A DNA stretch of 64,000 bases from Verrucomicrobiaceae bacterium E54 (GTDB taxonomy: Bacteria; Verrucomicrobiota; Verrucomicrobiia; Verrucomicrobiales; Akkermansiaceae), in the NCBI GenBank assembly GCA_022548915.1, contig JAKZES010000008.1:1-64000 (forward strand), given 5' to 3'. Positions 1 to 64,000 of the stretch are shown here, piece after piece. A program made the translations under genes and the position numbers. The notes under the pieces were generated by a model. The model saw only the letters and a program-made list of their open reading frames with translations, was not told the origin of the DNA and did no database searches. Each line of letters opens with the position of its first letter. Position 1 is the first letter of the stretch.

Positions 1-3000
1 CCTTCCCGGGTGAGGGTGACCGTTTCCAGCCGCCCGATCGTGTCATGGGCGCGAACGATCTTGTAAGGATTCAGCTCGCCAGCGAGCCAGTCGGTGGTCG
101 TCAGCCGGTTCTTCTCGTGGTCGAGATCGCGCTCGCCGGATGGGTCGGTGATCGAATCGATGTTCCCGGCAGCGTCGCGCCCCAGCAGGATGGTCCCTCC
201 GGAAAACGGCTCGGCGACGAACCCCTCTGACGCCACCCCCGGCCAAGCGATCGACTCAAGATCCCTTGCGCCGTCTGCCGAGTAGCCAAAAACCGTACTG
301 CCCCCACGCCCAAGCGATACACTTTCGAGCAGACCCCCAGGCAACCAACTCGTCTGGGTGTCAGCGCCAGCCGCGTAGTTGTGCAGGGTCTTCAACCCGG
401 CGGCGTTGCTGGCAAGCACGGTGCTCGCTCCATCGGCGGGGTCGATGGTCTCTGCAAAGCCTCCACCGCTGACGACGGTCGATCGATCACTGTCCATTAC
501 CCCGGCTCCGGTGAGCGAGTTGGAAGAGCCGTCCAGCGCACGGCTCGCGGTGGCTCCATCCATCGCAACTGCCTCTTCACCGGCAGTGAAGCTGTGATCG
601 ACGGGTAGGGTTTCGTCTAGCCCGCCTGGGGTCTGGCGGTTGGGGATACTCACGCTCTCGACCGTGCCGTCCTGCTCGAAGGTGACCGTCGATTCCACCC
701 CGCCGATGCTCAGCGAAAAGGCGGCCAGACTACCGTCGTCGCGAAACTCGGGATCGATGTCCACTGCGGCCAGTCCGGTGCCAACGACTTCCGTCCTGTC
801 CGACTGACCGAGATTGTTGAGCGTGATTGTGCGGGTTTCAACGACGTCACCGCCTTGGGTTCGGGTAATGGCGATGGTTTTCGCCACGAAATCAGGAACC
901 TCCGTGATCGTCGATTCTCCGCCGTTCAGCACGGTGGTAGTCGTGCCCGCAGCCGGGGTGTGGAACCGCACCATGCGATCGGTGGCGTTTCCGGTCTGGG
1001 TGACAGTTGTGCGCAGGGTAGCGCCGACCATGTCGGTCGTGGAAGTGACGTACCGATCGCCGGCGTCAAGCGAGCCGTTCCCGTTCTTGTCGATGCCGGA
1101 CCTTGTAATGATGCCGCCAGTCGCCCATGGCTCGGTCTCCCGGACCAGACGGCGACCGGAGGCATGCTGAACTTCGATCTTCTTGGTCGTGGAGCCGGGG
1201 GCGCCATAGATGAATTGGGTTTCGTCGTCGCCCGTGCCGGCGGTGCTTGCCACCGCTGACTTTCTGATCCGCCCCCAGGCGTCGGTCCATGTTGTTCGAA
1301 AACTTGCTGAAAGCCCTCCCAAGCTGCTGGTGGACTTCAACAGACCTTCATCGACCGTCGTCGCGGTTCCATCGAGGCCACCGAACGGCAGCGTGTCTCC
1401 TGTCGCCTCCTCAAGACTCCCGTCGTCCGGGCGCATTTCCACGGTTCCGCTTGCTCCGGCCACGGAATTGTTGGTGGTAAGCGTCTTGCCGGTGGCCTCG
1501 TGGAGCAGTGCGAAGCTGGAGGTGCCACCGGCGGTCACACTGCCTCCAGTCGTGCGGCCGAGTGCGTCCCATGAACCAGAATGACCAACCGTGCGTCCAT
1601 CGATGTCGATCGAGCAAGAGACGCCGAATCCGGAACTGTTGTAGGTCAGGTTCCCGCCGGAATGGCCGTTCCACGAAAACCCACCGGGGCGATCGAGTGC
1701 ATCGTAGCTCGTGAATCCGGTCGCGACACCAAAGGCATCGGTAACGCTTGTCAGACGCTCCCGATCACCGTCATGCGTCAGAACGGTCACAAGCCCCGAG
1801 GGGAAATCCTCGATTTTCTTTGGAGCACCCCAGGCCGTAAACTCCAAGGAGGGGGTCGAACTTCCGCCAACCTGGACCTCACCGTCGGCTTGAAGGAGGT
1901 GGACCTCGGTGTCGGTGATGTAGCCTCGCTCGTTGGTATCGACCACGGACTTGGTGCCCTTCGTTACCGAGCCTCCGGACAACAGGCCGTCAGCAGTCTC
2001 GACGGTTGATGACCCATCCGTGTTTACCGTCCAAACCCAAGTCGTTCCGCTTCCGTCCTTGCGGGTGCGCACACGCGGCAAGCCAGGCAAGCCGGTGCCG
2101 GACGAGTTGCCGAGTTCGATCTCACTCCAGTCGCATGCTGCTCCTGCCTTCGTCGCGACCGTGCCATCAGGCGCGGTGGTCGTGCGAACCGTGCGGTCGT
2201 TGTTGCTCCATTCCGTCCAAGTGGTTGCATAGATCGCATCGTTGAGCTTGCTCACCGTCTTGATCGCGCCGCTCTCGACTGAGAAATCCGAGCGCCACAC
2301 ACCGCTCACGCGATTCTGGAGCATCCCACTGGGATTCCATGCCAAGGACGCATCCGGTTCGTCCGAGATCGTGATTTGCGAACTGAGCGGAAACCAGTTG
2401 TATTGGGTTCCGACGGCGGGTGGGCTGCTGGAATCGAAGGTGTTGACGACGATGACCTGCTGCGATCCCCGGGTGATCGTCACGTTGCCGGGAGGCTTGG
2501 CCCGGGCCCAGCACCAGTCCCCCCAGCCATCGAAGGTGACGTCTTCCACAGATTGGGTCAGCCCATCGACCTTGGTGGTGATCTCTGCCGCCGTCGCTCC
2601 CGTGAACGCAATCGTTTTCTCGAACGGTGTCGAGGTTCCTTCCTCGATCTTGAAGTGGATGTCCGGAGAGGCCATCGTGAGATAACCTCCAGAGTCGAGA
2701 GTCGTCTCGGGATAGCCGTCTCTCCAGACCTTGTAAGTCGTCCCACCATCGGTGAGGTAAAGTTTTTCCGGCGTATCCGGGTAGGGCTCGCTCGTCGCGT
2801 CCGGATTCTCGATCACGATGGTCCGGATGGGCGTGAGTCCATCCACAGACACCAAGGTCCCTGGAGTGCGATCGACCGTCATCGTCAGCGGACGTCGGTA
2901 GACCTTCACGATGTTCTTGAAATGTCCCTCCGGTTTGATGTCTACGATCAGACCGCGCGATACGACCTGCCTCAACCGGGGGAGGTCCCAGCTGCGGAAG

Positions 3001-4592
3001 AAGTTCGTGTCACTCAGTCCCGTGTCATCCTGTTGCTGAGTATCGGGAGCAGTCGCAGGAAGAGCCGCACCACGAGCGGCCTCACTCCTCAATGTCTCAT
3101 AGACGACATGAAAGTCTTCTGCCGGACCCACGAAACGAAGGGCCGAAGCACTATCGAACCGATAGGCGAGGTCGCCGTAATCCAGATCGTCGTAGCCCTT
3201 CGGAGCTGATAAGACTCCGAGGTCCTCACTGGCGCGGGATGTGAGGGTTTCAGCTGCTGCGTTCCACGCGCCCGAATACAAGCCATCGTTGTCGTCCTCG
3301 CCGGGGGTGATGCCGACAAACCCCACAGTGGAACCGTCCAATCCGACTCCCAGCGGGACACCAGCCAACAGACCGGGCGACGGATGAAGCACTGGTTTCC
3401 CATCACCACAGGGCCCAATTTCGGCCAGCTCCGCCTTATCCAGCCACGCCGCCTTGCTCGACGCATCCAGCCCCTGCTCGAAGTCCGGAGCGAAAAGGGC
3501 TTCCACCGTTCGGCCAAGGACGTAGTAGCCATGTGGTATCCCGGGCAGCAGTGAGGCGCTGCTATTCACACCAAGTTCGCCCTCCCATGAACCTGCAGGA
3601 AACGAGATCCCGTCGGGAACGTCGTACCCCTTCGGATACCCGTAGTTCTCCGCCCACTCCATCTGGACCGTGATCTGAGGGGCCGAATCTAACGCAAGCC
3701 AACTTGCTGGATCATCTGCCGAAACCGCCACGAAGAGAGAGCAGTCAGCGGGGTCCCACGGAACCATGGATGTCGCCGAAAAGGTGGTCGACGTCGCGGG
3801 AGACCAGGTGTTGCGCACCAGAGCGGCGACCCTGCCTCCAATCTGGTCCTGCCGACCGGGAACCTTCGCGAACAACGCGACGCTTTCGCAGAATTTCTCC
3901 TCCTTGGCGCCGTAATACCTCGTCTCATCCCCGTTCGGTCCGGTATTCTCCTCCTCGTGGCTGCTGATGATCGAATGCTCGCCAAGAATGCCGGTTTCCC
4001 ACTGTCCACCCGCCTCGACGGCACCTGTTCCCAGAGAAGTAAACTGCGTATTCGAATCCACGTCTACCCGCGTCGTGCGCATGTATCCAGCAAGAGGCCA
4101 GCGCAGCACATTCAAGCGTCTCACTGACTGTGCGAGACGCCTAAGCATCTCGTGATAGTTTGATGCGGTGGCGCGCTCAAACTCGGAAAAATCCTCCAGC
4201 AAGTAGGGACGCGCGTCACCAATGGATTCACCAACGGTTTCGAGGTCATCTTCGCGTAGATTGATAAAGCGGCGGTGAAGATAGTAACGAAACTCATCGA
4301 TCGCCTGGTTCAACAGCGACAATCGTTCTTCCACTCCGAGAGCACTTAGATCCTGGTCGGTCGGGAATTGCAATGTTGGCGACAACCCAACCCATCCAAT
4401 CATCTCCTGCTCTGAAATCGAAGACGGGGCACTCGGATACGCGGCAAGATATTCGGTCATTTGCTCAGCCTGCTCGACCGCGCGCGTTCGCTCCTGAATG
4501 GAGCTGAGCACTTCAGCGAGGCTCTGGGCCGACAGGGGCATCTGAAACGCGCAGGTAGCCGTCGATACGAGCAGCCGAAGGATCTTCTTCAT
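1..4592 (-). CDS. Giant exported Rhs/YD-repeat protein (3' end outside window)
   Basis: The reverse frame is open without a stop from the ATG at 4592 to the window edge, giving at least 1530 residues; I checked the in-frame triplets across the whole stretch. The N-terminus is a signal peptide (MKKILRLLVSTATC... ending near PLSAQS). About 900 residues of non-repetitive beta-rich sequence follow. From roughly residue 950 there are degenerate Rhs/YD repeats: SYDALDRPGG near 960, SWDALGRTTGG near 1005, and AHDTIGRLETV near 1513. Rhs/YD proteins form beta-cocoon shells that often carry a variable C-terminal effector, but that end lies outside the window, so toxin activity cannot be judged. The start is 13 nt after the stop of the upstream 164-aa gene, which suggests one operon. 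Family call is fairly sure; function is unknown. Confidence 0.8.
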   Translation of the reverse strand, partial: MKKILRLLVSTATCAFQMPLSAQSLAEVLSSIQERTRAVEQAEQMTEYLAAYPSAPSSISEQEMIGWVGLSPTLQFPTDQDLSALGVEERLSLLNQAIDEFRYYLHRRFINLREDDLETVGESIGDARPYLLEDFSEFERATASNYHEMLRRLAQSVRRLNVLRWPLAGYMRTTRVDVDSNTQFTSLGTGAVEAGGQWETGILGEHSIISSHEEENTGPNGDETRYYGAKEEKFCESVALFAKVPGRQDQIGGRVAALVRNTWSPATSTTFSATSMVPWDPADCSLFVAVSADDPASWLALDSAPQITVQMEWAENYGYPKGYDVPDGISFPAGSWEGELGVNSSASLLPGIPHGYYVLGRTVEALFAPDFEQGLDASSKAAWLDKAELAEIGPCGDGKPVLHPSPGLLAGVPLGVGLDGSTVGFVGITPGEDDNDGLYSGAWNAAAETLTSRASEDLGVLSAPKGYDDLDYGDLAYRFDSASALRFVGPAEDFHVVYETLRSEAARGAALPATAPDTQQQDDTGLSDTNFFRSWDLPRLRQVVSRGLIVDIKPEGHFKNIVKVYRRPLTMTVDRTPGTLVSVDGLTPIRTIVIENPDATSEPYPDTPEKLYLTDGGTTYKVWRDGYPETTLDSGGYLTMASPDIHFKIEEGTSTPFEKTIAFTGATAAEITTKVDGLTQSVEDVTFDGWGDWCWARAKPPGNVTITRGSQQVIVVNTFDSSSPPAVGTQYNWFPLSSQITISDEPDASLAWNPSGMLQNRVSGVWRSDFSVESGAIKTVSKLNDAIYATTWTEWSNNDRTVRTTTAPDGTVATKAGAACDWSEIELGNSSGTGLPGLPRVRTRKDGSGTTWVWTVNTDGSSTVETADGLLSGGSVTKGTKSVVDTNERGYITDTEVHLLQADGEVQVGGSSTPSLEFTAWGAPKKIEDFPSGLVTVLTHDGDRERLTSVTDAFGVATGFTSYDALDRPGGFSWNGHSGGNLTYNSSGFGVSCSIDIDGRTVGHSGSWDALGRTTGGSVTAGGTSSFALLHEATGKTLTTNNSVAGASGTVEMRPDDGSLEEATGDTLPFGGLDGTATTVDEGLLKSTSSLGGLSASFRTTWTDAWGRIRKSAVASTAGTGDDETQFIYGAPGSTTKKIEVQHASGRRLVRETEPWATGGIITRSGIDKNGNGSLDAGDRYVTSTTDMVGATLRTTVTQTGNATDRMVRFHTPAAGTTTTVLNGGESTITEVPDFVAKTIAITRTQGGDVVETRTITLNNLGQSDRTEVVGTGLAAVDIDPEFRDDGSLAAFSLSIGGVESTVTFEQDGTVESVSIPNRQTPGGLDETLPVDHSFTAGEEAVAMDGATASRALDGSSNSLTGAGVMDSDRSTVVSGGGFAETIDPADGASTVLASNAAGLKTLHNYAAGADTQTSWLPGGLLESVSLGRGGSTVFGYSADGARDLESIAWPGVASEGFVAEPFSGGTILLGRDAAGNIDSITDPSGERDLDHEKNRLTTTDWLAGELNPYKIVRAHDTIGRLETVTLTRE

Positions 4593-4605
4593 GGAAAGGC
4601 CTTGA

Positions 4606-5100
4606 TCAGTTTCCTACCGTCACGCTGAGCTTCACGTCCGGATGGTCCTTCACCTTCGGATCGCTTCCCGCAAGGTATTCCGAAGTATTCAGCGCGCCGT
4701 CTTCGTCGAGGTCTTCAGCCCCATCGAGAATCCCGTCGTCGTCCGAGTCGGTGTCGAGCGGATCGAGCCCGAACATCAGCTCGAAGATGTTGCTCAGTCC
4801 GTCGCCGTCGAAGTCGGCACCATGCGGATCGGAGCCCGTGTAGGGCCACGAAACCACCCGCACGAAAAACCGCTCCGAGCTGCTGTTGAAGTTGAACTCT
4901 TCATGGTCCACTCCCTGGTCGACGAGCGGAAAATACTGCCATCCGCCGAGGTCGAGCGACCACTGGATGAAGTAGGCCTCATCGGTCGTTCCGTCCCAGT
5001 CGAGCCGGTAGGAAGACATGCCGAGCGGTTCGATGGTGGCGGCGTGTGCCCCGAGGGCCATCAGGCCTGCCGAAGCGACTGCGAGGATGCGGACCTTCAT
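4606..5100 (-). CDS. Small secreted protein with thrombospondin-3-like Ca-binding repeats
   Basis: 164 residues. A clear signal peptide (MKVRILAVASAGLMALGAHA) is followed by a beta-rich domain (about 21-90) with the sequence style of C-terminal modules in secreted planctomycete/verrucomicrobial proteins. Acidic repeats follow at about 95-150 (DFDGDGLSNIFE, DTDSDDDGILDG, DLDEDGALNTSEY). The DxDxDG pattern is that of thrombospondin type 3/dockerin-like calcium loops. The ATG overlaps the stop of the upstream 306-aa gene by 4 nt (ATGA) and its stop lies 13 nt before the Rhs gene, so all three are probably co-translated. A calcium-stabilised partner of the Rhs protein at the cell surface is an inference from this arrangement. 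Confidence 0.75.
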   Translation of the reverse strand: MKVRILAVASAGLMALGAHAATIEPLGMSSYRLDWDGTTDEAYFIQWSLDLGGWQYFPLVDQGVDHEEFNFNSSSERFFVRVVSWPYTGSDPHGADFDGDGLSNIFELMFGLDPLDTDSDDDGILDGAEDLDEDGALNTSEYLAGSDPKVKDHPDVKLSVTVGN

Positions 5101-6017
5101 TGGTCATCCTCCTTCTTGGTGCGCCAGAAATTGATCGTCACGTCCTTCGGTTTCGGCGGATTGGCGAGGTAGTAGGCCTCGCGCTCCTTGCGAACCCGCT
5201 CACGCTCGATGTAGGCGGCCTCCATCCTCGCTCCATCGGTGGCGTAGAGCCGGTGCATGTAGGCGAGGATCTCGCAGGCCGGATCCTCCACATCCCCTCC
5301 CTCGACAATCACGTAGCGAGGACCGGCCACCGCGAGGTCGGGCAAGTCCGGCACTTCGGGCACGGAATACTCCATGCCGTTCTGTTCAAGCAGTTCGCGC
5401 AGCCGTTCGGTGCTTTCGGCGGTCTGGTTGCCGAGCCCCATGAGCATCCCGTGGTCGGTGAAGCTGCCGTCCTCCCGGGTCACCCTGAATGTCGAGAATC
5501 CGGAGAAGTGGTTGAAGTCGATGTTCGACCAGGCGGTGATCTCTTTTCGGGCAACGCCGTTCGGGTAGATTCGCAGGTAGGTGCGGGACCGGTCGTAGAC
5601 CGTCGCCGAGATGAAGAACAGTTCGGTGCCCTTGTAGTCGCGCCGGAACTCCTCGGTGGCGGCAAGCACCGCCGGATCAGTCGGGGTGGTGGCCGGAAGC
5701 GGCTCTGGTAGCGGAGGAAGCTTCGGATCCTCGACCCGGTTGAGCGTCACGTTGACCGTGCCGGTGACTGCGGGGAGCCCGTGCATCGGGGGAGGCTCAA
5801 CGACGTTCATTCGGCTGGTACGGGATTCGACAACCTCGAAGTCGGGCTTTCCGGGCGGCGCGGGGGGTGGCTGTGGCGGCGTGCCGTCGACAATCGGGCC
5901 GGGAATGAATACCTCAGCGATGGGGGAGGTCGTGGCCTGATCTTCCTCGTAGGTCTCCTGGGCGTGGAGACAGGGAGCCAGACAGCACAGGAAGAGAAGG
6001 CGGGAGGGTTGCTTCAT
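5097..6017 (-). CDS. Secreted hypothetical protein, first gene of the Rhs operon
   Basis: 306 residues from ATG 6017. The frame stays open up to 6119, but starting at 6017 places a proper signal peptide (MKQPSRLLFLCCLAPCLHAQ) at the N-terminus, so I chose it. After the signal comes a low-complexity Pro/Thr-rich linker (about 20-100, with PPQPPPAPPG). A globular alpha/beta part follows (about 120-290), including FFISATVYDRSRTYLRIYP, and the C-terminus is basic. I do not recognise a family. It overlaps the 164-aa gene by 4 nt and is divergent from moxR across a 247-nt gap, in which I saw no clear promoter hexamers. Confidence 0.7.
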   Translation of the reverse strand: MKQPSRLLFLCCLAPCLHAQETYEEDQATTSPIAEVFIPGPIVDGTPPQPPPAPPGKPDFEVVESRTSRMNVVEPPPMHGLPAVTGTVNVTLNRVEDPKLPPLPEPLPATTPTDPAVLAATEEFRRDYKGTELFFISATVYDRSRTYLRIYPNGVARKEITAWSNIDFNHFSGFSTFRVTREDGSFTDHGMLMGLGNQTAESTERLRELLEQNGMEYSVPEVPDLPDLAVAGPRYVIVEGGDVEDPACEILAYMHRLYATDGARMEAAYIERERVRKEREAYYLANPPKPKDVTINFWRTKKEDDQ

Positions 6018-6264
6018 GGCGCGGTGGATTCTTCTCATGGGATCCCGGGCGGGCCACGCTTCTTCTGTGAAGAATCGGTCATTCCCGAGGATCCGAGAAG
6101 CATCGCAGCGAAGCGCCATAAGCCTGTCAAGAAGGCTCAGTCACTGAAAGGGAGCGCGGATTCCCGCGCTTTGGTTCCAACCCGCTCCAAATCCCGGCAT
6201 CCTTTTTCATCGCATCTTCACACCCTCTTCGGCTAGTCCCATAAGCAGCTCCCACGCTCCCATC

Positions 6265-7275
6265 ATGGAATTCGCCTCCGAAACCGAAGTCGCCGAAGCC
6301 GGCAAACACGTCCGTTCCCTCAACGCCGCGCTCAACCAGGTGCTTTTCGGCCAGGAGGAGCTGGTCGAACTGGTCCTCACCGGCATCCTCGCCCGCGGCC
6401 ATATCCTGCTCGAGGGCCTCCCCGGACTGGGGAAAACCGAGCTGGTCAAGGGGCTCTCGAAAACCCTCAAGCTGGCCACCAAGCGCGTCCAGTTCACCCC
6501 GGACCTGCTGCCCGGCGACATCACCGGCAACCCGGTGCTTCAGGAGGTCGACGGCAAGCGGTCCTTCGTCTTCCAGCCGGGACCGCTCTTCACCAACATC
6601 GTGCTGGCCGACGAGATCAACCGGGCTTCGCCGAAGACCCAGTCGGCCCTGCTCGAGGCGATGCAGGAACGCCGCGTCACGGTGCTGGGCGAAACCCACG
6701 AGCTCCCCCGCCCCTTCTTCGTGCTCGCCACCCAGAACCCGATCGAACTCGAGGGCACCTACCCGCTGCCCGAAGCGCAGCTCGACCGCTTCCTGTTCAA
6801 ACTGGAGGTCATGAAAAACGACGTCGGGACCCTGGAGCGGATCGTCAACCACCGGGAACTCGGCACCGAACCGGTGGTCGAGGCCATCATGGACGCCTCG
6901 ACGCTCAACGACACGCTGGCACTGGTGCGCCGGATTTTCCTGCCCGAGGTCGTCGGCAACTACATCGCCCGCCTGGTGGATGCCACCCACCCCGGCCAGT
7001 CATCCGCCGCCCGCGGCATCCGCTACGGCGCCAGCCCGCGGGCCGCCCTTTCCCTGGCCTCGGCGGCCAAGGCCCGGGCCCTGATGAACGAACGAACCAA
7101 CGCCTCTTTCGAAGACGTGCGTTTCGTCGCTCCCGCGGTCCTCAGGCACCGGGTGGTGCTCGAGTACAACGCACGGGTCGAGGGCCTGACCCAGAACGAC
7201 GTCGTCCGCTCCATCCTCGAGGAGGTGCCGGCCCAGTCGGGGGCCACGCCGAAGACGCTCAACCAGACCGCCTGA
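6265..7275 (+). CDS. MoxR-family AAA+ ATPase
   Basis: 336 residues, normal for MoxR ATPases (AAA_3 plus AAA lid 2). Visible motifs: Walker A GLPGLGKT at 51-58, Walker B VLADEI at 113-118, sensor-like ATQNP at 155-159, and the family signature LPEAQLDRF near 168-176. MoxR proteins act as chaperone-like ATPases together with VWA-domain partners. Here the partners are evident, since DUF58, BatA-type and VWA/GATase-like genes follow on the same strand. It starts a head-to-tail run reaching 17682. The last ~10 residues are Gln/Thr-rich and unremarkable. Confidence 0.93.
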
Positions 7276-7279
7276 TCCC

Positions 7280-9070
7280 GTGACGATCCGCCGACTGATC
7301 TGCGCCGGGCTCCTGCTCGCGCCCCTCCTGCCCGCCCAGGAGAACCTCTTCATCCAGACGCCGAACGCGACCCATCCGAAGGACAAGACCCGGATCGAGG
7401 TCGAGTCGCTCTTCAGCATGGCTCCGCCCACCGGCTACCTGCCGCTGCGGGTGACCGTGGTGAACCAGCGGAAGAACGACGGGCGCCTGCGGCTCCGGTG
7501 CCTCTCGGAAAGCGGGGTCGATCCCCAGGACAGCGCGATGGAATCGGAGTTCTCCATCGAAAGCACCGCCGGCACGGCCAAGACGACCGATCTCCTCGTT
7601 CCGCTGACGACCCGCTTCGATAGCTCCGGCTACGAAGGCCTGTCGGTGCAGGTTCTGATGTCCGGAAGCTTCGGCGGCAACAACGGCAGCCTTTCCTGCA
7701 ACTTCCATCCCGACGGTCCGGCCATCCTGATGAGCGAACCGCTCTTCACTCCGAACTCATCGGCACTCGACGCCCAGCTCAACTCGACCCGCTCCGGCGG
7801 CTACGGCAGCTACACCTTCGCCGCCCGTTTCACGCCCTCGAAGCTGCCGGAGGACTGGCGTGCCTACTCGGGCTACGACGTGATCATGCTCACCGACGAC
7901 GACTGGGGCGGCATGCCGCCCGGTGCGAGGGCGGCGGTTCTTCAGTGGATCCGCCTCGGCGGCGTCGCCTCCATCTATCGCCGGGCCTCGACCAGCTTCG
8001 GCACCCTGGGCATCGAGACCCAGGAGGCCGGCAACAGCACGACCTACGGACTCGGCACCATTGAACTGCTGAATCAATCAGGCTCAACGCCCACGGGCCT
8101 CGACGCCAAGAAGACCGTCAACCGCTACCACACGTCCCGTGGCGGGCTCACCATCGACGCCCTCAGCGAGAGCATCTCCGACGACTACTCGTCCGGGTGG
8201 GCGCTGCAGGACGAATTCGGCAAGCAGAAGTTCGACTACCTCATCTTCATCATCGTGCTGATCGCCTTCGGCGTGCTGGTCGGCCCCGTCAACCTGTTCG
8301 TCTTCGCCAAGTCCGGCATGCGCCACAAGCTGTTCATCACCACGCCGGTCATCTCGATCGCGACCAGCGTGCTGTTGATCGCCCTGATCCTGATGCGTGA
8401 CGGCACCGGCGGCCGCGGCGCCCGGATCGCCCTGATCGAGGTGCGTCCCGAATCCGGGGAAAACCGGGCCTACGTCGTCCAGGAGCAGGTCAGCCGCACC
8501 GGCGTCCTGCTCGGCAGCTCGTTCAAGATCGACGAGGACTCGGCGATCACACCGGTGCCGATCGCCAACAGCGCCTGGGCCCGCTTGACGCCCGGCGTGG
8601 GCGGGGCGGGCATGCGCTTCACCGGCAACTTCACCGAGGGCGGCATGGAGATTTCCGGCGACTGGTTCCAGAGCCGGTCGGAGCAGGGCCAACTGATCCG
8701 CGCCGTGGTCCCGACACGGGGACGGATCGAGCTGAAAGGTGCCGGCGGAGCGCCCACCTTCGTTTCCACCTACGACTTCCCGGTCGAGCGGCTCTACTAC
8801 GCGGACCGTAGCAATGGCTACTGGATGGTGCGCGACCTCGAGGCAGGCAAGGCCACGACCGGCACCCCGATCAGCGAGGCTGAATACCGCTCGGCCGTCG
8901 GCGATGAATCGAGGCGCCTCGCCCGGCGTCAGCGCGAACAACTCAACCGTGTCTCCAAGCGAGCCGACCACTACGTCGCCGTCGCCACCGAAGCCCCGGC
9001 CATCGAGACCTTCGACGCCATCAACTGGGTCGACACCCGCACCATCCTCACCGGCCCCGTGCTGCGCTGA
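7280..9070 (+). CDS. Exported membrane protein of unknown function in the MoxR cluster
   Basis: 596 residues from a GTG start 2 nt after the moxR stop codon. An N-terminal signal peptide (LICAGLLLAPLLPAQ) precedes a ~300-residue extracytoplasmic region. Two transmembrane segments lie near residues 320-375; the first runs into the motif GPVNLFVF, the second is the stretch around ISIATSVLLIALILM. A second beta-rich domain of about 200 residues follows. The GPVN motif between the two helices recurs, as I remember it, in membrane proteins of MoxR/ABC-2 clusters. No enzymatic motif is visible. Position between moxR and the ABC-2 genes suggests it is a structural or regulatory part of the same membrane system. 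Confidence 0.75.
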   Translation: MTIRRLICAGLLLAPLLPAQENLFIQTPNATHPKDKTRIEVESLFSMAPPTGYLPLRVTVVNQRKNDGRLRLRCLSESGVDPQDSAMESEFSIESTAGTAKTTDLLVPLTTRFDSSGYEGLSVQVLMSGSFGGNNGSLSCNFHPDGPAILMSEPLFTPNSSALDAQLNSTRSGGYGSYTFAARFTPSKLPEDWRAYSGYDVIMLTDDDWGGMPPGARAAVLQWIRLGGVASIYRRASTSFGTLGIETQEAGNSTTYGLGTIELLNQSGSTPTGLDAKKTVNRYHTSRGGLTIDALSESISDDYSSGWALQDEFGKQKFDYLIFIIVLIAFGVLVGPVNLFVFAKSGMRHKLFITTPVISIATSVLLIALILMRDGTGGRGARIALIEVRPESGENRAYVVQEQVSRTGVLLGSSFKIDEDSAITPVPIANSAWARLTPGVGGAGMRFTGNFTEGGMEISGDWFQSRSEQGQLIRAVVPTRGRIELKGAGGAPTFVSTYDFPVERLYYADRSNGYWMVRDLEAGKATTGTPISEAEYRSAVGDESRRLARRQREQLNRVSKRADHYVAVATEAPAIETFDAINWVDTRTILTGPVLR

Positions 9071-9122
9071 TCCCACGCCGCGCCAGACCGTGATCCGCTG
9101 CCTGCCCGAAGTGCCAAGTAAG

Positions 9123-9580
9123 AAGTTCCAAGTTCCAAATCTGATGAAGACACGCATCGGTGAAAAGCCTCCTTATGATCTTGAGGAGCGAACCTACGAG
9201 TTCGCCTTTAGAGTGCGCTTGTTTCTGAAGCAACGCGAATGGGATCCGACGAGTTGGACCGATGTGAATCAACTCCTTCGATCGTCCGGGTCGGTAGCAG
9301 CAAACTACATCGAGGCCCAGGAGGCGGTGAGCGATTCTGATTTCACGCACCGGATCCGAATCTGCCGGAAAGAGACGCGCGAGTCGGCGCTCTGGCTGCG
9401 ACTCCTCGACGACACCAACGAACTCAGCACGGCGGAGTCTGGTGAGGTCCGCCGACTTCTTGAAGAAATCCACGAACTCACCCGCATTTTCACCTCGATC
9501 ATCCGCAAGCGCGAAGCGCGGCCCTAGACCAGCGCTCTCTTACTTGGAACTTGGCCCTTCGAACTTGGAACTTGGAACTT
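9123..9580. mobile_element. Four-helix-bundle (S23/IVP) gene unit with perfect 16-nt inverted repeats
   Basis: AAGTTCCAAGTTCCAA at 9123-9138 is the exact reverse complement of TTGGAACTTGGAACTT at 9565-9580; further TTGGAACTT units lie at 9544-9554. These repeats bracket one intact small gene (9144-9527). Its relatives occur in 23S rRNA intervening sequences and as scattered single genes. The unit splits the cotranscribed MoxR-to-VWA run between the 596-aa gene and the ABC ATPase. No transposase is visible, so if mobile it would be non-autonomous. The repeats are seen directly; mobility is inferred. Confidence 0.55.
9144..9527 (+). CDS. Four-helix bundle protein (S23/23S rRNA intervening-sequence family)
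   Basis: 127 residues from ATG 9144, which sits 5 nt after the left inverted repeat. The sequence is almost wholly helical, with YEFAFRVRLFLKQ near 18-30, QLLRSSGSVAANYIEA near 44-59, KETRESALWLRLL near 75-87, and a last helix RRLLEEIHELTRIFTSII. The signature S-G-S-V-(A)-ANYIEA and the E-T-x-E-S-x-xWL motif fit the S23/IVP four-helix family, usually 115-130 aa. Members form pentamers related to the Avd accessory protein of diversity-generating retroelements; no such retroelement is present here. Biochemical role is unknown. It interrupts the operon of the MoxR cluster. Confidence 0.85.
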   Translation: MKTRIGEKPPYDLEERTYEFAFRVRLFLKQREWDPTSWTDVNQLLRSSGSVAANYIEAQEAVSDSDFTHRIRICRKETRESALWLRLLDDTNELSTAESGEVRRLLEEIHELTRIFTSIIRKREARP

Positions 9581-9710
9581 TCATGACCGCTCCAGCCGGC
9601 TCCCCGAATCTTCACATCCATCATCCGCAAGCGCGAAGCGCAGCCCCAGCGCAGCGCCTTCTTCCCTTGGAACTTGGCCCTTCGAACTTGGAACTTCCAT
9701 GACAGCTCCC
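9481..9710 (+). repeat. Imperfect tandem duplication upstream of the ABC ATPase start
   Basis: Copy 1 (about 9481-9594) and copy 2 (about 9603-9710) share the same order of parts: the 3' end of the four-helix gene (CATCCGCAAGCGCGAAGCG), the spacer (TTGGAACTTGGCCCTTCGAA), and a start-like ATGACCGCTCC / ATGACAGCTCCC. In copy 2 the ATG is the true start of the ABC ATPase (9699). In copy 1 the equivalent ATG (9583) opens only a short frame. Copy 2's gene end carries no stop equivalent and is a relic. The layout fits a lost second copy of the four-helix unit. Confidence 0.7.
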
Positions 9711-10748
9711 ACCCCTCCCGCGATCCGGGTTCACAACCTCTACCGCTACTTCGGCCAGTTGAAGGCCGTGAATGGCGTGTCGTTCGAGATTCCCCACGGC
9801 TCGGTCTGTGGCTTTGTCGGTGCCAACGGTGCCGGCAAGACGACGACCATGCGCATCCTCGCCTCGCTCGACTACCCCACCATGGGACTGGCCGAAATCT
9901 GCGGCATCAACGTCGTGCACCACCCCGAGCAGGTCCGCCGCCTGATCGGCTGGATGCCGGACCACTTCGGCAACTACGACCACATGACGGTGCTCGAGTA
10001 TCTCGACTTCTACGCCCGGGCCTTCGGTTACTCGGGCGAGGAGCGGCGGAGCCGGGTTCAGGAAGTGATGGAATTCACCGACCTGATCCCGCTGGCCGAC
10101 AGATTCTCCAACAAGCTTTCCAAGGGCATGACCCAGCGTCTGTGCCTCGGGCGCGCCCTGCTGCACGATCCCCAGGTTCTGGTCATGGACGAACCTGCCG
10201 CCGGCCTCGACCCGAAGGCACGCGTCGAACTGAAGCACCTGATCCGCGTGCTGGCGGATGAGGGGAAGACGATCTTCATCTCGTCCCACATTCTCTCGGA
10301 ACTCGGTGAGATGTGCGACTCGCTGCTCTTCATCAATGCCGGACGCATCGTCCACCACGGGGATGCCGAGTCGCTCAAGCTCGGCACCGATGCCGCCGGC
10401 GGCATGCTCTTCGACGTCCAGGTGGTGGGTGAACCGGAAGCCCTCGCCGAGTGGTGCCTGGTCAATCCTCACGCCGAATTCCTCGAAAGCCGCAAACGCG
10501 GCGGGCGCATCCGCGTCGAGGGCTCCGATCCGGGGAAGGCGGCCGATGTCCTCGCACGCATGATTCGCGATGGGCTGAGGGTGGTCGAGTTCCACAAGGA
10601 GCAGCGCAACCTCGAGGATGCCTTCATCGACATGCTCGGCCGCATCGACCGCGGCGAGGATGCCCAACCGCCGGCCATTCCCACCGCGCCCGAGCCCGCG
10701 TTCACCCCACCCGTCACGCCTGCGGTCCCCACTTCCACTGATCACTGA
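9699..10748 (+). CDS. ABC-2 type transporter ATP-binding protein
   Basis: 349 residues. Nucleotide-binding domain motifs: Walker A GANGAGKT (41-48), signature LSKGM (140-144), Walker B LVMDE (161-165). The D-loop AGLD follows and the switch His lies in ISSH near residue 195. The C-terminal ~110 residues are the extension typical of ABC-2/GldA/CcmA-like ATPases, ending in a Pro-rich tail. The permease gene follows 24 nt downstream. Substrate is unknown; ABC-2 pairs beside MoxR and VWA genes may act in export or envelope assembly. Its upstream region was rebuilt by the four-helix-unit duplication, so its original ribosome-binding site may have been replaced. Confidence 0.92.
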   Translation: MTAPTPPAIRVHNLYRYFGQLKAVNGVSFEIPHGSVCGFVGANGAGKTTTMRILASLDYPTMGLAEICGINVVHHPEQVRRLIGWMPDHFGNYDHMTVLEYLDFYARAFGYSGEERRSRVQEVMEFTDLIPLADRFSNKLSKGMTQRLCLGRALLHDPQVLVMDEPAAGLDPKARVELKHLIRVLADEGKTIFISSHILSELGEMCDSLLFINAGRIVHHGDAESLKLGTDAAGGMLFDVQVVGEPEALAEWCLVNPHAEFLESRKRGGRIRVEGSDPGKAADVLARMIRDGLRVVEFHKEQRNLEDAFIDMLGRIDRGEDAQPPAIPTAPEPAFTPPVTPAVPTSTDH

Positions 10749-10772
10749 TCACCGCTCACTGAGTAGTTCCCC

Positions 10773-12248
10773 ATGTCCGAAGCCGCCGCCGCTCCCGACC
10801 CTCCGTCCCCGCCGCTCGTCGTCGACCGGCTGGCGGACTTCAGTGACAAGCTCTCGCCCATGCTGGTGAAGGAGCTGCGCCAGGGACTGCGGGCGAAGAC
10901 CTTCGTGATCGTCTTCCTCACGCTGCAGGGGCTGCTCCTTCTGGTCCTCCTATCGGCCGTGGCGGCCTCGTCCCAGCCCCAGCGGGCCGGCGGGGCCATC
11001 TCGGGAATCATCTTCATGTTCTTCTCGATGGCCTTGCTGGTCATCCAGCCGATCCGGGGCATCGGCACCCTGCACCGGGAAGTGCTGGGCAAGACCATCG
11101 AACTGATGGTCCTGACCCGGCTCAGCGCCTGGAAGATCGTCCTCGGGAAATGGGTCTCCATCGTCAGCCAGTCGGCGCTGATCTTCGCGGCCATCATCCC
11201 CTACCTCATCCTCCGCTACTGGTTCGGCGACATGAATCTGTTCGGCGAGTTGTCGCTGATGATTCTCGTCTTTCTCGGGTCGGCCGTGCTCACCGCGGTG
11301 ATCGTCGGGATCTCCTGCGTCCCCTCCGTCATCCTCCGGGGCCTGGTGCCGTTGCTGGCGGGTGGACTCGGGCTCTTTGCCATTCCCACTCTCTGCTTCG
11401 GCCGGGAGTTCGACGAACTCGTGTCCATTGCCTCGATGCAAACCGCGCAGGACTTCTGGGGAGTTTCGATTTCCGTCCTGTGCGCCATCTACATCGGCTG
11501 GACCGCGCTGGGGATCGGCGCCGGCATGATCGCCCCCGCCGCCGAGAACCATGCAACCCTGAAGCGGTCCATCACCCTTGTCCTGTTGCTGCTCCTGCTG
11601 CCGGTCGGGGCCTTTTCCTCGGTGAACCCGGAGGCTCTCGCGGCCCTGGTGGCCGTCATCCTGGTGCCTTCGATCGTCCTCGCCCTCTCCGAGCCCTTCA
11701 TGCTGTTGCCGCCGATTTGCACGCCCTTTGTCCGCCGCGGCCTGCCCGGCCGACTCGCGGGGCGCCTGCTCTACCCCGGCTGGCCCTCCGGGGTGCTGTT
11801 CACGGTCACCGCGGTCGCGCTGGCCACCGGGGTGATCCTGCTTTCCCTCGACCACCGCTCGATCGACGATGAAATGGTGGTCGTCCTGCTCGGCCTGCTG
11901 GGCAGCCTGCTGATGCCGGCCGCCCTTGCCTCGCTCTTCGAGAAAAAGGTGAAGAGCCGCTTCACGACCTTCATGCTGATCTTTGCCGCCGGATCCGTGG
12001 TCGCCTTCGTGCTCGGATTCATCACCGACGCCGTCGACAGCGGTGCGCGTGGTTTCATGTGGCTGTTCGTCTGGCTGCCGCAGGCGCTGATTGCAATGGT
12101 CGCCTTCCCCCGCGATTTTGATGATGAAACCCTGATGTTCGCCGGAGCGGGCATCGCCCTGGTCTATCTGCTGCTGCTTCTGGTGGTGGCGCTGCGACGT
12201 TTCCGTGAGATGCCCGGGATCGAATCCGAAGCCCTTGATCTCAAATGA
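10773..12248 (+). CDS. ABC-2 type transporter permease
   Basis: 491 residues and very hydrophobic, with about 12 predicted membrane spans. The first follows the conserved entry SPMLVKELRQGLRAKTF (about 29-45), typical of ABC-2 permeases, in which a short amphipathic helix precedes TM1. Other evident spans lie at about 46-65, 75-95, 130-148, 160-185, 255-275 and 280-300, with further ones up to about 480. It is the membrane partner of the ATPase encoded just upstream. Its stop overlaps the start of the DUF58 gene by 4 nt (ATGA), tying the transporter to the VWA-type genes in one operon. Confidence 0.88.
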   Translation: MSEAAAAPDPPSPPLVVDRLADFSDKLSPMLVKELRQGLRAKTFVIVFLTLQGLLLLVLLSAVAASSQPQRAGGAISGIIFMFFSMALLVIQPIRGIGTLHREVLGKTIELMVLTRLSAWKIVLGKWVSIVSQSALIFAAIIPYLILRYWFGDMNLFGELSLMILVFLGSAVLTAVIVGISCVPSVILRGLVPLLAGGLGLFAIPTLCFGREFDELVSIASMQTAQDFWGVSISVLCAIYIGWTALGIGAGMIAPAAENHATLKRSITLVLLLLLLPVGAFSSVNPEALAALVAVILVPSIVLALSEPFMLLPPICTPFVRRGLPGRLAGRLLYPGWPSGVLFTVTAVALATGVILLSLDHRSIDDEMVVVLLGLLGSLLMPAALASLFEKKVKSRFTTFMLIFAAGSVVAFVLGFITDAVDSGARGFMWLFVWLPQALIAMVAFPRDFDDETLMFAGAGIALVYLLLLLVVALRRFREMPGIESEALDLK

Positions 12249-13126
12249 CCGTCGACGAACTGAGCAAAGCCCACGCGCGGGCACTCGCGGCGGCCGGCCG
12301 GCTGAGGCTGCCCCTGCGAACCAAGGTGTGGAAAGGCCAGGCCGGCGAGTTCGTCGGAGCCGGCGTCGGCTCGTCGCTGGATTTCCAGGACCACCGGACC
12401 TACGTCCCCGGCGACGACCCGCGGCACATCAACTGGCAGGCCTACGCCCGCACGGGCAACTACACAATGAAGCTCTATCGCGAGGAGGTCCGGCCGGTGG
12501 TGGACGTCGTCCTCGATGCCTCCGACTCGATGTTCTTCGAGGAAAGGAAGGCCGAGCGGAGTGCGGAGCTTTTTTACTTCGCCGTGGAATCCGCCCGCCG
12601 CTCGGGAGCCGCGACCTCCGTCCACCTGGTGCGGGGAAGCGCGGTTCGTCCCCTCCTTCCGGAGGGCCTGGCGACCCACCGGTGGATCGATGAGATCAAC
12701 TCGATGGAGTGCGACGACCCCGCCGCGGCGGCCGACCTTTCCCGCATTCCCTTCCGCCAGAACGCGATCCGCGTGTTGGTCTCGGATCTGCTTTTTCCCG
12801 GCGACCCCGATCCCTGCCTGCGCCTGCTGGCGGCGCGCCAGGGCTCGCCCATCCTCCTCGCGCCGTTTTCAAACTCCGAGGCCAACCCCGACTGGAGCGG
12901 CAACTACGAGTTCGTCGACGCCGAGCGGAAGAGCCGCCATCCGCACCGCGTCGAGCCCTCCGTCCTGCGACGCTACAAGGAGACCTACGCCAACCACTTC
13001 AGTCTTTGGAAAAACGCCTGCCAGCGCCACATGAGCGCCCTGGCCCGCATCCCCAGCGAAACCGACCTCCAGACCTCGCTCTTCGCCGACGCCGTCCCCT
13101 CGGGCGCCCTCGAGATCATCAACTGA
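12245..13126 (+). CDS. DUF58 domain protein (MoxR-associated)
   Basis: 293 residues. The DUF58 core is plain: SSLDFQDHRTYVPGDDPRHI at 43-62 followed by NWQAYARTGNYTMKLY. After it comes a VWA-like fold whose first strand VVDVVLDASDSM (85-96) keeps a DxSxS metal-site pattern. DUF58 proteins are regular partners of MoxR ATPases and BatA/BatB VWA proteins. The start overlaps the permease stop (ATGA) and the BatA-type gene follows after 3 nt, so translation is coupled on both sides. No membrane span or signal peptide is present, so it is presumably cytoplasmic. Confidence 0.9.
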   Translation: MTVDELSKAHARALAAAGRLRLPLRTKVWKGQAGEFVGAGVGSSLDFQDHRTYVPGDDPRHINWQAYARTGNYTMKLYREEVRPVVDVVLDASDSMFFEERKAERSAELFYFAVESARRSGAATSVHLVRGSAVRPLLPEGLATHRWIDEINSMECDDPAAAADLSRIPFRQNAIRVLVSDLLFPGDPDPCLRLLAARQGSPILLAPFSNSEANPDWSGNYEFVDAERKSRHPHRVEPSVLRRYKETYANHFSLWKNACQRHMSALARIPSETDLQTSLFADAVPSGALEIIN

Positions 13127-13129
13127 CCC

Positions 13130-14959
13130 ATGCTCACCCTCGCCAATCCCGCCGGCCTCTGGGCGCTGCTCGGTCTCCCCGCCGTGCTGGCCATCCATTT
13201 CCTACAGCGGCGGGCCAAGGACCTGCCGATTTCCACGCTGTTCCTCCTGGAAAAGACCCAGCGCGAGTCGATCAGCGGGCGCCGCTTCGACCGGCTCATG
13301 AACTCGGTGCCGCTGTGGATGCAACTGCTCGCCGTGCTGCTGCTCACCTGGGTGCTCACCGAGCCCCGCTACCAAAAGGCCCGCAGCACCCAGCGCGTGG
13401 CGGTGGTGCTGGATTCCTCCGCCTCGATGAGCGTCTTCCGCGACCATCTCAAGGAGGAACTCGCCAAGCAACTCCCGGACCTGCAGGGGCCGGCCGCGGC
13501 GCTGGAGCTGACCCTACTCGAGTCGACCGGCAACCTCGCCAAGCTCTACACCGGCGACTCCATCGAGGACGCGCTCGCCACGCTGGACAGCTGGAATCCC
13601 AGCGCCGGTCTCGCCGATCCAACGGCGGCGCTCCGGCTCGGCCGCTCGCTGGTCGGCCGCGAAGGAACCGTGGTCTATGCCACCGACACGCCGCAGGAGG
13701 CGCTGGCCTTCGACGCCCAACTCCTCGCGGTCGGTGAAGCAATCGACAATGTCGGCATCACCGGCGTTCGCTTCGAGCAGAAGGAAGGCGCGCTGACCTG
13801 GAATGCCGTCGTTCGCAACTATTCGGAACGCCAGGCCGAGCGCACGTGGTCGCTGGTCCTCCCCGATGGGAAGCGCACCGAGCCGAAGCCCTTCGAGATC
13901 GGTGCCGGGGCCCTGGTCTCGATCCAGGCGGCGTTCCCCGAAAACGCCGAGCATGCCGTGGTCGAGCTCTCACCCGACCGCTTCACGATCGACGATCGCC
14001 TGCCGCTGGTCCCGCCCGCCCCGAAGGCCATCAAGCTGTTTTCGGCAACCTCGCCCGAATTCGCCAAGCTCGCCGGTCGGATGACCAAGTCGCTTGATGC
14101 CATCGAGCCGAGCAACGACGCGTCCCAGTCCGACCTCGCGCTCATTTCCTACGACCCCCTCGACCCGGCCCTTCCGGAGGGCAATGCCGCCATCTTCGTC
14201 AATGACACCGCCCGGCCCGGATCCTACCTCAAGGGAGGAATTGTGGCGGAGTCCCATCCGCTGGTCGCGGGGCTCAACTGGCAGTCGCTGCTCGTCCGCG
14301 AGTCGATCCAGCTCGAGCGGCTGGCCACCGACGACGTCCTCCTTTGGCAGGACACGCGGCCGCTGATCTTCCTGCGGCAGATTCCGGCAGCGGAAGGCCG
14401 GCCGGAAGCCCGGCAGCTGTGCTTCAACTTCGACCTGAACAAGTCGAACGCCGCCCGCCAGCCCGCCTTCATCATCTGCTTGCACCGATTCGTGGAGAGC
14501 ATCCGCGAGCGAAAGGTGGCGCTCGTCCGCGAGAACTACGAAACCTCGCAACCCATCCAACTCGCGGCCCGGGCGGAACCACCCCTCACCTACCGCGACT
14601 TCGATCTGGACGTGGAGGTTCTCGTCCAGCGCACGTTGCCGGCCGCGCGACTGGTCCGCTTCCGGGCTCCCGCCGCGCCCGGCTTTGTGCAGGTGACGCA
14701 GGGCGAGGACAAGCTGCTCAAGGCCGCGGTCTATTTCGCCGACACCCGCGAGGCGGACTTCCGTCAATGCGACACCGACATCTCGCTCGGCGGCAGCAGC
14801 GCCGCCGCGGTCGAACGCCACACCGAGGAAGACCACTGGTGGCGCCTCTGGATCCTTCTCCTGCTCGCGGCGATTCTCGTTTCGTGGTATTTCTCGAAGG
14901 ACGGCCCTCGTGAAAAGCCGGAAGCCACCACGAGTCCCGAACCCACCCCGACCGGGTAA
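13130..14959 (+). CDS. BatA-type VWA membrane protein
   Basis: 609 residues. The N-terminus is the BatA (aerotolerance regulator N-terminal) module: the helix around LANPAGLWALLGLPAVLAIH at 4-23, then LQRRAKDLPISTLFLLEK, and a second span near 62-77. A VWA domain follows with MIDAS DSSASM (95-100). After about residue 210 there is a beta-rich CARDB-like region, and one C-terminal span (about 575-592) precedes a short charged tail. The protein is thus anchored at both ends with its VWA core between. It lies between DUF58 and the VWA/GATase-like gene and is probably a membrane partner of the MoxR ATPase. Confidence 0.88.
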   Translation: MLTLANPAGLWALLGLPAVLAIHFLQRRAKDLPISTLFLLEKTQRESISGRRFDRLMNSVPLWMQLLAVLLLTWVLTEPRYQKARSTQRVAVVLDSSASMSVFRDHLKEELAKQLPDLQGPAAALELTLLESTGNLAKLYTGDSIEDALATLDSWNPSAGLADPTAALRLGRSLVGREGTVVYATDTPQEALAFDAQLLAVGEAIDNVGITGVRFEQKEGALTWNAVVRNYSERQAERTWSLVLPDGKRTEPKPFEIGAGALVSIQAAFPENAEHAVVELSPDRFTIDDRLPLVPPAPKAIKLFSATSPEFAKLAGRMTKSLDAIEPSNDASQSDLALISYDPLDPALPEGNAAIFVNDTARPGSYLKGGIVAESHPLVAGLNWQSLLVRESIQLERLATDDVLLWQDTRPLIFLRQIPAAEGRPEARQLCFNFDLNKSNAARQPAFIICLHRFVESIRERKVALVRENYETSQPIQLAARAEPPLTYRDFDLDVEVLVQRTLPAARLVRFRAPAAPGFVQVTQGEDKLLKAAVYFADTREADFRQCDTDISLGGSSAAAVERHTEEDHWWRLWILLLLAAILVSWYFSKDGPREKPEATTSPEPTPTG

Positions 14960-15003
14960 TCCTCCATTCGGCATTCGGTTTTCATCATTCGTCATTCCCG
15001 CCC

Positions 15004-17682
15004 ATGCATTTCACCTCACCCGAGTGGTTTCTCCTGATCCCCGCCGTCCTGCTGGTCGGCTGGTTCTGGAAGCGGCTGCGCCTGTTCTCACCGCTGCGAC
15101 TGGTGCTGGTGCTGCTGGCGGCCTTCACGCTGGCCGATCCGCGGGTCACGCTGCGCGACGACTCGCTCGATCTGTGGGTCCTGCTGGATCGCTCGGAATC
15201 CACCGAGGACCTGGTCGACCTCGGCCTGCCCGAATGGGAGCGCCTCCTGGAAAAATCGAAGCCGTCCCGGCGGGACCGCCTGCTTCTCCTCGACTACGCC
15301 GCGGAGATCGTCGAGCACGGCAAGGATGGCGCGACTTTCACCGGATCACGCAAGCTCACCCGCACCGAGCTGGCGCTTTCCCACGTCGCCGCGCTGGCCG
15401 AAGAAGACCGGCCGTCGAGAGTCCTGCTCTTCACCGATGGATTCTCGACCGAGCCGTTGGAGAAGGCCGCCGATCGTCTGGAGGCCCAGGGCATCCCGCT
15501 CGACTTCCGTCTGATCCGGGACGAAACCCTCGACGACTTCCGGATCGCCCGCATCGACCTCCCGGAGCGGGTCCAGACTGGCGAACCCTACCTGCTTGCG
15601 GTCACCGTGCGGGGCTCGATCGACGGCAAGGTCCCGCTCATCGTCCGCCGCGGCGGCCAACTGCTGGTCGAAACGGAAGTCGAATTGGTGAACGGTGTCG
15701 GTCGCGCGGAGTTCACCGACCGGATCCCGGTCGGCGGCTCCTTCGAATATGAAGCGGAGGTCGTCCCGGAAACCGACGCCCACCCCGGCAACAACCGCGC
15801 CTCGCGCTGGATCGAAATCACCGGCGGCCCGCGGGTGCTGGTGGTCACCAACTACACCGACGACCCCCTCGTCGAGGTCCTCAAGACGCAGGACTTCACG
15901 GTGGATGTCGAGACCGACTCCCTGAAGCTCCAGCCGGGCCGGATCTCGGGTGCCCGGGCGGTCATCTTCAACAACGTTCCCGCCCACGAAGTGCCCCAGG
16001 ACTTTCTGGCAGCCCTCGATTTCTTCGTTCGCGAGCAGGCCGGTGGATTCCTGATGATCGGCGGCAAGCACTCCTTCGGTTCCGGCGGCTACTTCCAGTC
16101 CTCGATCGACCCCCTTCTTCCCATCTCGATGGAGCTCAAGACCGAGCACCGCAAGCTGGCGGTGGCGCTTGCCATCGTCCTCGACCGCTCCGGTTCGATG
16201 TCGGTGGGAGTCGCCGGCGGCAAGACCAAGATGGACCTCGCCAACAATGGCGCCGCCAATGCCATCGACCTGCTCGGCCCGATGGATCGCGTGTGCGTGT
16301 TCGCGGTCGACAGCTCACCCCACACGATCATCCCCCTGACCCAGATCCGGAACGACAAGAACAAGCTCATGGGGCGGGCCCGGAAGGTCCAGTCGCAGGG
16401 GGGCGGCATCTTTGTTTACGAAGGCCTCAAGGCCGCCTGGGATGAGCTTAAGAAGGCCAACGTCGGCACCCGCCACGTGATCCTCTTCTCCGACGCGGCG
16501 GACTCGGAGGAACCCGGCGACTACAAGCGCCTGCTCGCCGAGATGAAGAAGGAGGGCGCGACGGTCTCGGTCATCGCGCTGGGAACCAAGGCCGATCCCG
16601 ACGCCAAGCTGCTCGAAGACATCGCCAAGCGCGGCGATGGGCGGATCTTCTTCTCCGACCGTGCCGTCGACATCCCGAAGATCTTCGCCCAGGAAACCGT
16701 GACCATCGCCCGCTCCGCCTTCGTCGAGGAAGCCGTGGGCGCCCAGCCGAGTGGTCGCTGGGCGGAGGTCTCGCCCAAGCCGATCGACTGGCTGCCACAG
16801 GCCGGCGGCTACAACCTTTCCTATCTGCGCGAAGGCGACTCGCAGGCCCTGGTGACCACCGACGAGTATGTCGCCCCGCTGGTGGCCCATGCCCGACGCG
16901 GTCTCGGGCGCACGGCGGCGGTGACCTTTCCGCTCGGTGGTGACTTCTCCGAGCCCGCCCGCGCGTGGGATGGCTACGGCGATTTCGTCCAGACCCTCAC
17001 CCGCTGGCTGATGGGGCTCGAGCTGCCACCGGGCATCGGCCTCCGGCACCGCCTCGACGGCACCCGCCTCACCCTCGACCTGCTCTACGACCCGGAAATG
17101 TGGAGCGACAAGCTCGCCGCCACCCCACCGGGGATCCGCCTGCTGGAAAGCGGCAGCGGCAACACCGCCTACGAGATCCCTTGGCGCCGGATCGAGCCCG
17201 GGCACTTTTCGGTCAGCCGCGACCTCGACGAAGGCTCGATCATCCGCGGCGCCGTCCGGATCGGGCCCAATGCGATTCCTTTCGGTCCCCTCACCGTCGG
17301 CAGCTCGGTCGAGTGGGCCTTCGAACCGGAGAGGCTCACCGAGCTGCGCGCCGTCGCCACCCAAACAGGAGGTCGCGAGTTGCTCGACCTGGGCGAAGCC
17401 TGGCTACGCCCACCTAACGAGCACGAGATCGGCCTTCGGCTGTGGCTGGCCATCGCCCTGCTCGCGCTGGTCATCGCCGAGGCCCTGCTCACCCGGACCG
17501 GCTGGAAGATGCCGCTGCCCGGCCTGCCAAGCTTTGAGCGTCGGCCGAAAGTGAAGCGCCAGAAGGTCGTGCCCGAGCCCACGGTTGAACCCGAGCCCGA
17601 ACCCGAAACACCCGAACCTCCTCCCGAGAAGCAAGCCACGGAAAGACGCTCCCGCTACCAGCGGGCCAAGGACCGCCGGTAA
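15004..17682 (+). CDS. VWA / glutamine amidotransferase-like membrane protein
   Basis: 892 residues. The start region is an N-terminal membrane anchor (about 5-50). A degenerate first VWA-like domain follows, in which WVLLDRSES near 58-66 is the MIDAS remnant. Next are a beta-sandwich, a class I GATase-like Rossmann domain (about 278-380), and a full VWA domain with MIDAS DRSGSM at 394-399 and the later VILFSDAADSEE. After a C-terminal beta domain there is one span near 807-825 and a charged Pro/Glu-rich tail ending RYQRAKDRR. This domain order is known from large VWA proteins of planctomycete/verrucomicrobial MoxR clusters. It is the last gene of the run and converges with the pyrophosphatase gene across 32 nt. 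Confidence 0.85.
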   Translation: MHFTSPEWFLLIPAVLLVGWFWKRLRLFSPLRLVLVLLAAFTLADPRVTLRDDSLDLWVLLDRSESTEDLVDLGLPEWERLLEKSKPSRRDRLLLLDYAAEIVEHGKDGATFTGSRKLTRTELALSHVAALAEEDRPSRVLLFTDGFSTEPLEKAADRLEAQGIPLDFRLIRDETLDDFRIARIDLPERVQTGEPYLLAVTVRGSIDGKVPLIVRRGGQLLVETEVELVNGVGRAEFTDRIPVGGSFEYEAEVVPETDAHPGNNRASRWIEITGGPRVLVVTNYTDDPLVEVLKTQDFTVDVETDSLKLQPGRISGARAVIFNNVPAHEVPQDFLAALDFFVREQAGGFLMIGGKHSFGSGGYFQSSIDPLLPISMELKTEHRKLAVALAIVLDRSGSMSVGVAGGKTKMDLANNGAANAIDLLGPMDRVCVFAVDSSPHTIIPLTQIRNDKNKLMGRARKVQSQGGGIFVYEGLKAAWDELKKANVGTRHVILFSDAADSEEPGDYKRLLAEMKKEGATVSVIALGTKADPDAKLLEDIAKRGDGRIFFSDRAVDIPKIFAQETVTIARSAFVEEAVGAQPSGRWAEVSPKPIDWLPQAGGYNLSYLREGDSQALVTTDEYVAPLVAHARRGLGRTAAVTFPLGGDFSEPARAWDGYGDFVQTLTRWLMGLELPPGIGLRHRLDGTRLTLDLLYDPEMWSDKLAATPPGIRLLESGSGNTAYEIPWRRIEPGHFSVSRDLDEGSIIRGAVRIGPNAIPFGPLTVGSSVEWAFEPERLTELRAVATQTGGRELLDLGEAWLRPPNEHEIGLRLWLAIALLALVIAEALLTRTGWKMPLPGLPSFERRPKVKRQKVVPEPTVEPEPEPETPEPPPEKQATERRSRYQRAKDRR

Positions 17683-17714
17683 CGGATCCGCCTTGCAGCA
17701 GAAGATCACCCGGC

Positions 17715-19400
17715 TCAACCGAGACGGCGGACCGCCTGGCACACGCTGGGGAACAATTGTTTCTTGCGGCTGACCACCCCGGGCGCGTTGAAGCACCCGG
17801 GCGACACCTCCTCGAAGGGCAGGTTGCCGACGAGCCGCCGGTCGCCCGCGGCGAGGACGACGCTGTGATGCTTGGCAATGTCGGTGACCGCCAGCACCGC
17901 AAGATCGAAGCCCTCCTCGGCAATCAGCTTCTCAAGAGCCGCCATCAGCTCCTCCCGGCGACCCTCGAGCGCCTCGAGCCCCAGCTCCTCGATCTGGGCG
18001 ATGGTCACCTTGACGCCGTCGTCATCGAACTCCTTGCGGTCGGCATTCAGCACCTCCGCGGTGGTGCCGCCCACCAGCAGCGACCCGACGGCGAAGAACT
18101 CCCGCTTGAACTCCTCGGGGTCGATCCCGGCCAGGCCGCTCAGCCATTTGAGCATGGTCCGGTCGAGTTCGGTGGTCGTTGGAGAGGTCAGACAAAGCGT
18201 GTCGGAGATGATCCCCGCGCACAGGCACATCGCGGCTCCGGCGCTCGGCTCCAGGTCCCGGTGCTCGAACTTCCTTCCCACCAGCGTCGAGGTCGAACCC
18301 ACCGGCTCGTTGAGAAAGCGGATCGGCTCGCGGGAAACGAGATCGCCGGCCAGGCGGTGGTGGTCGACCACCTCCACCACCCGCGCCTCGTCCACGCCCT
18401 GCACGGCCTGCGCGAATTCATTGTGGTCGACGAGGGCCACCCGGGTCCGCGGCGGATCGACCAGGTCGGACTTCGAGAGCACGCCGATCATCTTCCCTGA
18501 CACGGGGTCAATCACCGGAAAAATGTCCTGCTCGAGCGACGCCACCGACTTGCGCAAGCGGGAGACCGGTTCGTTCGCCGGGATTGTGCTGAAATTCGAC
18601 ACCATCACCAGATCGACCGTCCGCGAGCATCGGATCAGCGTCGTGGAACCCGCCGTATCCTGTCGGCAGCGCAGCGCCACGACCCCCCTCTCCTTCGCCA
18701 GATCGGCGAGAGACGGGTCGATCGTGTTGCCGCCGGTGACCAGAAGAGCGCGCACGCCGCGCTCGATCGCATAGTGCTGGACCACCGGACGGTCGCCGCA
18801 CACGACGAGATAGCGGTGGATGTTGCCCTCCTCCGCCGCCTTTCGGAGCCGGCGGTCGACGGTCTTCTGCGAAGACGCCCCCACCAGCATGATCAGGTCC
18901 TCCTGATCCCGCCCGTCGGGCAGCGGTGCCCCGACCGACTCGGCCTTGAGAGTTTCAGCCACCTTGAGCAGCGAAACGTGGACCGTTCGCGAATTCAGTT
19001 CCGAGCCATCGCCGGGAAGGAGCAGCTCCAGCAGGTCGCGATAGCGGAGGATCCCGATCGGACTCCCCTCGTCGTCGGCGACCGGCACCGAGCGGACGCC
19101 GTGGGCGAGCATCGAGCGATAGGCCTCGTAAAAGGTGTCGGCAGCACCGGCGGTCACCACCTCGGGCTGGCAGATCATCCGCGCGGTCGCCCGCACGTCG
19201 GTCACCAGCCGCGGTTCCTCGACACCGGCCTTTTCGAGCACCCAGGCGGTGCGCCGCGGGATGGACCCGCAGCGTGCGGCGATCGCATCGGGCTCGCCGG
19301 TCCGGCGCAGCAGTTCGGCGTGCCCGATCGCCGAGCAGATCGCATCGGTGTCCGGATTCCGGTGACCGATGACGTAGAATGGCAGGCGGCGTGGGTCCAT
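17715..19400 (-). CDS. CBS/DRTGG-domain manganese-dependent inorganic pyrophosphatase
   Basis: 561 residues from ATG 19400; I chose this start because the metal-site motif GHRNPDTDAICSA then falls at 12-24, as in family II pyrophosphatases. Order: DHH part 1, a CBS domain (about 70-130), a DRTGG-like domain (about 165-250), a second CBS domain (about 260-320), then the DHH motif D346-H347-H348 and a DHHA2 C-terminal domain. Family II PPases hydrolyse pyrophosphate with Mn2+/Co2+. The inserted CBS pair with DRTGG marks the subclass regulated by adenine nucleotides and diadenosine polyphosphates. It starts 7 nt after the argS stop. That pairing is sensible because aminoacylation releases pyrophosphate. 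Confidence 0.9.
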   Translation of the reverse strand: MDPRRLPFYVIGHRNPDTDAICSAIGHAELLRRTGEPDAIAARCGSIPRRTAWVLEKAGVEEPRLVTDVRATARMICQPEVVTAGAADTFYEAYRSMLAHGVRSVPVADDEGSPIGILRYRDLLELLLPGDGSELNSRTVHVSLLKVAETLKAESVGAPLPDGRDQEDLIMLVGASSQKTVDRRLRKAAEEGNIHRYLVVCGDRPVVQHYAIERGVRALLVTGGNTIDPSLADLAKERGVVALRCRQDTAGSTTLIRCSRTVDLVMVSNFSTIPANEPVSRLRKSVASLEQDIFPVIDPVSGKMIGVLSKSDLVDPPRTRVALVDHNEFAQAVQGVDEARVVEVVDHHRLAGDLVSREPIRFLNEPVGSTSTLVGRKFEHRDLEPSAGAAMCLCAGIISDTLCLTSPTTTELDRTMLKWLSGLAGIDPEEFKREFFAVGSLLVGGTTAEVLNADRKEFDDDGVKVTIAQIEELGLEALEGRREELMAALEKLIAEEGFDLAVLAVTDIAKHHSVVLAAGDRRLVGNLPFEEVSPGCFNAPGVVSRKKQLFPSVCQAVRRLG

Positions 19401-19407
19401 GATCCGG

Positions 19408-21156
19408 TCACATGCGTTGCGGGCAGCGGATGCCCAGCAAGCCGAGTCCATGGCTCAGCACGCGCGATGCCAGCTCGCACAGCGCCAGACGGCTGTCGCG
19501 GGATTCGACACCCTCCGCCTTGAGCACGGGACACGCCTCGAAGAACGAGTGGAAGGCCCGCGCCAGTTCCAGCAGGTAATTTGCCAAAAGGTTCGGCCGG
19601 TGATCATCGAGCACCGTCGGCAGCAGTTCCCCGTAGCGCAGGGCCAGGCGTGACAGGTGAATCTCTTCCGGTGCCTCGAGCACCAGCTTCACCGAGGAGG
19701 CATCGAAGTCCTGGTCCAGCTTGCGGAAGATCGAACGGATCCTCACATAGCTGTATTGGAGGTAGGGTGCCGTATCCCCCTGCAGCGAGAGCATCCGGTC
19801 CCACGAGAAGACATAGTCGGTCATCCGGTGCTGGGAGAGCTCCGCAAACTTCACCGCGCCGATGCCGACGATCTCCGCCACTTCCCGGGCCTCGTCGCCC
19901 CCGAGATCCGGATTTTTCTCGGCAATCGCCGCGGCGGCGCGCTCGACGGCCTCGTCGAGCACGTCAACCAGCTGGACGTTGTCCCCCGAGCGGGTCTTCA
20001 TCAGCTTGCGGTCTTCACCGAGGATGGAACCGAACGCGATGTGGTGGAAGTCGGCCTTCTTGCCCCACCGGCGGCAGGCATCAAAGATCTGGCGGAAGTG
20101 GAGCTGCTGCGGAGCCCCGACGACATACCAGATCTCGTCGGCCTTCCATTCGTCGATGCGGTACTCGACCGTCGCGAGGTCGGTGGTGGCGTAGAGAAAT
20201 CCTCCGTCGGCCTTGCGGATGATCGCGGGATTGTCCTTCCAGCCATCTTCCTTGTGGATGCGGAAGGGATCCTGGTCGTCGGGCAGCTCGCCGCCGGAAA
20301 AGACGCAGATCGCGCCGCCGTCCTCGCGGGCCAGCCCCTTGTCGATGAACTCGTCGACCAGTCCCGGCAGGCGCTCGTTGTAGAAACTCTCGCCCAGCCA
20401 GTGGTCGAAGGACACATCGAGCCGGTCGTAGATCCGCTGCAGCCCCTCTTTTGACAGGTCCACGCAGCGCCGCCAGATGGCGAGGTTCTCCTCGTCGCCG
20501 GCCTGCAGGCCGACCAGCTCCGAGCGGCAGGTATCAAGCACCGCCGGGTCCTCCTTTGCCCGTGAGTTGACCTCGCGATAGACCCGAAGCAGCTCGGGCA
20601 CCGGATCCGCCTCCAGCGCCGACTCGTCGAGGATCGTCTTCCAGCCGTGCAGGATCATCCCGAACTGCGTGCCCCAATCGCCGATGTGATTGTCGCGGAT
20701 CACCTCGTAGCCGAGGAAATCCGCAATGCGGGAGAGCGAGTCGCCCAGAATGGTCGAGCGGATGTGGCCGACGTGCATCGGCTTGGCGACATTGGGCGCG
20801 GAGAAATCAACCACGACCCGCCGACCGTGCCCGCAGTCGGGGACACCCAGGCGATCGTCCCGGAGTTGTTCGCCCGCCTTGCGCGCGAAGGTCCCGGGCT
20901 CGATCCGGAAGTTGATGAAACCCGGGCCCGCGATTTCCGTCCCGGCGAGGCCGTCGAGGTTCAGCACCTCGATCACCTCCTGCGCCAGCGCCCGCGGGTT
21001 GGTCTTGCGCTTCTTCGCCAGCGCCATGGCGACGTTGCTCTGGTAGTCGCCGAAGCGCAGGTCGGCTGAGGGCACGACCGGGGTCGGCACCCGCTCACCG
21101 AGAACCTTCTCGAAGGCATCCGCCAGGGCGGACTCGATTTCCTGAAGCAGCGTCAT
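19408..21156 (-). CDS. argS: Arginyl-tRNA synthetase
   Basis: 582 residues, the usual length. An N-terminal Add1 domain (about 1-100) precedes the class I catalytic core with the HIGH-type motif HVGH at 128-131, preceded by DFSAPNVAKPMHVGH. The KMSKS-like loop reads LMKTRSGD, as in many bacterial ArgRS where the canonical lysine loop is altered. The C-terminal DALR anticodon-binding domain shows YSYVRIRSI and the end LGIRCPQRM. It charges tRNA-Arg in the cytosol. The ptsN-type gene lies 8 nt upstream on the same strand and the pyrophosphatase 7 nt downstream, so the three probably form an operon. Confidence 0.97.
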   Translation of the reverse strand: MTLLQEIESALADAFEKVLGERVPTPVVPSADLRFGDYQSNVAMALAKKRKTNPRALAQEVIEVLNLDGLAGTEIAGPGFINFRIEPGTFARKAGEQLRDDRLGVPDCGHGRRVVVDFSAPNVAKPMHVGHIRSTILGDSLSRIADFLGYEVIRDNHIGDWGTQFGMILHGWKTILDESALEADPVPELLRVYREVNSRAKEDPAVLDTCRSELVGLQAGDEENLAIWRRCVDLSKEGLQRIYDRLDVSFDHWLGESFYNERLPGLVDEFIDKGLAREDGGAICVFSGGELPDDQDPFRIHKEDGWKDNPAIIRKADGGFLYATTDLATVEYRIDEWKADEIWYVVGAPQQLHFRQIFDACRRWGKKADFHHIAFGSILGEDRKLMKTRSGDNVQLVDVLDEAVERAAAAIAEKNPDLGGDEAREVAEIVGIGAVKFAELSQHRMTDYVFSWDRMLSLQGDTAPYLQYSYVRIRSIFRKLDQDFDASSVKLVLEAPEEIHLSRLALRYGELLPTVLDDHRPNLLANYLLELARAFHSFFEACPVLKAEGVESRDSRLALCELASRVLSHGLGLLGIRCPQRM

Positions 21157-21164
21157 GCACGGAG

Positions 21165-21638
21165 TCAGGCGACGTTATTCGGTGCCTTGCCAGCCAAAAT
21201 GTTCAGAATCTCGTTCCGGCACTCGGCAGCCGCCAGTTGCCGGCGGATCTCGCAGTTGGTGAACATCTTGGCGATCGCCGCCAGGGTCTGCAGGTGCAGG
21301 TGGTAGTCCTTCTTGGGAACGACGAACAAAATGACGAAGTGCACCGGGCTGTTGTCGAGAGCCTCGAAATCGATGCCGGCCTTGGAGCGTCCGAACATCG
21401 TGACGACGTTCTCCAGGTTCTCCGAGAAGGCGTGGGGAATCGCCACTCCGTAGCCGATACCGGTGCTGACCTGCTCCTCCCGTTCGCGCAGGGATCCGAC
21501 GACCTCCTCGCGCAGGTCCGCCGGCAGGCTGCCGATCCCCACCAGATGGTCCACGAGTTCCTCGATGGCCGGAATGTGCTCCTCGGCATGCATGTCGAGG
21601 ATGACCTGATCAGGTGTCAGCAAGGATGCGAGCTTCAT
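21165..21638 (-). CDS. PTS EIIA (fructose/nitrogen type) family protein
   Basis: 157 residues from ATG 21638. The open frame extends to 21764, but MKLASLLTPDQV is the normal EIIA start. The phosphorylation site is His69 in GYGVAIPHA. Other family features are the FGRSKAGIDFEALD stretch and the VPKKDYHLHLQTLAAIAKMF helix. PtsN-like EIIA proteins take phosphate from EI/NPr and act in regulation rather than sugar uptake. No EIIB or EIIC gene is nearby, which favours a regulatory role. It is first in the apparent operon with argS and the pyrophosphatase. Confidence 0.88.
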   Translation of the reverse strand: MKLASLLTPDQVILDMHAEEHIPAIEELVDHLVGIGSLPADLREEVVGSLREREEQVSTGIGYGVAIPHAFSENLENVVTMFGRSKAGIDFEALDNSPVHFVILFVVPKKDYHLHLQTLAAIAKMFTNCEIRRQLAAAECRNEILNILAGKAPNNVA

Positions 21639-21718
21639 GCGAAATCCAGCAATCGGGAGGCCCGGGCGGGCCGGGTGCTTAGCGCCGTGAATTAGCCGAT
21701 GCAAGGCGCTTTTCCGCT

Positions 21719-21904
21719 CATCGCCTTCCCCACGTGACCCGGCTTCTGCTTGCCGGTCATGCAAGCGCTACCCGCGGAGCACGCGACGCCGGGCTCCTCA
21801 AGCAAGATCAGCAGCCCGGCCGCCTCGCAGCCCTGGAAGGAAAGGTGGCTCGTTCCCCGAAGCCGGCGGATCTGAGCGCCATTCAAGGTCACGCCTTCCA
21901 CCCG
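21719..21904 (-). pseudogene. Relic of a cysteine desulfurase gene
   Basis: The reverse frame encodes 61 residues matching residues 282-342 of the complete cysteine desulfurase at 31607-32794. By my hand count 52 of 61 are identical. They include the catalytic loop VACSAGSACMTG and the strand GTSHLSFxGCEAAGLL. Before and after this stretch the similarity ends, so the PLP-lysine domain is absent and the fragment cannot be functional. It holds most of what can be recognised in the 405-nt space between the EIIA gene and the giant beta-helix gene. The frame has stayed open, so the copy may be recent or a short transferred fragment. Confidence 0.8.
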
Positions 21905-22043
21905 TACCGCAGACCCAATCAGAGGGTCTCTTCGAAACTCGCGCGAGATCCAACCATTCGCCAATCCCATGCCGTCTCTGCCTGACCCAGTCCAACCCCG
22001 TCAAACTCGACAACTCCCGGAATGATCGTGTATCTCAATTCCG

Positions 22044-25000
22044 GTGCGCTGGCTCCCTCTCTTCCTGCTGTCGATGTCCGGCTCGCTGTGTGGGGCGATT
22101 TTTCACGTCGATCGCGACGTCTCCGGCGGCCTCGGCGATGGCTCGTCATGGACCAACGCGTTTGCCGACCTTCAGTCCGCTCTCCTGGTGGCCCGGACCG
22201 GCGACGAAGTGTGGGTCGCCGAGGGTGTCTATTATCCCGACGAGGGCCCCCTGCAGATGCCCGACAGCGCTTCATCACGCTTCGAGCCGGATGCAGGGGT
22301 CGAACTCTATGGTGGATTCTCGGGCACGGAGACGATGCGGAGCCAGCGCGATGTTTATCGCCATCGGACAATCCTCAGCGGCGACTTGCAGCAGGACGAT
22401 CTCGATCCGGACGGGGACGGCATTACCGCACGTGCAGCCCATATCGTGGGCGTCAATGCCGCGACTGTGGTGCGATTCAACAGAACCTACGGCGGCGGAC
22501 GTCTTGACGGGCTGGTGATCACGGCGGGAGCCGGCACATCGGCAGGCGGTCTCTACTCGATCACATCCGACCTCGTGGTGGCCCGGTGCGAGTTTCAGGG
22601 AAACCGAGCGACCGATGCAGGAGGATTCTATCTGTCGGGGCAGAACGTCACCATGGTCAGCTGCACGTCATCCGGAAATCGCGCCTCACGCTTCGGCGGA
22701 GGAGGTGTGGCCAACGCGGAGCTTGTTCTGTCCGGTTGCCTCTTCCTGGCCAACGAGTCGTCCACCGCAGGCGGAGGATTGTACATCGGAACATCCGCCA
22801 CCTTGACGGCGACCCACTGCACGTTCGTGGGAAACCGCTCGAGCCAGGGCGGCGCGATCCTGAATGTCTCAAGATTCGGAACCCCGACCTTCCGAAATTC
22901 GATCATCTGGAACAACGAGGCGAGCGGAAGCACGACGACACCCGCGGCCACTCATTCAGCCAGTTCACAAAGCAGAACCGGCTTCAGTCATTGCCTGCTT
23001 GCCAACTCCGGGGGGAGTTCGGCCTGGGTTCTGCCGCTCACGTTCAACCTCGGAGGAAATGTCGACGCCGATCCGCAATTCGTCGACTTGCCGGCGGTCG
23101 GTGAGATCCCGGCACTTGGATTCGAGGTGCTTCGACTCACCGCAGTTTCCCCGGGCATCGATACGGGGAGCAACTCCTCGATCGAGGCCGACCGCGCCGA
23201 CCTCGATGGCGACGGAATCACCAACGAACCCCAGCCGCTGGATCTCGGCGGTGCCGAGAGGCTCCAGAACGGCACGACCGACATGGGCTGCTACGAGGGT
23301 TCGAGAGGCCCATCCGTGGTGGCGCCGGTCCCACCGATCGAACTCGCGCCGGGCAGCGGCCTTCATCCCGGGCTGGTCGATCTCTCGACCGTCTTCGACG
23401 AAACCGCAGTCGAGTTTGCCATCGAGTCCGTGACGCCACTCGGTCGCGTCGAGGCTACGGTCGATCCGGTCACTGGATTGATGGATCTCACCGTTCTGCC
23501 GGGAGCGGTTGGCGAGGTCACCATCACGGCCCGCGCGACCGACGCGAACGGAGCCGCTGCCTTCACCACCATCCTCGTGGCCATCTTCCCGCCGGTTCTC
23601 TATGTCGATGCGACGGCAACGGGTGCGGGCACCGGCCTATCCTGGGCAGACGCAATTCCCCACCTTCAGGACGCCCTGGATCTTGGAGGCGGCAGTCACG
23701 AAATCTGGATCGCCGAAGGCATTTATCGACCGGATCTCGGAGGCGGAAGAACTGTCGGTGATGCTTCCGCAAAGTTCGTCCTCCCGGCAGGCGTGTCGTT
23801 GCGCGGCGGCTTCGTCAGTGGTTCGACGGACTCCGCCTCGAGACTGCCGGAAGCGAGGTCCATCCTCAGTGGCGACGTGGATGCCGATGACCTCGATGCC
23901 GATGGCGACGGGCTTGCCGCCGACACCACCGAAGTCGTCGGTGAGAACTCCGACCTGTTGCTGGAAGTTTCTGGTGCGCCAGCTGGCGTCGTGGTGGAGC
24001 ACCTGACCTTCAGCGCGGCGGGCGGGTCGACGAACGGAGGCGGACTGCGCGCGACCAGCTCGCAGATCATCCTGCGCCGTTGCGACTTCATTGCCAATCA
24101 GGCCACGCAGGGAGCCGGCGCGCACCTTTCCGGAGGCGATATCGTCATTGAGGATTGCACCTTCCAGGAAAACGTCGGCGTGCAGGACGGCGGCGGGCTC
24201 CGCCTGATCGGGACCAGCACCACCATGGACGACTGTGTTTTCGAAGGAAACAGGAGCTCGACGGGAGGCGGCGGCGTGGCGGCATCCGACTCGACGATAG
24301 AGCTTTCCGGCTGCGAGTTCCTCCGCAATCTCGCCTCCACCAGCAGCGATCGCGGTGGCGCGGTCTGGCTGCGCAGCAGCCCCCTGTCGGCCCGCGACTG
24401 CCGCTTCACCGGCAACGCGACACCGGGCACATTCGGCTACGGCGGGGCGATCTTCGGCTCGCTCGGAAGCATCGACCTGCTACGCTGTGATTTCGAAGGC
24501 AACCAGGCTTACGACGGCGGGGCGCTCTACCTCGACGGCGGCACGGTGACGCGCATCGTCCAGGCCAGCTTCGCCGGCAATGCGACGACCAACGACGGCG
24601 GGGCGATCCATCTCGACGGGGCGGAACTGGCGGTGTCTGCGTCGGAATTCCGCGGCAATGCCGGCGGCGACGGGGGTGCGGTTTACAACGACAGCGCGAC
24701 GCCGGTTTTCCACGGCTGCACCTTTTCCGGCAACGATGCCGCGGGAACCGGCGGTGCGATCTACAACCAGACCTCGAATACCGCGAACCCCGCCGCTCCT
24801 CAGCTGACCCATTGCATCGTCTGGAACAATCGGTCATGGGGCGAGACCGGCACCGCCCGCGCCTCGGTTGGGGATTCAAGCACAGGCCACGAATCGAGCT
24901 TCGCCCACTGCCTGATCGCGAATTCCGGTGGCAGTGCGGCCTGGAATCCCGAACTGGGCCACGACCTCGGTGGCAACCTCGCCCTCGATCCGCAGTTCCT

Positions 25001-28000
25001 GCTCCCCGTCGATCCCGCCAGTGCACCAACGAGCCTGGGCGACCTGCGGCTGCCGTCGACCTCGCCAGCCATCAACTCCGGCGACAACGCCCTGCTGCCC
25101 GCCGACGAACTCGATGCCGACGGCGATCTCGATCTTGCCGAGCCGCTGCCGCAGGACCTCGGTGGACTTCCGCGGGTCGCGGGAGCGGCGACCGACATGG
25201 GCGCTCACGAAATCGAACCCGGACCCGCCTCGGTGGGTAGCCTGCCCCGACCGAGACTCGAGCCCCTGAGTGGCAGCCATCCCGCCTTGATCCAGCTGGC
25301 CGACTTTTTCGACGGCACCGCCGTCGGCTTCCGGATCGAACAGGTGGTGCCAACCGACATCGTCACCGCCAGCGTCCACCCCACGACCGGACAGTTCGAC
25401 CTCGAGGTGCTGCCCAACCGCTTCGGCCCCGTGTCCGTGATCGTCGGTGCAACCAACGCGGCGGGTGCCACGAGTTTCCGAACCCTGCAGATCGATGTCT
25501 TCCCTTCCGTCGTCCATGTCGACGCCGCCGCGACCGGGCTTGCAACCGGATTGACGTGGGACGACGCCTTTCCCGACCTGCAGAGCGCGCTTCAGGTCCC
25601 GCGCATCGGGTTGATCCCGCTCGATGTCTGGATCGCCGAAGGCCAATACCGCCCCGACCAAGGGCCCGGGCAAGTGGCGGACAATCCCGGCGCAGTGTTC
25701 TCCGTGCCCGCCCGCACCAATCTTTATGGTGGCTTCGCCGGAAACGAAACGTCGCGCGATTCGCAGAATCCGGATCTGCATCCGACCATCCTGAGTGGCG
25801 ACCTCGGCCAGGACGACATCGTGGTCGACGGCCGGACCGCCGATGCCGCCGACCAGCGAGGGGTGAACTCGAACCGGATCCTGTATGTGCCTCCGCTGAC
25901 CCCCATCACCATCGATGGCGTGACGATCACGGGTGCGTCCGGAGGGAGCGGGATCTACGCCTCGGCACCACAGCTCACTCTCAGGGACTGCCGTTTCGCC
26001 GGAAATCGCGGCAATGGAGGAGGTGCGCTCAAGCTTGAAGGCGGCAGCGTGGTCGTCGAGGCCTCGCGATTCGAGGGCAACCTCGCCGCCAGCCTGTCGA
26101 GTTCCGCCATTCGTGACGGAGGGGCGATCGAGGCCTTGAACGTCCAGCTATCGATCCGGGGGTGCGTCTTCGCCGCCAATCGGGCGGGACCCGACCTCGA
26201 TCCGCTCGGATCCGGAGGAGCCATTCTGGCCGATGGTCAATCGCTGGAGCTTGTGGACACCCGCTTCGAAAGCAATCGCAGCGCGAGCGGTGGCGGCGCG
26301 ATCAAGGCGACGGATCTCGATCTCCGAATCGAGGGCTGCAGCTTCTCCGGAAATGAATGTGCCGGCTCCGGAGGGGCGCTGATGATCTCGAACTGTGCGA
26401 CCGAATTGTGCCGCTCGATCTTCACCGCCAACCGGGGTTCCCAAGGCGGCGCCGTGAACTCCAACGGTCCGTCATTCATCGCCGCGAATGTCGAGTTCCG
26501 GGGCAACACCGGAAACTCCGGAGGCGCCCTGTTGTTCTCCGCCGCGGACCTTCGAATCAGCAACTCGATCTTTACTGGCAACACCGCGACTGACGGCGGT
26601 GCCATCACCCAGGGGAACGGCCCGGGGACCTACTCCCACTGCACCTTCACGGGCAACCGGGCGGGTTTTCGAGGCGGTGCCTTCTACTACCCCTTCACTT
26701 CCAACCCGGTCGCGCCGTCATTCCACAATTCGGTCTTCTCAGGAAACATGGCCGGCAATTCCACCAATCTCCCGTCGGCGACCGCCGCTTCGCAGGCGGA
26801 CTACAACCAGCTTCTGATCACGTTTCATTCCTGCCTCGTCGAAGGCTCCGGTGGCAGCGCGACGTGGGATCTCGGCTTCGGCCTCGACGGCGGCGGAAAC
26901 CTCGACGGCGATCCCGCCTTCCTGATCCCGATCTCGCCGCAGCAGGCCCCGACCATCGCCGGTGACTTTCGGCTCGGTCCGCAATCGGCAGCCATCGATG
27001 CCGGGGACCCGACCCTGCTGCCCGACGACCCCTGCGACCTGGACGGCGATCTGACCACGGCGGAACCCCTGCCACTCGATCTCGGTGACCTGCCACGTCT
27101 CAGCGGCATCCGGCCCGATCTCGGGGCCCACGAAACCGAGGGGGGTCCAGCGGCGCCGGGACCCGAGCCACGCCTTGAACTGGACCCCGACGCGGGAGTC
27201 CTGCCCGGCGCGCTCTCGGTCGCCGACCTTTTCGACAGCGATGCCGTCGGCTACTCACTCGACTCACTGCATCCCGCCGGTCCCCTCGACGTGCAGATAG
27301 ATCCGGTCACCGGCCAACTCGATGTGACCGTCCCGCCCGGCACGATCGGCCATTTCGTGGCGATCGTACGCGCGACCAACAGCTCAGGAGTCGGGACATG
27401 GCGCGCGATCGTGATCGATGTCTTTCCGGATGTTGTGTTCGTCGATCGGGCGGCCACCGGAGCGGACACCGGGCTCAACTGGGCCGACGCCATCCCCCAC
27501 CTTCAGGACGCGCTGGCCCTCGGCGGCAGCGGCTACGCGATCTGGGTGGCGGGCGGCGTGCACACGCCGGACCAGGGTGCGGGCCACACTCCGGGCGATG
27601 CCTCCTCCTACTTCCCGATCGGCGAAGGGACTGAGATCTACGGGGGCTTCCCGGTCGGTGCCACCACCATGGCAGAGCGCGATCCCGATCGCTGGCCGAC
27701 GGTGATGAGCGCGGATCTCGGTGGCGACGACATCGATCCGGAATCCGACGGAGTGATCGTGCAACCCGGAGACCAGCGAGGCACGAATGCGAGACTGGTG
27801 GCAGCTTTGGTCGGCGTGAGCGAGGCCACCCGTCTCGACGGCATCTGGATCACGGGTGCGGCGGGCCCGGGATTCGGCGAACTCGGCAGCGGCATGCTCG
27901 TCAGCAATGCCACACCCACCCTCCACGGCTGCCGGTTTTACGGCAACAGCAACTCCTACGGCGGAGCGCTAAGCGTCGTCGGGAGCGCCCCTTTGGTGGT

Positions 28001-30650
28001 CGAGAACTCCGAGTTCGCAGGCAACTCGGCGAGTTCCCAGGGTGGGGCGGTTCATATGACGGACTCGGAAGTCGAGTTCCGCGCCTGCGCGTTCCGGGGC
28101 AATCGGTCGGTATGGGGAGGCGCCTTGGCCGACAGCAGCGGACGACTTTCCTTGGAATCCTCCACCTGCTCCGGCAACGCGGCAGAGCGAGGGGGCGCGC
28201 TCTACGTCGCGGGTCTCGGCGCCACCCTGCACAACAGCCTGCTGCATGGAAACCAGGCCGACATCGGAGGCGCGATCGAGAACGCGGCCGATACTTTTGA
28301 GGCCGTCCATTGCACCTTCACCGAGAACACGGCGTGGGAGCAGGGCGGTGCCGTCAGCAACACCGACTACCCCGACGAGAACCTCGCGAGCTACACGAAC
28401 TGCATTCTTTGGAACAACCAGCACCGGCGTCGCACCGATTCGGCATCCGCGTCCAGCTCGACCTACAACGGCGCGGCACCCGACACTCTCTTCACGTCCT
28501 GCCTCATTGCCAACTCGGGTGGCAGTGGGGCATGGGATCCCTCGATCGGCACCGATGGGGGCGGAAACCTCGACATCGATCCGTCATTCATCGCTGCCGG
28601 CACCCCGGCCGTGCCGCTGGCCGGTGGCACCGGCTTTCAGCCACGCACCGGTTCTCCCGCGATCGACGCAGGGGCTGCGACGGCGCTGGTCTCCGACCTC
28701 CTCGGTCAACCGCGCCCACAGGGCACCGCACCCGACCTCGGCTGCTACGAGACGGCCCCCGCGGGACCCGGCGTTCTGTCATCATCCATCGACCTCCAAC
28801 TCACACCCAACAGCGGCACGCATGTCGACCTGGCCGAGACCGCCCCGCTCTTCGACCAATCGGCAGTCGCCTTCGAGATCACGTCAATGGAGCCGGCTGG
28901 CATCGTCGAAGCGGCACTCGATCCGACCACCGGTTCGCTGACCATGGAGGTGATTCCCGACCGCTTCGGCCGCGTCCAGTTCGGGATCGGCGGGGTGGAT
29001 TCGCAGGGACGCCGGAGCGTGGTGGGGCTGGTCGTGGATGTCGTCCCGACACGCGTCCACGTGAATGCATCTGCCACCGGCAGCGGCAGCGGACTGAGCT
29101 GGGCCGACGCCTTTCCGTCGCTCCAGTCGGCCCTCGACCGACTCGTGAGTGGTTATGAAATCTGGGTCGCCGAGGGCACCTATTATCCCTTCGACGGTCC
29201 CGGAGTGCGCTACCACAGCGACGACGCCAGCTTCAAGCTGCGCAGCGGCCTGCAGGTGTTCGGCGGCTTCGCCGGCAACGAAACGACCCGCTCGGCGCGC
29301 GATCCCGGGCGTCGAACCACCCTGCTGCAGGGTTACACGACGGATGTCGCGCAGCCGCGGATCTTCCTCGTGGTGACCGCCGTTGGTGTCGGCAGCGATT
29401 GCACGCTGGACGGCTTCACCATCGCCGGCGGCATCGGCGGTAGTGCCAGCGGAGGAATCAACGTGCGCGATGGCGGCGCCCTCCACCTCGACGGATCGAG
29501 CCCCGTGATCACCGGATGCCGCTTCATGGACAGCTACGCCAGATACAGTGGTGGAGCGGGCGCCTGGATCGGGAATGGCTCGATGCCGTTCTTCGAGTCG
29601 TGCGAATTCATCGCCTGTCAGAGTTTCTCCAGTTGGGGCGGAGCCGTGCTCGCCAGCAACGGCTCGGCGCCGGTCTTCGAAAACTGCCTGTGGCAGGGCA
29701 ATTCCGCCTACCTCGGCGGCGCCCTCGGTGTCCGCGCCGGGGCGACCGTGCGGGTGATCAACGGCACCTTCTCCGGCAATTCCGCGCGGAGCGACGGCGG
29801 CGCCGTGTGGAACGAGGGTGCGCTCTTCCTCGGCAACAGCATCGTCTGGAACAACCGCTGCCGCACGGACAGCGCGCCCAGCACCGCGATCCCTTCCGCC
29901 TCGCTGTTCCAGACCGCGTCGGGTACCACCAACCACCGCCACAACCTCGTCGCCCATTCCGGCGGGAGCGCCGCCTGGAATCCCGACCTCGGCACCGACC
30001 TTGGCGGCAATGTCGACGCCGATCCCGTCTTCCTCAGCCCGGCAGATCCCACCGATTTCTTTGCCGCTCCCGGCGATCTGCGGTTGAGCTTCGGCTCGGC
30101 GGCCCTCGACACCGGCGACAACCTGCTCATCACCACCGGCCTCGACCTTGATGGCCTCCCGCGCCTCACCAATGCCGCCGTCGATCTCGGCTCCTATGAA
30201 GGTCAGAACGACCAACTGGACAGCGATGGCGACCAGCTCTCCGACGCTTTCGAAATGGCCTCGACCATTCCGCCCTCGCGCACCGCCCTCGTCGCGGGCG
30301 ACGATGACGACGGCGACGGCTTGATCAATCTCGACGAGTTTTTCTTCGGCCTCGATCCACAGGTTTCCGATGCCCGGCAGGCAGCGTCGCTGGTCTTCGA
30401 GGAATACCTGAGCCAAACCTATCTCGCGATCCGGTATTCAGTGAACCCATGGGCTCGGACCTTCCGCAGGGCCGAAGTCCAGCGTAGCACCGATCTCGGC
30501 AACGACGACGATTGGTCGACCGGCGAAACCACCCGGGTCCGCGCCGAACGCCTGCGACCCGACCTCGAACAGATCACCGAGCGCTCCAACCGATGGGTGG
30601 GTCTCGATGACGCCGAGTTTCTCCGGGTCCACACCGTCGCCGAGCCCTGA
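22044..30650 (+). CDS. Giant exported parallel beta-helix protein with five repeated modules
   Basis: 2868 residues. The start is a GTG (MRWLPLFLLSMSGSLCGA after translation), chosen because it gives a full signal peptide; an in-frame ATG at 22074 would shorten it. Five modules begin with a near-identical block, for example VDATATGAGTGLSWADAIP then LQDAL and IWIAEGxYxPD, at about residues 19, 517, 1155, 1796 and 2337. Each block is followed by right-handed beta-helix coils with G-N-x-x-x-x-GGA steps. A DLGGxxRxxxxxxDMGxxE junction and, in all but the last, an 85-residue Ig/cadherin-like domain then follow. After about residue 2722 come thrombospondin-3-like acidic repeats (DSDGDQLSD, DDDDGDGLINLDEF) and a C-terminal beta domain ending EFLRVHTVAEP. 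It probably acts as a surface or extracellular adhesin or polysaccharide-binding protein; no lyase catalytic set was identified. Confidence 0.9.
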   Translation: MRWLPLFLLSMSGSLCGAIFHVDRDVSGGLGDGSSWTNAFADLQSALLVARTGDEVWVAEGVYYPDEGPLQMPDSASSRFEPDAGVELYGGFSGTETMRSQRDVYRHRTILSGDLQQDDLDPDGDGITARAAHIVGVNAATVVRFNRTYGGGRLDGLVITAGAGTSAGGLYSITSDLVVARCEFQGNRATDAGGFYLSGQNVTMVSCTSSGNRASRFGGGGVANAELVLSGCLFLANESSTAGGGLYIGTSATLTATHCTFVGNRSSQGGAILNVSRFGTPTFRNSIIWNNEASGSTTTPAATHSASSQSRTGFSHCLLANSGGSSAWVLPLTFNLGGNVDADPQFVDLPAVGEIPALGFEVLRLTAVSPGIDTGSNSSIEADRADLDGDGITNEPQPLDLGGAERLQNGTTDMGCYEGSRGPSVVAPVPPIELAPGSGLHPGLVDLSTVFDETAVEFAIESVTPLGRVEATVDPVTGLMDLTVLPGAVGEVTITARATDANGAAAFTTILVAIFPPVLYVDATATGAGTGLSWADAIPHLQDALDLGGGSHEIWIAEGIYRPDLGGGRTVGDASAKFVLPAGVSLRGGFVSGSTDSASRLPEARSILSGDVDADDLDADGDGLAADTTEVVGENSDLLLEVSGAPAGVVVEHLTFSAAGGSTNGGGLRATSSQIILRRCDFIANQATQGAGAHLSGGDIVIEDCTFQENVGVQDGGGLRLIGTSTTMDDCVFEGNRSSTGGGGVAASDSTIELSGCEFLRNLASTSSDRGGAVWLRSSPLSARDCRFTGNATPGTFGYGGAIFGSLGSIDLLRCDFEGNQAYDGGALYLDGGTVTRIVQASFAGNATTNDGGAIHLDGAELAVSASEFRGNAGGDGGAVYNDSATPVFHGCTFSGNDAAGTGGAIYNQTSNTANPAAPQLTHCIVWNNRSWGETGTARASVGDSSTGHESSFAHCLIANSGGSAAWNPELGHDLGGNLALDPQFLLPVDPASAPTSLGDLRLPSTSPAINSGDNALLPADELDADGDLDLAEPLPQDLGGLPRVAGAATDMGAHEIEPGPASVGSLPRPRLEPLSGSHPALIQLADFFDGTAVGFRIEQVVPTDIVTASVHPTTGQFDLEVLPNRFGPVSVIVGATNAAGATSFRTLQIDVFPSVVHVDAAATGLATGLTWDDAFPDLQSALQVPRIGLIPLDVWIAEGQYRPDQGPGQVADNPGAVFSVPARTNLYGGFAGNETSRDSQNPDLHPTILSGDLGQDDIVVDGRTADAADQRGVNSNRILYVPPLTPITIDGVTITGASGGSGIYASAPQLTLRDCRFAGNRGNGGGALKLEGGSVVVEASRFEGNLAASLSSSAIRDGGAIEALNVQLSIRGCVFAANRAGPDLDPLGSGGAILADGQSLELVDTRFESNRSASGGGAIKATDLDLRIEGCSFSGNECAGSGGALMISNCATELCRSIFTANRGSQGGAVNSNGPSFIAANVEFRGNTGNSGGALLFSAADLRISNSIFTGNTATDGGAITQGNGPGTYSHCTFTGNRAGFRGGAFYYPFTSNPVAPSFHNSVFSGNMAGNSTNLPSATAASQADYNQLLITFHSCLVEGSGGSATWDLGFGLDGGGNLDGDPAFLIPISPQQAPTIAGDFRLGPQSAAIDAGDPTLLPDDPCDLDGDLTTAEPLPLDLGDLPRLSGIRPDLGAHETEGGPAAPGPEPRLELDPDAGVLPGALSVADLFDSDAVGYSLDSLHPAGPLDVQIDPVTGQLDVTVPPGTIGHFVAIVRATNSSGVGTWRAIVIDVFPDVVFVDRAATGADTGLNWADAIPHLQDALALGGSGYAIWVAGGVHTPDQGAGHTPGDASSYFPIGEGTEIYGGFPVGATTMAERDPDRWPTVMSADLGGDDIDPESDGVIVQPGDQRGTNARLVAALVGVSEATRLDGIWITGAAGPGFGELGSGMLVSNATPTLHGCRFYGNSNSYGGALSVVGSAPLVVENSEFAGNSASSQGGAVHMTDSEVEFRACAFRGNRSVWGGALADSSGRLSLESSTCSGNAAERGGALYVAGLGATLHNSLLHGNQADIGGAIENAADTFEAVHCTFTENTAWEQGGAVSNTDYPDENLASYTNCILWNNQHRRRTDSASASSSTYNGAAPDTLFTSCLIANSGGSGAWDPSIGTDGGGNLDIDPSFIAAGTPAVPLAGGTGFQPRTGSPAIDAGAATALVSDLLGQPRPQGTAPDLGCYETAPAGPGVLSSSIDLQLTPNSGTHVDLAETAPLFDQSAVAFEITSMEPAGIVEAALDPTTGSLTMEVIPDRFGRVQFGIGGVDSQGRRSVVGLVVDVVPTRVHVNASATGSGSGLSWADAFPSLQSALDRLVSGYEIWVAEGTYYPFDGPGVRYHSDDASFKLRSGLQVFGGFAGNETTRSARDPGRRTTLLQGYTTDVAQPRIFLVVTAVGVGSDCTLDGFTIAGGIGGSASGGINVRDGGALHLDGSSPVITGCRFMDSYARYSGGAGAWIGNGSMPFFESCEFIACQSFSSWGGAVLASNGSAPVFENCLWQGNSAYLGGALGVRAGATVRVINGTFSGNSARSDGGAVWNEGALFLGNSIVWNNRCRTDSAPSTAIPSASLFQTASGTTNHRHNLVAHSGGSAAWNPDLGTDLGGNVDADPVFLSPADPTDFFAAPGDLRLSFGSAALDTGDNLLITTGLDLDGLPRLTNAAVDLGSYEGQNDQLDSDGDQLSDAFEMASTIPPSRTALVAGDDDDGDGLINLDEFFFGLDPQVSDARQAASLVFEEYLSQTYLAIRYSVNPWARTFRRAEVQRSTDLGNDDDWSTGETTRVRAERLRPDLEQITERSNRWVGLDDAEFLRVHTVAEP

Positions 30651-30657
30651 TGTCCAC

Positions 30658-30684
30658 TCCCATTGACTGCCCTTGGGAATGGGA
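30658..30684. terminator. Possible bidirectional hairpin between convergent genes
   Basis: TCCCATT at 30658-30664 pairs with AATGGGA at 30678-30684 in the 37-nt space between the beta-helix and GH16 genes. The stem is 7 bp with a 13-nt loop and there is no clear T-run, so termination strength is doubtful. Confidence 0.3.
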
Positions 30685-30687
30685 AAA

Positions 30688-31602
30688 CTACTTGAAGGGC
30701 AACTCGCCCTCGCCTCGCGGAGCCGGGTCGCCGCCGCCGCCCTCCTTTTCGTAGACCCGCACGTAGTCGATCTCCATCTCCGCAGGGAAGGGTGTGGTCG
30801 GGTCGGGAGGCCCGAGAAAGCGCCCGCCGACGGCGAGGTTGAGAACGAGGTGGAAAGGTTTGTCAAAAGGCGCGGGCCACGGATTCAGCTCCGCCTCCGA
30901 CGCCGGCTTCTCGCCGCCGTTCGGCCCGCGCTTCGAGGTGCTCCACCAAAATTGCTTCGTGGAAAACAGCTTCCCGTCGACATACCAGCGGATCACCCCC
31001 GGTTCCCACTCGATGGCATAGGTGTGGAAATGGTCGATGCCCTTCCCTTCGGGAAAAACAAACTCGCCGCCCGCATGGACATTCGCCGGCCAGCAACCGC
31101 CGTAGTGGATCGTCCCGAGCACTTTTCCCGGCTCCTGCCCACGCGCCTCCATGATGTCGATCTCGCCCGAAGCCGCCCATCCTCCATACGCATTGTCGTC
31201 GGGAAGCATCCAGATCGCCGGCCACAGGCCCTGCCCCACCGGCAACTTGGCGCGAATTTCGAACCGCCCGTAGCGCTGCGAAAACAGGGTCTCGCCCTGG
31301 CGCGTCACGGTCCGCATCCGCGCCGAGGTGTAGCCGCATCCATGCAGCGATTCCTTGCGCGCCTGAATGACCAACTTGCCGTCGCGGACGATCGCATTCC
31401 CCTCGGAGTAGTACTGCAACTCGTCGTTGCCCCAGCCGTGGATCCACTGCCTGGCCTCGTAGTTGTAGAAACCGTTCCCCACCTGGAAACCCCACTTCTC
31501 CCGATCGATGGAATCGCCCTCGAACTCGTCACTCCAGACCAGTTTCCAATCCTCCGCCATCAGCGGGGCGAGCAGGGCCATCAGCAGGATCCGGATCTTC
31601 AC
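30688..31602 (-). CDS. Secreted GH16 beta-glucanase-like glycosidase
   Basis: 304 residues from a GTG at 31602, which gives the signal peptide MKIRILLMALLAPLMA; the frame stays open further upstream inside the desulfurase gene. The GH16 fold is evident from WSDEFEGDSIDREKW (23-37), W-x-ND-E-LQYY and the catalytic motif GEIDIMEARG (146-155). In that motif E147 is the nucleophile, D149 the assistant and E152 the acid/base. The sequence ends with EIDYVRVYEK and a Gly/Pro tail. GH16 enzymes cut beta-1,3/1,4-glucans or galactans such as laminarin, agar or carrageenan; the substrate is not determined from sequence alone. It starts 4 nt after the cysteine desulfurase stop, so it is likely translated from the same message. 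Confidence 0.92.
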   Translation of the reverse strand: MKIRILLMALLAPLMAEDWKLVWSDEFEGDSIDREKWGFQVGNGFYNYEARQWIHGWGNDELQYYSEGNAIVRDGKLVIQARKESLHGCGYTSARMRTVTRQGETLFSQRYGRFEIRAKLPVGQGLWPAIWMLPDDNAYGGWAASGEIDIMEARGQEPGKVLGTIHYGGCWPANVHAGGEFVFPEGKGIDHFHTYAIEWEPGVIRWYVDGKLFSTKQFWWSTSKRGPNGGEKPASEAELNPWPAPFDKPFHLVLNLAVGGRFLGPPDPTTPFPAEMEIDYVRVYEKEGGGGDPAPRGEGELPFK

Positions 31603-31606
31603 AAGC

Positions 31607-32794
31607 TCACGAATAGACCACCACCGGTCCGGCACTGCCACCCTGAACGCGGCGCAGCTTTTCGACGGATGACACCACGGCCTCGGCGGCCTTTTCGATC
31701 TCCTCCATCGTCACCAGGTGCGAGATCCCGAAGCGCAGGCTGCTCTTGGCCTTGGCATCGGAGAAGCCCATCGCCTTCTGCACGTGACTCGGCTTCTGTT
31801 TGCCGGTCATGCAGGCGCTTCCCGCAGAGCACGCGACGCCGCGCTCCTCGAGCAGGATGAGCAGCCCGGCCGCCTCGCAGCCCTCGAAGGAAAGGTGGCT
31901 CGTCCCCGGAAGCCGGTGGATCTGGTCGCCATTCACGGTCACCCCCTTCACCCGCTCGACCACGAGTTCCTCGAAGCGATCGCGCAATCGGCGCACGGCA
32001 TCGCCCTCCGGGTCATGAGCCAGGCGCTGGCGTGCCATTTCCGCCGCGACGCCAAGACCCACGATCCCCGCGACGTTCTCGGTGCCGCTGCGCCGCCCAC
32101 CTTCCTGCCCTCCTCCGCGGATCATCGGCTCAAACCGGCAACCCCGCCGCACATGGAGCGCTCCCACCCCCTTCGGCCCGAAAAACTTGTGCGCGCTGAG
32201 CGAGAGGAAGTCCACCGGCACCTCGCGCACGTCGATCGGAACCTTGCCGACCGCCTGGATCGCATCGGTGTGAAACGCCAACCCCTTGTCCTTGGCGATC
32301 GCGCACGCTTCCGCAATCGGCCCGATCACGCCGGTCTCGTTGTTGACCCACATCACCGAGGCAAACCCTCCGCCCTCTTTTGCTGCCTCACAAGCCGTGC
32401 GGAAGGCATCAAGATCCAACCGCCCTCCGGCATCCACGCCGACCCGCTCGACCGCAAAACCCACTTCCTCGAACGTCTCGATGGGCCGCAGCACCGCGCT
32501 GTGCTCGATTGCCGAAGTGATCACCCGTCCGGTCTTTCGCCCGACCACCCGCGACAACCACTTGAGCGCCATGTTGGTGCTCTCGGTGCCGCAACCGGTG
32601 AACACGATCTCCTCCGGCTCGGCACCGATCAGCGCCGCCACCTTTTCCCGTGCCTCGTCGATCGCCTTCCGCGCCTCCTTCGCCGGGCCATAGGACGAGT
32701 TGGGGTTGTGGAAATTCTCCCGCATCCACGGCAGCATCGCATCCACCACCTCGGGCAGCATCGGAGTCGTGGCGTTGGCATCGAGGTAGATCAC
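31607..32794 (-). CDS. Cysteine desulfurase (NifS/IscS family)
   Basis: 395 residues, typical length. PLP fold: N-terminal MIYLDANATTPM, His98 in AIEHSA, HTDAIQAVGK at 175-184, and the PLP lysine K203 in LSAHKFFGPKG. RSGTEN at 235-240 and catalytic Cys328 in SAGSACMTG complete the set. It removes sulfur from cysteine to form an enzyme persulfide for FeS-cluster or tRNA thiolation pathways. No iscU, iscA or mnmA gene is adjacent. Downstream lies GH16 at 4 nt. A 61-residue relic of a close copy sits 10 kb away at 21719-21904. Upstream are the REP-like palindromes. Confidence 0.95.
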   Translation of the reverse strand: MIYLDANATTPMLPEVVDAMLPWMRENFHNPNSSYGPAKEARKAIDEAREKVAALIGAEPEEIVFTGCGTESTNMALKWLSRVVGRKTGRVITSAIEHSAVLRPIETFEEVGFAVERVGVDAGGRLDLDAFRTACEAAKEGGGFASVMWVNNETGVIGPIAEACAIAKDKGLAFHTDAIQAVGKVPIDVREVPVDFLSLSAHKFFGPKGVGALHVRRGCRFEPMIRGGGQEGGRRSGTENVAGIVGLGVAAEMARQRLAHDPEGDAVRRLRDRFEELVVERVKGVTVNGDQIHRLPGTSHLSFEGCEAAGLLILLEERGVACSAGSACMTGKQKPSHVQKAMGFSDAKAKSSLRFGISHLVTMEEIEKAAEAVVSSVEKLRRVQGGSAGPVVVYS

Positions 32795-32845
32795 GGTGGA
32801 AGCCTAGCCACCAACTCCGACCCCATCAAGCAGCCCGCCACCTTT

Positions 32846-32912
32846 GTACGTAGTTCCGCCTTTAGGCGGTTGAACTGCAAAAAGAAGACCGCCTGAAGGC
32901 GGAACTACATAC
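32846..32912. repeat. REP-like palindrome upstream of the photolyase
   Basis: GTAGTTCCGCCTTTAGGCGG (arm at 32850-32870) pairs with ACCGCCTGAAGGCGGAACTAC at 32888-32908, one nested small palindrome in each arm (CCGCC-TTTA-GGCGG), with an 17-nt AT-rich centre. The same outer sequence recurs at 34488-34554. No RAYT transposase is in the window. Confidence 0.75.
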
Positions 32913-32967
32913 ATCAAGTGCCGAACCTCTTCGCTGGACAGCCTCTCGGCCCGAACTATCCCTCTCC

Positions 32968-34491
32968 ATGCGGAACCTCCTCGTCATCCTCGGCGACCAG
33001 CTTGACCCGGACAGTCCGGCGCTCGCCGATGCGGACCCCAAGAAGGACCTGATCTGGATGTGCGAGGCCTCGGAAGAGTCCACCCACGTCAAGTCCCACA
33101 AGCAACGGATCGTCCTCTTCCTTTCCGCCATGCGCCACCATCGCGAGTGGCTGGAAGACAAGGGTTTTCAGGTCGATTACACCCCGCTGGACGCAGACGA
33201 CCACAGCGGCCGCCTCTCCGGCGAACTCAGCAAGGCCATCGAGAAACACGACCCGGAGCGGGTCCGCATCGTCGAACCCGGCGAGTGGCGGGTGAAACAA
33301 GCCATCGAGGGAGCGTGCCACCGGCTCTCGGTCCCGCTCGACATCCTTGAGGACACTCACTTTCTCTCGACCATCGACGACTTCCGTCGGCATGCCGAAG
33401 GCCGGAAGTCGCTGCGCATGGAGTTCTTCTACCGCGAGATGCGGAAGCGTCACGACATCCTGATGGAGGATGGCAAGCCGACCGGCGGCGACTGGAACTA
33501 CGACAAGGAGAACCGCAAGAGCTTCGGCAAGAGCGGGCCGGGCGAACTCCCTGAGCCGACCCACTCCGAGCCCGACGAGATCACGCGCGGGGTGATGGAT
33601 CTCGTTGAAACCCATTTCCCCGACCACCCCGGCTCGCTCGAGAGCTTCCGGTGGCCGGTCACGCGCCGCTCGGCCCTCGCCCACCTGCGGTCCTTCGTCG
33701 AGGAACGCCTGCCGAATTTCGGCGACTATCAGGACGCGCTCTGGACCGATGAACCCTTCCTCTATCACTCGCTGATCTCGTCGTCGCTGAACCTCAAGTT
33801 GCTCAACCCCCGCGAGGTCATCGACGCCGCCGAGAAAGCCTACCAGGAAAACAAGGCACCGCTGGCCGCCGTCGAGGGCTTCATCCGGCAGATCCTCGGC
33901 TGGCGCGAGTATGTCCGTGGCGTCTACTGGCTCCACATGCCCGACTACGTCGAGCGCAACGCGCTGGGTGCCGATCAATCGCTGCCGGAGTTCTACTGGA
34001 CCGGCGAGACCGAGATGAACTGCCTGCGCCAGGCGATCGGACAGACGCTCGAGCACGGCTACGCGCACCACATCCAGCGCCTGATGATCACCGGCCTCTA
34101 CGCGCTGTTGCTCGGCGTGCGTCCTCAGGAAGTGCACGAGTGGTATCTCGCGATCTACGTCGATGCCGTCGAGTGGGTCGAGTTGCCGAACACCCTCGGC
34201 ATGTCGCAGTTCGGCGACGGCGGCGTGATGGCTTCCAAGCCCTACTGCGCCTCAGGGAAATACATCCAGCGGATGAGCAACTACTGCGCCGGTTGCCGCT
34301 TCGATCCCGCGAAGAGAACCGGTGACAATGCCTGCCCGTTCACCACGCTCTATTGGGATTTCCTGCTGCGGAACCAAGACCAGCTCAAGGGCAACCAGCG
34401 GATGAGCATGCAGCTGCGCAACCTGTCGCGCCTGAGCAACGAGGATAAGAGTGCCATTCACGATCAGGCGGCCCGCCACCGGCGTATGTAG
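32968..34491 (+). CDS. FeS-type bacterial cryptochrome/(6-4) photolyase (PhrB class)
   Basis: 507 residues. The N-terminal Rossmann antenna-like domain starts LLVILGDQLD. The helical C-terminal FAD domain shows FIRQILGWREYVRGVYW (305-321), HHIQRLMITGLYALLLG and EWYLAIYVDAVEWVELPN. Four cysteines, C352, C440, C443 and C456, have the spacing of the [4Fe-4S] ligands known in Agrobacterium PhrB (350, 438, 441, 454). The protein therefore most likely repairs (6-4) photoproducts with FAD and an FeS cluster. It is flanked on both sides by the same REP-like palindrome, and its TAG stop lies inside the downstream copy. It appears monocistronic. Confidence 0.93.
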   Translation: MRNLLVILGDQLDPDSPALADADPKKDLIWMCEASEESTHVKSHKQRIVLFLSAMRHHREWLEDKGFQVDYTPLDADDHSGRLSGELSKAIEKHDPERVRIVEPGEWRVKQAIEGACHRLSVPLDILEDTHFLSTIDDFRRHAEGRKSLRMEFFYREMRKRHDILMEDGKPTGGDWNYDKENRKSFGKSGPGELPEPTHSEPDEITRGVMDLVETHFPDHPGSLESFRWPVTRRSALAHLRSFVEERLPNFGDYQDALWTDEPFLYHSLISSSLNLKLLNPREVIDAAEKAYQENKAPLAAVEGFIRQILGWREYVRGVYWLHMPDYVERNALGADQSLPEFYWTGETEMNCLRQAIGQTLEHGYAHHIQRLMITGLYALLLGVRPQEVHEWYLAIYVDAVEWVELPNTLGMSQFGDGGVMASKPYCASGKYIQRMSNYCAGCRFDPAKRTGDNACPFTTLYWDFLLRNQDQLKGNQRMSMQLRNLSRLSNEDKSAIHDQAARHRRM

Positions 34492-34554
34492 TTCCGCCCC
34501 GCGGCCGCGGGGCGGCTGAACCGGTGCACGTGGACCGCCTAAAGGCGGAACTAC
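34488..34554. repeat. REP-like palindrome overlapping the photolyase stop codon
   Basis: GTAGTTCCGCC at 34488-34498 pairs with GGCGGAACTAC at 34544-34554. An extra GC hairpin (GCCCCGCGGCCGCGGGGC) is nested inside the left half. The right arm GACCGCCTAAAGGCGGAACTAC resembles the one at 32888-32908. The photolyase stop TAG (34489-34491) is part of the left arm, so the repeat inserted into or trimmed the gene end. Confidence 0.75.
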
Positions 34555-34580
34555 GAACCACTGGACCCGATCCGGAGGGA

Positions 34581-35477
34581 TCACTTCCCCCAGTGCTTCA
34601 GCAGCGTGCTCGCCATGTCGCTCGGCGTTTCCGCCACCGCGATGCCGCATTCGGCGAGGATCCTCTTCTTCGCCTCGGCCGTGTCGTCCTCACCCCCGAC
34701 GATCGCCCCGGCGTGACCCATGCGTCTTCCGGGAGGAGCGGTCGCCCCGGCGATGAATCCGCAAATCGGCTTGCTGCAGTGGTCCTTCGCCCAGCGAGCC
34801 GCTTCAGCCTCGGCGTCGCCACCGATCTCGCCGATCATGATGATCGCCTCGGTCTCCGGGTCGTCGTTGAACATCTTCAGCACATCGAGGTGCGAGGTGC
34901 CGTTGATCGGATCGCCGCCGATGCCCACGCAGGTGCTCTGACCATAGCCGAGGCTGGTGAGCTGAAAGACCGCCTCATACGTGAGAGTGCCCGAACGGGA
35001 CACCACGCCGACATTGCCGCGCTTGTGGATGTAACCGGGCGAGATGCCGATCCGGCAGCCGCCGTGGCTCTTCTCGCCATGACCCGGCGTCACCACCCCC
35101 GGGCAGTTCGGACCGATCAGGCGCGACTTGGAGCCCATCATGGCTTCCTTCACCCGCATCATGTCCATCACCGGAATGCCCTCGGTGATCGCCACCACGA
35201 GTTCCACGCCGGCGTCCACCGACTCAAGGATCGCGTCGGCCGCGAAGGCCGGCGGCACGAAGATCGCGGAAGCCGTCGCCCCGGTTTCGGCCACGGCCTG
35301 CGAAACGGTGTCGAACACCGGCACCTTGTCCTCGAAGGTCTGACCACCCTTGCCCGGTGTCACGCCCGCCACGACCTGCGTGCCGTATTCGAGGGACAGT
35401 TTCGCGTGGCGGCCGCCGAAGCTGCCGGTGATGCCCTGGATCAGGACCTTGGTGTTTTCGTCGATCAGAATGGCCAT
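34581..35477 (-). CDS. sucD: Succinyl-CoA synthetase (ADP-forming) alpha subunit
   Basis: 298 residues, normal length. CoA-binding Rossmann domain: [15 protein letters not shown] at 11-25 and the later IGPNCPGV (121-128). The ligase domain carries the phospho-histidine H255 in [10 protein letters not shown]. The enzyme links succinyl-CoA to succinate plus nucleoside triphosphate in the TCA cycle as a heteromer with SucC. sucC lies upstream on the same strand but is separated by a 175-aa nucleotidyltransferase-like gene, whose stop is 5 nt before this start. Confidence 0.97.
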
Positions 35478-35482
35478 CGGTG

Positions 35483-36010
35483 TCAGTGTTCGAGTTTCGA
35501 GGAAACGGTTTCGGGCAATTGGTCGGAAAGTTGGGGATGGGCCTCGATCAGACGCGCGATGTCGGCAAGATCCTTTTGACGCTTGCTGGGACGTCGCCCG
35601 GCATCCTGATAGGCTGCGAGTTTCCCCTGCAAGGTGTCCTCCAGCGACGCCACCCGCATCAAGATGCCGTGAACGTCGGCCGGAACCGACCTCGTGGGAA
35701 ACTCCTGATAAAACGCCTCGGTGCTGATCTGGATGCTCACTTTCGATTCACCCTTGAGGTTCACCGACCACTCGAAGCGCTCCTCGCGGAAACCCTCACC
35801 TGTGAGCACCTCCACCGCGTCCTCGATGCGCTCCGCCGCAATCACCAGGTCGACATCGGCCGTCGCCATCGGTTCCTCGGACCAATGGTTCACCGCGAGG
35901 CCTCCGATCATGCACCACGGGATTCCACGGTCCTCGAGCGCGCCGACCAGCTTGGTGACGTCCGCGCCGCCACCCATGGTCTGCCAGTCGTAGAACTCGC
36001 GGTGAGTCAT
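35483..36010 (-). CDS. Nucleotidyltransferase-like protein inserted between sucC and sucD
   Basis: 175 residues. The [10 protein letters not shown] stretch (G36-G37) and TADVDLVI (D52, D54) form the GG...DxD core of pol-beta-fold nucleotidyltransferases. Near the C-terminus [20 protein letters not shown] and DLADIARL are typical of the DUF6036/AbiEii-like group. Such proteins occur alone or as toxin parts of AbiE-type systems, but no antitoxin partner is next to it. Gaps are 18 nt to sucC and 5 nt to sucD, so it is in the operon although its role does not fit the TCA cycle. It may be a recent insertion that kept the reading order. Confidence 0.75.
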
Positions 36011-36028
36011 CGCCTCGTGAATCGCAAA

Positions 36029-37210
36029 TCAGGAAACCGCCTCGACAATTTTCTGCGCGCCATCGGCCATGGTTCCGGCCGAGACGATGTTCAGGCCGCT
36101 CGCCTCGAGCGTCGCCTTGCCGGCATCGACGTTGTTGCCCTCGAGCCGGACCACCAGCGGCAGTGGCAGGCCGGTTTCCTTGGCGGCGGCGACCACGCCC
36201 TCGGCGATGACATTGCAGTCCATGATGCCGCCGAAGATGTTGATCAGGATCCCCTTCACGTTGGGGTCGCCGAGGATGATCTTGAAGGCCGCCGCGACCT
36301 GCTCCTTCGAGGCGCCGCCACCGACGTCCAGGAAGTTCGCCGGATCACCGCCGTAGTGCTTGATGATGTCCATCGTCGCCATCGCCAGGCCGGCGCCGTT
36401 CACGAGGCAGGCGATGTTGCCGTCGAGACCGATGTAGTTGAGATCATACTCCGAAGCGGCCACCTCGCGCGGGTCCTCCTCCTCGGTGTCGCGCATCGCG
36501 ACGATGTCCGGATGGCGGTAGAGCGCGTTGTCGTCGAAGCCGAACTTGGCATCGAGCGCCAGCACCCGGCCGTCGGGCGTCGTGACCAGCGGATTGATCT
36601 CCAGCATCGAGCAATCGCAGGAGATGAAGAGCTTGTAGAGATTCTTGAGGAGCTTTCCGAACTGCTTTGCGAAATCGCCGGAAAGCCCGAGCGCCGCCGC
36701 CAACTTGCGGATCTCGTAGCCCTGAAGGCCGAGCAGCGGATGGACATACTGGCGGATGATCTTCTCCGGAGTTTCGTGGGCGACGTCCTCGATGCTCATG
36801 CCGCCCTCGGTCGAGGCGACGATCACCGGCCGGCAGGTCGCGCGGTCCATCAGGATGGAAAGGTAGTATTCGTGGGAAATATCGACCGCCTCGGCGACCA
36901 TCACCTTGCGCACCAGGCGACCCTCCTCGCCGGTCTGCACGGTCACCAGGGTCTCGTTGAGCATTTTCCCGGCGAACTCCGCCGCCTGCTCGGGCGAGTC
37001 GATCAGGTGGACTCCGCCCTGAAAGCCGTTCTTGAAGTGCCCCTTGCCGCGCCCGCCGGCATGCACCTGGGCCTTGATCACCAGCTTCGATCCCGCGAAC
37101 TCCCTGGCCGCCCCGGCCGCCTCCTCCGGCGTGGACGCCACCTTCCCCTGCGGACTCGGGACGCCATACTGATCAAAGAGTTGCTTGGCCTGATATTCGT
37201 GAATGTTCAT
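36029..37210 (-). CDS. sucC: Succinyl-CoA synthetase beta subunit
   Basis: 393 residues from ATG 37210. The start [18 protein letters not shown] is standard for SucC, so the longer open frame up to 37585 is ignored. ATP-grasp domain: [20 protein letters not shown] near 44-63 and the grasp residues around [20 protein letters not shown]. The C-terminal CoA-ligase flavodoxin-like part includes [13 protein letters not shown]. It provides the nucleotide-binding half of the enzyme. The start is 137 nt from the divergent sodium-channel gene. Confidence 0.97.
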
Positions 37211-37346
37211 GACTCGGGAATGGGCGGCGCGACGCTGTGACGGCGGACCGCAGGGGTCAAGGAGATGTGAGCCTTTTCCGTGCCAAACGCCAGGAACTTG
37301 CCAGCGGGCCCTGCATGCCGGATCGTCCCGCCGCCCCAGCACCACC

Positions 37347-38186
37347 ATGAGCGAGCAAGACCTGATCCGCCTCCTCGAGCGCCTGCCTGAACCGAACCGC
37401 CGGGCCTCCCTCGCCCGCTGGATCGAGTCGACTGCCATGCAGCGGCTCATCATCGCGGTGATCCTGCTCAACGGCCTCATTCTCGGTCTCGAAACGAGCC
37501 CGGCCATGATGGACCGGGCCGGGACCCTGCTGCTGGTTCTCGACAAGCTCTGCCTGCTGGTCTTCATCGCCGAGATCCTCATCAAACTCGTCGCCTATCG
37601 CGGCCTCTTCTGGCGCAACGGCTGGAACTGGTTCGACTTCCTGGTCGTCGCCATCGCGCTGGTCCCCAACGCCGGCCCGTGGGCCGTGCTCCGCTCGCTG
37701 CGCATCCTCCGGGTGCTGCGGCTGCTCACCGTGATGCCGCAGCTGCGGAAAGTCATCGCCGCCTTCATCCACGCGATTCCCGGGCTGTCCGGCGTGATCG
37801 TCGTGATGGCGGTCTTCTTCTACACCATGGGAGTCCTCGCCACGAACCTGTTCGGCGAAACCTTCCCTGCGTGGTTCGGCACCCTCGGGGCGAGCCTCTA
37901 CTCGCTTTTCCAGATCATGACGCTGGAAAGCTGGTCGATGGGCATCGTCCGTCCGGTGATGGAGGTCCACCCCTGGGCCTGGTCGTTCTTCGTCCCCTTC
38001 ATCGTCATCGCCACCTTCACCATCCTCAACCTCTTCATCGGCATCATCGTCTCCACCATGCAGGAACTTTCGACCCTGCCGGACCCGGAGGAGCAGAAGT
38101 CCCGCTACGAGACCGTGAAGGAGACCCTGAGCAAGATGGAGCAGGGCCTCAGCGACCTGCGCCGGCAGATCGAACGGATGGATTGA
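37347..38186 (+). CDS. Bacterial voltage-gated sodium channel (NaChBac/NavAb type)
   Basis: 279 residues, one six-helix subunit of the homotetrameric class. S1-S3 lie at about 32-50, 62-82 and 95-110. The S4 voltage sensor carries arginines every third residue (R116, R119, R122, R125 in [14 protein letters not shown]). The S4-S5 linker ends near 146. The filter is T192-L-E-S-W-S-M198, which is the NavAb filter sequence. S6 (213-237) includes the conserved Asn228, and a C-terminal coiled coil (about 246-279) follows, as in BacNav channels. The start is ATG 37347; an upstream frame open from 37203 was not used. The gene end overlaps the convergent glycosyltransferase gene by 38 nt. Confidence 0.92.
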
Positions 38187-39045
38187 CCGCGGCCACACCG
38201 GCTTCGCGGCACAGGCAATCCACCGTGACCAGCTCCGAGGAGGTCGCGGGTGCCGCATTTCGGAGCAGGCGGGCATTCCGACGATGGACCAACCTGGCCA
38301 CCAGGCGGACAAGGATGATCTCCCTGAGCGGCATCCCGGTGAGCCAGGAACCGGTGACTTGGTGGCTGGCGAAGTTGCCGAAACTGAGGGTCACCTTCCG
38401 AACCAGCTCGGGATTCCGCTCATCAAGGGCGGCGATAAGCTTGAGCCCGCCCCGGGACTCGGGCGACTCAATGAAAGTGCGGGTAACCATGCCCGGCCCC
38501 GCGGTGTAAAGCACCCGGAAGGAGTGGGCATTGCCCATGATCTCGGGGAGGCTTGCCAGATCCGACGAGCTCGGGAGGCGCAGGGAGTCCGGCTCCAGAG
38601 CCACCTTCCGGATGTTCTCGGCACAGGCCATCAGGAAGGGATGCCCGGGCTCGGCACCGAAGGCATACTGCCCGATCATCTCAAGGGTGCCGTATCGCGC
38701 CGCGAAGAAGGGGTCGGCATAGCGCTCGAACGGAAACACCGCATGGTGATTCAGAAGCTCGTCGAAGGGCTTGTGGGGAAGCACATCGATATCCAGATAG
38801 AAGCCCCCGTGCTTGTGGACCGCAAGCAGACGGAAAAGGTCGATCCGGGAAATGACATCCGGCAAGGCATCATAGGCCTCGGAAAATTCCGGATACTCCC
38901 GCCGCACGAAGGATTCAACCTCATCGTCGGCGAAAAACCGGAACTCGTAGTCCGGGTGCAGCTTCCTCAGCCGGCGCTGGAAGGCCCTGTAGCGTCGGGG
39001 AATCGTCCGGGTCTTCCACGTCTGGATGAAGCACTTGGGAATCAT
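38149..39045 (-). CDS. DXD glycosyltransferase (GT32/TcdA-TcdB-like)
   Basis: 298 residues from ATG 39045, where MIPKCFIQTWKTRTIP is the usual start of this class. The family signature HPDYEFRFFAD (30-40) is followed by the sugar-nucleotide-binding block RLLAVHKHGGFYLDIDVLP with D85-I-D87. The later part includes HPFLMACAENI. These enzymes transfer hexoses to polysaccharide or glycolipid acceptors; donor and acceptor are unknown. The tail after about residue 250 is basic and less conserved. Its last 38 nt overlap the opposite-strand sodium-channel gene. Confidence 0.88.
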   Translation of the reverse strand: MIPKCFIQTWKTRTIPRRYRAFQRRLRKLHPDYEFRFFADDEVESFVRREYPEFSEAYDALPDVISRIDLFRLLAVHKHGGFYLDIDVLPHKPFDELLNHHAVFPFERYADPFFAARYGTLEMIGQYAFGAEPGHPFLMACAENIRKVALEPDSLRLPSSSDLASLPEIMGNAHSFRVLYTAGPGMVTRTFIESPESRGGLKLIAALDERNPELVRKVTLSFGNFASHQVTGSWLTGMPLREIILVRLVARLVHRRNARLLRNAAPATSSELVTVDCLCREAGVAAVNPSVRSAGAGR

Positions 39046-39163
39046 GCTTCGATCAAGGCGGAGGTGCTGGTGGAGAGCTTGCTGACAATCACGCCCCGGA
39101 CCATGCGGAGTCCCCGGCATGGATGACAAGGCTTATGGCCGCATCCGGGACGCGCCGTCGACC

Positions 39164-39736
39164 TCACCCGTCCCCGCCGAGAGCCGCTCCCAGCATCTTC
39201 AGATAATCATCCCGCGTCACCTCGTAGCCACCGAACTGCCGCAGGTGATCGGTCATCCACTGGGTGTCCAACAGCACCGCCCCCTCGCTCTTCAGCCAAT
39301 CCACCAGGTGCACCAGCGCGATCTTCGACGCATCGGTTTTCCGGGAAAACATGCTCTCGCCGAAGAAGCCCCGGCCGATCCGGACCCCGTAGAGCCCGCC
39401 CTGAAGCCCCTCTTCGTCCCAGCACTCCACCGAATGGGCGAATCCTTGCTCAAACAGGCCGACGTAGCTGGCCACGATCGTCTCGTCGATCCATGTCTCG
39501 GCGCGCTCGGCGCAGGCCCGCATCACGGCCTCGAAGGCGGTGTCGCGCCGGATCTCGAAGGGACGCTTCTTCAGAGCGCGCCTGAGCCCCCTGGGCACAT
39601 GAAAGCGCTCATCCAGCGGGATGACACCCCGGAACGTCGGAGAGAACCACAGGATCTCCCCCTCCTCGGCCATGGGAAACACCCCCTGGCCGTAGGCCCG
39701 GAGCAGGATCTCGGGAGGAATCGCCGCCGACATCAA
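39164..39736 (-). CDS. aat: Leucyl/phenylalanyl-tRNA--protein transferase
   Basis: 190 residues. Characteristic segments: LLRAYGQGVFPMAEEGEILW then FSP at 11-33, SVECWDEEGLQGGLYGV then RIGRGFFGESMFS, and DTQWMTDHLRQFGG near the C-terminus. These match Aat enzymes, which add Leu or Phe from tRNA to basic N-termini of proteins for ClpAP/ClpS degradation. Its start overlaps the stop of xseA by 4 nt (ATGA). It is the last gene of the closely packed tRNA-His/HNH/rtcB/xseA/aat series. Confidence 0.95.
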   Translation of the reverse strand: MMSAAIPPEILLRAYGQGVFPMAEEGEILWFSPTFRGVIPLDERFHVPRGLRRALKKRPFEIRRDTAFEAVMRACAERAETWIDETIVASYVGLFEQGFAHSVECWDEEGLQGGLYGVRIGRGFFGESMFSRKTDASKIALVHLVDWLKSEGAVLLDTQWMTDHLRQFGGYEVTRDDYLKMLGAALGGDG

Positions 39737-41112
39737 CCCTCGCGCCGGTCGATTTTGCGCACCTCACTGACGGCCTCGCCATCGCGGAGCTTGGTCCGCA
39801 GCTCGGCACCCTCCCGCACCTGGTCCACCGAACGCACCGCCCGGCCCTCATGATCGAGCGTGATCGAAAAGCCCCGCTCGAACGCCGACTCCGGACCGAG
39901 CGCCCGCAGCAGTCCGCGCAGATGATCCAGGCGTTCCTCCTGGCCCGCCAGACGCTGCTCGACCGCCCGGAAAAGGCGGCGCGACAGGTCGACCGCCGCC
40001 TCGCGCTGACGCTCCAGCCGCCGCTCCGGCCGAACCGTTTCCAGCGACCGAGCCACCGCCCGGACTTCCAGCACGCGGTCGCGCCAAGATGCCTGAACCG
40101 CCCCCCGAAGCCTCTCCCTGAGCCCGTCGACCCGCATCGCCGGCTCGCGCAGCAGGCGATCCCCGCCGCGCGAAAGCACGCCCCGCCGTGCGTTCTCCAG
40201 CACCAGGTCGAGCCGACCCAGGCGATCCTCCACGCGGCGCCCCAGGCGGCTCCGCAAGGCATCGATCCGGCCCCGCAGCTCATCGCCCGACGGCACCGCC
40301 AGCTCGGCCGCCGCACTCGGCGTCGGCGCCCGCAGGTCGGCGACAAAGTCGGCGATGGTGAAGTCGATCTCGTGCCCGACCGCCGAGATCACCGGGATCG
40401 GACACCCGGCGATCGCCCGCGCCACGATCTCCTCGTTGAAGTTCCACAAGTCCTCCAGCGAGCCGCCACCGCGCCCGACGATCAGCACGTCGGCACGAGG
40501 CAGGTCGTACTTTTCGGGCTCACCCATCCGCCGGATGGCCCCGGCGATCTCCCGTTCGGCGCCCTTGCCCTGCACCCGCACCGGCAGGAGCACCGGCTCC
40601 ACCCACGGCGCGCGCCGCTCCAGCACGTTGAGGATGTCGCGGATGGCCGCACCGGTCCCGGAGGTGATCAGACCGATCCGCATCGGAAACGCGGGCAACT
40701 CCCGCTTCCGCTCCGCCGCGAACAAGCCCTCCGCATCCAGCTTCCGCTTGAGCGCCTCGAAGCGCGCCTGAAGCTCGCCGACCCCCGCAACCTCGACCTT
40801 CTGGACGATGATCTGCAGCTGCCCGCGCGCCTCATAGACGCTCGGCTCGGCGAAGACGCGGACCTTCACCCCATCCTCCAGAACCTCCGCCCCCGGCCGC
40901 CGCCGCGCGCCGAACATCGCGCAGGAAATCTGGGCCTTCTCGTCCTTGAGCGAAAAATACCAGTGCCCGCTGCCCTGTTTGCGCAGGTTCGACACCTCGC
41001 CCTCGACCCACTGCTCGCCCAGCTCGACCTCCAGCAGATTCTTCATCCGCCGCACGAGCTGGGTCACGCTGAGCGCCTTCTTCTCCTTGCCGTCACCGAA
41101 AAGTTCCACCAC
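39733..41112 (-). CDS. xseA: Exodeoxyribonuclease VII large subunit
   Basis: 459 residues from a GTG at 41112 (VVELFGDGKEKKALSVTQ); an ATG start at 41169 would add 19 residues that do not look conserved, and the exact start is uncertain. The OB-fold N-terminal domain shows WVEGEVSNLRKQGSGHWYFS. The catalytic domain carries RIGLITSGTGAA and the signature LIVGRGGGSLEDLWNFNEE. Long coiled coils rich in Arg/Glu (about 290-410) follow, as in ExoVII large subunits. The enzyme degrades single-stranded DNA; the small subunit gene xseB is not in the window. It starts 73 nt after rtcB and overlaps aat. Confidence 0.95.
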   Translation of the reverse strand: MVELFGDGKEKKALSVTQLVRRMKNLLEVELGEQWVEGEVSNLRKQGSGHWYFSLKDEKAQISCAMFGARRRPGAEVLEDGVKVRVFAEPSVYEARGQLQIIVQKVEVAGVGELQARFEALKRKLDAEGLFAAERKRELPAFPMRIGLITSGTGAAIRDILNVLERRAPWVEPVLLPVRVQGKGAEREIAGAIRRMGEPEKYDLPRADVLIVGRGGGSLEDLWNFNEEIVARAIAGCPIPVISAVGHEIDFTIADFVADLRAPTPSAAAELAVPSGDELRGRIDALRSRLGRRVEDRLGRLDLVLENARRGVLSRGGDRLLREPAMRVDGLRERLRGAVQASWRDRVLEVRAVARSLETVRPERRLERQREAAVDLSRRLFRAVEQRLAGQEERLDHLRGLLRALGPESAFERGFSITLDHEGRAVRSVDQVREGAELRTKLRDGEAVSEVRKIDRREG

Positions 41113-41185
41113 CGGATGATGCCGTATCCTTCGTTTCCGGCAAGCCAGACCCCAAGCCGCGAAAGGCATTGAAGTCGGGTCGCAC

Positions 41186-42715
41186 TCACCACTCCTTCAT
41201 CTCCTGGTTCGTCCGGCGCCGCTCCTTGCGATGCTGGATCTGGCGTTTCTGCTTCGGCGTGAGTTCCTCCTCGCGGCTGAGCCACGGTTTCGGAACGTCA
41301 CCCGCCATGATGCAGCCGAGAGGACGGATCTGCGCGACGATCTCCGCCAGTCCGAAATCACGGATCTGGGCCGTGACACTGGCGGCATTCTTGTAGGCCA
41401 CCGGAGTCTCGCTGAGGTCCGGCTTTCCGCAGTACCAACGCACGTCGATGCCATCGGTCGACGACTCGATCTGATGACGCCGGGCGTCCTCACTTGGGAA
41501 CTGCCGCTTGAGCGCCGTCCGCGACATGTTCCGCCCCGCACCGTGCGGCGCGAAGGAGAGGAACTCCTCACGGTCGCCACCCAGCACCAGCAGGATCGGC
41601 TCCGCCATGTTCAGCGGGATCAAGCCGAGCCGGGGCCGACCATCCGAGTCGCGCCACGCCGGCGTCGCGCCCTTGCCGTGCATGAACATGTCACCCCGTT
41701 GCCAGACGAAGTTGTGCTCGTTGCCGACCTCGGCCGATGACACCCCGCCAATCCGCTCAAGGAAGCGGCGATGGATCACCTCGTGGTTTGCCCTGGTCCA
41801 CAACGAGACATACTTCAGTGCTTCCCAGTAGTTGCGACCGACGTCCGACTTCATATCCAGCCAGGCCGCAGCCGGCGGGATTCGATCCGCCTCGCGCTCG
41901 GTGTGCTTCAGCGCCGCGTGCTGGCCACGTTTGTAAACCGCCGCACCGAGACCCCGCGAACCGTGGTGGGTCACCAGCACCCGGTAGCTCGGCTGAGCAA
42001 GCTTCCCGGCCAGATCCTCGTAACCCGCCAGCCGCAGCATCGCGCGCATCGGTTCATCGACCGCCACCTCGCCCACGTAGGCGAAGTGGTTGCCGTCGCC
42101 CTGGTCCGCAAGGTGCGCATGCGCACGGTCACGCAGCCCCTTGAGGAAGGGATTGCCCCACACATCATGATCGAGCACCGGGTCCTCGACCAGATCGTCG
42201 AGATGCCGGTGCCCCATGCCGAAGCGAGTCGCCGAGGTCAGGGCATCGAGTTCCTTCGCCACCGTGCTGCGGGCCTCGTAAAAGGTCGCAAACATCGAAC
42301 AGCAGATGTCGGCCGAGTGGGCGGACGGGATCACCGCGTTCTCCACGGCGATTGCTCCGCCCACCGGAATCACGGCACGGCCCGGTCCTGCCGGACACGC
42401 ATCCGGCATGATCGCGCCACGCTGGATCACCGGGACCTTGAGGAGTTCATCCATCCTGGTTCGGACGGCCGCGACGTTCTCCCGCTCCTCCTTGCTCGCC
42501 GGGCGGATCGCCTCGGTAAAGGGAACGGCCCTCTTCCGCAGCACCGCCTTGGGCGGCGGCGGTTCGAAGTCGCGGCGCAGGAGCTTGAGAAGATACTTCT
42601 TCCCGCTCACGCCACGCGCTTCGTATTCCGCGGCGCGAGCGAGCATTTCCTTGAAGACCGGACCCGGACGGTAGCCCGCCGCGATCAGATCTTCGCCTGT
42701 GAGTGTTGATTTCAT
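41186..42715 (-). CDS. rtcB: RtcB-family RNA ligase with tRNA-enzyme-like N-terminus
   Basis: 509 residues. RtcB motifs: SADICCSM (metal ligands D136 and C139), DQGDGNHF at 204-211, HHGSRGLG at 250-257, and NEHNF at 332-336. HGAGRNMSR follows at 391-399, where H391 is the guanylylated histidine. The family joins 2',3'-cyclic phosphate or 3'-phosphate RNA ends to 5'-OH ends using GTP and Mn2+. The first ~30 residues (LTGEDLIAAGYRPGPVFKEM) look like the C-terminal tRNA-binding motif of CCA-adding enzymes, an unusual extension. The gene overlaps the HNH gene upstream by 4 nt (ATGA), and a tRNA-His gene is just beyond. Confidence 0.95.
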   Translation of the reverse strand: MKSTLTGEDLIAAGYRPGPVFKEMLARAAEYEARGVSGKKYLLKLLRRDFEPPPPKAVLRKRAVPFTEAIRPASKEERENVAAVRTRMDELLKVPVIQRGAIMPDACPAGPGRAVIPVGGAIAVENAVIPSAHSADICCSMFATFYEARSTVAKELDALTSATRFGMGHRHLDDLVEDPVLDHDVWGNPFLKGLRDRAHAHLADQGDGNHFAYVGEVAVDEPMRAMLRLAGYEDLAGKLAQPSYRVLVTHHGSRGLGAAVYKRGQHAALKHTEREADRIPPAAAWLDMKSDVGRNYWEALKYVSLWTRANHEVIHRRFLERIGGVSSAEVGNEHNFVWQRGDMFMHGKGATPAWRDSDGRPRLGLIPLNMAEPILLVLGGDREEFLSFAPHGAGRNMSRTALKRQFPSEDARRHQIESSTDGIDVRWYCGKPDLSETPVAYKNAASVTAQIRDFGLAEIVAQIRPLGCIMAGDVPKPWLSREEELTPKQKRQIQHRKERRRTNQEMKEW

Positions 42716-43371
42716 TCCGATTGAAAAGGGGTTCGGGAGCGGAGCCGAAGCTCCGCTCCCTGGGGTTGGCCCCTACTTCTTGAGGAAGCTGAGCCAGTGC
42801 TCAGAAAGAATTCCCATTCAGGAATCTTCCAAAGATTCCTGAGTCGCACGACTTTCGGCACCGGTTGCGGCGCGGCGGGCTGCCTGAGCAGCCTGAGCCC
42901 CGCTTCCTCGGGAGTCCTCGCACCTTTCCGACGGTTCACCTCCTTGTCGGAAAGAACGCAGTTCTCCCAGCCGTCCACGCCGCCCCGCGAGCGCGGGATC
43001 ACGTGGTCGATGTCGGCCTCGTGCCGGGCAAGCCGGCGACCGGTGTACTGGCACCGCCCGCCATCGCGCATCCAGAGACCGTCGAGCCCGAAGCTTGGCA
43101 CGTGCATCGGCACCCGATCGAAGTGGTTGAGCACCAGGACGGCAGGAATCCGGACCGGCCCGCGGGGAGTTCCGACGGATCGAGTGCCCGCATCCAGTGC
43201 CAGCCAGGCCTCCCAGTCGAGAGGTTCGACCGACCCGTCTTCGATCCGCAGTGCACGGGCACTGCCCGAGGCGAGATGAAGGAAGGCGTCCGCGGGAGTG
43301 ACCGCGTCGATGGCCAGCCAGTGCCGGTTCAGAACCAGCACGGAAAGTTGATGGAGGAATGGAGTCGTCAT
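42712..43371 (-). CDS. HNH endonuclease
   Basis: 219 residues. The N-terminus (VLVLNRHWLAIDAVTPADAF then LHLASGSARAL) is the scaffold typical of small HNH nucleases of the IceA-like group. The HNH core is CQYTGRRLARHEADIDHVIP then RSRGGVDGWENCVL, with H123, N137 and N146 of the helix SDKEVNRRKG. Only one zinc-type cysteine (C108) is visible, so the metal-finger part is reduced. The gene begins 15 nt after a tRNA-His gene on the same strand and its stop overlaps rtcB (ATGA). A nuclease paired with a repair ligase and a tRNA suggests RNA cutting and rejoining, or DNA cleavage in an unrelated role; this is inference. Confidence 0.85.
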   Translation of the reverse strand: MTTPFLHQLSVLVLNRHWLAIDAVTPADAFLHLASGSARALRIEDGSVEPLDWEAWLALDAGTRSVGTPRGPVRIPAVLVLNHFDRVPMHVPSFGLDGLWMRDGGRCQYTGRRLARHEADIDHVIPRSRGGVDGWENCVLSDKEVNRRKGARTPEEAGLRLLRQPAAPQPVPKVVRLRNLWKIPEWEFFLSTGSASSRSRGQPQGAELRLRSRTPFQSE

Positions 43372-43386
43372 GGATGGAAGAGTGTT

Positions 43387-43461
43387 TGGGTTGACCTACC
43401 GGACTTGAACCGGCCCCGCCGCAATCACACTGCGGGATGCTACCACTACACCAAGGCCAAC
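43387..43461 (-). tRNA. tRNA-His (anticodon GTG)
   Basis: The reverse strand folds as a tRNA. The acceptor stem TTGGCCT pairs with AGGTCAA (one G-U). The extra G at -1 faces discriminator C73, the His identity element, and CCA is encoded. The D arm is GTGT-AGTGGTA-GCAT, the anticodon stem CCGCA/TGCGG holds loop GTGTGAT with anticodon GTG (positions 34-36), and the T arm is GCCGG-TTCAAGT-CCGGT. Position 32 is G instead of the usual pyrimidine, and the D stem holds two wobble pairs. The tRNA is 15 nt upstream of the HNH gene on the same strand. It may be the regular cellular tRNA-His or a dedicated copy. Confidence 0.9.
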
Positions 43462-43676
43462 ATTTTTGCTCGAAGACATAACTTACCCGTCGCTCAGCAC
43501 ACCGCCTCCCGCACCCATGGTGCATCGGACGAATGAACAGCGGATCAAGCCACGCCTCGTGAGACATGATATGTTCTCGAATCAGGATATTTCGTGTTTC
43601 AATGGGTTCGACATGAGGCCGCGAATTCAGGTTTGAATATTGGGATTCATCCAGCTTCACCGGATCACAAGGACGC
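43462..43676. other. Intergenic region upstream of tRNA-His
   Basis: 215 nt, more AT-rich than its surroundings, between the terminator of the small unit and the tRNA. A promoter for the tRNA should lie here, but no convincing -35/-10 pair was found; TAAGTT near 43478-43483 (reverse strand) is the only weak -10 candidate. Nothing else was recognised. Confidence 0.5.
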
Positions 43677-43707
43677 AAAAAAGCCCGCTTCCCAGTGGGG
43701 AGCGGGC
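43677..43707 (-). terminator. Strong rho-independent terminator of the small unit
   Basis: On the reverse strand an 11-bp stem (GCCCGCTCCCC / GGGAAGCGGGC, one wobble pair) with a 3-nt loop is followed by six T residues at 43682-43677. It sits 25 nt after the stop codon of the 57-aa ORF and ends the transcript before the tRNA-His gene. Confidence 0.85.
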
Positions 43708-43731
43708 GTCTTGAATCCGTGAATCGAGGCG

Positions 43732-43905
43732 TCAACCGCCTCTCGAGGACAAACACCGGCTCCCGCAGTCATTCGGGCAGGAACGGAGACCATGACCAAA
43801 CTTCTCAAGCATGAGAAAACCTGGAGCATCCACCACCTCCTCGAGACCCAAACCTGCAATCATGCAAGGGGCGCTGAGCTTCGTAATGGCGGTTGAATAA
43901 TTCAT
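43732..43905 (-). CDS. Candidate 57-aa small protein (or an sRNA with an ORF)
   Basis: An ATG at 43905 opens 57 codons. The product begins MNYSTAITKLSAPCMIAGLG and ends with the cysteine-rich stretch SCPNDCGSRCLSS, where C43, C47 and C51 are spaced CxxxCxxxC; C14 is the fourth Cys. No homologue is recognised and no Shine-Dalgarno sequence precedes the ATG, so coding status is unsure. The support comes from context: a good sigma-70-like promoter is about 24 nt upstream, a terminator lies directly downstream, and together they define a ~245-nt transcript. If not translated, it would be a small RNA. A modified peptide precursor is one speculative possibility. Confidence 0.4.
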   Translation of the reverse strand: MNYSTAITKLSAPCMIAGLGLEEVVDAPGFLMLEKFGHGLRSCPNDCGSRCLSSRGG

Positions 43906-43928
43906 GGCAGGATTCGGTTGCGGGCGTG

Positions 43929-43957
43929 GGAATACATATCTCCCGCAATTGGGTCAA
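43929..43957 (-). promoter_or_regulatory. Sigma-70-like promoter of the small unit
   Basis: Reverse strand: -35 TTGACC at 43957-43952, a 17-nt spacer, -10 TATTCC at 43934-43929, and AT-rich sequence upstream of -35 resembling an UP element. Transcription would start near 43922, leaving a leader of about 17 nt before the 57-aa ORF. Confidence 0.65.
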
Positions 43958-44026
43958 CCTAAAATAACAATTCTTTCATCATCGATGCATCACAAGCGAT
44001 ATGGGGAAAGCAAATGTGCCATGGAC

Positions 44027-44431
44027 TCACTCGCCACCCTGCCGCGTCTCGAGCGTCTTGAGCAGAATGCGCAGGGCACCGCCCGAAATCCAGACCTCGA
44101 CCATCAGACAGGCCAGCGACAACCCCATCAGCGCCAGCGCGGTTCCGAAGCACGAGACCGCCAGCCACTGGACGCCACCGATGACCGCGAGCATCGACAC
44201 CACGCAGAGAAACAGACTCACCGCCCCGAAAAACTGCATCCAGCGGATCAGCGTGAGGCGGCGTCGCAGGTTGGAGATCTGCCGCATCAGCGTTTCATCC
44301 CGCTCGGTCGTCCACGCGCCGTAGAGCTGGCGGATCAATGCCGCCAGGTGGAGGAAGCGGTTGGTGAACGACAGGAACAGGAGGCTGATCGCCGGGAACA
44401 GGAGTGCGGGTGTGGAGACTTCGAGGGTCAC
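44027..44431 (-). CDS. DUF2721 membrane protein
   Basis: 134 residues from a GTG at 44431, whose product MTLEVSTPALLFPAISLLFL has the usual DUF2721 start; another GTG at 44485 would add 18 residues. The first hydrophobic helix (about 6-25) is followed by NRFLHLAALIRQLY and a charged helix DETLMRQISNLRRRLTLIRW. Two further helices near 70-115 lie around FFGAVSLFLCVVSMLAVIGG and FGTALALMGLSLACLMVEVW. The family is an integral inner-membrane protein of unknown function. It is divergent from the cardiolipin synthase gene. Confidence 0.85.
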   Translation of the reverse strand: MTLEVSTPALLFPAISLLFLSFTNRFLHLAALIRQLYGAWTTERDETLMRQISNLRRRLTLIRWMQFFGAVSLFLCVVSMLAVIGGVQWLAVSCFGTALALMGLSLACLMVEVWISGGALRILLKTLETRQGGE

Positions 44432-44513
44432 GCCCGCTTGTAGCTGCCCGGATGCGCGCCGACGAGGCTCGGTTCCTGCTTTCACCCACGCCCGGGACTG
44501 CTAGAAAGGGGCG

Positions 44514-45947
44514 GTGCCTGAACTTGTTTCACCCCCGTTCCTGACGCTGCTCGGTCTCGTGCTGCTCCACGCGATCGGAATCGGGCACATCGTGCACGTG
44601 CTGATCCACGGCCGGACGGCCCAGGGCACGATCGCCTGGATCGTCTGCATGGCGGTGCTGCCGTGGCTGGCGATTCCCTTCTACTGGATCGCCGGTCGGC
44701 GGCGCTTCACGGGCTACGTCCGGGCACGCCGTTCCGAGGACGAGGACGTGCGCCGGACCCTGGAGGACCTCCACCGTCGGCTCAGGGAATACGAGCTCGA
44801 GCCCGACGACGCCTTCGGCCGGGCCGCCCGGACCCTCGGAGGACTTCCTTTCACCAAGGGCAACGACATCGAACTGCTGATCGACGGCGACGAAACCTTC
44901 ACCGCCATCTTCCGCGCCATCGCCTCGGCGGAGAATTACCTGCTGGTCAACTTCTTCATCGTGAAGAACGACCTCGTCGGGAGGAAGTTCCAGCAAGCCC
45001 TCATCGAGCGCGCCCGCAAGGGTGTCCGGGTCTTCTTCCTTTTCGATGAAATCGGATCCCACAAGCTCCCCAACGCCTACCTGGCCGAGATGGAGGACGC
45101 GGGCATCGAGTGCCATTCCTTCGGCACCAACCGCTTCTGGTGGTCCCGCCTCCAGATCAATTTCCGCAACCACCGCAAGATCGTCGTCGTCGACGGCCGC
45201 GAGGCCTTCATCGGAGGCCTGAACGTCGGCGACGAGTACCTCGGCCGCGACAAGAAGTTCGGCGCATGGCGCGACACCCACCTGCAGCTCCGCGGACCCA
45301 CCGTCCAGGCCATCCAGCTGGTCTTTCTGGAGGACTGGAACTGGGCCGCCGACGAGCGCATCACCGGCCTCGACTGGGACGGCGACCCGCAACCCCACGA
45401 CGAGATCACCGCCATCCTCCCCACCGGCCCGGCGGATCCGGCGGACTCGTGGCAACTGATCGTCGCCGAAGCCTGCAACAGCGCGAAGCAGCGCCTGTGG
45501 ATCACCTCTCCCTATTTCGTCCCCGACGCCGGCGTGCTGACCGCTCTCCAGACCGCGGCCATCCGCGGGGTCGATGTGCGGATCCTGCTTCCCGAAAAGG
45601 CCGACCACCGGATGGTCTGGCTCGCCGCCTTCACTTTTTATGAGGAAACCCTCCCCTACGGCATCCGGCTGTTCCGCTACCACGAGGGCTTCCTTCACCA
45701 GAAGGTCATGCTCGTCGACGACCGCTACGGCTTTGTCGGCACCGGCAACCTCGACAACCGCTCGTTCCGCCTGAACTTCGAGATCACCGCCGTGACCACC
45801 GACACCGGATTCATCGGCGAACTCACGGAAATGCTGGAGAAGGATTTCGATCGGTCCCGCGAGGTCGAGATGGAGGATTTCACGAAAAGTCATGTCCTCT
45901 TCCGGCTCGCATGCCGGGCCGCCCGCCTCGCCGCTCCGGTGCTCTGA
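44514..45947 (+). CDS. Cardiolipin synthase-like phospholipase D family protein
   Basis: 477 residues from a GTG start. Two N-terminal membrane spans (about 8-30 and 38-60) are followed by two PLD domains. HKD 1 is N-H220-R-K222 with D227, followed by GREAFIGGLN; HKD 2 is H395-Q-K397 with D402, followed by GFVGTGNLDNRS. The C-terminus FTKSHVLFRLACRAARLAAP is typical. ClsA-type enzymes condense two phosphatidylglycerols to cardiolipin in the inner membrane. The gene precedes mdh on the same strand, 141 nt apart. Confidence 0.93.
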   Translation: MPELVSPPFLTLLGLVLLHAIGIGHIVHVLIHGRTAQGTIAWIVCMAVLPWLAIPFYWIAGRRRFTGYVRARRSEDEDVRRTLEDLHRRLREYELEPDDAFGRAARTLGGLPFTKGNDIELLIDGDETFTAIFRAIASAENYLLVNFFIVKNDLVGRKFQQALIERARKGVRVFFLFDEIGSHKLPNAYLAEMEDAGIECHSFGTNRFWWSRLQINFRNHRKIVVVDGREAFIGGLNVGDEYLGRDKKFGAWRDTHLQLRGPTVQAIQLVFLEDWNWAADERITGLDWDGDPQPHDEITAILPTGPADPADSWQLIVAEACNSAKQRLWITSPYFVPDAGVLTALQTAAIRGVDVRILLPEKADHRMVWLAAFTFYEETLPYGIRLFRYHEGFLHQKVMLVDDRYGFVGTGNLDNRSFRLNFEITAVTTDTGFIGELTEMLEKDFDRSREVEMEDFTKSHVLFRLACRAARLAAPVL

Positions 45948-46088
45948 GGAGCCCGGTATTCCGGCGATTTGCGCACTTCGCACATTCCACCAAAACCGCC
46001 TCACCGCCTCCGATCCGGTCCGGATACGGTTGACCCACACAGCAAGTCTCGACTACCTCGCTGCCGTCAATTCCACCCGACAACTCAC

Positions 46089-47078
46089 ATGAAGGATCCC
46101 ATCACCATCTCCATCACCGGCGCCGCCGGCAACATCGGCTACGCCCTGCTCTTCCGCATCGCCTCCGGCTCCGTTTTCGGACCCGACCAACCGGTCAACC
46201 TCAACCTGATCGAGATCGAGCCCGCCCTGCCCGCGCTGGAAGGCGTGGTCATGGAACTCGATGACTGCGCGTTCCCGCTGCTCAACAGCATCGTCGCCAC
46301 CGCCGACCTCAATGCCGGCTTCCGCGACGCCGATTGGGCGCTACTCGTCGGTTCGGTGCCGCGCAAGGCCGGCATGGAGCGCAACGACCTGCTCGGCATC
46401 AACGGCAAGATCTTCACCGGCCAGGGCCGGGCCATCGCTTCCAATGCCAAGCCGACCTGCCGCACGCTGGTGGTCGGCAACCCGTGCAACACCAACTGCC
46501 TGATCGCCATGGCCAATGCCTCCGGCATGCCGAAGAACCAGTTCTTCGCCATGACCCGGCTCGACGAGAACCGCGCCAAGTCGCAGCTCGCCAAGAAGGC
46601 CGGCGTGCACCCCTCGCAGGTCACCAACCTGTGCATCTGGGGCAACCACTCGGCGACCCAGTATCCCGACTTCACCAATGCCAAGATCGACGGCAGGCCG
46701 GTCACCGAGGTCATCACCGACCGCGAGTGGCTCGAGGGCGAATTCATCACCACCGTCCAGCAGCGTGGTGCCGCCATCATCAAGGCCCGCGGGGCTTCCT
46801 CCGCCGCCTCGGCCGCCAACGCGGCGCTCGACACGGTCGTCAGCCTCATCACCCCGACCCCCGAGGGCGACTGGCACAGCGTCGCCGTGGCCAGCGACGG
46901 CTCCTACGGCATCGAGGAAGGCATCATCACCTCCATGCCGATCAAGACCAACGCCGACGGCAGCTGGGAGGTCGTGCAGGGCGTCCCGGTGAATGATTTC
47001 AGCCAGGGCAAGATCGACGCCACCGTCGCCGAGCTCAAGGAAGAGCGCGAGGCGGTGAAGGACCTCATCCCCGGCTGA
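46089..47078 (+). CDS. mdh: Malate dehydrogenase
   Basis: 329 residues from ATG 46089. NAD-binding GAAGNIG at 11-17; substrate loop [14 protein letters not shown] at 89-102 with its arginines; catalytic Asp159 and following Arg in [13 protein letters not shown]; catalytic His187 in [11 protein letters not shown]. This is the longer MDH type of about 325-330 residues, related to the cytosolic eukaryotic form. It oxidises malate to oxaloacetate with NAD+ in the TCA cycle. A strong terminator follows 38 nt after the stop, so it is the end of its transcript. Confidence 0.95.
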
Positions 47079-47116
47079 GCCGGCGCGCGACCCGGTCGCG
47101 CCTCGTCAGTTCTCAG

Positions 47117-47150
47117 AAGCCCGGCCATCCACTGGATCGCCGGGCTTTTT
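47117..47150 (+). terminator. Rho-independent terminator after mdh
   Basis: AAGCCCGGC (47117-47125) pairs perfectly with GCCGGGCTT (47139-47147) over a 13-nt loop, and the T-run continues to 47150. Confidence 0.85.
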
Positions 47151-47261
47151 CGTGCCGGGGAAATCACGCCAGCGACGCCGCGCCGTCTCCATGATCAAAC
47201 GCCCGCACGACCTGCGTATCACTGGCCACTTCCAAACCTCCATCCCCCGTCAACCCGGATC

Positions 47262-49763
47262 ATGAAACCCATCAGCTTCCTCGCGGCCACCCTCTCGCTG
47301 TTCGCCCTGCACGCCGCTCCGGTGCCCCTCGAACTTTCCCGCCCCGATGGAAAGCCCGGCAATTCCGACAAACCCGTCAAGGTCTACATCCTCGCCGGAC
47401 AATCGAACATGGTCGGCATGGGCGACATCCAGGGAGCCCGGCCTCCCCACCCCGCCGTCTATCTGTCCGCCGATCCAGCCATCATTCCCGGCCAGATGCC
47501 GGCCGGCACCCAGCGCAGCAAGGGCGCCTGCAAGTGGTTCTGGAAAAACATCCCGGCTCTCCGCTCCCACGGTCTTTTCCAGTCCGCCGACGAGTCATCG
47601 CCAACCGGTGCCGTGGTCGCCATCCACAAGGGTGCCTACGATCCGAAGGCGGACTACACCAAGCTCAAGCCGGCTGAAAGCACCACCATGAAGCTGGGTC
47701 AGGTGGCGGCGACCGTCCCCGCCCTCGAAGGTGCCTGCACGACGGTCGCCCGCGCCTTCATCGAAGTCCCCGAAACCGGCTCCTATCTGGTGCACGTCGG
47801 CTTTGGCGACAGCACCCACGCGGTCGCTCAAGTCAACGGCCGCGAAGTTTACCGCAAGGAGACCGACGGACAACCCGCACTCACCAAGGTCACCCTAGAG
47901 GCCGGCCAGCGTTATCCGCTCACCATCACCTATCTCAGGGGAGGATCGGCCGCCCTGTGGCTGGAGCAGGTGGATCTCGTCGGCAAGGGCGACCTGGTCA
48001 CGCTCACGAAAAAGGACGGCAAGTTTCCCTTCCTAGTCGACGAGGCGGGCGAGTGGACCGTCCGCCAGGATGTACATTTCAGGGAGGCCAGGGTTCTCAA
48101 GGGCGACAAGAGCGGCCCGCTTACCGCCACCTCCAACGGCGGCAGCATCGGACCGGAGCTTGGCTTCGGTTTCGTGATGGGTACCTACCACGACGAGCAG
48201 GTGCTGTTGATCAAGACCGCCATGGGCAACCGCTCGCTGGCCTCCGACTTCCGGCCGCCCTCCAGCGGCAAGTTCGACCCCGAGAGCGAGTGGGAAGGTT
48301 TGGAGTACCGCCTCATGCTCAAGGGCGTGCGCGAAACGCTTGAGAACATCGGCGAATACGTGCCCGGCTACCAGGGACAGGGATACGAACTCACCGGCTT
48401 TTGCTGGTTCCAGGGCCACAAGGACCGCGGATCGAGCAAGGAGGAGTACGAGAGCCATCTGGTCAACCTGATCCAGGACCTGCGCAAGGACCTCGAGGCT
48501 CCCAACATGAAGGCCGTGGTCGCCACGGCCGGGTTCGGCGGATACCGCATTCTAAGCGGCGACTGGAGCGGTGTGTGGGAGGCCCAGATGGCCGTGGGCG
48601 ACCCCGCACAGCATCCCGAGTTCAAAGGCAACGTGGCCTCGGTCGACACCCGGGACTTCTGGCGCGAAATCGAGGAGTCGCCTCGAAGCCAGGACTACCA
48701 CTACCACCGCAACCCGGAGTTTTACCTGCTGACGGGCGAGGCCATGGGTCGTGCGATGGTGCGCCTGCAGGGCGGTGAAGCGGCGGAGATGCCCAAGTCG
48801 GACCGCGAAGCGAAGACCAAGGCGGCCATGGCGACGGAAGCCGCGACGCCGGAGCCGACCGCAGAGCAAATCGCCGCTTCCAACGCGGCGGTCAAACCGA
48901 TGATCCTCGACGGTCTGCTGCAGGCCTATCTCGCCGACCCCCGCAACCGGAAAAAGCTCGAAACCGCCTTCGTCACGGCCACGCCGATGCCGGACGCGAC
49001 TCCGGAATACCTCGAGGATACGGTGGACGACGTTGTTGCCTTCATGCAGGAGGCCGGCATCCACGAATACGACTGGACGCCTGTGCCCGACGGCATGAGG
49101 ACGGCCGATTGGCAGATCTTCGGCTTCGATCTCGCCGACAACCCCTACGACCAGACCACCCCCGTCAAACTGGAGAAGGGTCAGAAATTCAAACCCACCC
49201 CGGTGGAACTCAAGTTTCCCGCCGGCCAGGAGAATTGGTTCGCGCCCGACTTCGACCCGCAGAAAGCCGGCTGGCGAAGCGCCCCCGCCCCCTTTGGCAT
49301 GGCCATGGAGGAGGAAAGGCCGGAGGGCGTCCAGTGGCTCGCCAAGTACGCGCTCTACCCCGTCAAGCGCCCCCTGCCCACCACCGTGGTGGAGAACGAC
49401 GTGCTGCTGATGCGCGGCAGCTTCGAACTGCCACCGGTCAAGGACGGGCATCGCTACCGCATCCGCGTCGACGGCAGCATCAACGGCAATTCCGGGGAGG
49501 GCTTCGCCATCTACGTCGATGGCAGGCTGCTCGGCGAACAGAAGAACGGCGTCACCGCCTGGCGTCGGCAGGGCCTGCGGGGGAGCCATGTCTGGCAGGA
49601 ATTCCGCGACGACTTCGGGGGCGGCAAGGTGACCATCGCCGTCGCCAACTTCCCGATGAGCAACTGGAATCCGGACAGCTTCATCCCCGCGATCGGACCC
49701 TTGAGCGTGTGGATCGAGGAGCAGAAGCTGCCGCAACCGGAGCTGCCGCCACTGGAGGAGTAG
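47262..49763 (+). CDS. Secreted sialate O-acetylesterase-like (SASA) protein
   Basis: 833 residues with a signal peptide (MKPISFLAATLSLFALHAAP). The SASA/SGNH esterase core begins with KVYILAGQSNMVGMGD (40-55), with Ser48 as the expected nucleophile. It continues after an inserted beta domain (about 145-255) at GPELGFGFVMGTYHDEQVLL, with the conserved block GFCWFQGHKDRGS near 377-389. The second half carries a helical spacer (about 510-600). A C-terminal jelly-roll-like domain (about 650-820) includes YRIRVDGSINGNSGEGFAIY. The enzymes deacetylate sialic acids or plant polysaccharides. It follows the mdh terminator, with its own 111-nt upstream region. Confidence 0.88.
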   Translation: MKPISFLAATLSLFALHAAPVPLELSRPDGKPGNSDKPVKVYILAGQSNMVGMGDIQGARPPHPAVYLSADPAIIPGQMPAGTQRSKGACKWFWKNIPALRSHGLFQSADESSPTGAVVAIHKGAYDPKADYTKLKPAESTTMKLGQVAATVPALEGACTTVARAFIEVPETGSYLVHVGFGDSTHAVAQVNGREVYRKETDGQPALTKVTLEAGQRYPLTITYLRGGSAALWLEQVDLVGKGDLVTLTKKDGKFPFLVDEAGEWTVRQDVHFREARVLKGDKSGPLTATSNGGSIGPELGFGFVMGTYHDEQVLLIKTAMGNRSLASDFRPPSSGKFDPESEWEGLEYRLMLKGVRETLENIGEYVPGYQGQGYELTGFCWFQGHKDRGSSKEEYESHLVNLIQDLRKDLEAPNMKAVVATAGFGGYRILSGDWSGVWEAQMAVGDPAQHPEFKGNVASVDTRDFWREIEESPRSQDYHYHRNPEFYLLTGEAMGRAMVRLQGGEAAEMPKSDREAKTKAAMATEAATPEPTAEQIAASNAAVKPMILDGLLQAYLADPRNRKKLETAFVTATPMPDATPEYLEDTVDDVVAFMQEAGIHEYDWTPVPDGMRTADWQIFGFDLADNPYDQTTPVKLEKGQKFKPTPVELKFPAGQENWFAPDFDPQKAGWRSAPAPFGMAMEEERPEGVQWLAKYALYPVKRPLPTTVVENDVLLMRGSFELPPVKDGHRYRIRVDGSINGNSGEGFAIYVDGRLLGEQKNGVTAWRRQGLRGSHVWQEFRDDFGGGKVTIAVANFPMSNWNPDSFIPAIGPLSVWIEEQKLPQPELPPLEE

Positions 49764-49805
49764 GTGCCCGGGGCTTGTCGCGTGGCTGAGTGGGCCCCGC
49801 CCCAG

Positions 49806-49827
49806 GCGATCACCTGCTGGTGATCGC
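49806..49827 (+). terminator. Perfect hairpin after the esterase gene
   Basis: GCGATCACC (49806-49814) pairs exactly with GGTGATCGC (49819-49827) over a TGCT loop, 42 nt after the stop codon. No T-run follows, so it may act with Rho or only stabilise the mRNA end. Confidence 0.5.
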
Positions 49828-49888
49828 TCTCGCAGGCCGTTCTCTTCTCGAATCTCGACATTCCGGAGCCGTTTGATGTAATGGCGCG

Positions 49889-50149
49889 ATGAAACACTTT
49901 CAGGTTCTGAGCGCCGGAAGACCGATCTTCTTCTTCGAGGTCGGCGCGGAATACGCCGACGACGGGCTGACCGATCGCAATGTCGAGCTTGCAAGGAATC
50001 TCGCGACCGTCCTGGAAGTCGAGAAGTTCGGCCCGACCTTCGTCCCCCAGCTCATCTCCAAGATCCCGCTCGTCGTCGTCGACCGCGAACCCGACCACAG
50101 TCAGGAAGGATTGAAAGCCTGGGTCTCTCCAAAGCTGCGGAGGAGCTGA
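49889..50149 (+). CDS. Small hypothetical protein
   Basis: 86 residues. The sequence alternates strands and helices and looks like a genuine protein: a start MKHFQVLSAGRPIFFFEVGA, a helix LARNLATVLEVEKFG and a C-terminal helix. There is no signal peptide or membrane span, and no recognised family. The gene stands alone between the esterase and the convergent VapC gene. Composition is in line with the neighbours, which argues against a random frame. Confidence 0.55.
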   Translation: MKHFQVLSAGRPIFFFEVGAEYADDGLTDRNVELARNLATVLEVEKFGPTFVPQLISKIPLVVVDREPDHSQEGLKAWVSPKLRRS

Positions 50150-50207
50150 CGGGCGCCCGCCAAGCGGTGCCGGCACCTCAATCTCCGTCAAAGCCATCCA
50201 CCATCGC

Positions 50208-50609
50208 TCACCTCCGAATCCAGTCCTCCACCACCACGCCCGGCACCCGCCCGAGATGCCTGGCATTTCCCGTGACCACCGTGACCCGCAGCGCCCGGGA
50301 AATGCTCGCGATCCACAGGTCGGCATCCGGGATCGGATTTCCATCCGCCTGCAGCTTCGCCTTGAAGCCCCCGAAGAACTGCGCCCCGCGACGCCCGATG
50401 GGCATCACCTTCAGCGTCTTCAGGAAATCATCGACCACCTGCTTGTTGCGCGACGGCTCCCGCGATTTTGCCGCGCCGAAGTACAACTCACTCGCCGTGA
50501 TCTCCGTGGTCACGACCTCCTGATGGATCCCGCGCCGCCGACCGATCACCTCCTCGTTTCCGCGCAGGATCTCGACGCAGGTGTCGGTATCGAGCAGGTA
50601 GCCATTCAT
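50208..50609 (-). CDS. PIN-domain toxin (VapC/FitB-like)
   Basis: 133 residues. PIN-domain acidic residues: D7 and D9 in LLDTDTCVEIL, Glu in ITASELYFGA, and Asp in PIPDADLWIAS. The RALRVTVVTGNARHL motif occurs near the end. VapC toxins are Mg-dependent RNases, often cutting tRNA or rRNA. Its ATG overlaps the stop of the upstream RHH antitoxin (TGATG), the usual VapBC order. The FitAB style (antitoxin [10 protein letters not shown]) is closest. Confidence 0.92.
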   Translation of the reverse strand: MNGYLLDTDTCVEILRGNEEVIGRRRGIHQEVVTTEITASELYFGAAKSREPSRNKQVVDDFLKTLKVMPIGRRGAQFFGGFKAKLQADGNPIPDADLWIASISRALRVTVVTGNARHLGRVPGVVVEDWIRR

Positions 50610-50902
50610 CACCAGCTGAGATCGGCATCCCGGCCCGCGGACCGCGCCGAGTAGAGTGCTTCGATTTCCTCCTCGACGGAAAGATCCGACACCCAACTCC
50701 CCGCGAGTTTCTCCCAGGCATCGGCTTGCCCCGTCGACTCGTCCCGGAGCCGCCCCTCCTTCGCGCCGGTGTCGCCACCCTCCAAGCTCTTGCGCAAGCG
50801 GAAGAGAATCTCCCCGCTCAAGCTGCGGTGGGATTCGGCGGCCCGGCGCTTCAAGCCTGCCACCAAGTCCTCCGGGACGTTTTTCAAGGTGATCGCACTC
50901 AC
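50609..50902 (-). CDS. Ribbon-helix-helix antitoxin (FitA/VapB-like)
   Basis: 97 residues. The N-terminal ribbon-helix-helix [20 protein letters not shown] and [13 protein letters not shown] is the FitA-type DNA-binding domain. The C-terminal acidic tail ([12 protein letters not shown]) would bind the PIN toxin. It probably autoregulates the pair through the ~100-nt space before thiG, which is divergent. Confidence 0.9.
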
Positions 50903-51009
50903 GCATCCTCAATACACCTATAGACCACCGTTTCAACACCGTTTTTACTCCATTTTTCAATCCCTCTTCCGTTCTTCCCTCTCGGCCGGATCCCCCATTC
51001 AATCGGCCC

Positions 51010-51789
51010 GTGTCCGAACCGCTCATCATCGCCGACCGCACCTTCCAGTCCCGGCTCTTCGTCGGCACCGGCAAATTCCCGTCGAACGAATCGATGCGGG
51101 CCGCCCTCGAGGCGACCGGCACGGAGATCGTGACCGTCGCCCTGCGCCGCGCCGACCTTTCCGGCGGGAACGACCCGTTCGCCAACATCCTCGATTTCAT
51201 CGATCCGGAGAAATACCTGATCCTGCCGAATACCAGCGGCGCGATGAATGCCGAGGAGGCCGTGCGTCTCGCCAAACTCGCTGCCGCCGCCGGACTGCCG
51301 AAGTGGGTGAAGCTCGAGATCCACCCCGACCCGACCTACCTGCTCCCCGACCCGATCGAGACGCTCAAGGCCGCTGAAATGCTGGTGAAGGATGGTTTCA
51401 CCGTCCTCCCCTACATCAATGCCGACCCGGTGCTCGCCAAGCGCCTGCAGGAGGTCGGCACCGCCACGGTCATGCCGCTCGGGGCGCCCATCGGCTCGAA
51501 CCAGGGCATCGCCACCCGCGACCAGATCCGCATCATCATCGACCAGGCCACCGTGCCGGTGGTGGTCGATGCCGGCATCGGCGTCCCCAGCCACGCCGCC
51601 GCGGCGATGGAACTCGGGGCGGACGCCGTGCTGGTCAACACCGCCATCGCCATCGCCGAAGACCCCGCGCGCATGGGCCGGGCCTTCAAGCTGGCCGTCG
51701 AGGCCGGCCGCGAAGCCTTCGAGACCGGTGTGCCGGAGATCCGCAACACCGCCTCGGCCACCAGTCCGCTCACCGGCTTTCTCCACTGA
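51010..51789 (+). CDS. thiG: Thiazole synthase
   Basis: 259 residues from GTG 51010. The TIM-barrel enzyme has the Schiff-base lysine K101 in WVKLEIHPD. Other motifs are [12 protein letters not shown] (14-25), [23 protein letters not shown] and [20 protein letters not shown]. It joins deoxyxylulose-5-phosphate, dehydroglycine and sulfur from ThiS-COSH to form thiazole phosphate. No thiS, thiF, thiH or thiO gene is adjacent and no TPP riboswitch was seen in the ~107-nt upstream space, so its partners must be elsewhere. Confidence 0.96.
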
Positions 51790-51862
51790 TTCCCCTCGGG
51801 GAAAACTCCGCGGCCTTTTTGCTTTCCCCGGTTCCGGCCTCCCTAGAGGGTCGTCCCGCCGA

Positions 51863-52795
51863 ATGAATGCCCTCAAGCGACTGGAGAGAGCGGCCAGCGA
51901 GACCTTTCTGAAGTTGCGGCTCATTGGCCGTTACGGAACCCCGAGGCCGGACCGGGCGAAGCTCCCGGGCTGCGATCATCCGATCTTCTTCGATCCCGAT
52001 GATCCCTGTGCCCGCAAGAAGATCCTCAAGGCCTCGATGCGCGGCATCGTTTCGGACAACCTCGTCTTCTGGCGCGAGTTCAACCGGCACCTCAAGCCGG
52101 ACCTGTGCGTTGACGTCGGCCTCAACTACGGCGAGTGCCTGATCGGGACGCTCTACGCGCCCCAGACCCTTCTCTACGGTTTCGAAGCGCATCCCAAGCT
52201 GATCGAGCACTTGGAGAAGAGCCGCGACCATCATCCCGACGGCGAGCGGATGACCATCAGCCATTGCCTGGTCTCCGACGCCGATGCGGACGACCGGAAG
52301 TTCTTCATCGACCTCGACTGGTCGGAGATGTCCTCCGCTGTCGAGACGAGCGGCGGCGAACACCGCCGCAGCGAGATCCGGCTGCCCGCCCGGTGCATCG
52401 ATTCCGTCATTCCGGTCGAGCATGCCAGGGACAAGACCATCCTCTTCAAGATCGACGTCGAGGGTTTCGATGCCTACGCGCTCAGGGGATTCAAGGAGAC
52501 CCTCGACGCGGCGCAGCGGTTCGTCGGCATCGTCGAATACGACACCGTTTTCAGCTCCCGTGCCGGGGTCGATTGCGCCGACTACCTCGACTGGCTCGGG
52601 GAGCACTTCGACGTGTTCCTCATCGACAGCCTCAAGCACCGGCGGCTCCGCCCGCTGCCCCGCCACGAACGCGAGCCTTCCCTTGTCGATTCGGAGAAGT
52701 CCTATCACACCGACCTCCTGCTTGCGGGCAAGGGCAATCCGGGCGGCTGGCTGCCACCGTCCTGGACGATCGACCGCGGTCACCTGAGTCGCTGA
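51863..52795 (+). CDS. FkbM-family methyltransferase
   Basis: 310 residues from ATG 51863; the frame is open upstream to 51392 inside thiG, and that extension was ignored. SAM-binding motif I is CVDVGLNYG at 82-90, the acidic loop YGFEAHP is at 105-111, and the FkbM hallmark LFKIDVEGFDAYALRGF follows near 197-213. The N-terminal ~70 residues are a basic helical extension. FkbM enzymes O-methylate sugars or other hydroxyl groups. It is the first of the glycan-type genes and is convergent with the exporter. Confidence 0.88.
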   Translation: MNALKRLERAASETFLKLRLIGRYGTPRPDRAKLPGCDHPIFFDPDDPCARKKILKASMRGIVSDNLVFWREFNRHLKPDLCVDVGLNYGECLIGTLYAPQTLLYGFEAHPKLIEHLEKSRDHHPDGERMTISHCLVSDADADDRKFFIDLDWSEMSSAVETSGGEHRRSEIRLPARCIDSVIPVEHARDKTILFKIDVEGFDAYALRGFKETLDAAQRFVGIVEYDTVFSSRAGVDCADYLDWLGEHFDVFLIDSLKHRRLRPLPRHEREPSLVDSEKSYHTDLLLAGKGNPGGWLPPSWTIDRGHLSR

Positions 52796-52805
52796 GCGAC
52801 CCTCC

Positions 52806-54686
52806 TCAGTGCAACTGGCTCTTGAGCAACTTGCGGAAGAGCTTGTGGGACTTCGCCAGTTCGTCGAAGCTGCCATCCCCCACGATCCGGCCTTCATCGA
52901 AGACCAGCACCCGGTCGGCGATGCGGATGCTGCTGAAACGGTGGGCGATGATCAGCGTGGTCCGTCCCTTGGCGAGATTCGCGAGTTCGTTCTGGATCTG
53001 GGATTCGCTCTCCGCATCGAGCGAGGCGGTCGCCTCATCGAGGATCAGCACCGGGGCGTTCTTCAGGAAGGCCCGCGCGATCGAGATGCGCTGCCGCTGC
53101 CCGCCGGAAAGCTCGGCTCCCCGCTCGCCGACCGGCGTGTCGTAGCCCTCCTTCTTGTCACGAATGAAGGCATCCGCATTCGCCAGTTCGGCCGCACGAT
53201 GTATCTCCTCCTCGCTGGCACCGAGGCGGCCGAGACCGATGTTGTCCGCGATCGATCCGGAAAGAAGAATCGCCTCCTGGGGCACCAGCGTGATGTGGTC
53301 CCGCAGGCCCTTCAGCCGGAACTCGCGAAGATCCACGCCGTCGAGGGTCACCCGCCCCCCCGTCGGGTCGTAGAAACGCGGAACGAGGCTGGCGAAGGTT
53401 GTCTTGCCGGCTCCCGAAGGACCGACCAGGGCCACGATCTGGCCGGCCGGAATTTCCACCGTGACGTCGCGCAGCGCCGGCTTGTCGGCATAGGAGAATT
53501 CCACGTTCTCGAAACGCAGGTCGCCCGCCACCTTGCCCACCTCCACCGGATTCGGCGGGTCGGTCACCCCCTCCTCGGCGTGCAGGATCGCCTCGAGACG
53601 ATCGAGCGAGGCCTCGCCCTGCTTGAGCCGGTTGTGGACCTCGCCCAACTTTTTCGCCGGATCGTAGCACATGTAGAGCGCGGCGACGACGGCGATGAAG
53701 CGCTCCAGCGAAAGCCCCTGGGTCGCCCCGTAGCCCAAGGCGGCCGCCACCGCCGCGGCGGCAACGAACTCGATGAGCGGGGGCGTCGAAAAGCGGTAGC
53801 GGATGACCTTCAGGTTCAGCTTCGTCCAACGCTTCACCCCCTCGAGAAAGCGGCTCGCCATCAGGTCCTCGAGATTGAAAGCCCGGATCTCGCGGGTCGC
53901 GCCGAGGGTCTCGGCCAGGATCGCGGAATTATCGCCACCTTCATGCTGCATGCCCGCCGCCCGGAACATCAGGCGCTTGCCGATCATGCGGATCGGCAGG
54001 ACCACGATCGGCACACTGACCAGACAGATGATCAGGAAGGTCAGCTCCTTGTTCTGCAGGCAGTCATAGGTCAGATAGGTCAGCGCCGCGATGAGCGTGA
54101 AGGGCTGCTTGAGGAGATCGTTGGCCACCGTGGTGACCATCGTCTGCAGCATGATCGAGTCGTTGATCACCCGGCTGATGAGGTCTCCGGTCTTGCGTCC
54201 GCTGAAGAAACCCAGCGGCAGCTTCTGGAGCTTCACGAATACCGACTGCTGAAGCTGCAGGAGCACGTGCAATCCCGCCCCCGTCATCCAGTACACGTTG
54301 AAGAAGCTCGCGATGCCGCGCACCCCGGCCACGAGGGGAATGATGGCGCACGCGATGGCGAGCAGAATGGTGATCCCCTGCTCCTCGCCCCAGCGGTCGA
54401 CGAAGAACGCCCGGATGGCCGCGGGATCGTTCATCCAGTCGAACTTGGCCTTCAGGCCGGAGGGAACCAGCGACGGCTTCTCGATCTCCTCGACCGGCGC
54501 TTCCTCGGCCGCTTGGACCTCCTCCACGGGTTGGTCCGCGTTGAAGATGATCGGAAAGACCGCCTTGATCATGAACGGAAATCCGAAACCGCTGGCCACC
54601 GCGTAAACGACGCCGGCGAGGATCGCCGCGGCGAACTTGACGCGGGCCCCCCGGAGCAGGGCGAAGTAAGGCCAGAATTTCCTCAT
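52806..54686 (-). CDS. MsbA-like lipid/glycan ABC exporter (fused TMD-NBD)
   Basis: 626 residues from ATG 54686. An ABC_membrane domain (about 17-350) is followed by a nucleotide-binding domain with Walker A GPSGAGKT, signature LSGGQRQRI and Walker B VLILDEATASLD. The half-transporter acts as a homodimer. A distinctive insert occurs between TM1 and TM2 (about 50-80): an acidic, Pro-rich stretch beginning NADQPVEEVQAAEEA, probably a periplasmic loop. Surrounded by glycan genes, it could flip a lipid-linked glycan; substrate unknown. The end faces the FkbM gene on the other strand 10 nt away. Confidence 0.92.
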   Translation of the reverse strand: MRKFWPYFALLRGARVKFAAAILAGVVYAVASGFGFPFMIKAVFPIIFNADQPVEEVQAAEEAPVEEIEKPSLVPSGLKAKFDWMNDPAAIRAFFVDRWGEEQGITILLAIACAIIPLVAGVRGIASFFNVYWMTGAGLHVLLQLQQSVFVKLQKLPLGFFSGRKTGDLISRVINDSIMLQTMVTTVANDLLKQPFTLIAALTYLTYDCLQNKELTFLIICLVSVPIVVLPIRMIGKRLMFRAAGMQHEGGDNSAILAETLGATREIRAFNLEDLMASRFLEGVKRWTKLNLKVIRYRFSTPPLIEFVAAAAVAAALGYGATQGLSLERFIAVVAALYMCYDPAKKLGEVHNRLKQGEASLDRLEAILHAEEGVTDPPNPVEVGKVAGDLRFENVEFSYADKPALRDVTVEIPAGQIVALVGPSGAGKTTFASLVPRFYDPTGGRVTLDGVDLREFRLKGLRDHITLVPQEAILLSGSIADNIGLGRLGASEEEIHRAAELANADAFIRDKKEGYDTPVGERGAELSGGQRQRISIARAFLKNAPVLILDEATASLDAESESQIQNELANLAKGRTTLIIAHRFSSIRIADRVLVFDEGRIVGDGSFDELAKSHKLFRKLLKSQLH

Positions 54687-54801
54687 GGGTGAAGGCGCAT
54701 CGTTTCCGCCATGCCCCCCCACCGCAAGCCCCGATCCAGACACGCCGATGCCGGCTGGCACTCTTGCCAACCCCGCCGTGGCCCGACAAACTGCCGCTTC
54801 C

Positions 54802-55680
54802 ATGAGCACCGACGCCCCTGAAGCGCCCAAAGCGAACACCTGGCTCCTCGAGCACGCGAAGGACCACCACTCCCAATGCGGGGAAGACGGCATCCTTGGA
54901 AAAGCCCTCGAAATGCTCCCGGAGCGCGACCACTGGTGCGTCGAGTTCGGCGCCTGGGACGGCCGCCACATGAGCAACACCTGCCACCTCGCCGAGGAAC
55001 ACGACTACCACGTCGTCTTCATCGAGGGCAATCCGGCCAAGGTCGAGGTGCTCAAGAAGAACTACGCCGACAACCCGAAGGTCCACCCGCTCTGCCGCTT
55101 CGTCGGATGGGAGGGAGAACAGAAGCTGGACCACATCCTGGGCGAGACCCCGATCCCGAAGAACTTCGACCTGCTCTCCATCGACATCGACGGCAACGAC
55201 TGGCACGTGTGGAAGGCGGTCGAAAAATACCGTCCGAAACTGGTCATCATCGAGTTCAACCCGACCATGGCCACCGAGCTCGACTACGTGCAACCGCCGG
55301 TCTTCGGCACCCAGATCGGGTGCAGCCTCAAGGCGCTGGAGAAGCTCGGCAAGGACAAGGGCTACGAGCTGATCTGCGTCACCTCCTGGAACGCGATCTT
55401 CGTCGACGCCCCCTACTTCCCCGCCTTCGGCATCGAGGACAACCGCGCCGAGACCCTGCGCACCGACACCGACAAGGTGACCCACCTGTTCTCCGGCTAC
55501 GACGGCGAGATCCGCCTGACCGGCTACCGCAAGCTGCCGTGGCACGGCGTGCCCATCGTCAGCAAGAGCATCCAGGTGCTGCCCGCCTTCCTGCGCCACT
55601 ACCCGGACAACATGAGCCGGATGAAGCGCAACATCGTCGGCCTCTACCGCGCCATCGCCCGCAGCCGGTTCAGGGAATAG
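54802..55680 (+). CDS. FkbM-like SAM-dependent methyltransferase (divergent)
   Basis: 292 residues from ATG 54802; an open frame back to 54685 gives a poor Pro-rich extension. Motif I CVEFGAWDGRHMSNT (46-60), the acidic residue in VVFIEGNP (71-78) and LLSIDIDGNDWHVW (near 124-137) define a class I methyltransferase fold of the FkbM kind. The central H-S-Q-C-G-E-D-G near 23-30 is a feature of such proteins in polysaccharide loci. The gene end overlaps the convergent sulfotransferase gene by 11 nt. Confidence 0.8.
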   Translation: MSTDAPEAPKANTWLLEHAKDHHSQCGEDGILGKALEMLPERDHWCVEFGAWDGRHMSNTCHLAEEHDYHVVFIEGNPAKVEVLKKNYADNPKVHPLCRFVGWEGEQKLDHILGETPIPKNFDLLSIDIDGNDWHVWKAVEKYRPKLVIIEFNPTMATELDYVQPPVFGTQIGCSLKALEKLGKDKGYELICVTSWNAIFVDAPYFPAFGIEDNRAETLRTDTDKVTHLFSGYDGEIRLTGYRKLPWHGVPIVSKSIQVLPAFLRHYPDNMSRMKRNIVGLYRAIARSRFRE

Positions 55681-56428
55681 TCCCTCCTTCGGACTCCACC
55701 GTGCCGCCGAAGCGGTACCCGTGCAGTGCGATCTCCCGCTCGAAGATCTTCCCCACCCGCTCCGCCTGCTCCGGCGTGTAAACCTCGGTGTAGGGTCGTC
55801 GGTCGGTCCGATAGCCACCCTTTGCCCGCACGCCCAGCGTGCCCTCGTAGGGGATTCCCCAACGCTCGCACAGCTTTCCGAGTTCTGCGGCCAACTCCTC
55901 GTAGCGGATCACCTGGTCGACCAGCAGGGACCCGTCGCGATCGGTGTAGAAGGGATAGTTCACCGCGAAGGTCCCCTCGTCGAGATACTGGTCGAAGCTC
56001 AGTTCACCGTCCCGATACGACCGCTGCATGTGGTAGTGCGAGATCGTCTTGTCCCACGGGTCGCGCTCGATGGTGAACTTGTGGTAGCCGTCCCAGATCT
56101 CCGGATCGACCCGCATTTTCAGGACCCGCGCCGGGATGTGCTCGTGATAGCGCCAGCGCCTGACGCAGTCCCGGAAGGTCTGCACCGGGGTGAAGAAGCG
56201 CCTCTCGCAGAACAACGACTTGTCCCGCGGGTAGTTGAAGCTGAACAACTCCGGAAACGGCCAGAACGACCCCCGGTAGTTGCGCGGGCGGTGGCCCTCG
56301 ACCAGCGGAAAGGTCGGCGTGATGATGTCGTCCTCGCCACAATGCTTCGCGAGAAAGACCTCGAGGCTGGTTCCCGCCGTCTTGGCCGTCTTGACGAAGA
56401 TGAAGCGATGCTTGTGGGAGATGATCAT
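55670..56428 (-). CDS. Sulfotransferase family protein
   Basis: 252 residues. The 5'-phosphosulfate loop FVKTAKTAGTSLE (11-23) matches the K-x-A-G-T(S) pattern of PAPS enzymes, and the 3'-phosphate block is FTIERDPWDKTISHY at 118-132. The C-terminal part is Arg/Tyr-rich. These enzymes move sulfate from PAPS to carbohydrates or proteins. A sulfated surface glycan would fit the neighbouring glycosyltransferases and methyltransferases. It lies 21 nt after a possible 40-aa gene and the VapC-type gene on the same strand. Confidence 0.85.
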   Translation of the reverse strand: MIISHKHRFIFVKTAKTAGTSLEVFLAKHCGEDDIITPTFPLVEGHRPRNYRGSFWPFPELFSFNYPRDKSLFCERRFFTPVQTFRDCVRRWRYHEHIPARVLKMRVDPEIWDGYHKFTIERDPWDKTISHYHMQRSYRDGELSFDQYLDEGTFAVNYPFYTDRDGSLLVDQVIRYEELAAELGKLCERWGIPYEGTLGVRAKGGYRTDRRPYTEVYTPEQAERVGKIFEREIALHGYRFGGTVESEGGTIP

Positions 56429-56449
56429 GGGCCCACCGGGAGATCAACC

Positions 56450-56572
56450 TTACGAAACCCGGATGTAAACAACCAACCCCATGCCCGCAAGACACGCGAC
56501 GGCCGCCACGGCGCGACTCCCGAAGGCGATCTCCAGCACGCTGGCGATCACCCTCACCATCCGCTGCCTCAT
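56450..56572 (-). CDS. Possible 40-aa small membrane protein
   Basis: An ATG at 56572 overlaps the stop of the PIN gene by 4 nt (ATGA), with AAAAGG two nt before it as a short ribosome-binding site. The product starts MRQRMVRVIASVLEIAFG, then has one hydrophobic helix at about 20-36 (AVAAVACLAGMGLVVYI). Its stop is 21 nt before the sulfotransferase start. The overlap and position support it, but the length is too short to rule out chance. Confidence 0.35.
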   Translation of the reverse strand: MRQRMVRVIASVLEIAFGSRAVAAVACLAGMGLVVYIRVS

Positions 56573-57009
56573 AACCTTTTGGCAACCGTCGGATCCCAGA
56601 CCTTCTCGAAACCCACTCCCTGGAAGTCCTTCACGTTCGCCGTCGCAAAGCGGGTGACACCGTGATGTTGAAGGGTCAGCGCCAGTCGCAAGTCAATGAT
56701 CCGGCGGCGGGCAAAGCGGGGCTTCGCGGCCCACTCCCACACCTTGTCCATGACCGGCGCCGCTTCGGCCCGGGTGACGCTGGGAAACCCGAGGAAGGAG
56801 CGGACCGTGGACGTCGCTTCCATCGGACTCAGGGGACTCCTCATCACCACCGGATTCCGCAAGTGCAGGTAAAGCTCCACCAGCACGAGGTCGCTGATGA
56901 CCACCCGTTCCTCACTGAAGGCATGCTTCAGAAAGCGTCTCGATGCTTCATGAAACCTCGACTTCGGCGAAAGCGAATAGAGGAGAAGATTCGTGTCGAT
57001 GCCAAGCAT
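56569..57009 (-). CDS. PIN-domain toxin (VapC-like)
   Basis: 146 residues. Acidic PIN residues: D5 in LGIDTNLLLYSL, Glu in LVLVELYLHLR, and Asp in RRRIIDLRLALTLQ; the pattern THGVTRFATAN-K-D-F is reduced to GVTRFATANVKDF. It is probably an Mg-dependent ribonuclease. It starts 3 nt after the antitoxin stop, so the two genes form a second VapBC-type pair within the glycan region. Its own stop overlaps the possible 40-aa gene. Confidence 0.88.
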   Translation of the reverse strand: MLGIDTNLLLYSLSPKSRFHEASRRFLKHAFSEERVVISDLVLVELYLHLRNPVVMRSPLSPMEATSTVRSFLGFPSVTRAEAAPVMDKVWEWAAKPRFARRRIIDLRLALTLQHHGVTRFATANVKDFQGVGFEKVWDPTVAKRL

Positions 57010-57012
57010 GAC

Positions 57013-57261
57013 TCAGAGGCTGCGCGCGGTTTCGTCCGCATCGGCCAAGGCCCGCAGATCGAGTTGATCGAAATCCTCCGCAAAGGCCTTGGCCGGAAGG
57101 ACCGGCAACTCAACCCCATGGCCCTCGACCGGCGGGTGCGTGCGCGTCATGTACTCCAAGCCCCGCCGCATGACCTCGGCAAACGACCACTCACGCTCTT
57201 CCGCAACGCGCTTGGCCTCGCGGTAGAGCTTCTCCGGAATCTGCACCTGCGTCTTGATCAT
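57013..57261 (-). CDS. VapB-like antitoxin
   Basis: 82 residues. [20 protein letters not shown] is the ribbon plus first helix of an RHH protein, followed by the second helix [13 protein letters not shown]. The acidic tail [14 protein letters not shown] would contact the toxin. It precedes the PIN gene by 3 nt. A gap of 53 nt separates it from the glycosyltransferase gene, so an operator may lie there, but no palindrome was evident. Confidence 0.85.
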
Positions 57262-57314
57262 GATGGCAATTTGCCATCCGTGGCATCTTTGTCAAACATG
57301 CAGACGCAACCCGC

Positions 57315-58319
57315 TCATCCCAGACCGATCGCCTCAAGGATGGACCGGGCCCGGTGCTCGAAGGTGTGCTCGGCCAGAACCCGGCACCGCCCCGCCTCCG
57401 CGATATCATCGAGCTTCCCGGAGTCTCCCAGCAGCGGAACGATGTTCTCCGCGATGTCCTGCGCGTCGCGATAGACCAGCATTTCGGTGCCCGGCTCGAA
57501 GCAGCGGGCGAGATCGGGCACCTCGGGATAGAGCGAAACTCCACCCGCACACGGGACCTCGAAAGCGCGCAGGTTCAGGCCCCGCTCGGTGTTGCCCGGC
57601 TGGGGAAGGTTCAGGCAGGCGGCATGGGTGCCATACAGGCGCGCCACCTGGGCCGCGTTGAAGCGCCGCGACCGCCACGGGCGCCTCCAGTCACCCGCTC
57701 CCGGGCCATAGACCTCGAGAGGCACGCCCAGCGAGCGCAACTCCTGAAACAACGCGCGCCGGTGGGGACTGCATTTGCCCACGAAGACCAGCGCGGGCTT
57801 CCTCCCGCCCGGGGCGCGGCATGGATAGCGCCCGGGATTGACCGCCAGCGGCAGGAAGGCGAAGTCATCCGCCCGATGCTCGCCGTAGAACTCCCGCAAG
57901 GCCGGGAGGCATCCGCTGTCGAAGTAGAAGACTTTGGCGAACCGTGCGTCCTGCCCCGGTGGCACTCGGTTCAGGTTGTCGCAGAGCCAGCCCACCCAGG
58001 GCACCCGGTCGATCAGGCGCTCCCAGGCACCATCCAAGCCCTGCGGAAGACCCGCCCGGTTCAAGGCAATGACCAGATCGGGAGCGAAACTCCCGAGCCG
58101 CGTCGCCACCCGCTCCCGGACGCCGGGGTTGTCCAAATCGCGCAGGCCGTCGCGGCGCTGCAAGAGCTTCTCCGAGGCACCCTCCGCCTGCGTGCCGATC
58201 GCCTCGACCTGGCAGCCCAGGCCGCGCAGCGCCACGACAAGATCCTCGAACCACGTCAGAATGCTCCGCGTCTTTCCGAGCACCGCCACGCGCGGCTTTG
58301 CTTTCCCTGAAGGACTCAC
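57315..58319 (-). CDS. Glycosyltransferase (CgeB/GT4-like)
   Basis: 334 residues from a GTG at 58319 with AGGGG just upstream; an ATG at 58379 would add 20 residues. Two Rossmann halves: RVAVLGKTRSILTWFEDLVV at the start, then DLVIALNRAG, and in the second half PALVFVGKCSPHRR, YGTHAACLNLP and NLRAFEVPCAGG with E/S contacts for the sugar nucleotide. The end of the CgeB-like C-terminal domain holds YRDAQDIAENI. It is a retaining glycosyltransferase of unknown donor. It is divergent from the MBOAT gene. Confidence 0.82.
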   Translation of the reverse strand: MSPSGKAKPRVAVLGKTRSILTWFEDLVVALRGLGCQVEAIGTQAEGASEKLLQRRDGLRDLDNPGVRERVATRLGSFAPDLVIALNRAGLPQGLDGAWERLIDRVPWVGWLCDNLNRVPPGQDARFAKVFYFDSGCLPALREFYGEHRADDFAFLPLAVNPGRYPCRAPGGRKPALVFVGKCSPHRRALFQELRSLGVPLEVYGPGAGDWRRPWRSRRFNAAQVARLYGTHAACLNLPQPGNTERGLNLRAFEVPCAGGVSLYPEVPDLARCFEPGTEMLVYRDAQDIAENIVPLLGDSGKLDDIAEAGRCRVLAEHTFEHRARSILEAIGLG

Positions 58320-58412
58320 CCGGCCCCTGCTTAACGGCTTCCCCCGTCGCCCGCAACCTCCCTTGACCTCCCCGGGCATTTCGGGCCAAATCCCGGCTTC
58401 GAGGAAGCGCCC

Positions 58413-59963
58413 ATGATTTTCAATTCATACACCTATCTCCTTCTCTTCCTCCCGATCGCGCTTCTTGGGTTCTCGCTTGCCGCGAGGATCCATCTCCGGG
58501 CCGGCTTCGGCTGGCTCGTCCTGTGCAGCCTTTTCTACTACGGCTGGTGGAATCCGAACCCGAACGAACCCTGGACCCCGGTCTACGTGTTCCTCATCCT
58601 CGGCTCCTGCGTCGGCAACTTCATCTGCGGCAACGCCATCACCCGCTCCCGGGGAACCCCCACCGGCAAGGCCATCCTCACCGCCGGCGTGGTCGCCAAC
58701 CTCGGCCTGCTCGCCTACTTCAAGTACACCGGATTCCTCGCCCAGGTTCTCCAGCATTTCACTGGTTGGCCGGGAAGCATCCCGACCGTGGTCCTCGCCC
58801 TCGGCATTTCCTTCTTCACCTTCCAGCAGATCGCCTACCTGGTGGATGCCTGGCGGGGCGAGACCGAGGAGCATCGCTTCACGGACTACATGCTCTTCGT
58901 GTCGTTCTGGCCGCAGCTCATTGCCGGCCCGATCGTCCATCACAAGGAGATGCTGCCGCAGTTCCAGCGGGAAGCCTGGCGCAACCACCGCTGGGTCGAT
59001 GCCTCGGTGGGCGTCACCATCATCCTGATCGGCCTCTTCAAGAAAGTGGTCATCGCCGACAACGCGGCGCCCATCGCCAATGCGATTTTCGGGCTGGCCG
59101 GGTCCGGAACCCGCGAGCCGACGATGCTCGAGGCGTGGTCCGGGGCCACGGCCTACTCGATGCAGATCTATTTCGACTTTTCGGGCTACACCGACATGGC
59201 GATCGGCGCCGCCCGGCTGTTCGGCATCCGCCTGCCGCTGAACTTCCACTCGCCCTACAAGGCGACCTCGATCATCGAGTTCTGGCGGCGCTGGCACATC
59301 ACCCTCTCGCGCTTCCTCCGCGACTACCTCTACATCCCGCTGGGCGGAAACCGCTGCGGCAAGTCCCGCCGCTATTTCAACCTGCTGATCACGATGATCA
59401 TCGGCGGCTTCTGGCACGGGGCCGGCTGGACCTACCTGCTCTGGGGCCTGCTTCACGGCCTCTACCTCTGCGTCAACCACGCCTGGATCACCTTGCGCAA
59501 GCGCCTCAGCCTGCCGCCCATCCCCAAGCCGGTGGCGGTCTTGCTGACCTTCTTCTTCGTGCTTCTCGCATGGGTGCCGTTCCGCGCGGGAGCCTTCGAG
59601 CTCGGTGCGAGCGGCTCGACCGCCAAGGCGCTCGAAACCACGCGCACCATGTTCGCCTCGATGTTCGGTTTCAACGGGTTCGGCGGCTGGCCGGACCGCA
59701 GCGCCTTCGTCGTCAAGGACAGTCACGCGATCCGCGTCTGCCTGCTGGTGTTCGTCTGCTGGCTCCTGCCGAACACCCAGCAGTTCATGGGGCGCTACCA
59801 GCCGTCCATCGACCCCTACGCCTTTGAAGACAATGTCCGCGGACCACGCCGCTGGTGGCAATGGAGGCCGACAACCGGTTGGTTCATCTTCACCCTGCTG
59901 ATGTTGCTGGTGACCATCCACCAGTTCGACAAGCTCAGCGAGTTCATCTACTTCCAGTTCTGA
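58413..59963 (+). CDS. MBOAT O-acyltransferase (AlgI-like)
   Basis: 516 residues with about 11 membrane spans. The MBOAT core shows YFDFSGYTDMAIGAARLFGI (253-272), FWRRWHITLSRFLRDY (290-305) with H295, and GGFWHGAGWTYLLWGLLHG (331-349) with the catalytic-type H335. AlgI-like proteins pass acetyl groups across the membrane to periplasmic partners that acetylate exopolysaccharide. Two AlgJ/SGNH-like genes follow directly, which supports this. The first gap is only 7 nt, so translation is coupled. Confidence 0.93.
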   Translation: MIFNSYTYLLLFLPIALLGFSLAARIHLRAGFGWLVLCSLFYYGWWNPNPNEPWTPVYVFLILGSCVGNFICGNAITRSRGTPTGKAILTAGVVANLGLLAYFKYTGFLAQVLQHFTGWPGSIPTVVLALGISFFTFQQIAYLVDAWRGETEEHRFTDYMLFVSFWPQLIAGPIVHHKEMLPQFQREAWRNHRWVDASVGVTIILIGLFKKVVIADNAAPIANAIFGLAGSGTREPTMLEAWSGATAYSMQIYFDFSGYTDMAIGAARLFGIRLPLNFHSPYKATSIIEFWRRWHITLSRFLRDYLYIPLGGNRCGKSRRYFNLLITMIIGGFWHGAGWTYLLWGLLHGLYLCVNHAWITLRKRLSLPPIPKPVAVLLTFFFVLLAWVPFRAGAFELGASGSTAKALETTRTMFASMFGFNGFGGWPDRSAFVVKDSHAIRVCLLVFVCWLLPNTQQFMGRYQPSIDPYAFEDNVRGPRRWWQWRPTTGWFIFTLLMLLVTIHQFDKLSEFIYFQF

Positions 59964-59970
59964 CCTTTCC

Positions 59971-61227
59971 TTGGGCAAGTCCGTTTCCAGATCCCGTCGA
60001 CGCGGCAACCCCTACCGGAGGGTGGCGCTGGGTCTGCTGGGCACCGTGCTCGTCATTCTGGGGCTCTTCACGCTGGTCAACACCTGGATCAATCCCCTGT
60101 GGGTGACACCGAGTCCGTGGACCGACGAAAGTTTCGCCGAGCACCGGCAGATCTACCGGAACCTGCGCACCGCCAAGGCGGGGCTGGCCCGCTCCCAACC
60201 CTGGGATGTGGCCCTCGTCGGATCTTCCAGGGTTGCGATCGGGCTCGATCCCGACATTCCCCAGTGGGGCGACCTCCGGGTCGTCAATCTCGGCATCAGC
60301 GCCGGCAGCATCACCGAAAACGCGGTCATCGCCGAGTACGTGGTCGAGCGGCAACCGGAACTCAAGCGGGTCATCCTCGGCCTCGACCTCACCGACCTGA
60401 CCTCCGAGGACGACAAGGCCCTGAACGCCGGCTTCTTCGACTCGCCCTTCAGCGACCGCGGCAGCCCCTTCGAGCGGGAGTTGCGCTACATGGTCGGCTT
60501 TTCCTCCGCCGAGGCATCCTACAAGACCCTCAAGGCCCGCGAGGAGGGCGTCGTCCCCCCCTACACGGCAAAGGGTCACTGGGCCCACCATCGCTCGGCC
60601 GACCCGGTTCGGACGATCCTCAAGCGGGACTCGATTCCCTTCGCCATCCGCTACGTGCGGCTGCGCAAGGCGGAACTCAAGGTCAGCGAGCGCAAGGTCG
60701 AGGCCCTCCGGCGCGGCTTGAGGGCCTGCCTGGGGGCCGGAGTGGAAATGGTCATCATCATCCCTCCGAACCACGCCGCCTATCTCGTCAACATGCCGCT
60801 CCAGGGCGACCCGGATCCCTTCTTCATGGTCGAGCGGCGGAAGATCGTCGAGGTCGTCGCAGAGGAGAATGCGAAGTTTCCCAACTCGCCGCCGGTCGTC
60901 GTCTGGGACTTCAACGATTTCCATCCGCTGAATGCCGAGAGGATTCCGAAATTGGGAGAAGGCCCGATGAAATACTGGGTGGATGGAACCCACGCGCTCG
61001 AAACACTGGGCACTGTGATGCTCTCACGCATCCACGGCTGGCCGTTGGAGGATCCCGACGAAAAGACCTACGGCTGCATCATCACCCCTGAGGACATTGA
61101 TGAGCGAGAGACTGAAATCAGAGACTCTTACGACCGCTATCTGAGAGAGAACCCCGGCGATGTCGACTGGGTCCAATCCATCGCCCGGCAATACCAGAAC
61201 ACCTCCGACGAAGAGGCCCCGCGCTAA
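59971..61227 (+). CDS. AlgJ/AlgX-type SGNH-like acetyltransferase, copy 1
   Basis: 418 residues from a TTG start 7 nt after the MBOAT stop. It has one N-terminal membrane anchor (about 17-38: VALGLLGTVLVILGLFTLV) and a periplasmic domain. SGNH-like elements: GSSR at about 78-81 (block I nucleophile S), and near the end DFNDFHPLN plus DGTHALETLG with the Asp-His pair. It resembles the acetyltransferase partner of AlgI. A close paralogue follows at 61262, sharing NTWxNPLWVxPxPWxDxxFA, KAGLA, the GSSR block and DGTH. Substrate is presumably an exopolysaccharide. Confidence 0.8.
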   Translation: MGKSVSRSRRRGNPYRRVALGLLGTVLVILGLFTLVNTWINPLWVTPSPWTDESFAEHRQIYRNLRTAKAGLARSQPWDVALVGSSRVAIGLDPDIPQWGDLRVVNLGISAGSITENAVIAEYVVERQPELKRVILGLDLTDLTSEDDKALNAGFFDSPFSDRGSPFERELRYMVGFSSAEASYKTLKAREEGVVPPYTAKGHWAHHRSADPVRTILKRDSIPFAIRYVRLRKAELKVSERKVEALRRGLRACLGAGVEMVIIIPPNHAAYLVNMPLQGDPDPFFMVERRKIVEVVAEENAKFPNSPPVVVWDFNDFHPLNAERIPKLGEGPMKYWVDGTHALETLGTVMLSRIHGWPLEDPDEKTYGCIITPEDIDERETEIRDSYDRYLRENPGDVDWVQSIARQYQNTSDEEAPR

Positions 61228-61261
61228 GTCTTCTTTGCAGGCAGTAACCACTTCGACCCGA

Positions 61262-62479
61262 ATGCGCCCATCCTCGCCAACGCGCCGATACACGTTCAGA
61301 ATGCTGATCGGAACGGTCATCACCCTCACGGTCTCGTTTGGATTGAACACTTGGGTCAATCCGCTCTGGGTTTCGCCAGCTCCTTGGAGTGACCCGCAGT
61401 TCGCCGACCACAAGCCCATCCACAAGCATCCCCGAACCGGCAAGGCAGGGCTTGCCAGCACCGGTGAGTGGGACACCGTGATCGTCGGATCATCCCGACT
61501 CGATATCGCCTTCGATCCCCGCCATCCGCTCTTCGCAGGACAGCAAGTCGTCAACCTGTCGCTTCGCGGCGGCAACCTGTGCGAATTCGCACCGATGATC
61601 GAGCTTGCCGCCCAATCCAACGACCTGAAGACGGTGATCCTCGGCATCGATCACTACGACCTGACGTCCTCCATCACCATTCCCAATCCCTCGGCGTTTG
61701 CCCAGTCACCTCTGGACGAGGCAACCCACCCAATCGAAAGAACCCTGCGATATCACTTGGGCGGGTCCTCCACAGAGATGTCGGTGAAAGCTCTCCACTA
61801 CCGGGCGAAAGGCCGTCTCGCATCCTATGATCAACTCGGCCAGTGGGCCCACTCATTGGACGGTCGTCCGTTCCGGGCCATCTTTCTCACGGACTCACTA
61901 CCGCAGGCAATCTCATGGATCAGACGAGTGCCCGACCCCGGGAAACTTGTCCCTGAAAAGGTCGCCGCCCTCAAGTCCATCCTCGAAACCTGCCGCAGGC
62001 ATGAAATCTCCCTGACCATCCTGATTCCACCGAATCACGCCGCTTACCTCCTCGTCTTCTTTGAGGCCGACTTCCCAGATCCCGCTTTTGAAACGAATCG
62101 CCGGGCCATCTTGCGGATTGTCTCGGACTTCAGACAACAGCACCCGGAATTCCCCGAAGTCGCCGTTTGGGATTTCTGTGATTTTCACCCGGTCAACTGC
62201 GAGTCCATCACCGCCGAGGGTTCCACCGGGAAGATGAAGTACTGGATCGATGGCACCCACGCAACCGAGACCGTCGGAAATTGGATGATTGAATGTATCG
62301 TGACCGGAAAACCAGTCACGCCCATTGAAGGCGAAGGCCCTTACGGCACCCGTGTCACTCCGGAAAACATGGAACTCATTTCGCAGGCCTTTTTCCGCGG
62401 TTACGAGCGCTACACCAGAACCCACCCGGAAGACACAAGATGGACCATTCAAATGCTCGAAGAAGCCGGCAAACCCTGA
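61262..62479 (+). CDS. AlgJ/AlgX-type SGNH-like acetyltransferase, copy 2
   Basis: 405 residues from ATG 61262. It has a membrane anchor near 15-31 (LIGTVITLTVSFGLNTWV) and then the same frame as the gene before it: NTWVNPLWVSPAPWSDPQFA, GSSRLDIAFD, LIPPNHAAYLL, DFCDFHPVN and DGTHATETVG. The two are tandem paralogues and both keep the putative Ser and Asp/His residues. Divergence is moderate, so the duplication is not recent. A different acceptor or position specificity is possible. The 34-nt space between them suggests one operon with the MBOAT gene. Confidence 0.8.
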   Translation: MRPSSPTRRYTFRMLIGTVITLTVSFGLNTWVNPLWVSPAPWSDPQFADHKPIHKHPRTGKAGLASTGEWDTVIVGSSRLDIAFDPRHPLFAGQQVVNLSLRGGNLCEFAPMIELAAQSNDLKTVILGIDHYDLTSSITIPNPSAFAQSPLDEATHPIERTLRYHLGGSSTEMSVKALHYRAKGRLASYDQLGQWAHSLDGRPFRAIFLTDSLPQAISWIRRVPDPGKLVPEKVAALKSILETCRRHEISLTILIPPNHAAYLLVFFEADFPDPAFETNRRAILRIVSDFRQQHPEFPEVAVWDFCDFHPVNCESITAEGSTGKMKYWIDGTHATETVGNWMIECIVTGKPVTPIEGEGPYGTRVTPENMELISQAFFRGYERYTRTHPEDTRWTIQMLEEAGKP

Positions 62480-62529
62480 GTCCGCACTCCCGGGAATAAG
62501 GCCGCTCCCCCAAGATAGACGGTCCGTCA

Positions 62530-63456
62530 CTACTTGAGGATCCAGCCGAGCACACAAATCACCAACGCAATCAGGAGCGCTATCGGCAACCACTGCCTGA
62601 CACGTCGTTTTCTCCTCTCCTGCCTCGTCTCATGGTGGGCGCGATGGATTGCCTCGACCAACCGGAACGCGGACCGGACCGCCTGGGGAGAATCCAGCAA
62701 GCCGGTGATCGTCTGAAACATCATCTGGGTCATCATCGACTGGTCCCTTTCAGCCGGATTCGCCCCCGCGACCCGGCCTTCCTTCTCCGCGGAGACCTTC
62801 TTCCAGTTCCGCGTGCGCATCCTCGCCCAATAGCCGGCAGCGGGGTCAAACGCGATCTTGCCCGCCGCGGCGATACGCAGCAGATACGCCTCGTCCCAAG
62901 CGGTACAAACCGGGTCGCGCCAGGCAGCCCGGGCGACTTCGGTCCGGAAAATCCCGTGAATGATGAAACAGTCCCGCGTGATTGTCTCCCTCGTCAACAA
63001 GCGCTCGAACACATCATCGGACATCAATCCCTCGCCGTAGGTCATCGGCTTCTTCATCGCAATGGGACGACTACCCTCATCCATGTGCCTTACCTGCGCT
63101 GCAGCCAACACAGCATCAGGGTGCCGCCCGAGAGCGTCCAACAGGATGCCGACCGCCCCGTCGTCGAGGCGATCATGAGCGCCCACCCAATGAAAGAACT
63201 CCGTATCACACTCGAAGAGGGCGTGGCGGAAGTTTGCAAACGCACCAATATTCTTCTGATGCCGGATGTAGACGCACCCGTCGTGCTCCGCCGCGAACCG
63301 CTCACACAACTCGCGAGTCCCATCGGTCGAGCAGTTGTCGTAGATCAACAGGCGCTCCGTCTGGCCCACGCACGACTCGAGGGCCTCCACGATATATCGC
63401 TCCTCATTGAATACGGGAACCGCCGTCGTCAGCGAACTCAAGTCAATATCCGACAT
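62530..63456 (-). CDS. GT2 family glycosyltransferase with C-terminal membrane helix
   Basis: 308 residues. The GT-A start AVPVFNEERYIVEALESCVG (12-31) is followed by LLIYDNCSTDGT (35-46) and HWVGAHDRLDDGA, which holds the DXD-like acidic residues. The C-terminus carries a basic helix and one span (about 289-305, LPIALLIALVICVLGW). Such enzymes extend or initiate polysaccharide or modify lipid carriers. It is convergent with the AlgJ-like gene and 41 nt from the hydroxylase gene on the same strand. Confidence 0.9.
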   Translation of the reverse strand: MSDIDLSSLTTAVPVFNEERYIVEALESCVGQTERLLIYDNCSTDGTRELCERFAAEHDGCVYIRHQKNIGAFANFRHALFECDTEFFHWVGAHDRLDDGAVGILLDALGRHPDAVLAAAQVRHMDEGSRPIAMKKPMTYGEGLMSDDVFERLLTRETITRDCFIIHGIFRTEVARAAWRDPVCTAWDEAYLLRIAAAGKIAFDPAAGYWARMRTRNWKKVSAEKEGRVAGANPAERDQSMMTQMMFQTITGLLDSPQAVRSAFRLVEAIHRAHHETRQERRKRRVRQWLPIALLIALVICVLGWILK

Positions 63457-63497
63457 GATGTCCGAACCGCTTCGCCTTTACATTCAGCTTCCACCCA

Positions 63498-64000
63498 TCA
63501 GCGGATCCGCCTCAGGTAGCCTCCTCCTGCCACGCTGATCAGGATCTTGTCGTCCAAGCCGCGATCAACCTCGAAGGCATCGGTTTCCTTCAGGTATTCG
63601 TTCACCGCGGTCCGGGGATTATCGCCGGGAGCCCAGGGCCTGTCCGAGGAAAACTCCGCCGGAAGATCCTCGACCACCGTGTCAAAGACCACACAGTAAC
63701 TATCTTTCGTCACCAGGGGGGCGAAGGCCCGCAACTCGGCAAGGACATGCTCATGGGTGTGATTGCTGTCCAGCAGTACCATCACCCGCCTGCGGCCCTC
63801 TGCCTCGATCCGCACCTGCCCGACAACCTCCGGAGCAATGCTGGAGCCCTCGATCATGCGGATTCGGCGTGCCATGGGATGCGCCTCGATCGCCTTCCGG
63901 TTGTGCTCGCGAATCTCGATGTCAACGGCCACGACTTTGGCATCAGCGGGACCGCCGCAAGCCGCGTTGAGTTCAAGCATGGATGCGGAGAAGATGATTG
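63498..64000 (-). CDS. CmcI-like cephalosporin hydroxylase/methyltransferase family protein (5' end outside window)
   Basis: The frame extends beyond the right edge; the visible 160-odd residues begin IIFSASMLELN (complement of 63968-63998). They continue with VVAVDIEIREHNRKAIEAHP (SAM-type acidic block), LLDSNHTHEHVLAELRAFAP, and a C-terminus rich in Asp/Gly. The MLELN and DSNHTHEHVL motifs are those of the CmcI/rhamnosyl O-methyltransferase-like family found in cephamycin and polysaccharide loci. A sugar O-methyltransferase role fits the surroundings better than a beta-lactam one. Confidence 0.85.
   Translation of the reverse strand, partial: IIFSASMLELNAACGGPADAKVVAVDIEIREHNRKAIEAHPMARRIRMIEGSSIAPEVVGQVRIEAEGRRRVMVLLDSNHTHEHVLAELRAFAPLVTKDSYCVVFDTVVEDLPAEFSSDRPWAPGDNPRTAVNEYLKETDAFEVDRGLDDKILISVAGGGYLRRIR

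Follow-up and report, generated by a model that had tools for sequence, protein, structure and literature searches.

Results

Arrangement of the locus

Why should a tRNA-His gene stand directly ahead of genes for an HNH nuclease and an RtcB RNA ligase, and what could the three have in common? The question is raised by a 64-kb stretch of Verrucomicrobiaceae bacterium E54 (GCA_022548915.1, contig JAKZES010000008.1, positions 1–64,000; hereafter the window). A first-pass annotation had proposed that one transcript carries all three genes and that they constitute a self-contained system monitoring, cutting or repairing tRNA-His. All three lie on the minus strand: the tRNA-His(GTG) gene (43387–43461), a spacer of 15 nt (43372–43386), the HNH gene (42712–43371, 219 aa, starting at 43371) and rtcB (41186–42715, 509 aa). 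ARAGORN and the ORF coordinates confirm that the encoded CCA end of the tRNA lies 15 nt ahead of the HNH gene, and that the HNH gene overlaps rtcB by 4 nt (ATGA).

Because the gap measures only 15 nt, a terminator between the tRNA and the HNH gene can be ruled out. The gap is pyrimidine-rich, and inspection of its sequence revealed no Shine-Dalgarno motif. A scan of 41000–44600 found no sigma-70-type promoter (by consensus, this type only) and reported no minus-strand terminator; it should be underlined that the same scan missed a terminator-like hairpin with a T run and one stem mismatch at 43677–43707 (minus strand), which was read directly from the sequence and ends the upstream DUF2721 gene. 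The region from 43462 to 43676 (minus strand) is the likely promoter/operator region of the unit, assigned in this genome from a conserved block in relatives. This block, GGAGAAYTGTTGTC, is located about 20 nt before the tRNA in relatives and has diverged in the E54 genome. With up to one mismatch allowed, it precedes the operon in seven of the eight genomes searched in the genus, G003 being the one where this position yielded no match; 11 further matches occur elsewhere in these eight genomes. Downstream, xseA and aat (39164–41169, minus strand; identified as ORFs and by Pfam) follow 16 nt past rtcB and are possibly co-transcribed. The neighbours scanned by profile (xseA, aat and DUF2721) are not phage genes. 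Judged by spacing and conservation, the tRNA, HNH and rtcB genes likely form one transcription unit, as had been suggested.

The tRNA-His gene and its conservation in the genus

The tRNA-His(GTG), placed by ARAGORN at 43387–43460, is the sole tRNA of the window, and its Rfam tRNA match scores 44.3 bits against a gathering score of 29 (a SNORD58 match in the window stayed under its own gathering score). Base 43461 is G-1 and pairs with C73, and the gene has the cloverleaf, the GTG anticodon and the encoded CCA. With one tRNA in 64 kb the window contains no long array (L-array) of the kind carried by relatives in other genera. A search for a second tRNA-His(GTG) in the genome, as the annotation had advised, recovered a housekeeping copy at G000:C210:26693–26765; the idea that the window gene is essential as the only tRNA-His of the genome was rejected for this reason. 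Identity of the window tRNA to this housekeeping copy is 71%, against 81% to a tRNA-His that precedes RtcB2-HNH at L099, a locus of another genus. Selection acts on the fold of the operon tRNA-His: across 11 aligned sequences 97.5% of cells are paired, seven pairs have changed on both sides, and none of 500 shuffles reaches the observed fold score. The G-1:C73 pair is retained in 9 of the 11.

Sixteen loci of the genus, the window included, were compared. RtcB1 (our label for the divergent, phage-like RtcB subfamily of the window) lies downstream of HNH on the same strand in all 15 loci with enough contig. The intervening genes are mostly GNAT and sometimes slipin genes; GNAT genes follow HNH in 14 of the 16 loci and slipin (Band_7) in four, and the window locus contains neither. 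The cultured relative Haloferula rosea (L117), for instance, shows the order tRNA-His, HNH, GNAT, RtcB. The tRNA-His stands 14–31 nt ahead of HNH in nine loci, or 11 when two interrupted copies are counted, and is absent from five that retain the HNH operon. Among the nine recognisable genus tRNAs, four have a defect at the acceptor end (G-1 lost in two, acceptor mismatches in two), and the lone tRNA-His is decaying in part of the genus. In two genus genomes (G006 and G011) the T-loop carries an insertion and the 3' end is repeated, which could be the trace of an island that integrated at a tRNA attachment site. The tRNA was also considered as an island attachment site; the window tRNA is not the housekeeping copy.

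Linkage of tRNAs, HNH and RtcB outside the genus

We then compared 20 RtcB1 loci taken from the family but outside the genus. Five of them (L317, L320, L322, L327 and L336) combine tRNA(s), HNH and RtcB, so the order is not confined to this genome; such a confinement would have spoken against the annotation. Six of the seven RtcB1 loci with upstream tRNAs include tRNA-His. In L319 a tRNA-His lies within 80 nt before RtcB1, and no HNH was found there. Nine of the 20 loci, some of them on short contigs, have no HNH, which counts against the explanation we favour below. Roseibacillus persicicus carries nine tRNAs followed by GNAT, HNH, Band_7/slipin and RtcB1, which is the complete version of this operon. 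Two further loci (L133 and L138) have the order tRNA array, RlaP (an RNA-repair nucleotidyltransferase), RtcB2, HNH, HNH. Hence two RtcB subfamilies are linked to HNH, RtcB1 downstream and RtcB2 upstream of it, and the arrays of these relatives span many tRNA isotypes.

The HNH family was also surveyed at 44 named chromosomal loci flanked on each side by 5 kb or more of sequence. Same-strand tRNAs (73 genes) were present within 5 kb upstream of HNH at 19 loci, and none of the 44 had tRNAs on the other strand or downstream. RtcB occurred at 21 loci; neither tRNA nor RtcB was present within 5 kb at 16, again a count against our favoured explanation. At 21 control loci of a paralogous HNH, neither a tRNA (0/21) nor RtcB (0/21) was found. 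This control, together with the strand and side bias of the tRNAs, rejects a chance neighbourhood. On plasmids and phages, six of eight HNH relatives are located within or next to arrays that number at least 16 tRNAs; the two without a tRNA also weigh against the favoured explanation.

With regard to the tRNA itself, it might be the last remnant of an ancestral array, serving at most, once processed, as the 5' leader of the HNH-rtcB mRNA, with no importance for translation. The absent and interrupted genus copies, the acceptor-end defects and the housekeeping tRNA-His all fit such a history, yet we hold it unlikely, since the fold is maintained by selection with G-1:C73 mostly in place and since most RtcB1 loci with upstream tRNAs outside the genus have retained His among their isotypes.

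The HNH and RtcB proteins

The HNH protein, a member of a tRNA-array-associated family, matches Pfam HNH_4 above cut-off (E 7.9e-11) and has the nuclease profile (PF13395 / PF01844) with its D-H...N...N-K site. D122, H123, N137, N146 and K149 are invariant in 15 relatives; among 81 relatives the last four remain invariant and D122 nearly so. Modelling the structure from 15 sequences gave a poor mean pLDDT of 62, and a second model, from 81 sequences, reached 90.7. Profile and fold searches assign a Cas9d/IscB-like fold to residues 99–157 (42901–43077, minus strand), and the model matches NbaCas9 (Z 11.0, rmsd 2.4, 78 aligned), so the domain is predicted to share its fold with the HNH domain of the DNA nuclease Cas9d. 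The N-terminal domain (residues ~10–90) gave no match in whole-model fold searches, a result with no bearing on the novelty of its fold.

A small Cas9 or IscB was considered and rejected, because only a domain of about 60 residues in a protein of 219 aa matches. The scores were 51.5 bits against Cas9d (cut-off 375) and 24.5 bits against IscB (cut-off 175), PADLOC returned weak Cas9, DpdF and PtuB domain matches only, and the protein is not a full-length Cas9/IscB with RuvC and guide RNA. Cas9-type HNH enzymes leave 5'-phosphate/3'-OH ends, whereas RtcB seals 3'-phosphate/5'-OH ends. Most likely, the HNH protein accompanies tRNA arrays as a DNA nuclease that maintains or spreads them, or attacks incoming DNA.

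The RtcB protein matches PF01139 with 134 bits (cut-off 27, E 9.6e-39), and its residues 197–469 align to solved RtcB chains. The motifs D-x-x-C, GNHF, HxGSRG, EHN and HGAGR, which we take to be the metal and guanylylation sites, are all present. PADLOC reported nothing for RtcB, which by family and intact motifs is predicted to be an RNA ligase.

If HNH were a free-standing DNA endonuclease of the homing type, it would spread tRNA genes and their neighbours between replicons, and RtcB would be a passenger. This reading would suit the Cas9d-like domain, the many phage contigs and plasmids on which this HNH family accompanies tRNA arrays, and the proposal that HNH genes in arrays diversify tRNA sets (PMC5966550). 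Such a unit seems improbable here: in the genus HNH stays together with RtcB1 and with GNAT/slipin genes in colinear order, and linkage to two RtcB subfamilies is unexpected for a passenger.

Discussion

A probable reduced tRNA and RNA-repair operon

Taken together, the observed anatomy, its conservation, the link to arrays and the intact motifs lead us to favour, as reasonably probable, a compact translation-stress/RNA-repair operon, presumably co-transcribed, induced by stress and enzymatically active, in which a module laid out elsewhere as [tRNA array]-HNH-(slipin)-(GNATs)-RtcB is reduced to a single tRNA. Bacteria and phages probably use such a widespread kit of tRNA array and repair genes to keep protein synthesis going when tRNAs are damaged. 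In the window, one transcript would begin within 43462–43676, RNase P and 3' processing would release a spare tRNA-His, and the HNH-RtcB mRNA would be left almost leaderless. When host tRNAs are cleaved, RtcB would re-ligate halves with 2',3'-cyclic-phosphate and 5'-OH ends and the array-type tRNA would top up the pool; HNH would not be the enzyme cutting tRNA-His.

The shared transcription unit and the recurring order survive from the annotation, whereas the self-contained tRNA-His circuit is not supported: tRNA-less loci keep the operon, arrays hold many isotypes, the HNH is of a Cas9-like DNase type, and a housekeeping tRNA-His exists beside genus copies that are interrupted or defective. 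A role of HNH in cutting or monitoring tRNA-His, with RtcB resealing the tRNA, is very unlikely, despite the tight gene order and overlap, the recurrence of tRNA-His among reduced arrays and the HNH-less L319 locus, as the tRNA is lost while HNH-RtcB persist and the expected DNase ends do not suit RtcB.

The array tRNAs of Verrucomicrobiota differ in their elbow: A18-G55 replaces G18-U55 in 131 of 214, and in 0 of 41 housekeeping tRNAs of the E54 genome. Having lost the near-universal G18-U55 contact, such tRNAs cannot carry pseudouridine 55. The titles and abstract openings of the literature, mostly without subscription papers, show no apparent report of this swap. We speculate, tentatively, that Verrucomicrobiota keep an inducible shadow tRNA set served by repair and nuclease genes of its own. 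The A18-G55 elbow of these tRNAs may escape elbow-reading nucleases or enzymes, and RtcB1/RtcB2 and HNH would be specialised for the set; the window locus would be its smallest form and tRNA-His the isotype that matters most under attack. If the array tRNAs are expressed, the swap is a testable hint of spare tRNAs built to resist something.

In a broader sense, the physical linkage of tRNA arrays, one HNH family and RtcB into a module extends over a bacterial order and stands out sharply against the paralog control; the window holds the module's minimal three-gene form, simple enough for genetic testing. Why bacteria and phages pair spare tRNAs with RNA-repair genes has become a directly testable question.

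Comparison with known systems

A tRNA-HNH-RtcB operon in Verrucomicrobiota is not apparent in the titles and abstract openings of the literature, mostly without subscription papers. The rtcBA operon under RtcR (E. coli, Salmonella) shares RtcB as RNA ligase with the window; the neighbouring genes covered by the scan (xseA, aat and DUF2721) include neither rtcA nor rtcR, and the locus is not of the rtcBA/RtcR type. Among the coding genes of the tRNA array units of mycobacterial plasmids and phages, that for an HNH endonuclease is the most widespread, and the main text of the study describing them has 0 occurrences of RtcB (PMC5966550); what sets the window locus apart from the units described there is the linkage of HNH to RtcB and the reduction of the array to one tRNA. 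An HNH relative on pCBMA213_1 sits inside a 29-tRNA array. Jumbo phages carry tRNAs together with RtcB-like or Rnl2 ligases, some Rnl2 being fused to an HNH domain (PMC7824862), and a stretch of 14.5 kb in Tunturiibacter phage Tunturi_5 contains tRNAs, a member of the window's HNH family and a ligase annotated as tRNA-splicing. Unlike these phage sets, the window unit is a chromosomal, genus-wide operon.

The trn operon/TrcR regulon of Anabaena sp. PCC 7120 likewise combines spare tRNAs with genes of the RtcB, HNH, slipin and GNAT kinds: in a trcR mutant RtcB (77-fold), two HNH genes, slipin and GNATs are up and a 26-tRNA operon is derepressed too (PMC10272220). The likeness is one of gene kind, and the sequence comparison was made with Nostoc genes. 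In a Nostoc plasmid array, the 24 tRNAs are closely preceded by GNAT and HNH genes; window-type HNH shares only 30% identity with the Nostoc plasmid HNH, and the GNAT beside the array shows no similarity to the one Verrucomicrobial GNAT compared. In Anabaena an RHH repressor governs genes dispersed between plasmid and chromosome (PMC10272220), whereas the window gathers its set, including just one tRNA, into a single chromosomal unit.

Organisation of the window locus

Re-reading the window sequence bore out the positions and spacings given for tRNA-His, HNH and rtcB in the first-pass annotation. The tRNA-His(GTG) gene lies on the minus strand at 43461-43387, encodes both G-1 and CCA, and is followed by a pyrimidine-rich spacer of 15 nt without a Shine-Dalgarno sequence, and then on the same strand by the gene for the 219-aa HNH nuclease and by rtcB (509 aa), which overlaps the HNH gene by ATGA. 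The genes xseA and aat (39164-41169, minus strand) lie 3' of rtcB, with the xseA start 16 nt after it, and may be co-transcribed with rtcB. The aat product, a leucyl/phenylalanyl-tRNA-protein transferase, likewise uses aminoacyl-tRNA. The upstream neighbour of the unit is a DUF2721 gene, behind which stands a hairpin that resembles a terminator and carries a T run (43677-43707). It was read directly from the sequence with one stem mismatch, is absent from the terminator scan, and lies about 215 nt from the tRNA, space that remains for a promoter of the unit itself.

The window tRNA-His and the two proteins

An Rfam search of the window's genome gave 43 tRNA matches, 42 of them above cut-off, among which the window tRNA-His was the weakest (44.3 bits; the next scored 54.9). 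The genome does hold another tRNA-His(GTG), a housekeeping copy at G000:C210 (ARAGORN), to which the window copy is 71% identical; that housekeeping copy shares 89.5% identity with one from another family (L380). The window tRNA-His is 81% identical both to a copy located 5' of RtcB2-HNH in L099, from a different genus of the same family (RtcB2 is the second RtcB subfamily), and to the one preceding RtcB1, the divergent phage-like subfamily of the window rtcB, in L319. These identities indicate a second tRNA-His distinct from the housekeeping copy. When the nine copies from the window's genus were aligned with those of L317 and L319 (n = 11), 97.5% of cells were paired, compared with 36–44% for slid structures, and G-1:C73 was retained in nine. 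Seven pairs were changed on both sides (shuffle mean 3.1; none of 500 shuffles as high), a test inflated by the relatedness of the sequences, as the tool itself warns. The fold thus appears to be under selection. The elbow of the window copy is canonical.

The HNH structure model, built from 81 sequences, had a mean pLDDT of 90.7. In this predicted structure residues 91–168, the only domain that the fold match concerns, resemble Cas9-type HNH domains, with NbaCas9 as the best match (Z 11.0, rmsd 2.4, 78 aligned). D122, H123 and N146 are conserved among relatives and presumably occupy the positions of the Cas9 catalytic residues. RtcB1 has the motif residues, aligns with solved RtcB chains over residues 197–469 and matches the phage RtcB family PHROG 1075 (3.2e-79); its closest named phage relatives are 42.6% identical.

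Conservation within the genus

The HNH of the window is present in 16 of the 18 genus genomes at 59–100% identity (genus paralogues, 29–36%). ARAGORN placed a tRNA-His 14–31 nt upstream of HNH in nine of these 16 loci, and a consensus search allowing up to three mismatches found the tRNA core at the HNH locus in 11 of the 18 genomes, with one extra three-mismatch match in G013 away from that locus. Among the nine copies, G-1 is missing in G008 and G013, encoded CCA is missing in G003 and G013, and an acceptor mismatch occurs in G002 and G003. The T-loop of the G006 and G011 copies is interrupted by about 70 nt; in both (L085 and L082) the interruption follows T-loop C56 and its last part repeats the tRNA 3' end, an appearance suggestive of a scar left by insertion at this gene. 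No tRNA was detected within 330 nt upstream of HNH in G005, G007, G009, G012 and G017 by ARAGORN, consensus pattern or eye.

RtcB1 follows HNH on the same strand in 15 of the 16 loci, the contig of the 16th (G005) ending before it. As called by tblastn, one to five GNAT genes lie between HNH and RtcB1 in 14 loci, counting G005, where GNATs are visible as far as the contig end. In four loci a slipin-like gene is also found there. Pfam confirmed Band_7 in all four slipins, Acetyltransf_3 in the three GNATs of L077, and both kinds in L182. HNH and rtcB overlap directly in the window, in contrast to the intervening genes of its relatives. A conserved block, GGAGAAYTGTTGTC, was found with 0–1 mismatches, either about 20 nt before the tRNA or at the site the tRNA once occupied, in seven of the eight genomes searched (G007-G010, G012, G013 and G016; G003 is without it there). 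It is retained in three genomes that have lost the tRNA, and is a candidate promoter or operator.

Loci beyond the genus

Among 20 RtcB1 loci read from other genera of the same family, 11 had HNH (one partial) and seven had same-strand upstream tRNAs (L317, L319, L320, L322, L327, L328 and L336, of which L327 and L328 are close relatives). A tRNA-His was present in all seven except L336. In L324 a tRNA is located between HNH and slipin, and the more diverged RtcB1 loci L330-L335 had neither HNH nor an upstream tRNA. Of the nine tRNAs in the array of the Roseibacillus persicicus locus (L182/L322), eight are canonical and tRNA-His alone carries a G55 T-loop. A further, partial tRNA match lies 3' of the HNH gene of this locus (L182, 7680-7736).

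An HNH-anchored survey, sharing some genomes with the former, covered the best 80 of 460 named chromosomal loci, of which 44 had 5 kb or more of sequence on each flank. Within 5 kb, 19 of these 44 had same-strand upstream tRNAs (73 genes, 1–12 per locus), and none had an opposite-strand or downstream tRNA. RtcB was near HNH in 21 (10 of type 1, 11 of type 2); 12 loci had both tRNA and RtcB and 16 neither. With the window's genus excluded (n = 38), the figures were tRNA 14, RtcB 15, both 7 and neither 16. As a control, paralogous HNH genes of about 29–37% identity in the same genomes (21 loci out of 30 places) had no tRNA (ARAGORN) and no RtcB (tblastn) within about 6 kb on either side. The order tRNA-His/HNH/RtcB extends beyond this genome: it recurs in the genus, except that the tRNA is absent from five of 16 loci and interrupted in two, and tRNAs with HNH and RtcB recur further out.

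The two RtcB types are about 33% identical and give two layouts, RtcB1 lying downstream and RtcB2 upstream of HNH. In L133 and L138 the order is tRNA array, RlaP (an RNA-repair nucleotidyltransferase, PF10127; 3.3e-90 and 7.2e-91), RtcB2 and two tandem HNH genes. By gene content this is a tRNA array to which an operon for RNA repair is joined.

Phages and plasmids

The HNH family was also surveyed at 80 loci on viral contigs, often with short flanks. In 37 of them tRNAs lay in the 5 kb upstream, always on the same strand; downstream, 11 had same-strand and four had opposite-strand tRNAs. A tRNA stood on either side in 46. In nine loci (L194-L197, L200, L201, L237, L238 and L269) the last tRNA ended 19–53 nt before the aligned HNH start, whereas L258, L262 and L263 instead had an array of 12–15 tRNAs downstream. 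RtcB of either type was near HNH in three (L193, L198 and L199), which may be bacterial contigs. Eight named plasmid and phage relatives, picked for spread over taxa, matched HNH at 29–36% identity. Six had arrays of at least 16 tRNAs at or beside HNH (Nostoc, Mycolicibacterium, two Variovorax, Synechococcus phage S-CBWM1 and Tunturiibacter phage Tunturi_5); no tRNA was found near HNH in the other two, Acaryochloris and Methylobacterium.

An elbow swap in array tRNAs

Outside the window, 32 Verrucomicrobiota array loci (a few of them duplicates of one place; identical tRNAs counted once) yielded 214 distinct tRNAs. Position 18 was assigned simply from a GG or an AG in the D-loop; on this basis 131 had A18-G19 with G55, 53 had G18-G19 with U55, three had GG with G55, none had AG with U55, and 27 fell elsewhere. 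After clustering at 80% identity (n = 111) the respective counts were 60, 32, 3, 0 and 16. Tunable in neither half alone, the elbow contact G18-U55 is exchanged in these arrays for A18-G55 with the two positions covarying near-perfectly (L088, L098, L100, L107, L133, L138, L183-L185 and others). Housekeeping tRNAs had G18-U55 in all 41 cases in the window's genome and in all 28 examined in the array-bearing G054. The swap occurred in 18 of 193 viral-contig tRNAs and in one of 156 from the named plasmid and phage arrays. Our literature search found no published A18-G55 swap in tRNA arrays. Non-proteinogenic tRNA-Gly isoacceptors of S. aureus have UU or CU in place of GG at 18–19 (PMC4052509), so an altered elbow can be a sign that a tRNA is excluded from normal protein synthesis.

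Interpretation and comparison with known systems

The first-pass annotation had put forward as plausible a self-contained circuit that monitors, cuts or repairs tRNA-His. The arrangement behind this proposal is confirmed and the interpretation borne out in part, but the circuit is disfavoured because the operon survives without the tRNA in five of 16 genus loci (in G005 with RtcB beyond the contig end), the arrays of relatives span many isotypes, and the HNH is predicted to be of DNase type. The recurrence of His in six of the seven RtcB1 loci with upstream tRNAs is a real hint that this isotype is special in some way, although these loci are few and share ancestry. Anatomy, conservation and the link to tRNA arrays, GNATs, slipin and RlaP are observed; we infer that the window locus is a reduced member of a tRNA-array/RNA-repair module. 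In such a module tRNA-His would serve as a reserve tRNA, RtcB would carry out repair, and HNH would be a DNA nuclease accompanying tRNA arrays.

Comparable gene sets have been described. In Anabaena the repressor TrcR silences an operon of 26 tRNAs that is induced by translation-targeting antibiotics, and a trcR mutant has RtcB up 77-fold, HNH genes 17- and 7-fold and a slipin 42-fold, with GNATs also up (PMC10272220). The Verrucomicrobial loci resemble this set in the kinds of gene they contain: the HNH of the Nostoc array shares 30% identity with that of the window, and the Nostoc array GNAT gave no alignment with the Verrucomicrobial GNAT tested. Within 14.5 kb, the Tunturi_5 locus (L279) has 16 tRNA genes, a member of this HNH family, an S6 glutaminyl transferase and a gene annotated as a tRNA-splicing ligase; the Anabaena TrcR regulon includes both RtcB and the S6-modifying RimK. 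HNH genes are the most widespread coding genes of mycobacterial tRNA arrays (PMC5966550), and phages combine tRNAs with RtcB-like ligases, some Rnl2 ligases bearing an HNH domain (PMC7824862). This kind of module is already known; what is unusual here is the reduction to one tRNA, which is joined to HNH and RtcB in one unit.
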